From Polytrichum commune (lineage: Eukaryota > Streptophyta > Polytrichopsida > Polytrichales > Polytrichaceae): 64,000 nt of DNA. Positions 1 to 64,000 of this stretch are shown here, piece by piece. Each line of letters opens with the position of its first letter. The stretch's first letter is position 1. A program made the translations under genes and the position numbers. Location of the stretch: positions 29,359,666 to 29,423,665 of the forward strand of contig OX485807.1 of the NCBI GenBank assembly GCA_950295325.1. Direction: 5' to 3'. The notes below the pieces were generated by a model. The model was not told the DNA's origin. It worked only from the letters and a program-made list of their open reading frames with translations, and made no database searches.

Positions 1-42
1 CAATATGATTTTCTAAAAGCTAATGACAATTCAGTTGCTTGT

Positions 43-245
43 CACGGCCCCTAGATTTGCATTAGACCCACCTCTTTTTGATGAGTCTAACGCAATATCT
101 AGTAGACGACAAAACACTATCCACTTGGTGCCATGTAAGACACCATGTAGATTTTTCATCCGCTTCAAAATTATATGGTCCCTCAAACCCTCATGGTCTA
201 GTGTAAAGTGAACTTGGAACAGCCCTGGCTTCTTGAACAATCACT
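43..245 (+). repeat. M1-family dispersed repeat fragment
   Basis: This segment matches, at roughly 80% by eye, the reverse complement of 1006-1212 and of 34985-35200. It shares the words AGACCCACCTC, CTAACGCAATAT and CCATGTAGATTTTTCATCC. Longer family members end in GGGCCACTTCACACATGAG-like sequence, so this is probably an internal fragment of a non-autonomous DNA element. No coding capacity is seen; the short ORFs crossing it are chance. Confidence 0.6.
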
Positions 246-406
246 TGAATCATATATCACATGTCAAGGACCCTCATGCTCTAGTGTACTTAATCACCAC
301 ACTTTGTGTTTCAAGAGATGCAAAGGATTGTGTGAATAAGGTGGAAGCATCCAATTCGATTGGTGACCCAATTATGACACTTTAGTTGTATGAATCACAA
401 TTAATA

Positions 407-959
407 CTACACTAAATCTTGTATTTAGTGCACCATTTTTGTTGTCTTGCTTGATACTAATTGTAAACCTCCCATACAGTGTCACCAACACTAAGTGTAA
501 ACATAACATTATTTCTCATTCCTTGTAAAAAGCTTGGCCACTATAGATTTACAATGTTGGCAAATTGTCACTTTTAAGTGAATTTCATCCAAATTTCTTT
601 TTTGGAACATAGGAGGCGTGTGGCCACCTAACTATTTTTTTTGTCGAGTAGAGAGAAGATTAAACGGCTAGGAATCAAACCGCCAATCACTTCACTTGGT
701 TTTGGGTACCTCTTCACTATCCTCCGGTAGTTTAGGGTCATCTTGGACCAAATTTTTATCCAAATTTTAATCATTCATGACAATATTTATGTTATAAAGA
801 GAAATATACAAAATTTTGTTTCAATAATTGACTTGAATTACATCCAAATTTCAATCATCTATGACATTACTTGTAAAGTTATTCATTAGAAGTGTCACTA
901 CAAAAGTTACCACATTCATATAAAATACTATATGACACAAAATACAACATTTGGTGTGG
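407..959 (+). mobile_element. M2-family MITE interrupted by a SINE
   Basis: The left end reads CTACACTAAATCTTG...TTTAGTGCA and the right end TGACACAAAATACAAC...GGTGTGG, an imperfect terminal inverted repeat. Internal words (GTGTCACCAACA, CATCCAAATTT, GAAGTGTCA) recur in the same order at 15348-15725 and, inverted, at 25240-25632. A SINE lies inside at 597-750, so this element is older than that insertion. The TIR and size suggest a non-autonomous DNA transposon, perhaps hAT-like. No transposase is present. Confidence 0.65.
597..750 (-). mobile_element. tRNA-derived SINE (copy A)
   Basis: Read on the minus strand the element starts near 750 with TGGTCCAAGATGACCCTAAA and continues through ACTACCGGAGGATAGTG. 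A box-B-like stretch, GGCGGTTTGATTCC, and CTTCTCTCTACTCGAC follow, then a tail ending in AAAAAAG. The body matches the copy at 34175-34369, including the CCTCCTRTG 3' region. The word ATCCAAATTT occurs on both sides (587-596 and 757-766) and may be the target duplication, although the surrounding M2 element repeats this word naturally. Confidence 0.75.
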
Positions 960-1005
960 TGCGTTTGTATATTCAGGGCCCTTGATCTTGATGTACAAAC
1001 TATGT

Positions 1006-1450
1006 GATGGTCAAGAAGCCAAAGATGATCCAAGTTCGCTTTATACTATATTTCAAAGACATGAGGGACGAAAGAATTGAGTGGATGAAAAATCTACATG
1101 GCATCGTACATGACAACAAGTGGATAATGTTTTAAAGGTCTACCATATATTGCGTTAGGCCCATTAAAAGAAGGTGGGTCTAACATACAACTAGGCACCA
1201 TGGCTATGAAATAAATTTCCACTAGCTACTAGTAATATTGTAATGCCATGGTGGGGACCCAAACCCCAACATATGTTGTGGTCCCTCAACATGGTCCATT
1301 TTCAATCTACACTAAGCTTGAGGGTCTATCACTTGCAAATTTGGATCAGTTTTTCCCACATTTGGGATTTTGGATGATTTTAAGGGCCCTTGGATTTTCA
1401 TGGTATAGGCTCTTGTATGCGTGTGAAGCGGTCCTAAATCACATGATGTC
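1006..1450 (-). repeat. M1-family dispersed repeat, longer copy
   Basis: Two blocks match 34985-35430 in the same order. One carries TTAGGCCCATTAAAAGAAGG / TAGACCCATTAAAATGAGG, and the other carries CCTCAACATGGTCCATTTTC. The right end, TGTGAAGCGGTCCTAA, resembles the M1 terminus (GGRCCRCTTCACAC when inverted). With 43-245 this forms an inverted pair around the M2 element. It is a non-coding, non-autonomous element. Confidence 0.55.
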
Positions 1451-1741
1451 ATCATAATATCATGAACTCAATTGGATCAACATTATGGATTTGCTAAAAC
1501 AAGTGGCCAATCGCAAAAGTGCTATGCCCTAGTAGTATCTTGCACACATGGCCAATTTTGGTTGGCTATCCGACCAAGTCCCAAATTTGGTTCATTTTAG
1601 AGACCACTCTATACCAACAATCACTTGGAACTAGACTTCACTTGAAGAGTGAGAAACTAGTACCATATATGCGGCCAGTTATGGTTGGCTCTTTTCATAG
1701 GGGCCAAGCCAGTATGTGAATAATTGCATTGGAAACATCAA

Positions 1742-2935
1742 GGGCCACTTCAAACATGAGTCAAGGGCCATGACCACGTAATTGTAAAGGCCCTTGACTC
1801 TTGTTCAAAAGTTATACTAGATGTGTAACTACCATGGTATGATGGAATTTGCGTCAAACGCACCTCTTGGAGGTGGGCCTGACAAAAAATTCATCATACC
1901 ATGAAACATTATCCATAGTCTATCATGTAGAAATCCATGTAGACTTTTCACCCATGATAACTTCTTTTGACCCCCTAGGTCTTCACCTTCTAGTGTGAAG
2001 TGAACTTAGACAGTCTTGACCTTTTTGATCAACAAGAGATCTTAAAATGCACTTGTCACGGGACTTTAGTTCCATGTGTGAAGTGGCCTAAGGGCCTTGT
2101 GTGCTCAAGGTATCACATATAGGTACTTTTATGTTATGTGGGAGGTAGGCCGCCCTTACCATATTACCACGGGCCTTTAGGGCCACTTCACACACGAGCC
2201 AAGAGCCGTGACCATGAAATCACGAGAGCACAAAAGATATGTCCAACAACCATCCCAAGACACTTTCAAACTCATGTAGTGTGATCACGGGCCCACAAGT
2301 GTAGTGTGAAGTCATATGTGACTGGGCCTTGAACCAAATGTTATTTCAAAGAATTTCTATTGATTTGGGATCCTCAAACATGATAAAATATAATAAATGG
2401 ACGATTGTGAGATTTTGGAATGCCATGGTCTGCCCGTTTTGTGGTAAGCCTACCTCCAAGAGGTGGTTTTTGAAAATAGTCCAAGTGACCATGAAATATG
2501 GTTCAGTCAATGCCATGTAGGAATCCATGTAGACTTTACATCCATCTTGCATTCACATACTCCATTGGTCCCTCAAACATAGTGTGAAGCGGACTTGAAC
2601 CGGCTCCGCCTTTTTCCACCAATGAGAGTGCTTGAAGTGTGATCGTTAGAGGCTCTCAATCTCATGTGTGAAGTGATCCTAAGCCTACCTCCAAGAAGTG
2701 GTTTCACAATTACAATCCAAGTGACCATGAAACATGATCCATTGAATGCCATGTAGGAATCCATGTAGACTTTACATCCATCTTGCATTGACTTTGCTCC
2801 GTTGGTCCCTCAAGCGTAGTGTGAAACGAACTTGGACCGGCTCGGCCTTTTCGACCAATAAGAGATTTTAGAATGCAACAGTCGCGGGCCCTCAGTCTCG
2901 TGTGCGAAGTGGCCCTTGGTCCACCTACTTCTTCT
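1742..2935 (+). repeat. Cluster of M1-family MITEs
   Basis: Several imperfect copies lie head to tail. GGGCCACTTCACACACGAG-like ends occur near 1743 and 2190, and complementary ends (ATGTGTGAAGTGGCC-like) near 2070, 2660 and 2905. The word CCATGTAGGAATCCATGTAG occurs at 2513 and 2752, a spacing of 239 bp, with a weaker relative near 1925. The copies also share TAGTGTGAAGYGRACTTG. This is a local nest of one MITE family rather than a strict tandem array. No gene is seen; the overlapping ORFs are low-complexity shadows. Confidence 0.6.
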
Positions 2936-3289
2936 TCTACTACTACTACTACTGCATCTAATAAACCGTCGACGCCACTCTCATAGATTCTCCGGCTCGT
3001 TTTGTCCTCACTCGTGCACCTTGGTGATGAGTTGCCAAAAAGAGCCATTTGTTTTCTAGTATAATATGTTAAGGTACTTGTTGAGGCCCTAGAGACGTTG
3101 AGAGCTCAAAGACCAAGAGCTTGAAGAGAGGGAGCCTTTTCATTGGCGGAGAGACCCTTGACTCATGCTTGTTTTTTCTCGATTTTTATTATGTATAGAC
3201 TTGGTGGGTTGACTATGCTTGGATGGCATGATTCTCGTGTGCGGAGGACTATAGTCTATGACATGGAATGACAATTTGGTCGATGCCAA

Positions 3290-3800
3290 GGACTGTGTGA
3301 TCAAAGAACACATAACTTAACCGTTGTCCAAAGATCACATGGTTGTCGTCAAAGACACCATGGATGTGGCTGACAATCAAAACGTCACGGCCAAAACATT
3401 ATGTGACCAAACATTCAAGAAGTCTTGGCATTTGTTCTCTCCATGTTGCGGTCATTCTAGCGATTTGATGGTCCTTGGTCATCAATGGGAACACGATCTG
3501 GTGAATGTCAAGGACCACATCGCCATGGCCAACGACTGCGTGGCCAACAATCCATGATGCCATGTATGGCTTGGGTTGTGCTCTCTATGGCAAAGAAAAA
3601 ATTGAGTTTCTGATGGCCAAAGACTGTAAATTTTCCATGTTTGTGGGAGTTGTGTGCAATATGAACAAAGACGATAACCAAGAACAAAACATGGTGCATG
3701 CCAAAGACCCAAAAAATTCAAAGACCAATATATAGCCATGGCCAAAGAATATAGTGCTGGTGGCCAACAACCACGTAACCAAGGACCACACGGGGGGGGG
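3290..3800 (+). repeat. J-family repeat, rich in TGGCCA words
   Basis: The text is dominated by ATGGCCAA and CAAAGAC words. The 3640-3700 part (GTTGTGTGCAATATGAACAA...) matches the inverted 6895-6950 part of the copy at 6600-7070. A 10-base G run follows at 3791. Six-frame ORFs of up to 124 codons cross it but follow the repeated words and show no protein motif, so no CDS is called. Confidence 0.45.
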
Positions 3801-3814
3801 GAGACAACACTGGT

Positions 3815-4570
3815 TGCTAGTGTTGGTGTGAATGAGGGATGCTTCACCTGGATCAAAGCTACGAGTTCTTATGTAAACCCAAGGCATGTTTACTTAGCAA
3901 GGTTATGGGTACCAAAGACCAAACATCTTAAGCACTTATCTAAATAAAGTACGATCAAAACCAAACACCTATAAATCTTGCACAATATGTTCAAATTGAT
4001 CATGAATATGTACACCATATGAACATTTGTTATAAATCTTGATCTTAAGTTGTAAACGATTGGAACTATAAACCCTTGTAACTTTTGCACAAGGTGTTCA
4101 AACGATGTCAAAAAATAGTGAAGCATAACTGCAAATCTAGGGGAATATTTAGTTCATGTCATTCAAGTTTATTCCCCATGTGGCATGCAATGTGTATACA
4201 TCGTATTATATCTTACTATTCCTATAAAATTATAGCAATATATTGGATCGGCGGTGTTTACTAACTCACTTATAACTTTTGGTGTATGTAAATCACGATT
4301 AGAAAATTTGTAATACACAACCAAAAACTAATCCAAAGCTCATTGTAGACATCGGTTGCCAATGGTTTGTGATTTATAAGTTGAATGAAAGTGTACAAAT
4401 ACAAAATATCCAATGAAGCTCAATTGATGTGGAAATGATGACAATATATAAATAAGTGATTGAGAGACATAGTAGAATTGGTCAATGTGAGAAATTCGTT
4501 ATTGAACTGGACAACGATACTTTGCAAAAGAGTGATGTGCACCCATTTGAAATTGGATAAACATCAAGCT
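3815..4570. other. AT-rich stretch, nothing recognised
   Basis: No ORF with protein-like character, no RNA gene and no terminal repeats were found here. The text has ordinary AT-rich intergenic character. Confidence 0.4.
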
Positions 4571-4572
4571 AA

Positions 4573-5150
4573 GGCCCAATTTACACCATGGACCATGAAG
4601 TCATACCATGGAAGATGGCCTTCTTTCATGATCTGACTTCATGGTGCAACTTCCATGGTCCCATTTTTAAAAATAAAATAAAATAAAATAAAAATAAAAA
4701 ATAACAATCTACAAAGTCTTTGGGCCCCTCACTAGGTGTAAACAAAATGTGGACCAAGAGAATGACCATGCACCCAAAAAATGAATGTGCTTATTTTTTT
4801 TCAATATATGTTCAACAAGGGCAATTTGAAAAGGAAAAAAAAAACTGACCATCCTTTTGTCCTCTATTGTCTTCTTCTTTACTTCCCCTAAAAAAATCTT
4901 AAAATTATTATTATATAAATATTTACTAGAGCACCACTTTTGCCTCTCCCACTGCAAAACATGTTGGACCATGTTAGTGGATGATGTAGGCCTTAAAATA
5001 CGTCTTTTGGAGACCTCGAACTACATGATCACTCTAACATCTTTTTTTCTTTGGTGTAAACCGAAGTGGTCCCGGGACGAATTCAAGAGCCAATCACATA
5101 TTTTACAGGGTCTTGGGACAACTTCATGGTCCATGGTGTAAACAAGCCCC
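4573..5150. mobile_element. M4 MITE with TIR around TTTACACCATGGACC
   Basis: The left end reads GGCCCAATTTACACCATGGA and, inverted, the right end reads GGGGCTTGTTTACACCATGG, giving a TIR of about 28 bp. The right half (CAAATCACATATTTTA preceded by GTGTAAACCGAAGTGG) recurs at 46440-46597. G/C-rich ends and a TIR without a transposase fit a PIF/Harbinger-type or hAT-type MITE. No clear target duplication was found: TAA on the left, AAA on the right. Confidence 0.7.
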
Positions 5151-5154
5151 AAAC

Positions 5155-6375
5155 AACATGGTCTCTCACTCTCGAGCCTTGTTTTGTCTCATCCAAACTT
5201 GCCCTCATTTCATGTCTACCATAAGTACACTCATTTTTCAGGCTACCTCACAAATTGATACAAAGTGCAAAGTGCCATCATACTCAAAGACGCATTATTT
5301 TTGGTGCTTTAGAATTTAATTTCACATGACTCAAGTGGTTAGCACAATCTTCTTTAGTTTAAAGCATTGGTCAAATTAAGAAGCAAACATTCTTCCACAT
5401 TGATGACTATAATGTAAAATACTCATACAAACATTGTATAACACAATGTATAAAAGTTTAAAACTCTCACATAAGCATCAACTCTTAGATATATTAGAGC
5501 CCAAAAATAGTTTCACCATGTACAAAGTCTTAGTCATTCTAGATGAAAAGATTACGAGCTTGCTTTTAGCTTCAATGAGATCAACATATAGTAGACTTCA
5601 CAAGTATGTATTAACTCCTCCAACCAAGTTAAAATCACCACATGTCCATGTCCTCAAAATCATTGTTCAATGTGTATTTATCCTTGAATATTGGCAAAAG
5701 AACCTTCCGTCAATTGTCGATACATTGAATATGCACCTAAAATTTCACCAACTCCCTCAAGGCATTGCTCCCAAAAGCAATTGTGTAGCCATAACTCTCT
5801 TCTAAGGGAGCTCACTCTTATTTTATGGTAAGGCTAAATATGGTAATAATTCTTTAGATGTCGGCACCCATGCCATACAATCTTTTGTCAATGTGATATA
5901 TATACACACACAATCTTCAAGCTCCATGAGCATTTGCTCTCTATGTTTGTAGGCAACATCCCACAATATCACCAACTCATGAACACAAAACATAGAGTGA
6001 ATGTATAATGTGGCTTACTGTTGGTAACTCTTTAGTGTGACCCACAATTTCCAACATCAGCCAAGTAACTACTTAGTATTTAACCCTAGTTGCATGCATC
6101 ATGTTCCCGTGATACACCCACATCCTTCCCCCAGTTTGGAGGTCTTTCAAATGCACCTTATTATCAATCCAATAACAAAATTGTAACCTACAAATTGGAA
6201 CTCTAATGTCAAATAACTTAATGTAGATTATGATTACCCTCCCTTGATTTAGTTATGATTATTAACAGTGCATGTGTGTCAATTCCTCACACGAATATTG
6301 GGTGAATACCTAGCCTCCCCTCCAACACACACACACACACACACACATGTATATATGTATAAAATAAAATAGTGA
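5155..6375. other. Intergenic stretch with a CA microsatellite
   Basis: A (CA)n run lies at about 6327-6347. A 123-codon ORF at 5434-5805 (+) has no recognisable motif, and its composition matches the flanks, so it is not called as a gene. Nothing else was identified. Confidence 0.4.
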
Positions 6376-6379
6376 TGAC

Positions 6380-6575
6380 TATTGAATCTAGTCTTGAGGC
6401 TTTGAAATCTTATGAGCACATAGTCCAATATGTTTTTAATAGATACATTGTAAGACATCCGTTTTTGACCCAACCTAACCACAAACCACTGAAACATAGG
6501 TGTCCATTTGAGATGAATAATTGAATAAGGCCCCAATACCTTACTATGAAAAGCGTGGTCTTCACGCATGCTAGA
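6380..6575 (+). repeat. M3-family repeat fragment
   Basis: Shared words with other M3 copies are CTATTGAATCTAG, TGAGCACATAGTCCAATAT and CATAGGTGTCCATTTGAGATG. The closest relatives are 43413-43815 and 20380-20690. It is non-coding. Confidence 0.5.
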
Positions 6576-6599
6576 TCAATCTTTTCCATACCATATTTT

Positions 6600-7070
6600 T
6601 CATAACTTTATGCAATTTGGTGGATGGCATGGACCGTGTGGCCAAAGGCCGTGTGGCTTTGGCCAACAAGCACGATGATTTTTGGCCATGGCGTTGTGGT
6701 TGATGACAACAACATCATGGTCTTGGGTTCTTTGGTACACGGGATCCAAATGTTTCATCTTATGTTCTCATGAAGATGACCAATGAACATTGAATTGCTA
6801 GGAACATGTAAATGAGTGCCACAATATTTTGATAATTTGTCACTTCATCTTTGGCCATGGCAATATGGTATGTGGTTTTAGTTCTTTGACATCCACTATT
6901 TTGTACTCTTGGCTATGGTCTTTGTCTATGTTATGCACAAAACTCACAACAAGTAAAATGTGTGATCGTTGGCCACATGATCCTTGGAATCCACAATATT
7001 GTATTCCATACTTTGACAAGCTCTATGTCAAACTCCAAAGTTATCCCATGGAGATTGAAAAGCCCTTATA
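6600..7070 (-). repeat. J-family repeat, inverted copy
   Basis: When reverse-complemented, the text around 6890-6960 aligns with 3640-3705 and the TGGCCATGG-rich part aligns with the rest of the 3290-3800 copy. The two copies lie in opposite orientation about 3 kb apart. Confidence 0.45.
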
Positions 7071-7479
7071 GATCTCAAGATCTCAAGATCCAAGAGTCTC
7101 AAGGTCTCATACATAGGGGGGTTTAAGAATATTTCTTGACTATTTTTGGGGTTAAAAGTGTTAGAAAATGATCCTATCCATAAATAGCCCATTCATCACA
7201 TGTATCATTCTAATAAGAGGATACACTAGATAGCATGAATCATGAAAAAAATAGACTTGTAGTATTGTCCTAGACTTGAATACATACGATGTGTATCTAA
7301 TCACCGTTGCCACATACTACATAATGTTTGTGTTGCTTCTATTTATGAAGTTGCACGAAATATAGATTGAGTTTGTAATACGAATGAAAATATCAATTTC
7401 ATGTTTGTTAACGGGATGCACAATTTATCAAGTATCTAGTGAACACACACTTGGTCCTTCAAGGGTGAGAAAATGTCAA

Positions 7480-7700
7480 AAGTTTGTAGTGGGTTCTAGG
7501 TCAATATATTTTCGAACACTCTTTCGCTCATCATTCAATATTCTTTATTCAATACCATTCCTCCTTGGACAACCCACTTTAAGCTTGGTCACTTCACAAT
7601 TGCTTAAACTATCGAGAACTTGGATATTTGTTCAAACTCTCAATATTTGGAGTTGTGGTTAAAAGTCAAGCATCAAACTCGCAAAAGCTGCAAGTTCAAA
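7480..7700 (+). repeat. K-family repeat, copy 1
   Basis: It shares an ordered series of words with 8232-8450 and 15062-15250: CCATTYCTCCTTG, CACTTTRAGC, TTGCTYRAACYATCRA and ACTTGRADATTKGTCAA. There are three same-strand copies. Some stretches look codon-like but no long frame is shared, so a decayed element is more likely than a gene. Confidence 0.5.
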
Positions 7701-7946
7701 GTCTCAACTCTAGGTATAATATTTCCTTTACCCCCCTATAGAAGGAGCCTACTCATTGATGGTGGGAATCAACTACTCATGTTTATTCACCCAAAGTCAC
7801 TTTGCACTCGAGCTTTCAACTCGAGACTTACACTTTCTACCGAACTTGCAACACCTCAATGAAGTATTCATGAATCCCATGCAAAAAGTCCCCAACAAGC
7901 TCCTTGTCATTTTTGGCAAGTACTTGCTCAAAATCACAATTCATCT

Positions 7947-8211
7947 AAATAAATAAATAAATAAATGACCAATGTGACAATCAATGTGAATTTGAGCATG
8001 TTGGCCTTACCCTGCTCAAGAATTCTCTTGGTGCAAGGTGGGATTTATTGCATACCTTGCAGCGGGTGGGCTCTTGGAATCCTACCTACTTAGCTAGTGT
8101 TTTCTATCAAGTAGAGAGAAGATTTCACATCATGAATCGAATTGCCAACCACTTCATTTGAAAACGGGCACCTCTCCACTATCACCCGGTAGTTTAGGGT
8201 GATCTTGGACC
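7947..8211 (-). mobile_element. tRNA-derived SINE (copy B) with target duplication
   Basis: Read on the minus strand, the head is GGTCCAAGATCACCCTAAAC. A box-B-like GGCAATTCGATTC, CTTCTCTCTACTTGATAG and a 3' region CCCACCTTGCACCAAGAG follow. The tail is an (ATTT)n tract, which is (AAAT)n on the plus strand at 7947-7966. The flanks carry TCACAATTCATCT (7934-7946) and TCACAATTTATCT (8212-8224), a 13-bp target duplication with one mismatch. The 3' region is shared with copies C and D but not with copies A and E, so two SINE subfamilies use the same tRNA-like head. Confidence 0.85.
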
Positions 8212-8231
8212 TCACAATTTATCTCATGAAA

Positions 8232-8450
8232 GAAACCGAAGAATGTCAAAACTTGGAACTCTTGTTTCGCTGATCCCAAACCAATGAGCCTTCAAGCATT
8301 CTTTGGATTGTCATGGATTTTCCCTTCGTTTATTACTATTTCTCCTTGTGAATTACTGCATTCAACGTGATCACTTTACACTTGCTCAAACTATTGAAAA
8401 CTTGAAAATTGGTCAAGATCCCAATGTTTTGAACTAGGGTCTCATGTTGT
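8232..8450 (+). repeat. K-family repeat, copy 2
   Basis: It aligns with 7480-7700 and 15062-15250 through TTTCTCCTTGTGAATTAC, CACTTTACACTTGCTCAAAC and GAAAATTGGTCAAG. It lies directly beyond the SINE B target duplication. Confidence 0.5.
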
Positions 8451-8729
8451 CACCCAAACCCACTAGGGTGTTGATGATGTTCACATGGTGAACATGTTTA
8501 TTATCAATATGTCCCTAATATGTACTTATTATGCAAGATTTAGGGGCGTTGATTTTGGGTGGGGTGTTGGTTTTAGCATCCTCCACCTTATTTTAAGTGT
8601 GCCAATAGTTGTGAAGTTGACCACATTGGTTATACAAATTAGTGAAGGTGATACTTAATTTCTTTACGCTATGAAATCAATACCACCAAAAGATCCATGT
8701 ATCACAATTCATCTCAGCACTTCTCACAT

Positions 8730-8995
8730 AATATATTATTCATAGCTACACTATTCACTGAAAACATGTGCATTATTTGATGACAAGCATGTGTTTGCGT
8801 ATTTATTTTTTTATCACTCTACAAACACCTTTAAACATGCACTAATTTTCTTGAGATATATGATAAATGAACATGTATTCATGAATTCAATATCACAATA
8901 CAATAAAATAAACCAGTCCTCGCTAATTTTGAGATTTGGCAAATAGTGTGTGTTTTGGGAATTAGTGCCACATGCACTATTTGGGATAATCGGTG
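8730..8995 (+). repeat. L-family repeat, copy 1
   Basis: It aligns in the same orientation with 30530-30785. Shared words include TTTTATCACTC, ACCTTWRWWCATGCA, TTTGAGATTTGGC and GGGATAAT. It carries no coding signal. Confidence 0.5.
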
Positions 8996-9243
8996 TAGAA
9001 GTTGTTAATGTGGGGCTTTTGCATCCACTGCATTACTGCACTACTCCCTTTTATAGTTTTAAAAATAGAGAGAAAAAAAATCGCTATGTTTTTGTCACAC
9101 TTAGTTGCCTTTACATGATCTACATGGGTTGATTGAAGACGCCATGCCCGGGAAAAACAAAATACCATTTGAGCAAGAGTCAATAATCCCTATATTACAC
9201 CGTGGACATGATTTCACCTCCATGAGAATATAGTGTGGATTTA

Positions 9244-9560
9244 GGCCCGGTACACATGGGGTCCCACATCCTAAGTCCCAAGTCAATTGAGGTCAATCTA
9301 TGCAATCTCAACCGTTGAGAGCACAGAAGTTGGGGCTTACCACTTCACACATGGCAACATTTTTTTGGAGGTGAGGCTTGGGACTTGTGTTGCCTGTTAA
9401 GTTGAGCTAAAAGTTAAACCCAACTCTAAAACCAAGTCCTGTGAATATTTTTGCATAAAATAATCAATATATTACTTTAATGATGATTAGCCATATTTTA
9501 GTGGTTATTTGAGGGTCAAAAGTTGGGACTTGGGACTTGGGACCCTGTGTGAACCGGCCC
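9244..9560 (-). mobile_element. Tourist-like (PIF/Harbinger) MITE with TTA duplication
   Basis: The element begins GGCCCGGTACACATGGGGTC and ends, when inverted, in GGGCCGGTTCACACAGGGTC. It is flanked by TTA on both sides (9241-9243 and 9561-9563). A TIR beginning GGSCC with a 3-bp TTA target duplication is diagnostic of the PIF/Harbinger superfamily. Next to the TIR lie repeats of AAGTCCC. Related copies are at 18056-18373 and 32331-32580. The internal words AACACAAGTCCCAAGCCTCRC and CCATATTTTA recur there. It has no ORF and depends on a transposase elsewhere. Confidence 0.85.
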
Positions 9561-9654
9561 TTAGTGTAAGTTTTGTGACACCTACCATGGGAGAGGGTGA
9601 AAGCAAAGAGAATCGTTGCATAGCTCAACACCAATTTTATATTACGTCATTTTT

Positions 9655-9785
9655 GAAATTTAGTGTCACCAACTACTTGGAATTCCACGATGCTCGAACT
9701 GTTTACCACGTACATATCTAATTTTTGGTTATCCACAAAGATTGAAGTGGTTGCTTGGGCAGTAGAGAACATTGACATGTTCACT
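9655..9785 (+). repeat. M2-family fragment
   Basis: It matches 14884-14985 through ATTTAGTGTCACCAACTA, GATGCTCGAACTGTTTAC and ACATATCTAATTTT. Only one side of the element is kept. Confidence 0.45.
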
Positions 9786-9949
9786 TGATTTACAATTACA
9801 TTATTGATGAAATGAAATTGATTTTAAAGTCCGGGAAACTGAAAAGGCTAATGGAACTGAAAGTACATCAAGGTGGTACATTGTGATGAAAAGGTATAGG
9901 ATTGCATAGCTTGGAATAGTGAGTGTCAATAAATACCATATTTGTGTAG

Positions 9950-10860
9950 TGAGAAGTGATCATGACCACCTTTTCTTAAAATTTGTCATTAATCAAGTGG
10001 TGGTCCCACTTCATTTTACACGAGGTCACCAAAGATGGCAATGACGATGGGCAAATATGACAAAAACATGGATGAGAAAGTGACATGAAAGTGACATATA
10101 TGCTTGGTCCAATCATAAATAATATATGGTGGTCACCCATATTTTGCGAGAGAAACCAAATGGAAACCAAGTAAGTTGTCTCAGCGGAAGATAAGGTGAC
10201 CATGATAGAATAAAATCATTCTTTTGTAGACATTGTTAAATATGTGTAGTTTAGACAATGTATGGTTCTGATATATATATTTTTTCATTCTCGTTAAAAT
10301 ACAACCTCATGGTTTAAGTCCACTTTACATTGTGTTTTGTGATTAAGGTTTCAGAAAGTGTCGTGGATTTATCTTGATCATGGTCTTTCGATCGCCAACC
10401 ATTACCTTGAGAAATCCTCACAACCCTTGGTCACGGCCCTAAGGTCATCAAAGCCAAATGGTCATTTCAAGCTTTGCACCCACTCCTTTTAGATTGCGAA
10501 GCACACAATTAGTACGAGATGATTGCCAATTTCAACTTCTGATCTAAGCAATCATTTGCCTCATAATTTATTGAACTCATATAAACTTTGTCGAAGTGAA
10601 GTTTGTTGTGTGGCACTAAATGGATCATATAGGTGTTCCCCAAGTACGTGGACTTATTCAGCTTAGACTAGTGACCATATTTTGAGCACGTAGTTCCATC
10701 TCTTTGAAACACGTATATGTTTAAATGCTCTTCAATGCATATTCAACCACACACCACTCAAATATAGCCATCCAACTAGAAGAAAACATATGACCTTGAA
10801 AGGCCCACTTACCTTAGTGTAACTCCCAGTAAGGTAATCTATTTGACACTTAAATCAAGT
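9950..10860 (+). repeat. M3 full-length-type repeat, copy 1
   Basis: It aligns in order with 36640-37990. Shared words include GTCCCACTTC, GGATGAGAAAGTGACATG, GTGGTCACC, ATTTTGCG and GTCCACTTTACAT. The second half (ACACAATTAGTACGAGATGA, TTTTGAGCACGTAG, TTTGAAACACGTATAT) is the part that recurs at many other sites. Copy 36640 carries an extra SINE that this copy lacks. No transposase or terminal repeat was identified. Confidence 0.6.
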
Positions 10861-10864
10861 TAAA

Positions 10865-10966
10865 AAAAATAGTATACTAGTGTGACTAGTTGAAATCGAT
10901 GAACAACAAACTTGGGAGACACAACTTTGTATCGTACCCTCCATGGTAGGTGTTGTTTATTGTACT

Positions 10967-11009
<43 letters not shown>

Positions 11010-11965
11010 GTGTGTGTGTGTTTTAAAATGAAATGAAATTAAACTAAATTAAAAAATTGGGTTTGCCCATGTATAGAACAATATGACATTCTCCATGCAC
11101 TTGAGCACAATCTCATGTCCAAATTTAACATTGAACTTATGCGAGCATCAAACTAAACCTAAGCTATAGGCAAAATTCCAACTTGGATACAATCTTGCTT
11201 GTGAGGTCATTTGTGTCCCTTGGAGCAATACCCTTGCAAATAGTGTTTAAGTAAAACTTGACTAAGTCCTAGTCCATAGTCTCATGTTGAACCATACCAT
11301 CCGATCCTTTCATAGAGTATGCAACAATGACTATGATGATAGTCGCGTTGTTGTTTTATTATGTTACATTAATTTCATGAAGGTTTTTAGTTTCTTAGAT
11401 AAAGAAAATTAAGCTAAAAGATGGCATGTCATGTAACTTGATAGATCATAATTGGAATAGAAAGAAGAAGTACATCGGTAGTGCATAACTACAATTGTAT
11501 TGGTTGCCTTGCATCGTGGACAACCGTGATCAACATAGGCGAAGGGGTTCACTTCATGATGATGTTTGGATACGGGCTTTATTTTTTCTTTTCTTTTCTT
11601 GTATTGGTTGTCCTTACAAACGTTGGGCATGTATTTTATTTTATTTGTAACCTCCAATTCCAATTCTTATAGGCAAGTTGGGAGCCAAAAACTTCTCGTT
11701 CCAAGGTTTTGAAAGTTCTTAGAAGAATAGAACCCATGAGCCCGGTCTTTCAAAACAAGTATCCAAGAATCGGCGGTGTCCATGAAAGAACCGACAAAGA
11801 ACTGGCAAGTTCTAAATGGTCATTTGACTAGGTTTTCAGTTTTTTGAGAACCACGGTTATGAATCCAAATCGATCATTTTAAACTTTGAAAACCTTGGTC
11901 GTGAATTTCAAGATCTGCCTTGACAACCAGTGAAGGTTTCATGCCAATTCTAATACCCATCCAAC
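10865..11965. other. Intergenic stretch with a long GTT microsatellite
   Basis: A (GTT)n tract followed by (GT)n lies at about 10969-11019. Minus-strand ORF 11409-11663 and its plus-strand partner show no motif and are not called. Nothing else was recognised. Confidence 0.45.
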
Positions 11966-11969
11966 ATTG

Positions 11970-12149
11970 CATAACATTATTAAGCAATGTGCCTTTGTTC
12001 ATGTGGGCATCTGAGAATATGACCATGGGATGTGCCAACCTAGTGCAGACTCGTACTCGATCTTAGTCTCCTAGCACTAGATTGGGACATCCCATGATTA
12101 TATTCTTAAACCCCACATGAACGAACGCACACTACTTAATAATGTTACG
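11970..12149. mobile_element. Foldback (hairpin) element F1
   Basis: Two arms of about 75 bp are inverted copies of each other: 11970-12045 and 12075-12149. They pair through GCATAACATTATTAAGCAAT, TTGTTCATGTGGG and CATGGGATGTGCCAA against their complements, leaving a loop of about 29 bp. The ends share CATAACATTATT with the neighbouring foldback at 12215-12363. This is a foldback-type MITE; a transcript would form a long stem. Confidence 0.75.
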
Positions 12150-12214
12150 TGGTCTTTACCCACAAATTGAATTGCGTTAATACCGATTCGATATTTTCCT
12201 CTTATTACTTTCAT

Positions 12215-12363
12215 GCATAACATTATTTACATCCATAACAATGTTATGTGGGACTGACAATATTATGCATAATATTCCCACATTCAAACTGAAGGTGGGG
12301 AATATTCAACATAATATTGCCAGTCCCATAAAACATTGTTATGAATTTGAATAATATTATATG
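12215..12363. mobile_element. Foldback (hairpin) element F2
   Basis: The left arm (CATAACATTATTTACATCC, then ATAACAATGTTATGTGGGAC) pairs with the right arm, which read inverted gives TAACAATGTTTTATGGGACT followed by GGCAATATTATG. Each arm is about 53 bp. A half-copy lies near 25800-25855. It has the same end sequence as F1, only 65 bp away. Confidence 0.75.
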
Positions 12364-12518
12364 TTACTAAAAAAGAATGCCAAGCTAGAGTCCAAGGTGG
12401 TGGCTCCCACCCAAACCCATCTCAAGCAAGGGCTACTATTGTTTCTTCCTTTAAAGATTCACACCGCGTAGCCGGTGTGACGACTTGGATGAGAAGCTAG
12501 CATGGATTCCCATGTGTG

Positions 12519-12875
12519 TCAAAGGTTGTGAGGTCGTCGGAAGGAAGTAAAAACAAGTAGTATGAGGTGTAGATGGATATATATACTCCTTGCCATCACC
12601 ATCCAATGGCCCACCAACTTCATCAATAAGTAAAAACAAGTAGTATGAGGTGTAGATGGATATATATTCCTTGCCATCACCATCCAATGGCCCACCAACT
12701 TCATCAATAAATACTCTAGTCCGTTGGGAGCCCGGAAAAATTCCTCTTGGCCTTTTGGGTCATGATTCGAGGATGCTAACATATCCCTTACATGAGCCAC
12801 ATTGACATTTTGTGGTCGGTAGAAGGAATGCTCTTTAGAGGGGGGGGGGGGGGCAATTTCCTTCAAGTACGTCAA
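12519..12875 (-). pseudogene. Unrecognised minus-strand ORF, possible gene relic
   Basis: A 118-codon frame reads on the minus strand. Its central part (around EHSFYRPQNVNVAHVRDM) has protein-like composition, but I recognise no family. Its 3' part contains the 83-bp tandem duplication at 12546-12709, which repeats the residues LLMKLVGHWMVMAR in the same frame before the downstream text diverges. A 14-base C run on the coding strand (12839-12852) encodes a proline stretch near the start. It could be a decayed exon or a chance frame; no splice sites or partner exons were identified. Confidence 0.25.
12546..12709. repeat. 83-bp tandem duplication
   Basis: Units at 12546-12628 and 12629-12709 are nearly identical, differing mainly by a 2-base deletion (TATATATACTCC against TATATATTCC). 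Each begins AGTAAAAACAAGTAGTATGA and ends ACTTCATCAATA. The near identity indicates a recent duplication. Confidence 0.9.
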
Positions 12876-12879
12876 AAGG

Positions 12880-13885
12880 ACATGCGTGTTCGGGTTCGGA
12901 GCATATAGAACACAATGTGAACATCCTTTTGTGTGAAAGGGTGTGTCGACACTTGGAGCCTTTGAGGGGTTTCAAAGTACACCACAAAGCGGGGCCGCCA
13001 AGGCTCCCCTTTTTACCTTGTAGTGCGATTCACACTAACATGGAACTTAGCATATAAGTCACGTGAACTAATTGAAGGAGGAGAACCGACCGCTAGATAC
13101 GGATGAATGAGTGGAGTTTGAGGATAGCGGGTTGATAAATGTAGTCGATTCTTACAATGGGTGGTTTAATTTCACGGGCACGGAAGTTTGTCTCCTTGCT
13201 CAAGTTTTAGTGATTTTTCATAAGGATTCAGTTACATTTGGAGCATCTTTCTTTCTTTTTCATATCAAAGCAAAGTTTATCGGGACCTGCGCCTATTTAT
13301 TCTTGAAATATATGAGGATCGCCATGCCAAACGCGAGGCTCAGATGATGTGAGGTTGTCGTGGAGAATATTTTTCTTGACGAGAATTGACCTTGAAGGGG
13401 GGGGGGTATGGGGTCAATGTCCTAGGAGAAGGGGGCACATGGTCAAAAGTCAGGCCCACGTATCTTAGTCCACAATCATGCTAAATATATGCATTTTATG
13501 TTTTGTAATGGATTTTGGAAATTTTCAAGTTTGTTGTTCTAAAGGCAGTTGTAGGCACACTAGATAGGTCACCATTCCATGCTAGTTAACTCAATGCAAG
13601 TTTTGCCTAAACAACCAAATGTTCCAAATGTTTCAAAACGTTTGGGCATTTTGGAACTAGTACAGTATGTGGTAGGACTCCTACAATGAACAAGTCCGTA
13701 GGCATGTCATGGGGGTGTCAGTTTAAGGATTGCTTACCATGGCTAGGTAACCAAATTGGGGATATATACACTAGTGCAAGTTTCACCTAAACAACCAATT
13801 CAATGTTATGATAATGCGCTTTGTTGCAAGGTGGTTAGGAGAAGTTAGAAAATGGAATCTTTCATAGCACTGATAGACATCATTT
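12880..13885. other. Intergenic stretch with G runs
   Basis: No gene is recognised. A G run lies at about 13396-13405. The 78-codon ORF at 13111-13347 (+) has no motif. Confidence 0.4.
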
Positions 13886-13889
13886 ATTT

Positions 13890-14035
13890 GGTTGTTTTTC
13901 TTATTATGACACCTAAATGTGAGTGATATGTGGTTTAGTGTGGCTCCAAAAATGATTACCAAAAGGACATGTGTTTATAAGAGATTGGAATGCATTCTAA
14001 AAATACGATATCCATCCTAGGCTCAATAGTGAACA
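13890..14035 (-). repeat. M3-family fragment, inverted
   Basis: Its reverse complement aligns with 43620-43760 through the words ACTATTGAGCCTAG, AAACACATGT and GGAGCCACA. Confidence 0.45.
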
Positions 14036-14039
14036 AATT

Positions 14040-14865
14040 TAGGGCGACGACCAGTATGACCATTTGATGAGCACAAGACTCTACATTTGATAATGAATAA
14101 GATATGCATACGGGCTTTGATAATTATGGGGAATGTGGCTATAGCAATGATTTGAATTTACCATCCATCTTGTACTAATCGCGTTAATCATGTGCTATAA
14201 ACTACATATCTGGCAAGAGGAGAATGGATGACTAAAATCTTGAAATAGTATGTAGCCCAAAGGTTGTTTTTTAGAGTTGATTTGACATTGGAATTAGCTT
14301 TGGGGGACCCCACATTAGTTTATTCAAGGTCATTTGAGATGAATTGGCAACAAACTTGTAGGGGGACAAACTTTTTATGTTGGATGGATGAGAGGTATGC
14401 TCATATATGATGATTCCCTCTCTTCACAAGAACTCATCCAACCCACTATTATCTAGAATCTAGTGGGTCAATGGACACAAGCCCACTCTTGACCTCTCAA
14501 CTTGAGAGCTAACTTCTTACAATCCTTAGATGGTACCTTGACGAATCCTATGTAGAACAACTTCTAAGTCATATTTTACAAGCTCTACTTAGGTCTTAAT
14601 CCTAAGCTACCTCATGGAGGTTGTTCACATATGTCTCGAGAGTGCGAGCTTTTGATTCGAGGATCCCAAGCTAATGGGCACATGAGCATTCTTTGGCTTC
14701 CCATGAATTCTCGTTTGTTGGCTTTGTCCCATATCATGAGATGAAGGCATGATGGAGATTGCCTTTGAGTAGTAATAACACATGGGTTATGCATGTTCGA
14801 ACTTAATGCACAAGGTTTAGTGAAGCTCGATGGAAAGCTCAATAAAAATTCCAATTTAATATGAA
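14040..14865. other. Intergenic stretch, nothing recognised
   Basis: There are no convincing ORFs, RNA genes or repeat termini. Minus ORF 14612-14854 (80 codons) lacks any motif. Confidence 0.35.
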
Positions 14866-14870
14866 AATAG

Positions 14871-15017
14871 CTACACTAAATATGAGATTTAGTGTCACTT
14901 ACTATTTGAAATTACGCAATGCTATAACTATTTACTATACATCTCAATTTTACCAACAAAGGTCAAATTGGTTGTTTGGACATTATTTAGTGACACTAAA
15001 TATCACATTTGGTGTAG
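14871..15017 (+). mobile_element. Short M2-family MITE
   Basis: This is a complete 147-bp element. The left end is CTACACTAAATATGAGATTT with AGTGTCA; the right end, inverted, is CTACACCAAATGTGATATTT with AGTGTCA. The TIR itself contains a small inner palindrome (ACTAAAT...ATTTAGT). It has no coding capacity. Confidence 0.8.
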
Positions 15018-15061
15018 CAATTATAAAGAATTGCCTATTAAATGCCATTTTTAGACAAAGG

Positions 15062-15250
15062 CTCTTGTGGGAAAACCACATTCCCTTATTTAGTACCATT
15101 TCCTCCTTGATATCTCACTTTGAGCATGGCTACTCTATTCTTGCTCGAACCATCAAGCACTTGAAGATCGGTGAAGGTCTCAGTAGTTTGAGCTCAAGCT
15201 CTGCATGTAAACTTGTCAAATCCAAATATGAATCTCCCCAAATCGCAAGT
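15062..15250 (+). repeat. K-family repeat, copy 3
   Basis: Shared words with copies 1 and 2 are ACCATTTCCTCCTTG, CACTTTGAGC, CTTGCTCGAACCATCAA and ACTTGAAGATCGGTGAAGG. It forms part of a 148-codon plus ORF (14861-15307) that also crosses an M2 element, so that ORF is not a gene. Confidence 0.5.
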
Positions 15251-15347
15251 TCCACTTCTCAATGTAAAGGGGGCCTTAAAATGTTGCTCTTTCCAAATCA
15301 ACTCTAGGATGTATCAATTTTTTGTAATATAAGGGTGTCAGCTAGCA

Positions 15348-15725
15348 CTACACTAAATATGATATTTATTGTCACCAATTCTAATTCTCTTGCTCAATAC
15401 TAATTGTAAACCGTGGTATAGTGTCACCAACAGTAAATGCTAACCCAACATTAGTTGTCAATCCTTGTGAATCTTTTGGGGGACTATAAATTTACAGTGT
15501 TGCAATTACTGTCACCTACCAAGTGATTTTTTCATCCATATTTCAGCCATCCATGACAATACTTCAGCACAAGTTGGTGACAAAAGAAGGTAAGGGTTTG
15601 ACCAATGAAAAAACTCATTCATCATCCATGACAATATTTGTTCACTTATTCATAAGAAGTGTCATCCGGAACGTTACCATAGTGACATTAAACACCCTAT
15701 GACACTAAATACCATATTAGTGTAT
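15348..15725 (+). mobile_element. M2-family MITE with CTAGCA direct repeats
   Basis: The element runs from CTACACTAAATATGATATTT to CACTAAATACCATATTAGTG followed by TAT. It is flanked directly by CTAGCA on both sides (15342-15347 and 15726-15731). With one-base slippage the flanks are 8-mers agreeing at 6 positions, compatible with a worn hAT-type 8-bp duplication. The middle carries CATGACAATA and AAGTGTCA words shared with 407-959 and 25240-25632. Confidence 0.8.
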
Positions 15726-15729
15726 CTAG

Positions 15730-16190
15730 CAGAGCTTTTTTTTTAAATTTATATGAAGAATATTGTCCTGAATTGAGAGTGGGGTTTAGGGTTTAGCGTT
15801 GTCTACTGATTGTAGGTAGGTTTCCATGCTTGTGAATGCCTCGTAGTGCCGTTAGGATTTAGGGCTTTAGAGGTGGGCTCCAAAGATTGGCACCTTGGAT
15901 TCTCACTTTAAAGATGGCTTCCTGAAATCTTGCAAGGGTTCCAAATGGCTGACAACACATAGACGAGCGCACCGATTTGGATTCCGTTTTGTAGATTGCA
16001 ATTATGCCACCTTTATCAAATGCAACTAGATCGAAAACTATGAGACTATGAGTGCATGAGTGTATGCCAATGTTGACGAGCATGTGCCAGTTATGGCCTT
16101 TGAGTTGCAGGTCTAGGGTTTTGGAGACAGCTCCAGAGAGCTCGGCGACTGGTTCTCAGTTTTACAATCCCAAACTCGATGGCTTCTTCA
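15730..16190. other. Unrecognised stretch, partly duplicated downstream
   Basis: The stretch 15990-16080 (ATTGCAATTATGCCAC... GAGTGCATGAGTGTATGCC) has a diverged direct copy at 16480-16565 (ATTGCAACAATGCCAT... AATGCACGAGTGTCTGCC). Base composition is less AT-rich than before 15,700. It may be remains of gene sequence; I recognise no product. Confidence 0.35.
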
Positions 16191-16194
16191 ATCG

Positions 16195-16475
16195 TTCCAG
16201 TGGTTCCCAATGGTCGACAAAACACGATTAGTCCACCCCTGTGATCGGGGCGAACCGGCAGTTAGTTACAGATGAACCGGTTGAGTTTGAGAAATAATCG
16301 GTTGAAGTTCAAGACTGCTGGAGAAGTATCGATCATTTTAGAGGAATTCATAGAATATACCCCAATTTTATGGAGGAAAACCGAAGAATGTCAACATGTA
16401 ACCGGTTGGACTCGCAAACACTCGGATCTCAACTGATTATACCCAAAAATCTCCCCGGTCACTGGTCCACCCATT
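16195..16475 (+). repeat. Left arm of a large inverted repeat
   Basis: This arm aligns with the reverse complement of 18640-18925 over about 280 bp. Shared blocks are CAATGGTCGA, TTAGTTACAGATGAACCGGT, GTCAACATGTAACCGGTTGG, CACTCGGATCTC and ATACCCAAAAA. Both arms are diverged by perhaps 20-25% by eye. The 2.2 kb between them holds a hAT-like MITE, an M3 copy and a Tourist-like MITE, all inserted later. It could be the ends of an older element or an inverted gene duplication. Confidence 0.7.
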
Positions 16476-16843
16476 TGAATTCCCACTTTCTCAATTGCAA
16501 CAATGCCATTTCTGTGAATCCACAAAACTAGGTTCGAAACTCTCAATGCACGAGTGTCTGCCTGTACTAGGGCGCACAGGCGTTACATTCCTGCTGTTCA
16601 CCTCAACGACAAACCAACACAACGACTCACATCGATGGCAACATCGAAGTCATCTCTTTCGTTTCCACGATTTGGTTGTCCAGGAGAAATTGAGAGAATG
16701 AAGATAGAGGAGTTTAGCAACCTGGAGCCGGGAGAGAAGTCCACCACGTGAAGAGTTCTATGTTGAAGAGCCTCTGTATGAAGAGGTTAGGATTCATTAT
16801 GGGGAGAAGGAGGACAATCGTGATGCAAATTGTTGACAAAATT

Positions 16844-17344
16844 GTAGAGATATTAGAGTTATCCGTAAAGTGAGCTGAAGAGAGGGTTTTGGGCCTGGAA
16901 TTGAGAAAATTGTGTGACAGGCCCTAAAAGTGGAGCAGGTGTCTGTAGCTATAAAAAAACACATGCACAAATCTTTTGAGGGACCGGAAATGGTGAAAAA
17001 AAAAATTTGCTCCTGTGTTGCGAGCGCGCCCCGGGAATTTAGCGTCGCTTTGTCAGAGGGTGCTAATTCTGTCGCCCTGTTTCGCTAATTCTGTTAGGGG
17101 TGCAGACAAGACTAAGTAAGTAGTGAAGCACGCCCAAAATCAGCAAGCACGCATGACGGCCTCAACCACGAATAGGCGGATTCTCTCATCCAAAAACAAG
17201 CAGACCAACTCTGACCCTAAACCCTGGCCTTGTGTATTATGCCCCGGAATTCAAGAGCCTTACTTTGCGTTTCCATGGGTTTGTGTGAATAGTGCACTCA
17301 AAATCTGTCAAAACACCAGCTCACTTTACGGATAACTCTATTGA
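16844..17344. mobile_element. hAT-like MITE with 8-bp target duplication
   Basis: The terminal inverted repeats are AGAGTTATCCGTAAAGTGAG at left (about 16856-16875) and its complement at right (about 17317-17338). The element is bounded by ACAAAATT at 16836-16843 and 17345-17352, a perfect 8-bp direct repeat. An 8-bp duplication and short TIRs are typical of hAT elements. The interior is unusually GC-rich around 17020-17100 (GCGAGCGCGCCCCGGG) and contains a tandem word, GCTAATTCTGT. There is no transposase ORF. It is the only copy in the window. Confidence 0.8.
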
Positions 17345-17379
17345 ACAAAATTAATAACAAGTATCCTACTCTGGAATCT

Positions 17380-17865
17380 CATGGGAAGTCTAAGGTTTGG
17401 GCCATTTAACTAAGGTCATAACACGTCTTAGGATAGGTTACATTCCTAGCACTTGATTTCATGTGCAACCTTAGGTTGACAACCTTTTAATGGTTACTTT
17501 TTTCCAACTATGTCACTTTTCCTAGGATACGAAACACACAATTAGTACGAGATCGTTAGCAAATCAAGATTGAGGATGTAGCCACTTTTCTCATGATTTC
17601 TAGAGCTTCGATGAATATCGGATTCATAATCAAAGTGAAGATTCTTGTGCTCATTAAATGATCATAGGTCTCCCCAAGCATGTCGATTCTTGAGCCTAGA
17701 ATGAATATCATAACTTGAGCATGCGGTCCCATCTTTTTTTAAAAGCACATGTCTTTTTGATATTTGTTCTTGGAGGGACACCAAACGACATATAAATGAC
17801 TTAAAGAGAAGTGTGTGATTAAGACAACTAACTATATTAGGCACGTCTACCTTACCATTATCGGG
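17380..17865 (+). repeat. M3-family repeat
   Basis: It aligns with 43413-43815 and 10440-10860. Shared words are CCTAGGATACGAAACACACA, ATTAGTACGAGAT, GTGCTCATTAAATGATCATA, TTGAGCATGCGGTCC and GGCACGTCTACCTTA. It is non-coding. Confidence 0.6.
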
Positions 17866-18055
17866 AGTTGATAATATTTGATTTACCCGGTTACTTCCAC
17901 CGTGGTTGTTAACCCTAGGGGGTGTCCTGATGGGAGTTAGGTAGGGGGCCAATATGTTCACGCCCACTTAGGGTGTTCACCTTTCAAGGGAGGCAACGTT
18001 CTTAGAGGTCCTTTTAATTCTTGTAGTGCATGTTTCGGGATTATATATAGAATTA

Positions 18056-18373
18056 GGGACAGTTCACATGGGGTCCCAAGTCCCAAGTCCCAAGTCCCAA
18101 GTCCCACTCATGTTAGCAAGTCCCAACTTTTGAGCCTCAAGAAACCATTAAAATATGGTTAATGAACAGTAATGTCGGATCTTGATTATTTTATGAAAGA
18201 GTTCGCAGGACTTGTGTTGAGATTTGGATCTAGCTTTTTGCTCAACCCAACTCTCAACACAAGTCCCAAGCCTCACCTCCAAGAAGTGTTGCCATGTTGG
18301 CAACCATGTCAACAACCATGTCAACAACCATGTCATACTTGGGACTTAGGACTTGGGATCCGTGTGAAGTGGG
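18056..18373 (+). mobile_element. Tourist-like MITE, second copy
   Basis: It begins GGGACAGTTCACATGGGGTC, followed by four AAGTCCC repeats. It ends in ACTTGGGACTTAGGACTTGG and CCGTGTGAAGTGGG. The interior (ACCATTAAAATATGGTTA, AACACAAGTCCCAAGCCTCA) matches 9244-9560 inverted and 32331-32580. Near 18295-18335 the word CAACCATGT is repeated four times in tandem. TTA precedes the element and TAA follows it, so the duplication is not exact here. Confidence 0.75.
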
Positions 18374-18639
18374 TAAGCCCCACCGTCCATGCTCTCAACT
18401 GTTGAGATTGCTGAGATTGACCTCAAGTGACTTGGAACTTAAGACATGCGATCCAACCCTTAGACTCTAGACCAAATCAAATATGAAGCAACACCATAAT
18501 TCACGCCAGTGGCAACATTGGAGTGATCTCGCCTTCAGGACACACAGAGCACCTACACAGCTTCATCAGGAGCTCCCAATTGATGGGGGTTGAGGTGTGC
18601 AGAGTGACAGGAAATGGCAAAGGCGCACAAGTTGCATCC

Positions 18640-18925
18640 AGAATGCCATCGGTATCCGGAGAGGTTTTTTGGGCATAACCTGTCGAGATCCAAGTGTTTC
18701 CAAGTCTAACTGGTTACATGTTGACATGATGCATTTTTCCAGGTTTTCTTCATTAGGTTGATGCATATTCCATAAATTCCTTTGAAACAATTGGTAATTT
18801 TTTAAAGTCTTAGACCTCAACCACTCATTTCACAAACTCAACCGGTTCATGTGTAACTAACGGCCAGTGTTCCTCGACCATTGGTTGCCATGTTCACTGC
18901 TCCGGAGCCTTGATTTGGAAGCGTG
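18640..18925 (-). repeat. Right arm of a large inverted repeat
   Basis: It pairs with 16195-16475 as described there. The minus ORF 18566-18820 (84 codons) crosses this arm but its frame is not kept in the other arm, so it is not called as a gene. Confidence 0.7.
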
Positions 18926-18949
18926 AGAGGTAGAGGAAGGGCATTGCTG

Positions 18950-19730
18950 GTCATGGCAACCTCAATGGCATCACTCACAAGGTATGTTCCAAAAACTGTT
19001 GTGCATCTTCATTGACACACAACACATAGGCAATACTTCGCTAAAGCGTCAGTCCCAAATGGAATTCTATCGGTCCCTTTTCGTCTTTTGAAAGTTTGAA
19101 GCAAGAGGCGTCAGAATAGTTGTCACAGGGATGAAAACCAGCTTGTTGTAACCCAGCGTTCACAGGGACGATGCTTTTTTGATTCTTCAATGTCAGCTCC
19201 TCCTATCAGTGTGAAGCAGAATTCACCAAGTGTTGGATTGTTTCACCGACGAATTTATGAACTAAGGTAGATGAGGCTAAATGTGGACACCTCTAGCTTT
19301 GTGGAATTATCCAGCCGATGGATTCGAGCATTAGAAGGTTGAGCACGTTAGCAAATGCGAGTGATGGCCACAAAAATTGAAATTGCTGAAATCGGAGTTG
19401 AGGAAGGTGTTGATCTAGGCTTCGGAATGAAAAATGCTTTGCTTCTCAATCCGGTGTTATAGGAGGGAACTCTTTTATCGTTCAATGTTGTGCAAGTGGA
19501 TGACATCATTAGAATGACTGGACCGTTGATTAGGAGACAAAAATAGGTGTCCGATTAAGGAAGCTAACCGAATTAGCCTCATCTACCTTAGGTAATGGAT
19601 GCAAGGAACCTTGGCACAGATTACCTTCCTTTCCATGTGGACCCTTCTATGCAACAAGGTACACTAAATCAAAGAGTTGTGAGATTTTGAATTGTGATGG
19701 TCTCTTGGAGTGTGTTAGAACCACGTCTTT
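18950..19730 (+). other. Gene-like text, product unrecognised
   Basis: A frame from ATG 19364 to TAG 19544-19546 (60 codons, one internal TAG) has codon-like texture: it is rich in charged residues, including MATKIEIAEIGVEEGVD. Upstream, ATG 18956 opens a short frame running into AGGTATGT, which would fit an exon end and splice donor. Neither matches a family I know. The words CTAAGGTAGATGAGGCTAA (19262) and its approximate inverse near 19575 form a small inverted pair. It may be a decayed gene. Confidence 0.25.
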
Positions 19731-19925
19731 AGAGTGGGCTCGACGCAAAGTCTGGTAGACCATGAACCATCATCCATTTTATGCCATGAAGGATTCCATG
19801 TAGGTTTTTTACCCATGTATTCAAACTTCATTCAAGTGCGGCAGTCTCGGGAATTTTGAGCCAATCGGAGATTCTGGATTTCATCGGTCTCGGGCCCCCA
19901 AGCTGTGGTGTAAGGCGCCCCTTCG
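19690..19925 (+). repeat. M1-family repeat fragment
   Basis: The words TGGTAGACCATGAACCATCA, GATTCCATGTAGGTTTTTTACC and GTGGTGTAAGGCGCCCC align with 1880-2100 and with 2700-2930. Confidence 0.5.
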
Positions 19926-20379
19926 AATGTCGTAGACTGTCCGATTGCTGCTTCATCAGATACTAAAGCAAGAGTGTGCGCATGGATTAACTTATAGAGG
20001 GTGACCACCACCTTCTTATGGGATGCCTCGAAAGAGTTTATTTGGCCCTGTATATCGCGATGGAGGTCATCACAAAGTCCAACAAAAATTCAGTCCCCCA
20101 TGCAAACAATTCTGTTTTAACATCTCTGGAGTGTAAACACCGATTCTTGTTTGTTTTGTTAAACCCACACATTCTTCTTGGTTTTCACATATGTGGGAGA
20201 TTGTTGATGTCGCAATTTTATCTTCATATCTTCATATTTGTTCACGGATGCCAAGGTAGCTGAGTTGTTAAGGTGTTCCTGAAGGTTTACGAAAACCCGG
20301 AAGTCGTTTGGTGGTGTCAGGGACCATTGGAGCTAAGATCTGAGGCCATGTTGTGAACACGGAAAACCTCTCACCCAGG

Positions 20380-20690
20380 TAGCAACTGCAAATCACAAAG
20401 ATTGTCATTTGAACTTTCAGATCGGAGATAAGAAACAAAAGTCATAAAAGGTCAAAGTGAGGATTCTCTTTCTCTTTAAATGATCAGATAGACCCTTCCA
20501 ATTTTGTTCTCTATTGAATCTAGAATGGCGTCCATGTTTGAGCACGTAGTCTAATCTCATCATGGCAGGTGTCTTTATAGCATCCAATCCTAATTAGAGC
20601 CTTGTCATATACCACGGCAATATAGGTGTCCAATTAAGATGAGTGCACATAAGGCCCACATACCTTAGAATTTCAGGTTTAATACATGTT
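20380..20690 (+). repeat. M3-family repeat
   Basis: It matches 17560-17860 through AGTGAGGATTCTC...AATGATCA, ATTGAATCTAGAATGG, TTTGAGCACGTAGTC, TAGGTGTCCAATTAAGATGA and GGCCCACATACCTTA. Confidence 0.55.
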
Positions 20691-20699
20691 GAGCTTCAA

Positions 20700-21820
20700 G
20701 CAGCAGTGAAAGTTGATCTGCACCATCGAGACTCTAGAGAGATGCAATTTTGATTTGAGTCTGTGCAATAGTCACAAATGCTTTGAACTTGATGGTCTGT
20801 AATGAAATTGCTTGACAGAGTGGTGCATTGTTTCATCTAGACAGGAGCTTGATTATACAAGTGCATTTCTTTTTATAGCATGTAGTGGCAATTCGCAACA
20901 AATATGTTGCCACATTGCACTTTTGGGCTTTATAGTTTTATCTCCAAGGAACATACCACTTTTTTCTTCTTCTGAATTTCGGCAATGCTCAAATAATCGT
21001 CAAGAGATTGTCAGTGTCAGTGGGTCTTGGTCTAAAATCCACAAATCGACTTTCAAACTCTGGGGAGCTTCAAAATCTGTTTGCACCTATCTACCTGTAA
21101 CCCAAAATCTAATCAACATGCTCAGTCGACTACTCCTCCAAGGATTAACATAGCACAATGGCGGGGGTCAACTCCACTTCGCATGTCGAACCGTAATTTA
21201 TTTCTGTGCCACGTAAGCCATTTTGGTGCACATTTCAGTTGATTTAGCAAGCATTCGGGTCTCCAATTGTTGTCAACAGTGAAATACCTACCTCTATGAA
21301 ACAAATTCGTGATTGACCTTGAAGTGCCTTCTGCTAGTTCCGAAGAGTTGTCGAATGTTGCTATTGCTGATGAGTTAGAATATTGCAGTGGCATGATGCG
21401 AGAGGCTAGCAGAAATTCTTGCAGCCGAACCAATAATCTTCTGGCCTGCAACAAAGAGGTTCCAATTTACATGTTTGGCAGTCAATACACCTGCGTGCAG
21501 ATTCATTCAAACCGTGAGTGGCCACAGTTCTAAATGCCACGCGACATATTCTCATCGGTTAAGGATTTTATCAATCTCATGGGGCACCTCAAAATGAGGC
21601 GATTTCGTTGCATAGATGTCTGATACTGACTCCAACGTAAGGTTTATCAGAAATCGGACAACACTCGTGCTTGGCTGTGTTTCGATTTTCCAGGAACTTG
21701 CGTGAATTCTAAGATTGCGCACCGACTCATCCATGGTGTATGAATCTCGAATCTGCTTCTTCTACAGGACTTGAATGATGTACGTGAGAGTTGAATCTGT
21801 GAGCTCAAATCTTGCCACAC
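20700..21820. other. Stretch with several short ORFs, nothing recognised
   Basis: ORFs of 113 codons (20812-21153, +), 110 codons (21122-21454, -) and 74 codons (21309-21533, +) occur. None shows a domain, signal peptide or splice-supported extension. Local composition is more balanced than the AT-rich flanks, so old gene sequence cannot be excluded. Confidence 0.3.
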
Positions 21821-21829
21821 TAAACAATT

Positions 21830-22155
21830 ACTGTAAACCAAAGTAATTTTCTAGAGCCCACGCTAATTCTTGTAATGAGAATTATTGTTGGCCCTAATAA
21901 TTTTCAACCCACGCTAAATTTCTAGCAAAAAATTAGCATGGGCCACAATATTTGTTTGTCTAAAAAACCTATTTGGATGACTGTTTGTTTTTGTGCTTCT
22001 TTGGATTTAAGGTGACTATTTTATTTCATGTAAGGTGTTGGTTGGAAGTCTTCAAGAAGACTTAGGGTAAGACCTGGGGTTTTGGACCCACGGTAATTTT
22101 CACTTCGATTGGAAAGTTATCGTGGCCCATGCTAATTTTCCTCCCACGCCAGTAG
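21830..22155 (+). repeat. I-family dispersed repeat
   Basis: Its reverse complement matches 44950-45312 through CTAATAATTTTC...CAACCCACRCTAAATTT and TAATTTTCTAGAGCCCACGC. AGCCCACGCTAATT-type words occur several times. It is likely a non-autonomous element; the ends were not defined. Confidence 0.55.
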
Positions 22156-22159
22156 GATT

Positions 22160-25100
22160 ATTTAATACAATTAACTTAATGTACTCCTTGGTCCAACGTT
22201 GTGGAGCTTGCTTTTGCTTACACTAGTATGCTTTAACTTACTTTGTGGAGCTTGCTTCAACGTGCTTTAGAGCATGTTCACACGTTATCAATACAAACCC
22301 ATATAAACCCTTAATTTACCGCCAACACATAGGTTTTTAAACAAAATAAGATTTCATGCATCTCACTATCACAATTCAAAGGAGCTCTCTTCCCTCTAAA
22401 GCCTTTTGCCCCTTCAAATATTCTTAACTTTTAGAGGAGTGGGTTTCAAGTCTTTTATAAGGATTCAACTATCATTACTTCAAAATCTATGACCAAATAG
22501 AATCTCACTAGCTTTGCCTATTTCTCTGTAAACCCTTGTGTGTTGTAAGATATTGAGTTTAATCATGGGACTCACATAAGATATAGAGCTTAACATATAG
22601 AGTGAACATGTAGAGTATATTACAAGACTACTCCCATCTAAAATAATGTTACCCAATTTAACACCCGGTTGTGTGAGTGTTTGGTGTACAACATGTGATC
22701 ATGCTTTTAATGTGGCACTTAATATTTTGTTGCATATTGGTGGTCCCGTTTCATTCAAATACCCAACCTAATTTGGGAAACAATCTTGATTCCAGATTTT
22801 AGTAAGACCCTTGAAGGGGTGGTTTGCAACCCAAGTTTCTTCAACCCATATCCTAATATAAACCTATCATATTTGTGATCCTTACCCAAAGTGACCCTAA
22901 AAGTTATTCCCTAAAATGTACATAATTTGAACATGAGAGCCAAGGGTCAGTTTTGGACACAAATAAGAAACACTTTGAAAATTTACAGGCTATTCATAGA
23001 TCGTGATTTATATATTTCCTATAATTCCTTTTCACATGGTGCCCAAATTATTAATGACACACCACATGAAATACCCACAAGACCAATAAATCAATGTAAT
23101 ACATGTTTTTAGATGTGCTCAAATGCTCAAAAGGATAATCGTGAACATAGTTATCATAAATGCAAATTTGACGTAAATTCATCATACTAACATGCCATGT
23201 TGAATGAGAGTGGCAAACATAATTTGTCTTGTAGTAGCAAGTATCATCAGTCACCTTCTTTGGTTCCCACCATAGTATTCGTGAAAACATCACATTCACA
23301 TGTGACTTTTTTTTTCATGGCGACTTAGTTTCTAGTCTTGTGGAGTGCACTTTAACTTTGAAAAAAATTGCATTTTGAAACAAATTTTTGTATGGCACTT
23401 ATGGTATAAGTTCATAGAGTAAAGAAGAAGTTTTTTAATATCATGAATGTCATATTCTGATTGATATCATTAGTTTTTAAAATAACAATGTAGAACATAA
23501 CATTCATGATATTAGACGCCTTCTTGTGTCATTTTCACTTGCATATTCTAACTAGCATTTTGTAAACACATCCAGATGTAGTTAGAAAAAACTACCTCCA
23601 AAGACCAATTCAAGTTGGCCTTCCTTACATTTGAGAAAACGGCACTTGTGACATTTTCACGAATACCATGGTCCAATTGACTGCAAGACCATTCACACAT
23701 GTGCATGCCACATCAAATTAGATGTATGTTGTACTCATGTGCGTGGCATCTTTTCCCTCCTAACTTCGAGCACAACTCCACGATTTATTGAACATAGTGG
23801 ACCACACTATTTCATAATGTCCGCATTATAGATGTTTAATGGACCAAAGTCATTATGTTGCTTACAAAAAGTGTGTGATCCACATGAGACACATTGGAGT
23901 ATAAACACTACTATATTGTGAAGTTGATCAATACTAAGCCCCAAAAAAAGGAAAAAAGAAAAAGGAAGAAAAATGTTTCTTTTGTCATAAGTGGCAAGGG
24001 TGTGGCATTATCTATGTGTTCATAATAAGGTGTGCTACAAGTAGGCAATCAAATCAATCAATATATTGTTGACGTGTCACGTGGCAAAATCATTGTCATT
24101 AATGCCAATCACAAATACATTCTTCAAGTGTTATGATCATGCATTCATTAATACATGAATCATGTCAAATCATTCAATTCATCATCATGCATCACTTCAA
24201 ATTTCATTCATATCATACTACTCTATGCAATTCGCTCTAATTTTAAAGCATTTGAAAATTGATGTAATCCACTCTATGTATCAGCTACACGAGATTGGGA
24301 TTTAGGTAAGTGTGGACAAAAGACTTGCTCAAAACTAATAACACATTTGAGGAAGAAAACAATTGCACTGTCAAATACATGCACATTGCAAAAAATATAA
24401 TTTGGGGCAAAAGACCTGAAATATTTGACAAAACCCAAAGCAAACAATTTTTCAGAAGCAATGTGGTCAAAGAATCACTCTAGATATGTATTTTGACAAA
24501 TCACATGATGTGCATGCAACTTAACATGCTACGATAAGAGTTGCGGTCTACATGTAAGGCTAGCATTTGACATATTTATCATAGGGTCTGCCAATAAAAA
24601 TGAATATATACTTATACATTTTCATTATGTCCAAAATCCATGCATAAATCCATACTTACTAACCACCATTCCATAATCCACACTAATAAAATAAAACGGT
24701 TTACCATCGATTTTAAAATAGTAAATTATGCTATCAACAAAAGTTATACCCCGGACCTCCATAATATCCCCCTCCGCAATGTCACTCCCTCTCTTATATC
24801 CCAAAACCCAGAAAACACATGTGCTCAATTCAAACCTTTGTCTTTGTTGTCACGTTGCCCTCCCATATATCATGGGTGTTGACATCAAAATAACCCACCA
24901 AAGAATTTAAACTACACGCTTGCACGCATCATGTCGTCTTTACCATTATTGTCATTACTACAATGTTGACTTTACGTTATTCCATAATATCACATGTTGC
25001 ACCATTTCTCTATTATCGTGCATCCATGTTAACACTACATGCCTCCTTAACATCACATGCACTTTGGTTGCCAAAAGCATGATATTAGGGAGGTTAGAGT

Positions 25101-25235
25101 GTATCTCATGCCTAAATTAGTTCATGAAAGCCGTTCGCAAACAACCGGCAAGGTAAGTTTGTCAATTCAAATCCCACAAAAATAAATTTGAGTGGCAATG
25201 ATTGTAGTGGACCGTCTACATTATACCTCCAGTAA
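22160..25235. other. AT-rich intergenic stretch, nothing recognised
   Basis: About 3 kb without a convincing gene, RNA or element terminus. ORFs here are 60-82 codons long and overlap on both strands, as expected by chance. Confidence 0.4.
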
Positions 25236-25239
25236 ATTT

Positions 25240-25632
25240 TATATGTACTGCCACATGGTATAATGTGTCCTTGTGGTAACTTTTCTAATGACACTTCTTA
25301 TGACTAAGTTTACAAGCATTGTCATGGATGAATGGAATTTGAATGCAATCCATGCCAAATATTGAAACAAAGTATTGTATATTCTACATCTTCACGTTTC
25401 TTAAAATGAAATAGTTGTCATGGATGATTGAAATTTGGATGGAAAAACACTTAGTAAGTGATAGCCCGTACAACATTTGAAATCTATAATGTCCAATTTG
25501 TTTACAAGGCATGATAATAAATGTTAGGTTTATATTTAGTGCTAGTGAGTAGTGACCCTGCACAGGTGGTTTACAATTAGTATTGAGCAAGACAAATAAA
25601 ATTCCTGACACTAAATACAATATTTAGTGTAG
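25240..25632 (-). mobile_element. M2-family MITE, inverted copy
   Basis: On the minus strand it starts CTACACTAAATATTGTATTT at 25632 and follows the same word order as 15348-15725 (CTTGCTCAATACTAATTGTA, AACATTTATTATC, CATCCAAATTTCAATCATCC). The far end near 25240 is worn. It is non-coding; the 78-codon minus ORF inside is a shadow. Confidence 0.7.
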
Positions 25633-25799
25633 CCTCGATGATTGAAATGCGAAATTGATAGTCAATTGTACATAGGTTGCCATCGATATAGTCATTATTG
25701 GTGGGGTGGGGGAGGATACTTAAATTAGTAAGTAGGAAGTTAAAGTTCTAGGAACACCACACTCATACCAAATGTGGAAAATATTTGGAAATATTTTGT

Positions 25800-25860
25800 G
25801 AAATACTATCAATGCCACAGAACATTGTTATGAATATGAATAATGTTATGACCTACATTG
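25800..25860. repeat. Half-copy of foldback element F2
   Basis: ACATTGTTATGAATATGAAT followed by AATGTTATG matches the right arm of 12215-12363. Confidence 0.5.
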
Positions 25861-26001
25861 GAATCCCATTTGAATTGTAGTCTTAGTAATTGTATATAAT
25901 ACACCCAACACTCAAAGTGATGGTTGTTTTAGCACCCTTTGTCTTAGGTATATAGCCATTGAACAGTTGTTGGTGGTGGTGGGCATGATAATTCAACTTA
26001 T

Positions 26002-26289
26002 TACTTCCTCCATCTCAAAATGATTGTCCATGTTCCTAACTTTGGCAAGATTAAGGCCCCCTGACCATTGACATAGTAGTTTTAAGTACGATTCTTAGAA
26101 TTAAAAACAACAACTACTCCGAAACGCCCCCCGAAGTTGTGTTGTCGAAAAACTTCTTGACGATGAAAGTTTGGCATGAAAATATTTGACTTTCAACCTA
26201 AAAGTTCTAGCCAGGCACATAAACCGGACAATCATTTTGGGACCAAAAAATCCGGGAAGTAGGACAATCATTTTGGGATGGAGGGAGTA
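26002..26289. mobile_element. Stowaway-like (Tc1/mariner) MITE, copy 1
   Basis: The ends are CTTCCTCCATCTCAAAATGA and the inverted CTACTCCCTCCATCCCAAAA. The element is flanked by TA (26002-26003 and 26288-26289). The consensus end CTCCCTCCGTCCCAAAAT with a TA duplication is the hallmark of plant Stowaway MITEs. The inner word ACAATCATTTTGGGA occurs twice near the right end, which suggests a small end duplication. The copy at 39083-39333 is about 85% similar by eye. Confidence 0.9.
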
Positions 26290-26379
26290 GTTATAAGATA
26301 AAGATCTATGGACTTCTAGATAATCATCAAGAGGAGAGTGGATGATAAGCCATGTGAGCGGCGAGTCATTCACCAATTC

Positions 26380-26550
26380 ACAAAATGCTTATCCAAGAAC
26401 ACGAGGGTTATCGAAACTTGTCAACATCTTTCATCCATGGAGGTGTGAAATAATTCTTAAAATATATTCATAAGTTGATTTGTTACGATTCATAACCAAT
26501 GCGAGTAGGTGGATGACTCGCCACTTCTTTGGCATGTCATCCACTCTCAT
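26380..26550 (+). repeat. Lead-in repeat shared with 45790-45950
   Basis: The words TTTCATCCATG, GATTCATAACCAAYKCGA and TAGGTGGATGAC are shared in order with 45790-45950, and both run into CTCGTTGGTKATCTA. This places a relative of the tandem array start at a second site. Confidence 0.5.
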
Positions 26551-27772
26551 CTCGTTGGTTATCTAGTCTATAAATGATGAATTGATGGGCATAACATGAT
26601 AAGTATGGATGATATGATGTCTTCATGGATGAAAATGTGTGACGAGGTCTGGTAATGTTTATGCTCTTGGATGAGCAATCAATTATATATAAATACCATA
26701 GATGTTGTGCCATGTCTTGTAGGTGATGTGACACTTATCTATTGGCTAATAAGGCCCTAGACATTTAAACCCGTCATCAACTCCCCAGTATTTAGAAACA
26801 TAGTAGTTACGTGCCACAAACTTCTCCTCTCGTTGGTTATCTAGTATTTAGATGATGAACTGATGGGCATAACATGATAAGTATGGATGATATGATGTCT
26901 TCATGGATGAAATATGTGACGAGGTCTGGTAATGTCTATGCTCTTGGACGAGCAACCAATTATGAATAAATACCATATGTGTTGTGCCATGTCTTGTAGG
27001 TTATGTGACACTTATCTATTGGATAATAAGGCCCTAGACATTTAAACCCATCATCGACTCCCCGGTATTTGAGAACTTAGAAGTTACATGCCACAAACTT
27101 CTCCTCTCGTTGGTTATCCAATCTATAAACAATGAGCTGATGGGCATAGTATGAGAGTTAGGGATGATATCACGTCTCCATGGATGAAAATGTGTGACGA
27201 GGTCTGGGTATGTTTATGCTTTTGGACGAGCAATCAATTATGAATAAATACCATAGATATTGTGCCATGTCTTGTAGGTGATGTGACACTTATCTATTGG
27301 ATAATAAGGCCCTAGACATTTAAACCCGTCATTGACTCCCTGGTATTTGAGAACTTAGAAGTTACATGCCACAAAGTTCTTCACTCATTGGTTACCTAGT
27401 CTATAAATGATGAGCTGATGGGCACAATATGAGAGTTAGGGATGATTTCACGTCTTCATGGATGAAAATGTGTGACGAGGTCTAGTAATGTTTATGCTCT
27501 TGGACGAGCAATCAATTATGAATAAACACCATAGATGTCGTGCCATGTCTTGTAGGTGATGTGACATTTATCTGTTGGATAATAAGGCCCTAGACATTTA
27601 GGCTCGTCATCAACTCCCCAGTACTTAAAAACGCAGTAGTTACATGCCACAAAATTCTCCTCTCGTTGGTTATCCAGTCTATAAATGATGAACTCATGGA
27701 CATAATATGAGAGGTAGGGATGATATCACATCTCCATGGATGAAAATGTGTGATGAGAATCTTACAAGTTCC
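26551..27772 (+). repeat. 278-bp tandem repeat, about 4.4 units
   Basis: Units start at 26551, 26829, 27106, 27384 and 27662, spacings of 278, 277, 278 and 278 bp. Each begins CTCGTTGGTTATCYAGT. They share GTGTGACGAGGTCTGGTAAT, TTGTGCCATGTCTTGTAGG and AATAAGGCCCTAGACATTTA. The last unit stops after about 110 bp, at GTGTGATGAGAATC. Units differ by scattered substitutions, so the array is not recent. No frame stays open across units. Confidence 0.9.
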
Positions 27773-27967
27773 GTGCTACAAACTTTAGAATCGGCATTGC
27801 ATGATGCGGTGTGGATTCCGGAACTTTCACAGAATTTTCATTATTCCAACCGTGGCCCTTAGCAGCTTTGGGTTTGGACCACGTGCACTGTATGGGGGGG
27901 GTGGTGAAATTTAGACCATGGAATTGTCTGGCTGTTAACCCACGAAATACTACACCATTTTATGTTA

Positions 27968-28391
27968 TTTATTGGCTATGTCTATAGGACAGAGACTATG
28001 CATCAACTTCTTCGTTTCAAGAGCAAATTTCCTAACCACTTTGTGTTCACACTTGGACGTTATTTGTTCTTGTTATTTTTGGTCCACTTTATGTAATGTG
28101 GATATTAACTATAGTTTTTATATATGTATATACAAGTGCTCCCTAAAATGCATTGAAAGAAATCTAGTTAACTATAGTTATTTTGGCAGTTCTTGATTAT
28201 TTATTTTTAAAATTTCGGGTGATAAATGAGTAGCTTCAATCCTTAGCCTGTATTTGAGAAGAAGGTGCACAAAATCCAAGAAAGGTTTGGTATAGTGAAT
28301 AGCCATGGATTGGCATGAGCAAAGTAATCAGCTACAATCATAGTCTTTCATAGCAAAGGACAGAGCCTCACGGTTCTACCGTTTTCTTGTT
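27968..28391 (+). repeat. 424-bp duplicated segment, copy 1
   Basis: It is about 95% identical by eye to 38372-38792, from TTTATTGGCTATGTCTATAG to CTACCGTTTTCTTGTT. Flanks differ completely, so it moved as a unit. The right end has a small hairpin, ACGGT-TCT-ACCGT, about 9 bp before the end, as in Helitron termini. The last bases (CTTG) are not the canonical CTRR, so superfamily assignment stays open. An R-family element abuts the right edge. Confidence 0.8.
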
Positions 28392-28930
28392 TAGTGTCAC
28401 GTACACTATTTTGCAAAGGGCCCAAACTAGGTGCCTCGAGGTCTCAAAGTGCGATGCCTGCTACTTGCCAATATTGTACTATTCATCAACACAAGTAACT
28501 TTTTTCAAGTGAAAACTCATGTTATGACATGTATCGGTATCATATCGTGATACTTGAGATGATAGTTTCGTGTTTTAGTGTGCAAGGGGAAGGTATTGTT
28601 GAGCATATTAATGCCAAGCATCATGTCTTTACATTTTAGTATGCAAGAAGAAGATATTCTTGGACATGCTAATGCCATGTGTCATTTAAGTACATTGTAG
28701 TCAACTTGTAGACCGTTGTGTAACATAAGAATACACCTCGTAACACTATTGAACATACTCATGCCAAGATATTGGCAAGAGCACTTGAAACGCCAATGGT
28801 CATGAGGTGACACTAGTGGTGAAGTTGTTCATCATTAGTATAACCTGGCATACACCTCGAAATAGGGTAAGTGACACTATTACGCATGTGATAGTAAATA
28901 CTATAAAACGACACACTACAATACTACTAC
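28392..28930 (-). repeat. R-family dispersed element, inverted copy
   Basis: Its reverse complement aligns with 31872-32290 and with 45960-46260. Shared words are GTAATAGTGTCAC, CCCTATTTCGAGG, TGTCACCTCATGAC and CATGCTAATGCCA. The terminal TTTAGTGTCACGTAC at 28390 resembles TTTAGTGTCACGTGC at 31873, which suggests inverted ends. It is non-coding. Confidence 0.6.
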
Positions 28931-28934
28931 ACAT

Positions 28935-29510
28935 ATGTAGTGCGTTCTTTGATATGTGTAATTAGGTTGCCCCACCCTATTCTTAACATCCCACATTGAT
29001 TTGAGCATTTGTTATCACAACAACAAAATACAACAATCACTATATCTTCATGGTCCCCATACAATTGAATGAACAAACTTATAAGTTTTTTGTGATGTGG
29101 TTTTGGCCCAAAATAATATGAATGGTTAGAGAGACAACCTATTCACGAAGGCAATCTTATTGCACATATTAATGTCTCACCCTACGGGCATGCCCAACAA
29201 GTGCCACATGCCATCATGTGATGGAATGGAGCTTAGTAAACGATGACGTGTAAATTGAATTTGGGAGGAGACATGCCCAACTAAACCTAAAATGTACAAT
29301 TAGGTGTTAACTCATGGAATTCTACCATATGTGCAAGTCAAATTAGGTGTGAAAGAATGATTGTCGTCTTACAAGTTTTGAAGTTCTAGATGTCGTCATG
29401 TGATTGGTTGGAAAATGCTTAAAAGATTATAGTGAATTTGAATTTGTAGGTGGAGACAAGCCAATTACACCTTAACATACAGTTGTTTGTTAGATGATTA
29501 ATCAATGTCG
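28935..29510. other. Intergenic stretch, nothing recognised
   Basis: There is no long ORF. A short palindrome around ACTACACATATGTAGTG occurs at 28927-28943. Confidence 0.4.
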
Positions 29511-29511
29511 C

Positions 29512-29752
29512 GCAATCTGACGTGAATTTGAGCCCATTGGTATGACCTTGCTCAAGAATCCTCTTGGTGCAGGGTGGGGTTTATTGCCTACCTTGCGGTG
29601 GGTGAGCTCTTGGCTTCCTACCTACCTAGTTAGTTGTTTTTTGTCAAGTAGAGAGAAACTTTCACAATGGGAACCGAACCGCCAACCAATCCATGCAAAA
29701 ATGGGTATCTTTCCACTATTACCTGGTAGTTTAAGGTCATCTCAGATAATTG
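29512..29752 (-). mobile_element. tRNA-derived SINE (copy C)
   Basis: Minus-strand order: TTATCTGAGATGACCTTAAA, CTACCAGGTAATAGTGG, box-B-like GGCGGTTCGGTTCCC, TTTCTCTCTACTTGAC, and a 3' region CCCCACCCTGCACCAAGAGG. The 3' half matches copies B and D. No clear target duplication was seen. The 75-codon plus ORF 29542-29769 is the SINE read backwards, not a gene. Confidence 0.8.
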
Positions 29753-29754
29753 TT

Positions 29755-30525
29755 TACTTATATATGTGATTTTTGGGCATATATCATTGTCAAATGGATG
29801 TTTATCACTACTAAATAAAGGGTTGAGAAAAATTATTCATGTATTCAAAGATGTAATTGACATGGCGCAAAGAAACCATATCTTTGCCCGAGCAAGAACA
29901 TTCAAAGCTGTGGTAATTGCTAGGGTTTGAGTGGCAAAGCATTTTCTAAGATGTGTTATAAAACCAGATTTTCAAGGAATTCTTGAGAACATTTCAGATA
30001 GAAATTGTGGGCGCCTTCAAAGGATCACATCCAACAAGTTCAATGCAAACATAAAAAGTAACCTTTGGTGATTTTGGAAGTGAAACGATGAAGTTTTTTC
30101 AAACTTTCAACTCTCCTGATGTGCTGAGGAACTTGATGTGATTGGTTTAATTTACAATCAATAAATAAAATTGGTGGACAATGGGAAGCATAATATGATC
30201 TCAAAGTGATCACACTGTCAAAATATCTTTTGAGATGTGAACACTTCATGAGGTATATACGCTTGACAACCGTGCATATGCAACATGTTTAGGCCACATA
30301 CAAAAACCAAAAACTAAAACCTAATCCACTCATGCATTGAGATACACGTGCGGCATGCCACCAAATTGATGCTCATTGGTTGGAGATGGCCTTGAAGTTA
30401 TAGGCTTCGTATATAGATTGCCTAGCATATATGCCTTATGTAAGGGCAAACCTAGTAGGTTCGTTACTTTTGTCACTATACCACAGCTACACTGATTATC
30501 CCAATTTTTCATTGAAAGTATCATT
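29755..30525. other. Intergenic stretch, nothing recognised
   Basis: There are only short overlapping ORFs and no element ends. Confidence 0.35.
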
Positions 30526-30529
30526 CATA

Positions 30530-30785
30530 ACAACATTATTCATTGAAAGTACATGCATTTGGCATTATTCGTTGAAAGCATGTGTTTCCATATAACATTT
30601 TATTTTATCACTCGACACACACCTTAGTTCATGCATTGATTTGCTTGAAATCTATGGTAAACGAGCATGCATTCATGCATTTAGTGTCACTTGGTAAAAT
30701 TTCAGCCCTTATCATCTTTGAGATTTGGCTAAATAGTCCGTGCTTGGAGAATTGGTACCACTCTCACTAATTGGGATAATCAAGT
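30530..30785 (+). repeat. L-family repeat, copy 2
   Basis: It matches 8730-8995 as described there. ATTGAAAGTA...ATTCGTTGAAAGCA also occurs as a short local tandem. Confidence 0.5.
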
Positions 30786-30869
30786 AGTATTAATTTTGAG
30801 ATTGTATATCACTTAACGAACCAAGTAGTAGGTAGTATGTAATGGAACTCATCAGGGATGAAGACTAGA

Positions 30870-31060
30870 GGCAAAACACGAAAACATGTAGAGTAAGGTA
30901 GACGTATCTTCGTTCGATTACATATCTTGATTGGACACCTGTACTTGAGTGGTATGTAGGTAGGTGTGGCTCCATGAACTTATGCCAAAAATATACGCAT
31001 TTAAACAATTGAACCACATGCTCAAAATTTGATGAGCATCCTAGGTTCAACAACCAACAT
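30870..31060 (-). repeat. M3-family fragment, inverted
   Basis: The reverse complement carries GAACCTAGGATG, TTTTGAGCATGTGGTTCAAT, GGAGCCACACCTACC and CAGGTGTCCAATCAAGATAT in the M3 order. Confidence 0.5.
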
Positions 31061-31064
31061 AACT

Positions 31065-31865
31065 AGCTGGGGACATGTAAAACCATTTTATGAGTATGAG
31101 AATATTCACTTTGAATAATGAGGACAACGGCTATGACCTCCATTTGCATTTGCTAAGTACCTCATACTAACCGCATGTTTCAAATGCTAAGAAAAAAATG
31201 AACGGTTGGAAATAGTAAACATTTAAGACCCTTCAACCTTGTGATGATCAAAAACTTCAATAACCCAACTTCTCCGAGATGCCGCCAACTTTTGGTTGAT
31301 GTGAATGATGCCCGTGTGTTGCATGAGTATTCCTCGGTGACGAATAAGTGTTTTATAGATGCAAGTGCCAATAAGCACATCCATTTCTATCTAATTGTTT
31401 ATTGACGTGAATGAGAAGCGGTCTTCCTTTGGGTATACGATGAGGTTCATATAACGAGGCATGGTTATGTAGCGGCGGCGGTGGTATTACGGAGCCAACT
31501 TCCCCCCACATTAACATATGCCAAAATCAAAGTCCGATATGAGATTAGAAGTAGAAAGGGTACGTGGATCTTTTTGACACATTCGTCATTGTTTTTTGGA
31601 GGTTGAAGAAGAAAAATATTCCAAGCATTACTTACCCAATGATGCAAGACTCCACCGCCCAATGAACATGGGATCAATAGTGACAAAAAGTGCATCAAAA
31701 AGCTACACTAAAGTTGCCCTCTACTATCACGTTAGTGGATAAGTTTGGGTTTGTGCATGTGGCCCGTTCATGAAGTGGATTTTTTGAGGTTCGACACTCA
31801 TGTTCCATTGTTGTGGGCAAGAACAATTCCACCAACCCACACTAACTCTTAGGGCTATACTTGTT
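31065..31865. other. Intergenic stretch, nothing recognised
   Basis: ORFs up to 77 codons on the minus strand have no motif. Confidence 0.35.
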
Positions 31866-31871
31866 ATGATG

Positions 31872-32290
31872 TTTAGTGTCACGTGCGTAATAGTGTCACT
31901 TACCCTATTTTGAGACCTATGCTAGGTTACACTGATGATTAATAACTTCATCAAAAGTGTCACCTCATGACACTTGGCGTTCAAGTGCGCTTACTAATAT
32001 CTTGACATGAATTTGTTCAAAGTGTTAGAGGTGCATGCCTATTTCACACCATGGTCAACAAGTGGAGTAAAGGATACATAAATGATTGTTTGCCGGAAGT
32101 ACGCTAAAAAATATGTTTCCTCTTGCATACTAGAACGCAAAACTATTGTCTAGCTATCCCAATGTACTACTCTAAACGTCATGATGTAAATATTTGTTGA
32201 CTTAAAGAAGTTACTTATGTTGACAAAATGGAATCATATTGGTAATTAGTGTGTGTGACACTTTGTGACCTCTAGGCATCTAGTTCAGGC
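31872..32290 (+). repeat. R-family dispersed element, plus copy
   Basis: It starts TTTAGTGTCACGTGCGTAAT and ends in GTGTGACACTTTGTGACCTC, in agreement with 28392-28930 inverted. With that copy it forms an inverted pair about 3 kb apart. Confidence 0.6.
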
Positions 32291-32330
32291 CCTTCGCAAA
32301 TATTGTGTTGACATGAAATGCCATAAACGG

Positions 32331-32580
32331 TTTACTTCACATGGGGTCCCAAGTTCTAAGTCCCACGTCCCACTCATGTTAGCAAGTCTTGACATGAAGG
32401 CAAAGTCCCAACTGGTGAGTCCCAAGACACCATTAAAATATGGTTAGTAACAAGACATATCATTAAAGTTGGATCTTGATTCTTTTATGCAAAAAATATT
32501 TGTAGGACTTTTGCTGAGAGTTGGGTCTAGCTTTTTGGTTGACCCAACTCTCAACACAAGTCCCAAGCCTCGCCTTGGAA
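32331..32580 (+). mobile_element. Tourist-like MITE, 3'-truncated third copy
   Basis: It begins CTTCACATGGGGTCCCAAGT and keeps ACCATTAAAATATGGTTA and CAACACAAGTCCCAAGCCTC. It then loses similarity, so the right TIR is missing. Confidence 0.7.
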
Positions 32581-32584
32581 ACTT

Positions 32585-34155
32585 ACATCCAAACCACACT
32601 ACTACAATTCATAGTAGAAAATAACATAAACAACATTAATTTATAGGTACATCATTTATGATATTTAGTGTATGCAATGTTATAATTTCTCAGGGCTCAT
32701 GTAATTTATACCTAGTATAGATATTAATGTTCTATAATGTTCAACCAATCAGTTTGACCTTTGTTGGTAAGAATAAGACTTGTAATGATTTGGATGTTAG
32801 CATTGTGTAAATACTAGATAGTTCTCATGTCATTCTAAAGATACCTTCATTGGAAAAAACTAAAACCTTTGTTTGTATCAAAAGCTTACTTTGAGATGAA
32901 AGTGCCTTTCTCCCCATCTCATGTAGAAGGTGCTTAGACCAACCTTTTGGCTAATTTAGTCTACTTCGAATATCCATTTGGATTTAGTAGTATGCCATCA
33001 CATGCATGCTTGGCCTAGTAGATTGGTTTGAACATTGTAGAAAACAAAAACAAAGTTGCACATCATATGAACGATAAACACTATATTGAGGTCACTTAAC
33101 CCTAGCTACTCAAATCATGGGCCCTGGATCCACACTTTCTCCACTGCAAATGGCTCTCAAAATTGTCCCAACACTTGCCCCAAACCGCCCATGTTAAACC
33201 CCACTTTCTCCCAAAACCAAATTAAACCACCTTCCACCTAGACTGCCCCTCACATTAAACCAACGTTTTGTTGAATAAAAAAGTTAAACCCTAATAACTA
33301 TTGCATGCACCATCTCAATAAAAAAAACATATAAGTGACCCACCCCTAGCTATGTCCCAATGCTTTGCCCAAATCCAAATCCACTTTCATTACAATCGAC
33401 CCCACACTCTCCTAAACACACACATGTTTTTTCACCCTAAATCCACGTTCACTTTTTGCAAGAGATACTTGGATGGTTTAAGATGCACTCCATAGACAAG
33501 GTTAAGAGGTGTGCATAGAGTGCACTTTTGAGAGGCATTGGAATTAGCACCCTCTATGTTGAATCACCGACTGATTTGCGATGTGGATATCTTTTATGGC
33601 AATTTTACGTGCATGGGGGATTACTCCTAGTTTTTTAAACAAGTCATTAGGATGTTTTTGGGATGAGCAACCACCCTCTCATATACTTGTGTGGACCATA
33701 TGTAGTACATAACATCCCAAAATTATTCAATATGTAGAGGTTCTAATATATTTCATTGGAAGGATCAAGAGTTTGTACATTTTGTTGAAAGTTGACTTAG
33801 TGTGGGCCACACTATTTTGATCAACATACAAATATTTAATTGTAAACCAAATAGTGTGTCAAACATAGACCACTTACTATAGCACAATGAATCACGTGGG
33901 CTAGTCTACTTGATCTGGCAACCTATATTAGTCATTTGAATTGTTTTGTACATGTGACAACCCACCCTCGAAAAAGGACAAGACCCGTGCAACAACATGT
34001 GCGCAAAGAGGCTCTTCATTTATGCTTGCTCTCCTATGAACCTATGTTTGGGTCTACTTATCTGCATGATAAATCGAATTAAAACATCCACATTTTTGAA
34101 ATTGATGTGCTTTGGAGTCCACAATAGTTTGAAGCCAAACATCAATTCTGTAGCA
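32585..34155. other. Intergenic stretch, partly G-poor
   Basis: Positions 33120-33440 are rich in C and A with very few G (CCCCAAACCGCCC, CACACTCTCC), a skew like that of the LINE at 56-60 kb, but no frame is open. No gene or element end was identified. Confidence 0.35.
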
Positions 34156-34174
34156 ATGACAGTAATTTCCTTGT

Positions 34175-34369
34175 GGTCCGAGATGACCTTAACCTACCGG
34201 ATGATGGTGGAGAGATACCCAAATCTCAAGGAAGAGGTTGGCAGTTCAAATTTTGGCTGTGAAATCTCCTCTCTACTGGACGGAAAACTTGCCAGGTGGT
34301 CAACAACCGCCTCCTGTGCTTTGGCGTTGGCCTGTCAGCCTTCTGTCTCAAAAAAAAAGGGAGAAAAAA
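34175..34369 (+). mobile_element. tRNA-derived SINE (copy E), perfect 17-bp duplication
   Basis: This is the best preserved copy. The head is GGTCCGAGATGACCTTAACC, followed by CTACCGGATGATGGTGGAGA and a degenerate box B, GGCAGTTCAAATTTTGG. CTCCTCTCTACTGGACGG, a 3' part CCGCCTCCTGTGCTTTGG and an A-rich tail (34350-34369) complete it. It is flanked by GACAGTAATTTCCTTGT at 34158-34174 and 34370-34386, identical over 17 bp. Perfect duplications plus an A-rich tail show retroposition by a LINE enzyme. The 126-codon ORF 33997-34377 runs through it and is not a gene. Confidence 0.93.
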
Positions 34370-34389
34370 GACAGTAATTTCCTTGTAAT

Positions 34390-34980
34390 TAGAGTATTAT
34401 GTATTGTGAGATAATGCGATGCCATAAATTTGTTGACTTACGAGTTTGCAATCCACACACATACCCAATTAGCAAGCATTTGTGGCAAAAGAGGAGGTTC
34501 AAGAGTGACTTAGAAATGTTGAATTGTCAATGGTAGTCGTGTGGTGACTAACCACGTCTAGTTACGAGTACCTACATGTGTGTGTATTTGTACGTGACAT
34601 AACATTACCAAGCACAAACATGATGGTCTCTCTTCAAAGAAAGAGGCTATGATTAAAAACACTTTGTGTTTGTTCAGATTCATACTACACATTATGAGCA
34701 CTCCTTGTAAACGGGGAATACCATTAATAATAAATAATTATGCTCACGTGATATATGGTCCCATGAAATTTAGCTAAGGAGTTGTGTAATATTACGGAGG
34801 TAGAAGGACTTAGATCTTCCTAGAAAAATGGGAAACGCATAATCTCACAAGCAAGACTTTTGACAATTTTAGAATCCAAACTTATAAATGTGCTTGTTAG
34901 AAATGCCTTAGCTTCCTCATAACTTGGGCCATTATATACTAAAACTTGAGGGCTCTCAACTTGAGATATAAACATGATGT
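34390..34980. other. Intergenic stretch, nothing recognised
   Basis: AT-rich, without open frames or termini. Confidence 0.35.
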
Positions 34981-34984
34981 GATT

Positions 34985-35430
34985 GGTCCAAAAACTATAG
35001 GCAATCCAAGTTCACTTTACATTAGACTTTGAAGACCTAAAGGACCACACAAATTTGAATGGAAGATAAATTTACATGATGTCCTATGTGGCAACAAGTC
35101 AGTAACGTTTCATGGTCTACTAGGTATTATGTTAGACCCATTAAAATGAGGTGGGTCTAGTGCAAAACTAGGGGCCATGACAAGCAATTCAATTGCCATT
35201 GGCTTCCAAAATAATTGTATTGCCATGGTGGGGTCATGAAATACCTACTATTTTGAATTGTTCATAGAATATGTTGCACCCCTCAACATGGTCCATTTTC
35301 CTTTCCACTACAATTGAGGGCTCATCAATTGCTAAATTAGATTTATATTTCCCACGGTATAGCCTTTGGGTGATTTTCATGGTCGTGGCTCTTGGTTTGT
35401 CTGTAAAGTGACCCTTATGTTTGTCTTGAA
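34985..35430 (-). repeat. M1-family dispersed repeat, longer copy
   Basis: It matches 1006-1450 block by block (TTAGACCCATTAAAATGAGG, CTCAACATGGTCCATTTTC, GATTTTCATGG). It is non-coding; the ORFs are shadows. Confidence 0.55.
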
Positions 35431-35434
35431 AAAC

Positions 35435-36635
35435 ATACAAATAGCATACCTTACCTTTATGGACTTGGCCCATCACATTTCACTAAGGAAGGTGTACTCC
35501 TATAGTGACTTGGGATGGGTGTCAAATGAACTTTGTAGGCTCTCTATTTGTCACACCCTAGACTCTAGCTACTTGTAAGATACCGTAGAGGGCTCTCTAT
35601 TTCATCTTTAGCAGTGTTGAAATGTTGGTTCCATGTGGGGTTCTAGAGGGTCTCAACCAATGTAGGATAGATACGCGTAAAAATTAAGGGGAAATGAATT
35701 AATTTTTGTCAAAATAGAAAGCCATCTTTGGCAATACACCGTATGACCCAACTACACCAATCACACCTATTATTATGGCTCACTATAAGTTTGGTCCATG
35801 AAACTTTTCTTGAACTACACCCATTTTTCAGCACGCAATATCATATGTTCAAAACTGTGGGGAAAAAAGAAAAAAGAACATAACTAAAATCCACAAGAAT
35901 GTTATGGCATGTCAAACATGTTTGAATGCAAGCAATTATCACCTCACCTACCATAATAGATTTTTATGGAACACCTTCGTCCATAAACGAGTATTTTAGG
36001 GTTACCTTCTCTAAAACTCAAATCTTCACTTATTTACCTCAAATCTTACAATGCATCTAACGACATTGTTCCAAGAACATGGAAATCCCAAATCTCATAA
36101 GCCTAAGTTCAAAATATAGTGGGCCACGGTATTTTCTACCCACCTTACTTTGCAACCCACAATAATAGATAAGACCAATGTAGTTTGGTTTGGAATTTAT
36201 GAGGACTTAGAGCAAACCCACTTACTTTGCATACTTCATTCAATCTCAGGCTCAAGCAGAAAAAAGTAAGTCTACATACTAAGGGGAATTGCACCTATTA
36301 TGGGCACTTTTTGAACTTAAACACATGTAAAGGTTGGATAACAAAATACAATTCACATGAGCACGTTAGCAAATCTCAAATGAGAAACATGAGAGTTAAA
36401 CTTGTTATTTCTAGAGGCGAGATGAATATCTTGTGAGATCCCAAAGTGAAAGTCATGGACAATCTCCAATGGTCTCCGGCTTGAAACGTACATTGTATAC
36501 TTGGATATAACGTACATGTACATTAGCATCCATTGTAGGTTCATGAGAGGTGCATCTCACTTTACATATAGCAAGTGTTGATTATAGAAAATCAAGTTTC
36601 AAGTTGTAAGGTAGATGGGTCTTAAGGGGTCGTTG
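35435..36635. other. Intergenic stretch, nothing recognised
   Basis: Only ORFs of 60-70 codons on opposing strands; no motif or repeat terminus. Confidence 0.35.
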
Positions 36636-36639
36636 TTTT

Positions 36640-37990
36640 CAATTTCTCATAGGGTATGAAACACGCAACTATGGGCATTGTACACTAGTGACTAGTGACC
36701 ATGGCCACTGATTTAAAAAATCATTCATTGGTTGAGAAATGAGCAGCAGTCCCACTTCGTTGTACACAATGTTTCTTAAAATAAAAGTGACCATAGGTGA
36801 GCATGTCGGAAAATGGATGAGAAAGTGACATGGGAGTGACGTGGAATCCTACATGTCCATAAATGGATAATGTTTGGTGGTCACCTGGATTTTGCGGCAA
36901 GTGAATCCAAATAGGTCATCTCATTGGAAAATAAGGATGACCATGTCAAAGAAAACATGCAGTTAGTAAGATTTAGTTTTGGAGATTAAAATTATTTAAA
37001 ATAATATTTTGTTTCTTATTCTCATAATAAACAATACATCCCAATCTAAGTCTACTTTACATCATGACCCGTGCCCAAAGCTTTTAAAATGTGATGTGGA
37101 ATTCTCTTAGTTGTGGTCTTCAAACCGCCGACCATCACCATGATAAATCACAAATCATTTTCTCTCGTGATCAATTAATAAATAACCAACATCAAGTAAT
37201 TTGACGTGAATTTGAGCCCGTTGGCTCTACCCTGTTCGAGAATCCTCTTGGTGCAGGGTGGGGTTTACTGCCTGCCTTGTAATCGGTGGACTCTTGACTT
37301 CCTGCCTACCTGGCTAGTTTATTCCGTCAAGTAGAGAGGAAATTTCAGCGGGAATCGAACCGCCAACCACTCCACTCATAAATGGGTACCTCCCCACTAT
37401 CATCCGGTAGTTTACGGTCATCTCAGACCACTTTCGCGATCATTGGTTACATGTGTAAATCAACAATAATTTGCCCTAAATGGTCACCAAATTCAAATTG
37501 ACGCCATAAGGTCCTAGCCCATGAGGCTAATGTAGTCAAGGCGAGCATGTTGTCGCATGCATGGTGCCCATAATTGTAGCAAAATTTGACAAGTAACATG
37601 TTCATGTGGTGAAGATTCACCACTTGCCCCCGTCTCAAATGCCAATTGAGGCTTAATTTGTGCATGCTTCGGTGTGGAGGCCTGCAGTCCCGGGAGTCGT
37701 GGTAGCTATTGCTAAGGCTGGCCCTAAAGTGGCCATGGCAAACATCATGTGTTAGGGCCAATAGCCACTTCCCTTGTTCTTTTTGGAGGTCATATGAGTA
37801 CCTTATACACTATCAAAGTGAAGATTGTTGTGCTCACTAATGGTCACATAGCCCCCCCCCTCCTAAACTATGTTGACTATTGAGCTTAGAATGGTTATCA
37901 TATTTTGGCATGCAATCCAAGCTCTCTTTAATACACGTCTTTTTGGTATATGAGTGACCAAAGCACTAGTAAGAGGGTCTTGCGAATGAG
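36640..37990 (+). repeat. M3 full-length-type repeat, copy 2, interrupted by a SINE
   Basis: It matches 9950-10860 in order (GGATGAGAAAGTGACATG, TTTGGTGGTCACC, GTCTACTTTACATCATG, then CACTATCAAAGTGAAGATTG). A SINE at 37180-37433 splits it, and the copy at 9950 lacks that SINE. Position 37852-37861 is a C run. Confidence 0.6.
37180..37433 (-). mobile_element. tRNA-derived SINE (copy D) nested in M3
   Basis: Minus-strand order: TGGTCTGAGATGACCGTAAA, CTACCGGATGATAGTGGGGA, a good box B GGCGGTTCGATTCCC, TTTCCTCTCTACTTGACGG and CCCCACCCTGCACCAAGAGG, ending in a TTATTT-type tail. Flanking TCGTGATCA (37165-37173) and TCGCGATCA (37434-37442) are a probable worn target duplication. The two-part promoter of a Leu/Ser-like tRNA is clearest in this copy. 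Confidence 0.85.
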
Positions 37991-38371
37991 GAGCTTCCTT
38001 TCTCCAAGCACTCAACGTCTATGCACTAAACATTTGATTTATTGTGCCATGAAAATTGATGTATCGTTTTGTGTAGGGTGGTCTTTGTGATTTGTCACAT
38101 AGCACCAAGTGTCATGTGACACCCTCTTTAGTTGCCACCAAGTGACTGCAAGACAATCAGTGTGGATCAATGGTAAATATCGTGGGCCACACCAAATTAT
38201 ATGTTTAGTAAGCTTATAGTGCAAAGGGGGCATGAGTGACTTTTGTGATGTAACTTAGGGCCTCTTCGCACTATGGCCGTCGAAGTCAAGAGGCAGTGGG
38301 ATTGAGTGGCCAAACTTTGTTGAGGGTCCAAAGGCCAAGCCCAAAGTCCAAACCCAAAGGAGCATCCCACT

Positions 38372-38792
38372 TTATTGGCTATGTCTATAGGACAGAGACT
38401 ATGCATCAACTTCTTCGTTTCAAGAGCAAATTTCCTAACCACTTTGTGTTCACACTTGGACATTACTTGTTCTTGTTATTTTTGGTCCACTTTATGTAAT
38501 GTGGATGTTAACTATAGTTTATATATATATACACAAGTGCTCCCCAAAATGCATTGAAAGAAATCTAGTTAACTATAGTTATTTCGGCAGTTTTTGATTA
38601 TTTATTTTAAAACTTTTGGGTGATAAATGAGTAGCTTCAATCCTTGACCCGTGTTTGAGAAGAAGGTGCACAAAATCCAAGAAAGGTTTGGTATAGTGAA
38701 TAGCCATGGATTGGCATGAGCAAAGTGGACATCTACAATTGTAGTTTTTCATAGCAAAGGACAGAGCCTCACGGTTCTACCGTTTTCTTGTT
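38372..38792 (+). repeat. 424-bp duplicated segment, copy 2
   Basis: It is nearly identical to 27968-28391; see there. Here it is followed by CCTTGCCCAAAAC rather than an R element, which fixes the right edge at CTTGTT. Confidence 0.8.
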
Positions 38793-39082
38793 CCTTGCCC
38801 AAAACAACTCCTCCGATCTAATGGCCAAGATCTTGTCAATAATTGATTCTTTTATGGGAAAAAACCAACGGCCTCTCGACTATAGTTTGGGTTTCCATTC
38901 CTGTCCGGCCCAAACTTCCTTCGAGAGTCTGTCACCTTCTTTAAAAAATAATCATTTTAAATTGCGACGGCCTTTGGACTTAGTGTGAAGGGTCGAGAGG
39001 CCGAACTCTTGGTTTCTTGCAATATGATTGGTGGAAATCGACAGCCTCTCGACCTTTGGCCATAGTGTGAAACACCCCTTAG

Positions 39083-39333
39083 TACTCCCTCCATCCTAAA
39101 ATGATTGTCCGTGTTTTTGACTTTGGTGAGATTAAGACCATTGACCATTGACCGAGTAGGTGTAAGTATGACTCTTAAAATAAATAAAAACAACTACTCC
39201 TAAACGCCCCCCGAAGTTGCGGTTTCAAAAGACTTCTTGATGATAAAAGTTTGGCGTGAAAATATATGACTTTGAGCTCAAAAATTTTAGCCGGACAAAT
39301 AAACCAGACAATCATTTTGGGACGGAGAGAGTA
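39083..39333. mobile_element. Stowaway-like MITE, copy 2
   Basis: Ends CTCCCTCCATCCTAAAATGA and inverted TACTCTCTCCGTCCCAAAAT, flanked by TA (39083-39084, 39332-39333). Internal GACCATTGACC and AACGCCCCCCGAAGTTG match 26002-26289. This copy lacks the duplicated right-end segment of copy 1 and so probably shows the ancestral form. Confidence 0.9.
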
Positions 39334-39766
39334 TTGTGATCAGGGGTTGCTATAAGATGGACTAGGTTTAAACGAACACTATTGTTGGTTTGCTTACTTC
39401 CACTAATATGCACTTGAAGATGTTAATGTCTTGGTTGAAAAATCTAAATAAGAAAAATGAGAGTACAATTTGCAATTGTCAGAGTCAATGTGAGACTCTC
39501 TAGGGTCTTAGCCAACATATGATTGCCAAGTGGCAAAGTCTAAGAGGGGAAGGATTATCTTTGGTTGGATTGAAGAGCCGTCTATGGTATTGTGTGGACA
39601 ATTTATGGAGATGAATACAAGCTCAATTTGACCATGAAAAAACAACCCAAGCTTTGCAAGCCCCCATGGTAATTTCTTAGACTTACATGTCTCTCGTAAG
39701 TTCCATGCTAAGTCTAGCTCAACACATGAGTTTGTACTACGCTCAATACCAACTTTAAGGTAGATG

Positions 39767-42700
39767 TAGTGCCTTCTCAAGCTCAATACAAAATCCATCT
39801 TCTCATATTACGCATTACAAAATTTTGGGAGATTCTACTTTCTTCAACCACCACGTGGTCTCCTTTCAAATCAACCTTAATGACAATGCCCCAAGAGGTT
39901 CTTCATGAAAAGCCAACGGGAGATTCCTTCAAGAAGCTAAGGATCTTATTAAAGCATTATGGGAAGCCTTCACTCCACAAATGCATTTTTCCACTAAATT
40001 GCGGAAGATAGTCAAGTATTACAAACAATTTTGCATGGCTAAAGCAGCGGAAACTAGGTTGGAAGATACTAGGTTGAGGCAATATCTAGAGTTTTAGCAA
40101 ACTGTCCTCCACTCTAACACAAAGAATGGAACAACTAAGGCATGGATTAAGAGACTTAGGGATAAACTCCACATCTTCGTAGAGAAGAAAGAGGAAGGTC
40201 GTAGAATTAGGGCCCGAACCCAATGGATGCAATTAGGGGATAGAATGAATAAACACTTCTCCTCCGTAAAGGAACGGCCAGCGGGTGGGTTAATCACGGA
40301 ACTATACAATGAAGACAATACAATTGTCTCATCAAGCACGGACCTTGCTAAAGTATGCAATTCCTTCTACTCCAAGTTGCATGCACGCCCGGTGGTGGAT
40401 GAGCAGTGACAAGAGCACATGGAAGAGCTACTAAGTTCTGTACCAAACAAAATTTCACTAACTGCCCAAATGATCATGGAAGCCCCACTTACCGAAGAAG
40501 AACTTACCAAAGCAGTCCAAACGCTTGCAAAAGGAAAAAAAACCCATGCCCAAACGGGTTGAATGCCGAGTTTTTTCAATGAGTCGTTGGCAAGGGAACG
40601 GTTCCCAAAGGGAGTAACAAGAGGACGTATTGCACTGCTATTCAAAGAAGGGGATTGCTCGAGTTTAACTAATTGGCGACCAATCACGCTCCTCAACACC
40701 ACCTACAAGATTTTTGCTAAGGCCCTCCAATAATGACTCCAACCTCTGATGGTATAGGTAATTAGTAATGACCAAACCACCTTCCTATCACTTCGATTTA
40801 GTTTAGAAAATATCCTACTCACACATGAATCAACTCAATGGGCAAAGGAGTCGTGCCAAGAATCCGTTTTCCTTAAATTTGACTTTAGCAAAGCCTATGA
40901 TAGAGTTGATTGGGATTTTATGTTCCAAGTTAGGAGGAAATTAGGAATGCCAAGCAAATTCATAAAAATTATTAGATTGTTGTTCCATGATGCAACCATC
41001 AATAACAAAGCAACAAAACCCTTTGGACTTCATAGAGGGGTTCGCCAAGGTTGTCATCTTGCTCCCTATCTCATCATTATTACAGCGGAGGCACTAAATG
41101 TAGTAGTTAAACATGCAATGGGAATTGGTAACCTCAGAGGCATTACCTTTCAACAAGGCAATTCCCAACAAATTATTAGCCAATATGTGGATGACACATC
41201 CTTCATGGTTAAGGCGGAAGAAACTAGAGTGGGTTACCTGGTAGCAATCCTTCACAAGTTTGGTACGACCTCTGGACTTGAGATCAATTGGCATAAGAGT
41301 GTGGCGCATTGGTGTGGTCGTGGATGGCCGCCGGGGTGGGTGGGAAAATGCCAATGGAAATGGGTTGCTACCAATGATTTATCGAAACTCCTAGGCACAC
41401 CATTTGGTCTGCAATTGGAACTGTAGGACGTCGACCAATTTTTTATAAACATGGTTAAGGGCAAACTCAAGTACTAGAGCTCCACCAGCTTGTCACTTGC
41501 AGGAAAAACCCTCGTTGTCAACCAAGTCTTAATGTCCTCCCTCCATTACTTTATTGCAGTCTGGGTTGGGTGAAAGACAATTATTGGGAGGATTAAAACT
41601 CTACTCCACAACTACCTTTGGTCTGGATTGGAGAATACAACCAAAGCACGTGTAAGTTGGGATGATTGTACAATGCTTAAGAAGTAGGGGGGCTTAGTCT
41701 TATGTCGTTGGAGGATGCTATGAAAGCCCTCATGAGCAAATAGGTTATTCAAGCCTTACTTCCTGGAAAATCAAACCTTCAAATAATTTTGAGATACAAC
41801 ATTGAGCAGTTGCAACCTTCCCACCATGGTTCATGGGGTCCCTCCTCCTTATGGTTGTTCTCCCCACAATTCTCTGCAAAAGGAGGGTCCAAAGTTTGGC
41901 ACCATATTACCCAATCGTGGAAGATGATGGCAAAAACCGTGACATACCTCTCCCAACAATTCTAGAAGACATTATGCAACTCAACCTTTGGTGGAGGATA
42001 AAATACCAAGGTTTACAGTTTGGCGTCATCATGAGCAAGGCCTACACCTTGTACAATAATGGATTAAGGTACTTCAAGGATATCTCGGACCCAAGGAAAC
42101 ACGACTTTTTGAACTAGGAGGACGTTAGAGTGAAGTTCTCCTTGGAAGAAGTCCACCGAGATTTATGGCTTAAATTAACCAAATTCTACAAATCTTTCCG
42201 AGATAGGATGCTCAACCAACAAAATGCCCAACTTACTTCACATGAATGGGTTGGCCTTTGTAGGAATACAAAGGATGCACAACTGGAATGGGTAATTTGC
42301 ATTAGTTACCTTAAGGAACATAGGCATGTCCCAGTTCAATTTAACGCGGTGTTCATGAATACTTTCCCCAAATCTACCGCGGGCTTGCAATATTTTACCC
42401 CTACTCAAATTAAATTAAACACCAAGAATGCAACTCCACCTATGGCGTTTGAGGGTTGGATGAAGCGCGTTAGGGTGGATAGCCTCACAAGAGGAAGTAG
42501 TAAAACCAATTTCAACTTGTTGTATGGGAAACTTGATCAACTTTTCTTTGACCCTGCTCGTTGGTGGTGACCAGAGGTTACCCCCTTCCTCGCTTACTCG
42601 GCCAAAGAAGGGAGAAATTGGATTACTAAACATACTACCCTCAAGAAGCCAATTTCGCACAAATAACATAATGACGACCCTACCTCCACCTCCCCCAAGT

Positions 42701-43412
42701 GGAATATCATCTGGCACAAAGATAAGACATTAAAAAAGGGGGTTTTCCTCTCGTTGGTCATTCACATGGCGGTTGCGGTTAATGAATGGCATGGTAAAAT
42801 CTCAATGGAGATTGAAAAAAATTGCCCTCATTGTGGCCCCCAATCGGTGGAATATTTGGAACATAGGTTTTATAGTTGTTCACTGACTCAACACGGATGG
42901 TGATACGCCTGCCAACATCATTTGGCAACTCTTTGCCAAAATGAAGAATCTCGGCACGCGGAAGTCTTTTTCTATGATGCAATGCTTGTTTGATCAACCT
43001 TAAACGATTTAGTCACATATTTTTCTTTTTGAGAAGCAGTATTCCGTGGATTATATGGCGTCAACGAAACGATCTGGTTGTTAACAATTTGCAGTGGCCC
43101 TTCAAGAAAACATGTCAAGTCATTTGGGACGCCTTGCAAGATTATGGTAGGATTGAGTGGAAACGGACTCTTAGGGATTTGGAAGAGGCCCTGGATGTGG
43201 CTTACTAGGATGTCCTTAACGAATTTGATTTGACTTGGAGGGTCAAAAACCTTATTGTGACCCGGAGTAACCTAGTTGTCACTTAGATGGATAAACTGCA
43301 GATGGGCATTATTTCTTGATTACACTCGGGTTGCGCTAGCTTGGCCGGGGTGGTTGTATTTTGGATTCTTTTGCAATTGAATTTTCAATTTGTGCCCCCC
43401 CCCCAAAAAAAA
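39767..43412 (+). pseudogene. 5'-truncated LINE (non-LTR retrotransposon), decayed
   Basis: This is the remains of a LINE ORF2. From 39780 a linker region reads to the conserved block before the polymerase (QLGDRMNKHFSS near 40229). RT motif A (LKFDFSKAYDRVDWDF) falls at about 40873-40920, followed by an intact 168-codon frame at 40920-41426. That frame carries motif B (GVRQGC) and motif C (YVDD, usually FADD or YADD). Further broken frames are 41833-42117 and 42130-42570, followed by a zinc-binding domain (CPHCG...HRFYSC, about 42830-42890) and the C-terminal tail (43000-43210). Stops and frameshifts occur throughout. The 3' end is a 10-base C run and A8. TTTAAGGTAGATG (39754-39766) and TTCAAGGTATATG (43413-43425) fit a worn target duplication. 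Endonuclease sequence is missing. Confidence 0.85.
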
Positions 43413-43815
43413 TTCAAGGTATATGGGTCTTAAATAATTATTTTTTTCCAGCTAGACCACTTTTCTTAGGATATGAAACTTTAATAAGCACGAGATGGTT
43501 AGCCATATCCAGATCGAGGCCATAGCCATTTTCCTCATCATTTTGGAGCTCATATGAATATCCTATCTACTATCAAATTTAAGATTTTTGTGCTTATTAA
43601 GTGGTCATATGGGTCCCTCATTAATGCTTACTATCGAATCTAGAACGGTCACTATATTTTGAGCGTGTAGTCCAATATCTTTGAAACACATGTGTTTCTA
43701 GTGTTCATTGTTGGAGCCACATCTAACCCACATGCACTCAAACTCCTTATAGGTGTCTCATTAGGAGAAGTAATTGAATTAGGCATGTCTACCTTATGTA
43801 CTTAACATATCATGT
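43413..43815 (+). repeat. M3-family repeat beyond the LINE
   Basis: It continues the M3 consensus from GGTCTTAAATAATTA through CTTAGGATATGAAAC, TTTTGAGCGTGTAGTCC and GGCATGTCTACCTTATG. The word TTCAAGGTATATGGGTCTTA corresponds to 36606-36630, which suggests that the LINE jumped into an M3 copy. Confidence 0.6.
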
Positions 43816-43964
43816 TCAACTCGAGACTTGGACTACACGTAGATTTGATAATGATGTAGGCTTTTTCTTTGTGATATACCCAAATTACAGATTTTAATGT
43901 TGGATTATGCAAGAAAGAAATACTTACCATAGTTGGTTGTACTTAGCATGTGAGCAAATGGTGT

Positions 43965-44340
43965 TTGGAGCCTGACAACTCCAAGGGAATAATTGGGTTA
44001 GTCAACCCAAGAGAAAACAATTCACAAGGGCTAAACAACCCACGAAGGAATTTTGCATGGTTGTTAAACAAATCTCGATCGAAGATCTTTGCATTGGAGT
44101 TAGACACCTCCCTCTGGAAGATCTTTGTGTTGGAGTTAGACAACTTCCAATGGTTGGGTGTTATTCTTTGGAGTTAGACAAATTAAACAATTCCAACTAG
44201 AAAAATGGATGGATGAACCAAGTTGGAATTACATAGTTCTAACTAGTAGAATGGATGATTGGGTCAAGTTGGAATTAGACAATTGCAATTAGAAGAATGG
44301 ATGAATGCATCAACTTGGAATTAGACAATTCCAATTGGAG
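43965..44340 (+). repeat. 46-bp tandem repeat, degenerate to the left
   Basis: TTGGAATTA recurs at 44223, 44269 and 44315, exactly 46 bp apart, with AGAATGGATGAWTG between. Leftward the units (GGAGTTAGACAMCTCC, near 44094 and 44133) fade. One frame (43950-44177) stays open and repeats LELD-like words, but this follows from the repeat and no protein is claimed. Confidence 0.7.
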
Positions 44341-44344
44341 GATT

Positions 44345-44945
44345 GTGATTGAGCCAAAAGATACCTAAAGACCATATGGTGAAATGATCTATGTATATAG
44401 TTAAGGGAGCTTCATTCTACATTTAGCAAATATAGAGACTTTTAAAAGCATCTTCTAGATACTATTGATAAATAAAGACAGATAAGACAAGGAGTGTCTT
44501 TGGGTCTAGGGGAGAGTTCGGGAGAGGAGAGAGAATCATCTTTTGTTTCTCTTACGCTAGGGTGGTTCAAGCTTATAGCAATCACAATACTGTGATTGAG
44601 TTGTAAAGCTTTTGTAATGTGCAAAATTTGGAAGTTCTCAATAGCAGTGTCTCATGTGCATTCATGATTGTATTATTCTTATGTAAAAGAGGAATATGAC
44701 ACTCTTGGTTGTTGCTCCACATGCATGGCATCCATCAAGGCACAATCCAAACATGGTGAGCCTAGTTAAAAAAAGTTGAAGTGGGTGACGGTTTTGTAGC
44801 ACTTACCAAGGGGGGAGGATTGAAACACTTATTAACATGCAGAGTTTGGGAAAACGGGGTCAAAGACCTTGAAATAGGTTATTGAAGTTAAGGTAGGATG
44901 CATAAGCAACAACAAACTTATAGGTGGGCAAGTTCATATGGTACC
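44345..44945. other. Intergenic stretch, nothing recognised
   Basis: No motif-bearing ORF and no termini. Confidence 0.35.
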
Positions 44946-44949
44946 CTTG

Positions 44950-45312
44950 TCGTACACTAAATAGTCATATTGGTGTGGGTGGAAAATGCACGTGGAAATT
45001 AGTGTGGGCTATCATACTAAGTTTATAGTCAAGGTCATGGAATTAACAAGTGTCCAAGACCCCGGGTCTTCCCCAAAGTCCCCGTAAGGACTTTTGACCA
45101 ACATGTTCAACATTAGTTTTAAAACAAAATGTGGCACAACATACATTTATCATCCAATTCAATTCTCTGGAAGGAAAAATTAATGCATACCATGTTATTT
45201 TTCTACTATAAATTTAGTGTGGGTTGAGAATTAATGTGGCCCACATTAATTATCAATATGAGAATTAGCACGGGTCCTAGAAAATTATTGAGGCCCATAG
45301 TATTAGGACTTT
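44950..45312 (-). repeat. I-family dispersed repeat, inverted copy
   Basis: The inverse of 21830-22155: ATTTAGTGTGGGTTGAGAAT and AGAATTAGCACGGGTCCTAG pair with their complements there. Confidence 0.55.
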
Positions 45313-45348
45313 TTAGTGTCATTAGTTTGAAACAAAAATCCTCTTATA

Positions 45349-45640
45349 TGGAGAGTTGAAGGGTAAAGTGGACTTGAGCAAAAAAACTCCATCCCAATGA
45401 CAACCTCTTGAGTCTTAGGGCCACTTCACATAGGGCCACTTCACACACACGACTCAAGGCATGTACCATGTTAATTAAATAATTGGTGCGGCCTTTGGAT
45501 TAGAGTCAACGGCCCTCAACCTAACCAATGTTAAAAGGGCCCGATTAAATGCTTTTAACCAATTGGATGGAAATAGTACGGACGGAAGGATCATAAGAAG
45601 AGGAAGGAGAAGAGGAAGGACCTAAGCCCATGCTCGTACA
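45349..45640 (+). repeat. Second copy of the thioredoxin promoter region
   Basis: Two blocks match 48627-48825 in order: GAGAGTTGAA-GGGTAAAGTGG with CCAATGACAACC, then AACCAATTGGATGGAAATAG with AAGAGGAAGG. Between them lies an insertion of about 120 bp (45418-45540) with GGGCCACTTCACACACACGA, an M1-type element end. Similarity fades at the position matching the TATA-like box, so no thioredoxin coding sequence follows. It is either a partial local duplication or a repeat that now forms part of the promoter. Confidence 0.65.
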
Positions 45641-45789
45641 TGTAGAAACTTAAGTCATCTTCTATTTTAAGTGAGTTTTGGATGAAAGACAAATGGGATT
45701 ACTCTCATATGTCATTCCACATGACATGACATCACCATCCAAACATAACCAATTGTTCATCCTCTAGCAGAAGGGTCATACGAACTTGT

Positions 45790-45950
45790 GGATGTTTTTC
45801 ATCCATGTAGGTATGATATCATCCATAGTTTCATAATTATGTCCATGAACTGACCAATTTTGATTCATAACCAACTCGAATAGGTGGATGACAAGCCCAT
45901 GGGGAACATTGAGGTATCCACTCTCCCCTCGTTGGTGATCTACACCGTTT
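45790..45950 (+). repeat. Relative of the 278-bp array lead-in
   Basis: See 26380-26550. It ends CCCTCGTTGGTGATCTA, the start word of the tandem units, but only one unit start is present. Confidence 0.5.
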
Positions 45951-45959
45951 ATGGTATTT

Positions 45960-46260
45960 GATTGTCATATGCATAATAGTGCCACACCCTATTTTGAGGC
46001 GTATGCTAGGTTACACTAATGACCAACAACTTCATCATAAGTGTCACCTCATGACGCTTGTTGTTCAGGTGTGCTTATTGATATGTTGGCATAAATATGT
46101 TTATTAATAGTGTATGGGATGTTTGCCTAAGTTATACATTGGTCTAGAAGTTGACTAAAGTGTAGACAAATGACACGTGGCATCAATATGCTCAGGACTA
46201 TCTTCCTCTTGCATACTAATCCGTAAACACATGACAATTGCGATGAATATGCTCAATACT
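45960..46260 (+). repeat. R-family dispersed element, third copy
   Basis: Aligned words: GCATAATAGTGCCAC, CCCTATTTTGAGGCGTATGC, TAGGTTACACTAATGA, AAGTGTCACCTCATGACGC. At its right side ATATGCTCARKACTATCTTC occurs twice (46187, 46248), a short local duplication. Confidence 0.6.
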
Positions 46261-46379
46261 ATCTTCCCCTTACACACTAAAACATCTCCCCTTCTTCTCC
46301 CCTTCCTTCCTCGTAACTATGGTATCATTTGACCCCAATAAAACACAATTACAAATATTAAAATGACATTTCTCTGCCA

Positions 46380-46597
46380 TGGCCCCTTGACATTTGAAGC
46401 GAGAGAATCCATTGGACCATGACAGAGGATGATGTAGGTCTAAAATTAGGCCTTTTGGAACCTTAAGTTCCATGGTCACTCTTACATTTTTTTTCCTTGA
46501 TGTAAACCGAAGTGGCTTCGGGACGAGTTCAGCGGCCAATCACATATTTTAAAGGAGCAAGGGATGACTTCATGATTCATGATGTAAACAACCCCTA
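46380..46597 (+). repeat. M4-family MITE, right part
   Basis: It matches 4950-5150: GGATGATGTAGG, GATGTAAACCGAAGTGG, CCAATCACATATTTTA, then ATGATGTAAACAACCCC as the terminal repeat. The left terminus was not located. Confidence 0.6.
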
Positions 46598-46602
46598 AAT
46601 AT

Positions 46603-48299
46603 AGTATAACCTCGATAATATGATGAATTTCCCATTGACCAAACTTTATAGTGTTAATTTACCTTAATATTACGATCACAATGCTTGTAATACAACATTT
46701 TTAGGCCCGATTTGTCATATAATAAAGGTGAATAATGCATGCAGTGGTGGGACCTACACTAAATGATGTGCCTTTGGATTAGGTTGTACGTGATGAATTC
46801 ATCAATGGGTGAGCTGAAGTTAACTTAAGCTAATTGTTTAAAACCTTGGTTTTGAAAACAAGCGTTGCATTTGGATTTGGATTTGGGTGGAGGTTGAGGG
46901 TTCATAGATTGTTGGATTTGCAACTAGAATTTTGGAGTTATGGATTTCTCTTCTTAACTCGAAGTTTGTCCTCACACTTGAATCTCACACCTCTTTCAAT
47001 CGGAATTTTTAGTCCTCGCCAACTTATACTCCTAGATTTGCCTATGCCACTCTTTGATTTCTTGGCTCCGATGACAACAATCTTGAGTGGCAGATGATTT
47101 TCATTTCGGTTATAATTTCAACAATTTTGGTGTTGATGACTACGTTTGCATACAAAACAACTTGCACACAATTTGGTAAGCATTGGCTCGTGCGTAGGGT
47201 TTTTTGCAGTGGAAGATGTTTACAATGTGGATGAGATTGGGTTATTGGCAAGACATAGCGGAAGGAAAAGTTTGTGGGCGCAAAATGCAGAAGGACCATC
47301 TCGCTCTTGCTCTTGTTGTAAACATGACATGCATTGACAAGTTGAAACCTATGATTGTTTACAAATCTCTACGCCCAAGATGCTTTAGAAGGTGATTGCC
47401 TACAAATTATGTGTGGTGGCTCACAAACCAGACGGTTTGGATGACATCATGTGTATTGGAGAGTTGGATGATGAGCCTCAATGTACATTTCAAAATCTCA
47501 AAAGGGGAAGGTGCTTTCAATTATGGACAATTCTGCTACTCATTCCCTTACGCATGTTGTTTGGGGAGAGTCATTTGATTTTTCAACCTTGCATAAGAAA
47601 ATATTTCTATTGTTTTCTTACCACCTAAATGTTAGAAGTGTCGTGCAACCTTTGGATTAAGGAACAATTGCTTCATTCAAAGTTCAATACAAGAAGAAGA
47701 AGCTTTCGGAATGGGTTCTCTCTTAGTTTGATTATTGTACTACTCACCATAACTTGAAGAAAATAGTACCTAAAATAAGGCATGCTATGATGTGGAGTTC
47801 CCAATTGTGGAGAGAGATGAATCCCCAAATTATACAAAACAATTGGAGGATTCCAAGATTTTACCTATAGATTGGACTACCCATTTTGCCATATGTAATG
47901 AACGTGAGTAAGTGAGAATGAAAGAAATAGCAAGTCAATCGGCAAGCCTCATTACCTCTTTGAATCTTGGAAGTGCATAAATGCCTATTGAAGAATATGT
48001 GCAATTGGCAAGAGAGGGAATTGTTGATGCATAGTACAACATGGCTAAGTTGGTGGATTTGGCGCGGGGTAAACTCCATTTGGGTTTAGATTTGATGAAG
48101 AGCCAATGGAGGGATATGATGTGGATGACCAACCAACACTAGTTGTCAAGCTTCCTCAAGCCCGAGAGTATGCCCAATTACTATGAAATTTTGCAGTGAA
48201 GCATCCTTCAGAGTTTTCAGTTATAGCTGTGACGAACATGCAATTTGTCATGAATAAATTGAACCACATGTCAATCTCCAACATCAACAAACATCATTA
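46603..48299 (+). pseudogene. pogo/Tigger-like (DDE_1) transposase relic
   Basis: Protein-level reading across broken frames recovers a pogo/CENP-B-type transposase. It runs from NVDEIGLLARH (first catalytic Asp, about 47225) and DHLALALVVNMTCIDKLKPM (about 47297-47355) to SLRPRCFRR. The second Asp lies in MDNSATHSL (about 47535), and QPLD followed by stop-GTIASFK (about 47650) carries the third catalytic Asp of this family. A C-terminal tail with PIEEYVQLAREGIVDA (about 47980) and AREYAQLL ends at a TAA (48297-48299). Frames change near 47200, 47390 and 47530, and several stops occur, so it is inactive. A possible 5' terminus, TATAACCTCGATAATATGAT (about 46607), resembles ends of plant pogo-like elements; the right terminus was not found. 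Confidence 0.75.
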
Positions 48300-48494
48300 A
48301 AAAAGAACAATTTTTTTTTGACTTTCGCAGTGTGTGATGTGGTGAAGACATCATCTTGGGACTATATATTTTAAAACTCCATATTAAGTGACGTTGTGAA
48401 CATATTTCTTTCATAAAATTTTCCTTTTCAAACGTATATATCTTCTTTGTGATACAAAAGTGACATTTCACATTGAAACAAGCTATTTTCTTGA

Positions 48495-48625
48495 AAAACC
48501 TCGATAGTACGCCATTTGAGACCAAAGTGTCATATTATGCGAAACATGACACGTTATTGCGTGACCAAAACGTGTCCTATTAAAGGGGGCGAACAGTACC
48601 CGAAACATCATCAGTCCGGTTGCTA
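48495..48625 (+). other. Possible second pogo-like terminus
   Basis: AACCTCGATAGTACGCC...GACCAAAGTGTCATATTATG resembles 46610-46680 (AACCTCGATAATATGATG...GACCAAACTTTATAGTG) in the same orientation. It could be the 5' end of another element upstream of the thioredoxin promoter. Being in direct rather than inverted orientation, it does not close the element at 46603. Confidence 0.3.
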
Positions 48626-48626
48626 A

Positions 48627-48850
48627 AAGAGTTGAACTAGGGTAAAGTGGATGAGAGTAAGTGGATGAGAAGTTCACCGCCAATGACAACCCTCTCAACC
48701 TCTCTAAAGTAAAGACGGTCCTACAGCGTTTGCAGCCAATTGGATGAACAGAGGATGGATGAAAGGGTCCCGGAAAGAGGAAGGCGAAGAGGAAGCCCCA
48801 TACTATAGCCGGTGCTCATAAAACCCCGGCACTCTACTGCATCATCTCGA
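48627..48850 (+). promoter_or_regulatory. Thioredoxin h promoter
   Basis: The region directly upstream of the CT-rich leader contains a TATA-like CATAAAA at 48817-48823 and CCAATTGG at 48735-48742. Transcription would start around 48845-48855, judged from TATA spacing. The sequence from 48627 is a copy of that at 45349-45640. The exact start site is inferred. Confidence 0.5.
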
Positions 48851-49719
48851 CGCATTTTCTTCGACGCCTTCAATCTTATCACCCGCTCGCTGTTCGGATT
48901 CCGCTCCATCGCTCTTTCGATCTTACGCTTTTCCTTCTTCGTCCTAAAGGTGAGCCGATCCTACCGATCCTCTTGCCGCTTTTTTTCGTCTCCTTTTGAG
49001 GCCTCTACTTCTGAAATTGGCGTTGTGTGGGTTTAATCTGTCTATGTTGTGTGTACCGATTCTGTTTGTTCTTGAACCTTGACGGTTCTTGTGAATCATT
49101 CGTGAAGCAGTCTATTTGATTGACCTTTTTTTTCTGTGAAAAACTGAAAGGCTGTCGGTAGGGGGTTTTTGAGTGTTTTGTAACGTTGGTTTGTCATAAA
49201 TGATGTAGAGAGGAGTTTCCTTTGCTTGAACACGGATGGTTCTGAACGATTTGGTTTCTCAACCAGTTAATTTCTGTGTGTGGATCTTTCGAAATTTTTG
49301 TTTCTGAAAATTACGGAAGTGTTCTGTTGAAGGATATTTCGGTTAGTGCATGGGCGAATGCGTCTCTGTCTCTTATAAGGTTTTGGATTTGATATGGCAA
49401 TTCTGAAAGCAATCGATCTTTTATTTGAAAATATTTATTCTTGATTTTTCGTTTGTGTTGTGTCGATTTATTTTTCTGATATGAGCTCTTAAGATTCCTA
49501 GGTTTATCGTTCAACAAAATTCTCAAGTACAATATATTGAGGGTGCACGCAGCTTAATTTCATTTGTTGCAAGTGCGAGAAAATGAGCCTTGAAGTCTGT
49601 AATAACTTTCTAATGTTTCTCACTAAAGATCGACACCTTCTGTTGGTTCTTTTGGATTTTTGTTCGTGCATATATGAGATCTGACTTTCATGAGTTTTTG
49701 TCGTGCAGGATACTTCAAG
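48850..49719 (+). other. Thioredoxin h 5' leader with intron
   Basis: A pyrimidine-rich non-coding exon ends CGTCCTAAAG at 48949. The intron runs from GTGAGC (48950) to TTGTCGTGCAG (49708), 759 bp. The leader resumes with GATACTTCAAG before the ATG at 49720. A 5'-leader intron is frequent in plant housekeeping genes and often raises expression. Both splice sites fit the consensus well. The donor position is read from sequence alone and would need cDNA to confirm it. Confidence 0.75.
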
Positions 49720-50905
49720 ATGGCCGGGGACCACGGAAACATTCACATCATCAACAACAAGGCAGAGTGGACCGCAAAGGTGGAGGAAGCTAAGGTTTCC
49801 AACAAAGTTGTAAGTATCTACCTGCTGAAGCTTCTCTGGGAATGCCCCAGATCAGATATCTCCTTTTAAGTTTGTGTATCTAACTGCTAGGGTTAAGGGT
49901 TAATGTCTGTAACATTATCTTTTGTATTGTTTTTTCGGTGTCTCAGATTGTGGTGGACTTCACCGCCACCTGGTGTGGACCCTGCCGAATTATGGCCCCT
50001 ATTTTCACTGAGCTGAGCAAGAAGTACGAACGCCTCATGTTTCTCAAGGTCGATGTCGACGAGGTGCAGGTAATTGATCCGCTCCACAAGTGGTTCGGAG
50101 AATTGTGCATATCAGCTAATGTGCACCATTTATACTAAGCATCCGCTTTTTTGAAGTCAAGGTGGACCACAGAAGTTGTTGAAACGAGAAATCTTTGTTG
50201 CTCATCAAAGAAGTGTGTACCAATGTGTGCTTCACGAGACATTTTGGTGTTCGACATAGGGCCTTTTGTGAGGTCATTTAATGTAGGAAATTGTGGGGCA
50301 CCATTGTTATGTGTCCTCTGGCACCATTGTTGTCATCGGTGTGTATCACACTAAGGCATGTGGAATGACCTCGATCTCCAGAGTCATATTTGACTGTTGG
50401 GTTGGTCGATAATTATCTCATCAGGGTAGCAATTTCGAATCATGATAATTGTCATTTTAAAATTACCATTGTGGATGAACATAAAGGTGTGCATAAAGAG
50501 TTAAAGTGAAGTTTCTCCTTCTGTCATAGGTGGTCATAGAGGCCCTCTCAATTGTGTGTTCAACCAAGAAGAGTGTCTATCTTTTGAGCACATATTCCAT
50601 ATATATCTCATCATAATACACATGCTGTGCCTTGTTTCAATCATATATAGGTGTTTGATTACGGTGAGTGACTGCATAAAGCACGTGATGAGACATTTTG
50701 GCCAGAACGTGTGCTCCAAGTTAATTCAACTTTGATTGTGTTCCTGCAGGATGTGACAAATGAGATGGAGGTGCGTGCAATGCCCACCTTTCTGTTCATC
50801 CACAATGGCAAGGAGATTTGCAAGGTTGTTGGAGCCAACAAAGTCGAACTGGAGAAGAAGGTTGAGCAGTATGACAGAGAAGGTGTTGCTGTGGCTGTGG
50901 CTTAA
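49720..50905 (+). CDS. Thioredoxin h, cytosolic (three coding exons)
   Basis: Coding exons are 49720-49809, 49947-50069 and 50750-50905 (TAA 50903-50905), giving 122 residues; all introns are phase 0 with GT-AG ends. The product is a thiol-disulfide reductase of the thioredoxin fold. The active site WCGPC is at residues 39-43 (catalytic Cys40 and Cys43), the buried Asp is in VVDF, and the cis-proline is in AMPTF (Pro83). Length and the lack of a transit peptide fit the cytosolic h type. Phrases such as [12 protein letters not shown] and [13 protein letters not shown] resemble the h9-like subgroup (from memory). Its known role is reduction of target proteins with electrons from NADPH-thioredoxin reductase. 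The C-terminus ends in GVAVAVA. Intron 3 (50070-50749) carries an M3-family repeat. All residues expected for activity are present, and it is the only gene here that looks functional. Confidence 0.96.
50400..50690 (+). repeat. M3-family repeat inside thioredoxin intron
   Basis: Between the second and third coding exons the words AGTTAAAGTGAAGTTTC, TTTTGAGCACATATTCC and ATATAGGTGTTTGATTACGG follow the M3 order (compare 17620-17820). Its insertion enlarged this intron and does not affect the splice sites. Confidence 0.55.
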
Positions 50906-51130
50906 ATGCTGCAATTTGCTGATGTGTTACCCCTTGGCCGGCTTATGAGTTGGTTACGGGGGTTTCAATTGAAACATTGTGGCTACTTAGGTGTTGTACA
51001 GAGGACAGTCTGTAATCCTTTTTGAGTGTATGTACCTTTGGATGTGTTCGTCTAAAGGTTGTCAATAGGGGCCATGGGTTTGTGTGTTCCTATCGACAAT
51101 CCCTCGTCCATGTATTACTGTACTATTTTC
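50906..51130 (+). other. Thioredoxin h 3' untranslated region
   Basis: This GT-rich, gene-like sequence follows the stop. There is no canonical AATAAA. T-rich and TGTATGTA-type elements at about 51020-51035 could direct plant polyadenylation. The end is not defined. Confidence 0.45.
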
Positions 51131-53410
51131 CTGTGAGAAGGCGTCAGAAAGATGTCATGCAGATTATGCACTGGACTATGATGTTTTGAGACCTTTAACA
51201 AAAAAACAGACCTTTGAACCGTGTAATTCTGTTCTGTGTGAATTTTTGGTTTACAATATCACATCACATGAGGTCATTGCCGTATTCCCTAGGCTTAGAC
51301 GCTAAAGCACCCCTATCGAGCTCTGTTCGCCTAAGAATCCGCCGACCCTGGTCCAAATGTCAGTGCGTAGACCAGAATTTATTGTTCCCAAAGATGTTAT
51401 TGTGACTTGCTTCAGGGGCTGATCACACTATCGAGATCTGACACCATCCGTTGGTATCTCTGGCTGTAATAATGTGAACAGTGGTGGGCAAGCATCTATT
51501 CCTCAATATAATCTATTTAATGCTTGAAATTAGATCAACTGTACTGCAATCTACAAATGTGCCATGTACCAAATTTAGAAATATATTATACAACAGACTT
51601 AATGAATCCGAACTTATTAGTGCGTATAACTATTTTATACACAAAAATTTGTAATTGAGTGGTCTTCCTTTATATGCCTAAGATACCAAGATTGTATAGT
51701 TCAATGTAGACATTCTTTCGTTCAATACCTGCACTCATATGGTTTGTAGGTTGTGCATGAATATTTATAATCACATGCAATTCAATTGTATGTTGGTAGT
51801 TGATATGGTGTTATGAAATTTTGCTATGTATAATGATTATGTTGATTGCCTACAATCTACCGTCCATATCAGTGTACATCCATGATTGCTTTGCGCTTGT
51901 TCGACTAGATCATTACTTATGACTCTTGTGAGTCTCTAATTGGTTAGTTAATCCAATTGATTTAATAACATAGACTTGTTGACCTTATAACAGATGTCCA
52001 CATGCACATGACATATTAATCTGCTAAGTTTTGCGGTTGCAGTACAGTTGATCAAGACATAGTCAGAAACAAATTGTGGTTTCCGCAAATCCCTTGCAAA
52101 TCTTATTATAGGAGTGTCAACTTTATTGATTTCAAACCCAACTATGAGACAAACGAAAAAGATGCTTGTTTGACCAAATTACCTTGACAACGACGTATAC
52201 AAATTTGATAATGAAATTATGAGAATTGACTCTGTACCCGCCGAGAAGCCTAATTGTCTTTGAAGACCTCCAATGGACTTAACAAGTTATCTTCATAAAC
52301 AATTGTTAAAACACTATGAACTATGTAGTCATCCTTTGGGAGATGTTTGATGACTTCAAAGTTAACTAACAAAATAACGACTTCTTCTTTTACAAATCAT
52401 CTCATGGATTGGTTTCGAGTGTGGTATAATTCACAAGTAGTTAATATTAAATGTCATGTCATGAATCCTTATACATTTTATATTCTCATTTGATGGGTAA
52501 GATCACTAAGAGGTGGAGGCGGTGATGGTTTCACTGTGTAGATTATGAGATTGCACACCTTGAGGTTATCTCCAAGTCAAAGGACAAACCATTACAAATA
52601 AAAGGTGAGGGAGTTGGTAAAAAGAATCATAATGATTTAATCACGAGAGATGGCATAATTTTATAAAACAAACAACACGACTTTATTCCCTGCACGCAAC
52701 AACAAGCGGTTATTGAAAAATATATAGAAGCTTTATTGAAGGATTTGCCAAAGGATCATCCAAGAGGCATGTTGCTTATGGAGGAGGGAAATAAATTTTG
52801 CTAGGATATAATAAAAAATGTCAATTGAAATTGTGTTCATACATCGCAAAACATATCAAATTCAATAAATGGTGCATATTCATATATTTTATGCATCACA
52901 TTATGCATGACATATTTTGCATGACATATTTTACACTACTCATTTAGCATGGCATATTCTACATGATACACTTTGTGCAAGGGAAGCCTAAAAGGCTAAT
53001 GCAACTAAAAGTACATCAAGATTGTTGCAAACCAAAAAAAATTAATTATCTAGAGTGGCAGAGTGTGGTAGCGTTTGTTTGTAAAAAAAAATACTTACCT
53101 TCATTTGTTGTTCACACTTTTACCTTGAAATTGTGTTGGTTGTTGTCTACTTTGTGTTGTAGTCTACATTTATGATTATTTATTTTTAGCAAAATGTAGT
53201 GCAGAGCTGGGATGCACCTGCTACTTTATAAAAAAAATCAATTAATCATTTATGGTTTCTCATAATTATTATAATTCGGTTATTTTCTTTGCAAGCTAGA
53301 TTGTATATCATTGGATTCACCTACTTACATACTATCCAATTTCACTCTTCTAATGACAATCATAAGTACTTTCATCATAATCAAATAATTAACAACATTA
53401 TGATCCAATG
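51130..53410. other. AT-rich intergenic stretch, nothing firm
   Basis: A weak protein-like reading, EKYIEALLKDLPKDHP, occurs near 52710-52765 but has no open frame around it. CTAATGCAACTAAAAGTACA (52997) resembles CTAATGGAACTGAAAGTACA at 9849. No gene, RNA or terminus is called. Confidence 0.35.
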
Positions 53411-53412
53411 AG

Positions 53413-53787
53413 TTGCGAACCCAAATCCTAACATTGGTGAGCAACACAAAACAAAAGGCGATAGCACACTCTAGTGTAGAAGCCAACTGTATGGTTGCAA
53501 AAGAAGCTACAAAGGAGGGATTGTGGTTACGATCCATTTTTCAAGAAATGGGAGTTCCTCAAGCCAAACCAATGCGTAGTTTTGGTGACAGTCAAAGTTG
53601 CACACCTATGACAAAGAATGCAAAATTCCATGAGTGCTTTAAACATATTGAAGCTTGATTTGATTTTACTGAAGGGTTGGAATTCGTGAAATGTAAATAT
53701 ATTGCCTGACTAATAATATGATAGCTGATATATTTACCAAAAGTCTACGGAGGAGTCTAACAAGTCCTAAACTAAGATTTTAGAAGG
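53413..53787 (+). pseudogene. Ty1/copia RNase H remnant
   Basis: The 81-codon frame (53413-53658) reads like the end of a copia polyprotein: SSVEANCMVAKEATKE...WLRSI (copia SSTEAEYMA...EAIWLK), the catalytic Asp in GDSQS, and FHECFKHIEA. A frame change then leads to MIADIFTKSLRR (about 53720-53755), the conserved last motif of copia RNase H, and a stop. Upstream polymerase and integrase are missing, and no LTR could be delimited. It is a decayed fragment. Confidence 0.85.
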
Positions 53788-53789
53788 AA

Positions 53790-55090
53790 AATTAAGGAGT
53801 TCACGATTCAACTCCAAATGAAACTATAGACAAATATTCACAGAGCTCCAATTAAAGGTCTCAAGTGACATTAGACATTCTACATGAATAGATGAACAAC
53901 CAAGTGATTGATGTTCTAATATCTGACTTGTAGCGTCAAAAAATTACAAGTGTAATTTACGTTTTAATAAAAAGGCTCAAAAGTGAAAGCAGGATCTTCA
54001 ACTTATGTGACTTCCTTCTATGTGGTTAGGTGGAGAGCCTTTCTGGAACTTCCTTGTCCATTTCAATTCTCCCATTATCTCAAATTCTAAGAATGCAAAC
54101 AAAAGAGCATCCTTTGGTTATGTCCATGTGTGTCAGGTGGCCATAGCAAGAAGTGTTTGTAGAGATAAGGAGCTATTGTAGTAGGTGTGACCGTGCTTGT
54201 TGTAAAAAATGCCTACAATTGATTAGAACAAGAATTACACGAGAATTACATAATCACAAATCACCTTGATTCGATGGTCCAAAAGAAAAAAGAAAAGAAC
54301 TAACAACTAATAAAGTCTCTCATGCGTGAGAGACCAACCCAAAAGATCTCAAACTCATGAGAGAATGCTAGCAATTTATGTGCAAACAAGAAGAAGCACC
54401 TCCTCTCCTCTTCTCCACTCATCTCTAGGAATCCCACAACAAGGTCACATATACGTCCAAGATTTCGAGAAGTGGATCTAGAAGACTTTTGAGTTTTGAA
54501 GGATCCAAGAAACGTTATACGCTCTAGATGAGGAACTTCATGACATTATTTAGTGACGTGGACCTCCATAATATAACAATAGGGTGTTGGGAGCTTAGTT
54601 TGAGTTTGAGTCTCCCTGTATAGCTTTTCGAGCATCTAACTATTATATTTCAAGGGCCCATAAAATGAGAGCCGAATGTTGAGTAAAGTTATGTTCAGTT
54701 TTAGAGTATTTGATGTCCAATGAACTGATTGGTGTTTTAGTATGTTGACACGATTGTCAACATATTACTAGTTTAATCTACATATATATAGAATAGGCCT
54801 TAGGGGACACACTTTTCATTAAAAACCAAAAGCCATGTGCGTTCGCAAAATACTCTAAAAACCTCTTGTATACAAGTTACTTTTAAAAATAAAATTTTAA
54901 TTAAATCAAGCAATACATATACAATTTCAAACATAAAATAAAAGTGACAATATGTATATAAAGACAATTACGTTCATATATGGTCATTAACATAAGTACA
55001 CAAATATACTTTTGAATAATTATCAACCCCTATCATATGTATAATGCAAAACCCTAGCATTCAACAATAAAGTTGTTGAAGATTTTTTCA
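53790..55090. other. AT-rich stretch after the copia remnant
   Basis: It could include a worn LTR, since copia LTRs follow RNase H closely, but no TG...CA pair or duplicate was found. No gene is seen. Confidence 0.3.
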
Positions 55091-55092
55091 TC

Positions 55093-55326
55093 TCATAGAT
55101 GTAACTCATAAGCATTTAAGTCTACAACACTTACAATATTTGTCATAGAAGCTATTGCAATTATAGTTTCTAGTATTTTCATCAAATGATCAATATGATT
55201 GTAAGTCCACTTATTATTGGTTTCTTTTTGATACCAACACAAGCCAATTTCCATGTTTGATGAGCAATCCATCAAGTAAATTGGATCCCTATACTCAACG
55301 CAACGACCACCAAATTTTCTACGCAT
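55093..55326 (-). other. Unrecognised 77-codon minus ORF
   Basis: The translation contains RDPIYLMDCSSNMEIGLCWY and WTYNHIDHLMKILETI, which look more protein-like than most ORFs here, but no family comes to mind. It starts at ATG 55326 and ends at a TGA. There is no neighbouring exon with clear splice sites. It may be the remains of a transposon protein; confidence is low. Confidence 0.25.
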
Positions 55327-55329
55327 CTT

Positions 55330-55890
55330 TTAAACCTTCACAAGAAACCTAACCTTAATTGGAGCTTGTTTTTTGGTCTACCACTTTTTTGACAATTCCG
55401 AGTTCGGGTTTGTTCTTGTCTTGACTTTCCTTGTCTGCATCCTATAATTCTGACAACAATTAATACTTGAAGTGTCTTCAACAAAAGAAAGCTATCTGAC
55501 CCATTTTATTCCACTTGTTGATTAGTGTCTATCATGCATGCTTCAATGATAGCCACAACTTAATTTGGAGACAAGACAAGCATTGTGCTCTCTATTCAAA
55601 ACCATAAATTTAATTGATGAAAAAATTATCTATAAACACCAATTGTTGCTTCCACAATCAAATACACAAAACCACTAATGTGGCGAGCACCAAAAATAAG
55701 GTAGGGAACACAATATTCGTTAAAATGAGAGTTTTCCAGTGAATTGAGAGTATGTAAAGCAAACTATTAATCCAAGAATGAGATGAAAACCACTGGAAAG
55801 CTGTAGAGTACAAGTAATTTTTTTTTTGATTTTCCGCCGTAAATTCCGCCGTAGTTTCCATTAAAATGAGAGTATGTTAAGCTGGGAAAT
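55330..55890. other. Intergenic stretch before the palindromic array
   Basis: GTTAAAATGAGAGT(T/A)TTCC-type words at 55718 and 55860 repeat over short range (ATTAAAATGAGAGTATGTTA). No gene was found. Confidence 0.35.
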
Positions 55891-55893
55891 CGA

Positions 55894-56060
55894 CTCATTT
55901 AGGTCGACTCAACCTAAATTGACAACACATTGTCCTCATTTAGGTCGATTCAACCTAAATTGACAACATATTGTCCTCATTTAGGTCGACTCAACCTAAA
56001 TTCACTAACATAATTGTCCTCATTAAGGTCGACTCAACCTAAATTGACAAAATATTGTCC
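55894..56060 (+). repeat. Four-unit tandem palindromic array upstream of a LINE
   Basis: The core AGGTCGAYTCAACCT starts at 55901, 55942, 55983 and 56026, spacings of 41, 41 and 43 bp. In the first three units it sits in a palindrome, TTTAGGT-(7 nt)-ACCTAAA; the fourth has TTAAGGT. The linkers are TTGACAACATATTGTCCTCA-like. The array ends directly before the first codon-like sequence of the RT element (about 56070), the position of a 5' UTR/promoter. Tandem promoter monomers are known from mouse L1, so the analogy is reasonable but unproven. Confidence 0.85.
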
Positions 56061-56069
56061 CGAACACAA

Positions 56070-59000
56070 ACAATGGATAGAAGATCTAGCTACCATAGGC
56101 AAAAAAACCAAAGCCAAAGCACATAAAATCACCACCAAACAAACCTCAATCAACTGCAAAACAACCATAACAAAAATAGACCCCTAATCAACATCAAGCC
56201 TAAAACTATACACAAAAAGATATTCCAACCAACAACCAAAAATTCCCTAGACTGTATCCAAACATCACAAGGTACTATACTCACTAAACCCACGAATATA
56301 GCCACTGAAATCTACCACACCCAACAAAAATCATTCCAAAGACAAACACCCATTTGTGATGACACCACAGACCATCCCAACACATACATGTGCACAATTC
56401 GTAAATACCCATGGCACACACACGACAGTCTCATACTTAATAAGAGAGGACCCCAAAACACACAAATTAGCACACAATTTACCAGAATAATATATAACAA
56501 ATGTATCAAAAGACTCAATAGAGGCAAAGCCCCCGGCCCAGACAATATCCCTAATGACATAATCAAAGCACTAACCCCACAATGTCAGAACCTCATATTT
56601 TTATTTTTCCAATAATGCTATAAACAAAGAGAAATTCCTAATTACTAGAAACACAGTAAAACCATCCTCTTACACGAGAAAGAAAACCCCATCCACCTCG
56701 CCAACTACAGACCAATAGCGTTAGCTAACACGATATACAAATTATATACTAGTACCATAACAACCCTCCTCATATGCTATGGAGAACAAAATAGACTACT
56801 ACACTTTAGCTAAGAAGGCTTCCGACCACAGCGCAACACCTCAAGGTAAATGCAAATGATAACAACAACCCTAGAGGACGCAAAATTAACCAATCAAGAC
56901 ATCTATTTCACATACATCGATTTAAAAAACGCCTTCGGCTCCATCGATCATGCAAAACTGTTGGCCCTCATGAAAGACCTTGGCTACCCATTAGACACAA
57001 TTGAAATTGTAGGAAATATATACAAAAACTCCACCACCGCCTTCACCGGCAACCACTTCGGAACCACACCATCCATTGAAATTAGCCGTGGCACCATACA
57101 AGGTGACACACTTAGCCCATACTTATTCATTATCTTCCTAGAACCACTCCTATGATGGCTAGAAAAAGGGGATACGGGGTACCACTTCAACACATCCCTC
57201 GCCACATGTACCACATCAGCATACACTGATGACCTAGCCATTCTCTATGACAAAATACAACACATCCAACCCCAAATAACCAAACTTCAAAAATTTGTAG
57301 AATGGGCACATATGGACCTTAACCTAACTAAATGCGCCATTACGAGATGCCCCAATAAGTCCAAATTCAAACCAAATACCTTTAAAGCATACATCGAATC
57401 CCAAAACATCACATACAAAGCAAAGAACTTCCCAACCCTCACACAAAATGAACCATATACATACATAGGCATTCAACTAATGCCATCACTTAAATGGCAC
57501 CTACATAAAGAAATCACACTAAACAAAGCCAAACAACAAAACAAACTACTAACCACCTCCCCAGCTAGCCTCAAACAAAAATTCAAAATATTAAATACAG
57601 TCATAAAATACCGGATAGCATACGCATACTATGCAGTCCCATTTTCCAAATCCGACATCAAAACCCTCGATAAGATAATAAGCAAACTAACAAAAGAAAT
57701 CAGCAACATACCCAAAAGCACGGCCAACATCCTCACACACCTCCCACACGAAAACTGCGGCATAAACGTAACCTCACTACTACCGGACTACATACATTGT
57801 ATAGGCCAACAATTAATACAAGTCCTCAATGACCCAGGCCAATTAGGTATCATATACCAAGGCTTAACCAAATACATAGCTGCCAAATATGGAGGATCCC
57901 TACACTTACCCAAACTCAAACAACATGCATGCTCCAGATCACCCATAGCACGAACACTCTACCTACTAGAAAGAGAATATGAAATACACATCGCCACCAC
58001 GAATAAGGCATTCCCCATTAAAAAAACCCCACTAGAACTAGCCTGGCAAACCAACCCCACATACGCCAACCTACCAGAAAACTCCAAAACACAATCACAA
58101 AAATACCTAAACAAACTCTACATGTACGGTATAACAACACTACCACAAATCCAAAATAACACCAACATGGCCATACTAACCCCTGACGAATTTCGTACAA
58201 CATACAAACATGTGCCCAAAATTATCAAGGCGGCACTAGAACAAGCTCAACTAATATCCCCCCCCCCCCCCCCCCCCACACACACACAACTACCCACGCC
58301 CCAAAGAGACCCCCAACTAGCTCAACAAACAACCTCCATCAACACACACAACCCACGCTCACCCTCACAACCCACGCTAGGACAAGCAATACACAAGATA
58401 ATAGAAGAAAGAACCACTACCATAAAAGATAAATGGGGCGTACAGGCCATCACAAGAAAATACTTATGCCAATGGAAGAATATGGAAAGCACCACACAAC
58501 AATGGCGTACAGAAGAGGACCTCCTACATCCGGATAACATTTTACTAAACCACAACCTACTAATCATAACATATTACCACAAAGCAATGGTAGAAAAAGA
58601 AACCACCAATACATACACCAACTTCCTTAACCACGTCCAAACAATAGATCAAAAATTCATACTCCCACCACTTAAAATTACTAACCTCAAAATGGCCACC
58701 CAAGAGTGCAACCCGGATAAAGACATCCTCACCAATAAACCAACAATACAAACACAAGACCTGAAATCCAATGTATTCGACCAACATGGCAACCACATCG
58801 CCACCCTCAATACCGAAATAATACAATGGCTATGGAATCAATTTTCGCACAACAACCTACAACACCTAACCAACTTCCTACAACCTCCACCATAAGATTT
58901 TGAAACCGAAGTCCTTTGGCTCCTCCAAAGATACATAACCATACTCCCAAAAAAGAAGCCAAAGAAGATTCAACCAAATAACCTACACCAAACGCTACAC

Positions 59001-60394
59001 CCCAAAATTACCAAACTATTAATAAACTCTTTTAATATCATACACTCATACTACTCATCCCCCCTCACATGCCCCACACAACTAACACATTATTACTCAC
59101 CACACACCCATGATATAATATTTGGCTCAATGGGGCACGTCAAATCCACAAAATGGACAGGAATAGACCTAGCATTCCCTATGAACCGCAACACGACACT
59201 AGAAGCCATCCACTGGGCTAGAATGGCTGCCAAGGAAGATACAAACACAATTACCATACTCATAACACACCACAAGGACTGGACATCACAACAACTACCA
59301 ATTACCACGAACACCGACACGTCATGGCAACAGTACCACCACGCACTATCTAGTATAACCCCACACCGGAATGGCCAAAGTATTACCAATACTACGAACC
59401 ATCCATCACGTCAATCATCTGCATCCATAACCAAACAAACGTACCTGAGACTATACAAACCCCAACTGAACTACAACAAGTCCTAAAACAAACAATAAAC
59501 TCACATATAGATACCCACCCCATCAAACCCACCCCCACACGCTATAATGTTAAATTCTCCACCACATGGAAAAATGCCCCTAAAACAACCATCACCCACA
59601 CTAAACACAACATCACAATACCACTTAAATTCCACCCACAACAATGTGTATACACGGACGGCTCATTCATCCCGCCAACAAAAAAACTCTGAAGGACAAA
59701 TAGAAGGCAATACCGCAGGTTCAGGTGTATACAACCCCAACAACAACACACAAATATCAGAAAGACTACCGGACTACCAAAATATACTCAAAGCCGAATT
59801 AAATGCAATCCTCATTGCCATCAAAAACATTGAAAATACCCAAATCAACACACACTTATTTACAGACAACCTTAATAGCATATACCTAATCAATAACCAT
59901 ATCCAACACCCAACCTCACAACATAACCACCCAGACAAGCTACTTATAACAACTATAGTACGACAAATATACTGGACCCCACACACAATCCACATACACA
60001 AAGTACGCGCACACTCAGGCATAACCGGAAATGAAATAACTAACACACTAGCAAATGAAGGCACAACCAAAGACAAACCAACCAAAACCCCACGCATCCA
60101 TACAACCCGCACCACCCCATACTGGCTAGCATGCTGCCCAACAACCACACATGATGGAGCAATTCGTAACCTACACACATTCGTAACGAAAGAACACAAA
60201 ACTAGAGAAACAACCTTAGCCAAACACAAATTCCCATACGTCGACAAATGGCTCTCAAATACCCGAATCAACCAGAAACTATCCAATCACTTTTGGCATA
60301 ATGAAAAAGTGCCAGACACTCAAATCACCCAAACACTAAAATTTAGATATGCCCAATACATGGGCAATCACATGAAAAATATATTTTGGCCCCT
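56070..60394 (+). pseudogene. Non-LTR retrotransposon with RT and RNase H, G-poor
   Basis: One frame runs from about 56181 to about 59370. RT motifs are GKAPGPDNIPNDI (about 56522-56560), ANYRPIALANTIYK (56700-56740), the GFRP block (56817), motif A IDLKNAFGSID (56920-56950), motif B RGTIQGDTLSP (57088-57120) and motif C YTDD (57220-57231, usually YADD). An uninterrupted 527-codon stretch covers thumb and connector (57312-58895). In-frame stops lie at 56613, 56646, 56811, 56847, 57153 and 58893. Small frameshifts at about 56178, 59370 and 59685 (an A7 run) flank the RNase H domain. That domain keeps Asp (59657), Glu (59797), Asp (59865) and His (60011), but the last acidic residue is Asn (about 60042). 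RNase H places it near the I/R1 type of LINEs. Endonuclease was not recognised. It was probably once active and is now dead. Confidence 0.85.
58258..58277 (+). repeat. 20-base C run inside the RT element
   Basis: Twenty consecutive C followed by (AC)5. It keeps the reading frame and encodes prolines in the connector region. Such a run is slippage-prone and its length is sensitive to sequencing error. Confidence 0.8.
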
Positions 60395-60720
60395 CACTGT
60401 GAGGCCAAACCACTCACCCTTAAGCGTCCTAGTCCGGGTGAGGGAGTGGGTATCACATTCATGTTCACATAGTTCCCCCCTACCAAGTTCATGAAACTCC
60501 AATTCAATTCCCATTAATTCTTGCACACCAATTCATTTCATAATAAGAATACAAGCATTGAAAAATGCTCTTCTCCTTCTTCCTAAGCTAACTACAACCC
60601 AACACTTAAATCCCTAATCACCTAGCCTACCATCTAAGTGCCATTAGTGCACTTGGGCATTCCCATGCCGACCGGTTCGCCAATGGTCCATACCCGTTCG
60701 ATATCCAGGCTCCAAACCAA
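60395..60720. other. Junction beyond the RT element
   Basis: CCACTCACCC and GGGTGAGGGAGTGG (60409-60449) form an imperfect hairpin immediately after the element's coding similarity stops. It might mark the edge of another insertion. There is no gene. Confidence 0.4.
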
Positions 60721-61275
60721 CGAGCTACTTAGTCTTCTCCTTCCCCAAACCAACAGCTAATAGCCTTCTGTCCCAGGCCGGGCAGCTAATTAGCTTGCTC
60801 CTTACCCAAACCAGCAGCTAATAGCCTTCTGTCCCCAAGCCAGGCAGCTAATTAGCTTCTCCTTCCTAAATCAGCAGCTGATAGCCTTTAGTCCCAAGCC
60901 GGGCAGCTAATAGCCTTCTCCTCTCCAACCAACAGCTAATAGTTCACAGTCCCAACAGTCGAGCAGCTAATTAACTTGCTCCTTACAAACCAGCAACTAA
61001 TAGTTCACAGTCCCAAGCCAGGCAGCTAATTAGCTTGCTCCTTACCCAAACCAGCAGCTAATAGCCTTCTCCTTCCCCAAACCAACAGCTAATAATTTAC
61101 AGTCTCAACAGTCGAGTAGCTAATAGCCTTCTCCTTCCAAACCAACAGCTAATAGCCTTCTCCTTCCCCAAACCAGCAGCTAATAGCCTTCTCCTCTCCA
61201 AACCAACAACTAATAGTTCAAAGTCCCAATAACCGAACAACTAATTAGCTTGCTCCTTATAAACCAGTAGCTAAT
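60721..61275 (+). repeat. Minisatellite of CAGCTAATAGCC units
   Basis: About 17 variants of a 30-36 bp unit such as CAGCTAATAGCCTTCTCCTT-CCCAAAC occur. Two sub-types often alternate: one with TAGCCTTCTCC and one with AGTCCCAAGCCGGGCAGCTAATTAG. AGCT is present in nearly every unit. No frame is kept, so this is satellite-like rather than a repeat protein. Confidence 0.85.
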
Positions 61276-61349
61276 AAGTTGTCCGGACTGCCCGGCTTAG
61301 CTTACTTTCACAGTCCCAAGCCGGGCAGCGAGGGAAGCTATCTTATAAG

Positions 61350-61400
61350 CGATGAGCAATGAGCAGTGAGCGGTGAGCAGTAAGACATGAGCAGTGAGCG
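61350..61400 (+). repeat. Short GAGCAGT tandem
   Basis: GAGCAATGAGCAGTGAGCGG and neighbouring words repeat a 7-base motif about seven times. Confidence 0.6.
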
Positions 61401-61404
61401 GTAA

Positions 61405-61645
61405 TATATGAATAATGAATTCAAAAATAGTAAAGGTGCACAGGTTAGGGTACATGAACTAAATATAGTACTACATGAATTGAAGATTTTCAAATGTAAA
61501 GAGTTCAAATGAAGCAAGAAGGAATCGTATTACCGTGGACCATTGGAAATACTTCCAGTCCATTGCTAATTTTCATTATAACAATCCAAACCAAAACATG
61601 TCATTTTTTGACATTCAAATATATGGTACTTAATAGACCATTTGC
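61405..61645. other. AT-rich stretch downstream of the MULE gene
   Basis: It probably contains the 3' end of the minus-strand MULE transcript. No terminal inverted repeat was recognised. Confidence 0.35.
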
Positions 61646-62951
61646 AATACTACTCACACTCTACAATACCAGCAAGTTTAAGTAGTCGCATGACCTCGTT
61701 ATAGGTATATGTAGGTGCATGAATGAACTTGTCACTCTCGTAATCCACCTTGCACAAAAATCTAAACACATAATAAAAATGTTTACAATACACCCATTTT
61801 CCTTTCTTTCGCAATGCATGAGAGGACATTTTCGTGAAATCCGGGCATGTGCAATGCGGGATGTCGCCAATTGTGACATGGTATGTGATATCTTGCTTGG
61901 AGACAATGTTGATTATCACTCCAAAGCCCGGATATGGAATGGCAGTGACCCCAACCACATAGTAACCCTCCATGAGTCCGGCACTCTCCCATTTGTTTTT
62001 GTGATCCGCTAGCGGTGTTGTTGGATTACGACGCACTGTCTTCCCAAACCTGAATGTAGGGTGGGCATCCGGGTTTGGTGGCATAGAAAAATGCGAGCGA
62101 GGGATGGGGAGAGTTGCAATTGTTGAAAGCCTACGACGAGGGGACAATGCCTCCCTCTGCTGTAGTTGAAATCCAGCATCTTCAAGTGCCAAAACCTCCT
62201 CTCTCGATAGATTGGTACCTATCTTTACCGGCCACGTGTTGGGTACTATAAGCCAGTCCAACACATATTTCTTTTTACTGCCACTCACACAACGCTTGAT
62301 GTCGTCAGGGCAAAACCAAAATTAATACTCCACATTGTTGGGAGATCGAAATTCCTTCCTGAGCCCTTTGTATGTTGGGGCAGGTGTGCCATGTTTCCCA
62401 GTCCTGATTTTAGCATTGCACATAGGCCCTGTAATGGCCTGCAGTGCCCAACATCGTTTGGCTGAGTTGGGTGGTAATCTTGCAATGTGCCAGTTGGAAG
62501 CAAGACAATCAGTCTCTAACACGGATGTAGTATGAGCCACACCATGAATTGCAGAACTCAACGATTATTCTATGCGTTGACGAGTTGCTCGGGTGTTGGG
62601 ACGTGGAATGGAATAGTTCACTTTGTCGGGTCGATGAGAGTCATAATCAGCACCCGGTGGTAGGTTGAGTTTGCGTTTGGTGGAACCAAAGAGTTCTGAC
62701 CCTTCCAATGCACAATCTCTAGTGTTGACATCTTCTGCCCCTGGGTAAGACTTCATGGCATCAGCCAATATTTTTGGATCTCCACACCTGGTAGCTGCTT
62801 TGAGTTTCAAGGAGGCCGAATTAGGACCTCTACCATCAGACCCCCCTTTCAACCATGTCCGGTAATTTGCAATTTGCATGAAGGCACCGATCATGTCGTC
62901 CACTGTAGCTTCATATAAACAAGTCATCTTCTTGCCGGACTGTTGGAGCCA

Positions 62952-63063
62952 TTTGTTGTGTACAGTCTCTGCAAGGTTGCATGTTGGCATTTCCGCACGC
63001 TCTTCTATTGTCATATCCTATGAACAACACACAAATACAATGATAAGACAAACATAAGATAGA
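62952..63063 (-). repeat. Duplicated MULE intron/exon junction, proximal copy
   Basis: TTTGTTGTGTACAGTCTCTG to AACATAAGATA is repeated at 63331-63443 with about 90% identity by eye. The copies lie 379 bp apart, in direct orientation. This copy continues into the open exon, so it is the original. Confidence 0.85.
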
Positions 63064-63075
63064 TTATATATCTAG

Positions 63076-63331
63076 GTTTGGGTCGTTCGACCCAAAATGG
63101 CTCCCACGTTTGGGTCGAACGACCCAAACTGCCTACAAGGTTTGGATCGAACGACCGAAACTATTTGCGTAGTTTGGGTCATTCGACCCAAAATGGCTGC
63201 CACGTTTGGATCCAACGACCCAAACTGTTTGCGCAGTTTGGGTCGTTCGACCCAAAATGACTGCCACGTTTGGGTCGAACGACCCAAACTGCATTCAAGG
63301 TTTGGGTCGAACGATCCAAATTGTTTGTTGT
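63076..63331. repeat. Eight-unit, 32-bp palindromic array
   Basis: Units start at 63076, 63108, 63140, 63172, 63204, 63236, 63268 and 63300, all exactly 32 bp apart. Each has G plus a 20-bp palindrome, consensus TTTGGGTCGTTCGACCCAAA (GAAC or TTC centres), and an 11-bp spacer. Spacers fall in three types in the order A B C A C A B C: A is ATGGCTSCCAC, B is CTGCMTWCAAG, C is CTRTTTGCGYA. Several palindromes carry one change on one side. Frames run open across it on both strands because 96 bp is a multiple of three, but the readings (FGSNDPN, FGSFDPN) merely mirror the repeat. Confidence 0.95.
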
Positions 63332-63443
63332 TTGTTGTATACAATCTCTGCAAGGTTGCATGTTGGCATTCACACACGCTCTTCTATTGTCATATCCTAT
63401 GAACAACACAGAAAGACAAAGATAAGAAAAACATAAGATATAT
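63331..63443 (-). repeat. Duplicated MULE intron/exon junction, distal copy
   Basis: This is the second copy of 62952-63063. It includes an intact acceptor, TTCATAG|GATATG, at 63397/63396, but its exon part has a TGA stop (GAGCGTGTGTGA) and runs into the palindromic array. Confidence 0.85.
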
Positions 63444-64000
63444 TACATTGAGTAATAAAGTTTGATATGTACTTACAAGTAGCATATGGCCACCCCATTG
63501 TCTGTAATGAAAGTGCCAAAATCCCAACCACTCTGAAAGGCCAAGGATGCCTTCTTCGAAGGCAGCTTCAGATGACAACCACCAAGAACGAATCACATGG
63601 TACTTGGTCTAAGCGTCGTCCATTGTTTTCGCGTCTTTGTAATATTTGCATATTTGTTTGTGATGAAATTGCAAGGATGGTTTGATATACTTTTGGGTCA
63701 CCTTATCCAAGCTTGCGGACCAATGGAAAAGACATGTACGCTCACGTGAAACCATGGGTAGACTTGGATCACCATCCCCGTAAATCGCCCTCACCGCATT
63801 CCAATTAGCTTGAGTACTATCAGCCATAAACCCTTTGAAGTTTACGTTTGGTACACCATTTTCTGCCATGACAGCATTCAAATTTTCCCAAAAGAGAATT
63901 TGTGCTGCACCATTTTCAGATTGCATGTCACAACACGCAATAGTCAACACTTTACAGTATCGACTATCGTACACATGGCAAGCCATGGTCATCCAGTCCT

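Follow-up and report, generated by a model that had tools for sequence, protein, structure and literature searches.

Subterminal repeats of plant DNA transposons are bound by TNPA in Spm/En and by the transposase in Ac. A closer parallel to the locus considered here is provided by the VANDAL elements of Arabidopsis and their anti-silencing VANC proteins. The motifs bound by VANC21 have built up tandemly within VANDAL21, where they occupy introns, intergenic stretches and terminal regions, and other targets are recognised by related VANCs (PMC5735166, PMC10398659). DNA-methyltransferase-type proteins form a second strand of comparison: C5 DNMTs have been reported on retrotransposons in dinoflagellates and charophytes (PMC5890265), and bacterial-type N4C methylation has been reported as an epigenetic mark in bdelloid rotifers (PMC8885841).

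The locus lies near the end of a 64,000-nucleotide stretch of Polytrichum commune DNA, referred to as the window, where an array of palindromes (array A) is found in the transposase gene of a DNA transposon that also encodes an accessory protein (gene 2). Repeated short motifs in a DNA transposon, with an element-encoded protein as the candidate for binding them, recall Spm/En and Ac; there the motifs cluster at both ends, whereas the arrays here are internal and apparently intronic. The resemblance to VANC and VANDAL extends further, with an accessory protein encoded by the element, a short motif tandemly repeated in non-coding parts (here putative introns and 5' regions), a motif that differs between related elements, and repeats that expand and contract. 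The differences are that long palindromes take the place of the 9-bp YAGTATTAY described there, that one motif is common to two transposon types, that the present system is known from sequence alone, and that the accessory protein of the window's type appears related to N6/N4-methyltransferases, with no Pfam match to DUF1985 or DUF287 in the exons scanned of gene 2 and of its counterpart in the second transposon type. Since the scan gave neither of the domains by which that group is defined, the element is regarded as VANC/VANDAL-like in anatomy and not as a member. The first-pass annotation, which knew of no plant element with such an array, overlooked a close functional analogue (PMC5735166). 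With the retrotransposon DNMTs the element shares the encoding of a DNA-methyltransferase-type protein by a eukaryotic transposon, but those are C5 cytosine enzymes, while here the domain is of the N6/N4 class, lacks DPPY and occurs on DNA transposons with palindrome arrays (PMC5890265). With the rotifer system it shares N4/N6-class DNA modification machinery in a eukaryote, differing in the missing DPPY and in the location of the gene on a transposon (PMC8885841). No such palindrome arrays appeared among the listed titles and abstract openings of the literature searched, which included few subscription papers, and neither full palindrome word occurred among those listed when the search was by motif letters.

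Array A and the transposon that carries it

Array A comprises eight near-perfect 20-bp palindromes, TTTGGGTCGNNCGACCCAAA, spanning 63077-63320 with a period of 32 bp (starts at 63077, 63109, 63141, 63173, 63205, 63237, 63269 and 63301, each step being 32 bp). It had been annotated as eight exact 32-bp units; the count and the strictly uniform spacing stand, but the units are not identical. A 2-bp centre that is free to vary separates two 9-bp arms, both of which are perfect in four of the eight units (1, 2, 6 and 7), while the others carry 1, 1, 2 and 2 changes. The spacer, previously given as 11 bp, is 12 bp once the palindrome is counted as 20 bp, and its types do follow the order A B C A C A B C as claimed. 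When GGTCGWWCGACC was sought with up to two mismatches, 10 matches were found in the window, 8 of them within array A, against a chance mean of 1.94 and with none of 100 shuffles reaching 10. The CpG o/e ratio is 1.25 in array A versus 0.48 in window positions 1-61000. Two copies of an intron/exon border, 91.3% identical over 115 bp and absent from the first-pass annotation, flank the array. The features of the element within the window are as follows.

61330-64000, no strand assigned: left part (2.67 kb) of the 10.9-kb DNA transposon, from inverted termini, 10-bp TSD and relatives L002-L006
61330-61398, no strand assigned: left terminal inverted repeat, from the inverted match, first 7 bases added by eye
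61650-62321, minus strand: putative transposase C-terminal exon with SWIM-like zinc-finger region, from an open frame and sub-cut-off Pfam matches
62565-63017, minus strand: putative transposase exon on the 3' side of the intron with array A, from an open frame
62952-63066, no strand assigned: direct repeat copy 1, intron/exon border (91.3% over 115 bp)
63018-63476, minus strand: putative intron holding array A, GTAAGT ... CATAG, from splice signals read in the sequence
63076-63331, no strand assigned: array A, 8 x TTTGGGTCGNNCGACCCAAA, period 32, from sequence reading and pattern search
63331-63445, no strand assigned: direct repeat copy 2, within the intron (91.3% over 115 bp)
63477-64000, minus strand: putative transposase exon, presumed catalytic region (by eye), continuing outside the window, from open frame comparison

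The host of array A is a 10.9-kb DNA transposon (C5:29420995-29431921) that begins at window position 61330 and extends beyond the window end. Its limits were drawn from the sequence past the window and from alignment to L002-L006, five relatives located on C1, whose aligned blocks are mostly 92-96% identical to it, and 85-88% around array B. A 10-bp TSD, GCCGGGCAGC, is present at both ends; on its own it is no proof of insertion, because the insertion sits in a tandem repeat that contains the TSD word. The terminal inverted match covers 62 bp at 85% (61337-61398 versus C5:29431853-29431914), and copies E3 and E4 share the right terminus. Two divergent genes are carried, the transposase on the minus strand and gene 2 on the plus strand, the latter preceded by the 13 units of array B. 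In L001-L006 the places of arrays A and B are 4.2-4.8 kb apart. A comparison of other copies, as the first-pass annotation had proposed, has revealed palindromes at both places in L002-L006, with a single palindrome at the array A place in L002. The window copy itself is decayed: its transposase contains an in-frame stop, where the relative L005 is open over 714 aa, and its gene-2 exon contains three stops.

The array had been placed inside a MULE transposase gene. Its position in a transposase gene holds, most probably within an intron, since a minus-strand donor (...CTT/GTAAGT, at ~63476) and acceptor (CATAG/GATATG, at ~63018) enclose it; the start of the exon at 62565-63017 is not independent splice evidence, because the acceptor TAG itself reads as a stop. 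The MULE label is plausible on account of the terminal inverted repeats, a TSD within the 8-11 bp by which such elements are recognised, and a weak SWIM match in the C-terminal exon (Pfam E 0.2, the best match being DUF6208 at E 0.0027, both below cut-off), with no match to the Pfam MULE transposase domain in the 714-aa frame at E up to 5.

Genome-wide occurrence and diversity of the palindromes

The genome-wide search advocated in the first-pass annotation yielded 9,731 exact sites for TTTGGGTCGNNCGACCCAAA in the 408-Mb genome, with none for the reversed control and ~0.003 expected by chance, according to our own arithmetic from ~40% GC. Sites are listed on seven large contigs; a further contig, C8, bears psaA and psaB and is presumably the plastid, its psaB being closest to the entries 8htu, 6l35 and 7ksq, photosystem I of Physcomitrium, as would suit a moss. 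The possibility raised there of an ordinary satellite is not borne out, as the palindrome is kept and the spacer left free, in place of a head-to-tail unit with no conserved sub-part. Among 12 pieces upstream of further gene-2 copies, 11 hold 2-22 palindromes, mostly 32 bp apart and also at 34, 36 and 49 bp; the twelfth, L027 (81% identical), has no TTTGGGTCGNNCGACCCAAA-type palindrome and holds another one. On C1, where 37 clusters were built from the first 100 exact sites listed, 22 have an accessory-gene match no more than 8 kb away, counting the best 150 of 1,223 and best 150 of 952 candidates, versus 0.9% for a random position. Six of the 15 remaining clusters were examined (L034, L035, L036, L037, L038 and L039): L034 and L039 encode the accessory gene of the second transposon type (the L007 type, described below), L036 has a gene 88% identical to that of the DUF7869 element, L038 a family-1 transposase fragment, and L037 both family-1 palindromes. 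When sites with all centres were listed, three of seven clusters were near a listed gene and a fourth (L044) encodes an L007-type gene. Since accessory gene and transposase travel together, this linkage cannot choose between them as the partner of the palindromes. A separate observation concerns L035, where GGGTCG palindromes at 78-80 bp (1940-3053) lie near a frame resembling a hAT C-terminus by eye, with no Pfam match for that frame.

The same 20-bp palindrome is carried by a second type of transposon, unrelated to that of the window, which contains a DUF7869 gene (Pfam E 7.3e-42, obtained with the neighbouring frame L030:1-657) and an accessory gene; in each of the two types, a transposase and an accessory gene are arranged divergently. 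The DUF7869 gene, an array with a 78-bp period and the start of the accessory gene are common to L053+L030+L007 and the copy L052+L032 at 98.7-99.7% identity. The L007 palindromes are found in the 5' region, in intron 1 (from 8 bases after the donor) and in intron 2 of the accessory gene, both being putative GT..AG introns, and two more (6306, 6375) overlap the end of an open frame and may lie in coding sequence. A search with the L007-type gene gave 19 matches, including the query itself, that are 100% identical over 198 aa, and an element of this type has therefore been active recently. Between subfamilies, exon 2 of this gene shows dS of 1.5-3.6 with omega of 0.03-0.07 in five of six pairs, the sixth being a close pair (dS 0.06, omega 0.30); these estimates leave out the out-of-frame exon-1 rows of L034, and the remaining exon-1 pairs are saturated but for one. 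Over the same divergence, the intron-1 palindromes of L007, L034, L039 and L044 are identical but for one base in L044, and their spacers are unlike.

Between families, the 20 bp are constant and the spacers and periods vary (32 to ~80 bp, plus a 158-bp unit). The palindrome is used at 35-38, 39-50, 57, 64, 78-80 and 158 bp outside array A, and the earlier proposal that a 32-bp step, or three helical turns, sets all sites on the same face of the DNA has been dropped because of this variation among arrays. The arrays are free of any 64-bp gap that would betray a dropped unit. In 191 family-1 units, arm bases hold 1.37-1.95 bits, spacers 0.27-1.46 and the centre ~0.3, figures that are inflated because similarity to the palindrome served to identify the units. 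At the CpG bases of these units, C to T or G to A changes are seen in 6, 11, 12 and 17 of 191, which would fit methylation of old copies; the most changed arm base is position 6 (22 G to A), outside any CpG. The palindromes are real, conserved under selection, distributed genome-wide and linked to element-encoded proteins, and a function as protein-binding sites may be proposed for them.

Relatives of gene 2 are accompanied by different palindromes according to subfamily (CCTGTGCGTTAACGCACAGG; GGTTTCGGNNCCGAAACC; TGTCTCGGNNCCGAGACA). The second palindrome, CCTGTGCGTTAACGCACAGG, has 490 genome sites (control 0) and occurs in family 1 (L005) and in the relatives L017 and L027 at 74-81%; 10 of 11 clusters on C1, drawn from 50 of the 490 sites, lie within 1.6 kb of gene 2. 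The third, GGKTTCGGNNCCGAAMCC, has 552 sites (control 1) and, within the reach of the listing, adjoins all three C1 genes at least 92% identical to L012, none of 18 at 69-90% and none of four below; five of eight clusters are more than 8 kb from any listed gene. As the inner word of this palindrome, GTTTCGG, recurs in L046 (85%) as well, it is on the outer bases that the contrast with the 18 genes depends. The fourth, TGTCTCGGNNCCGAGACA, has 1,310 sites (control 0) and adjoins three of eight covered genes at 69-90%, and two of five clusters are again farther than 8 kb from any listed gene; L047 (82%) and L048 (76%) carry it as TGTCTCGG..CCGAGACA, with the change present in both half-sites. A further repeated palindrome, GAGGCCTCGGATCCGAGGCCTC, is found in L050 (46%).

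A blind search for palindromes with arms of at least 7 seen at least 3 times was positive in 31 of 38 element loci, 14 of which had themselves come from palindrome hits or flanks (L001-L007, L030, L032, L034-L036, L039 and L044). For the loci picked by gene match alone, 17 of 24 contain a repeated palindrome versus 0 of 13 window control segments. None was found in L014, L015, L016, L027, L029, L049 and L051, which are in part short pieces, and four of 12 further flanking or downstream pieces contain one. A scheme of one protein for one site would be too simple, because family 1 and the L012 type each carry two palindromes.

Further arrays have also been observed. In the L012-type element, a second short palindrome, GTTAGAATCTAAC, belongs to the 85-bp tandem repeats that occupy positions 1665-2935 and 5599-7295 of L012. 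At G000 (C1:468609-471928), TGTCTCGGTACCGAGACA occurs 13 times with a fixed TA centre at a spacing of ~138 bp or multiples of it, with no listed accessory gene within 8 kb.

Accessory proteins and a possible reader of the palindromes

After splicing, the C-terminal part of gene 2 gives a match to Pfam PF01555 (N6_N4_Mtase) at E 3.4e-5, with 24.4 bits against a curated cut-off of 26.7, and the spliced domain matches the DNA methyltransferase PHROG_67 at E 8.7e-7; against PDB, DpnA alone was returned (E 0.5), and two more gene-2 exons gave no Pfam match. Profile comparison thus suggests a relationship of this domain to the N6/N4 DNA methyltransferases. The (D/N/S)PPY motif is missing, and at the corresponding place, judged by eye, FLQFPDG is found in family 1, LADIPEG in the L012 type and DFRNIPG in the L007 type. 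With DPPY replaced, catalysis is doubtful, and gene 2 of the window's element type probably encodes a DNA reader and not a DNA-methylating enzyme. A methyltransferase identity was also considered for the L007-type C-terminus and set aside, motif resemblance having been found and no profile match. Gene 2 yields omega of 0.29-0.40 in four measurable pairs, decayed copies among them, and where measurable it is less constrained than the L007-type gene.

Binding sites for a dimeric protein, one of the readings offered for array A in the first-pass annotation, remain the best reading of the array. It can be proposed that the palindromes serve as an address in non-coding parts of the element, namely introns and the space between the two divergent genes, to which a dimeric, sequence-specific protein would bind. 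The reader would most likely be the accessory protein encoded beside the transposase, which, bound in arrays, may keep the chromatin of its own element open or counter host methylation, as VANC does on VANDAL. Protein and palindrome would then drift as a pair to new specificities, each subfamily marking mainly itself. This explanation, in which recognition is subfamily-specific and directed against silencing, is put forward tentatively, at a little under an even chance. The GGGTCG word common to the two element types may reflect trans-recognition or array capture. With hhalign, the two accessory proteins that share it show no detectable homology (probability 0.4%), and a common reader is therefore left unexplained unless one protein acts on both.

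A broader formulation seems possible, at somewhat lower confidence. According to it, two unrelated superfamilies of plant DNA transposons would use a palindrome code read by non-catalytic accessory proteins of bacterial methyltransferase descent, which diversifies by matched half-site changes, the word GGGTCGNNCGACCC, with its 9,731 full-length addresses, being shared or hijacked across superfamilies. If accessory proteins do read the palindromes, self-recognition of the VANC kind would have originated at least twice among land plants, on the basis of proteins unrelated to one another; the protein/palindrome subfamilies of one genome would constitute a natural series of protein-DNA specificity pairs, and the theft of address tags between unrelated transposons would become directly testable.

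Alternative readings and other features of the window

The absence of detectable homology between the accessory proteins, together with the occurrence of the same 20 bp in one element type with a DUF7869 gene and in one without, is what would be expected if a host DNA-binding protein read the GGGTCG palindrome and unrelated transposons had converged on it or exchanged it, either borrowing a host activator or being recognised by a host silencer. A single host factor would not lead one to expect that the other palindromes go with particular subfamilies within one element lineage, and this reading is considered unlikely, if still worth some weight. Rather less probable is a role as transposase-binding repeats, at which the transposase would dock during transposition or autoregulate its own gene. 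Such a role would suit L001-L006, with one array in the transposase gene (in L002 a single palindrome) and one upstream; it fits poorly with arrays that are internal and not at both ends, with inverted termini that are devoid of palindromes in the window's element, with a palindrome common to two element types that have different transposase-like genes, and with the L007 arrays in accessory-gene introns.

The pattern of changes within the units bears on whether structure rather than sequence is maintained. Hairpins in single strands had been suggested for array A, and RNA hairpins or DNA cruciforms could act in splicing or in small-RNA production: the inverted repeats lie within putative introns, and the symmetric subfamily change from GTTTCGG to GTCTCGG would also preserve a hairpin. 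Within family 1, however, one-sided changes number 124 and two-sided ones 6 (4 of them complementary), against an expectation of 3.7 for the two-sided; for 133 units from other loci the corresponding counts are 51 and 7 (1 complementary), with 1.4 two-sided expected. Changes are thus mostly one-sided, which argues for selection on sequence and not on pairing; the palindrome sequence persists in unrelated contexts, and a 2-nt centre is too short to form an RNA loop. Maintenance of a hairpin is accordingly thought quite improbable. A partition or clamp-loading system of the ParB/parS kind, captured from bacteria, is also very doubtful. The N-terminal parts of both accessory proteins contain a motif (DGNHR or DGQH) that we take to recall ParB/Srx-type domains, and palindromic clusters recall parS, but a ParB identity extends no further than this DGxH motif, with no support from Pfam, PHROG, PDB or the profile comparison, in which the two accessory proteins reach the hhalign value given above. 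Least credible is a functionless tandem satellite carried along by transposons. Copy numbers of 2 to 22 among 11 copies, typical of slippage and unequal exchange, would suit it, as would the C to T and G to A changes found within units, but the 20 bp persist despite near saturation at synonymous sites, spacers and periods differ between families, and the other tandem arrays of the window do not repeat a perfect-armed palindrome.

Among the tandem arrays of the window with a period of at least 15, array A alone repeats a palindrome with perfect arms of at least 7; a single palindrome of this kind is found in the array at 44181-44334, and the palindromes at 55894-56060 are imperfect. The tandem array at 26545-27757 (period 278 bp, 4.4 copies) has no palindrome with arms of at least 7. 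The array at 55894-56060 has a 41-bp period and a near-palindrome, TTTAGGTYGANTCRACCTAAA, with 1,276 exact pattern sites genome-wide (control 0), of which those listed are mostly of one asymmetric form, with TG or CA replacing a CpG. At 56000-61300, about 5 kb of the window are strongly asymmetric between strands, with GC skew down to -0.52 and AT skew up to 0.42. This stretch ends in a degenerate tandem repeat (60712-61280), at the edge of which the transposon has inserted.
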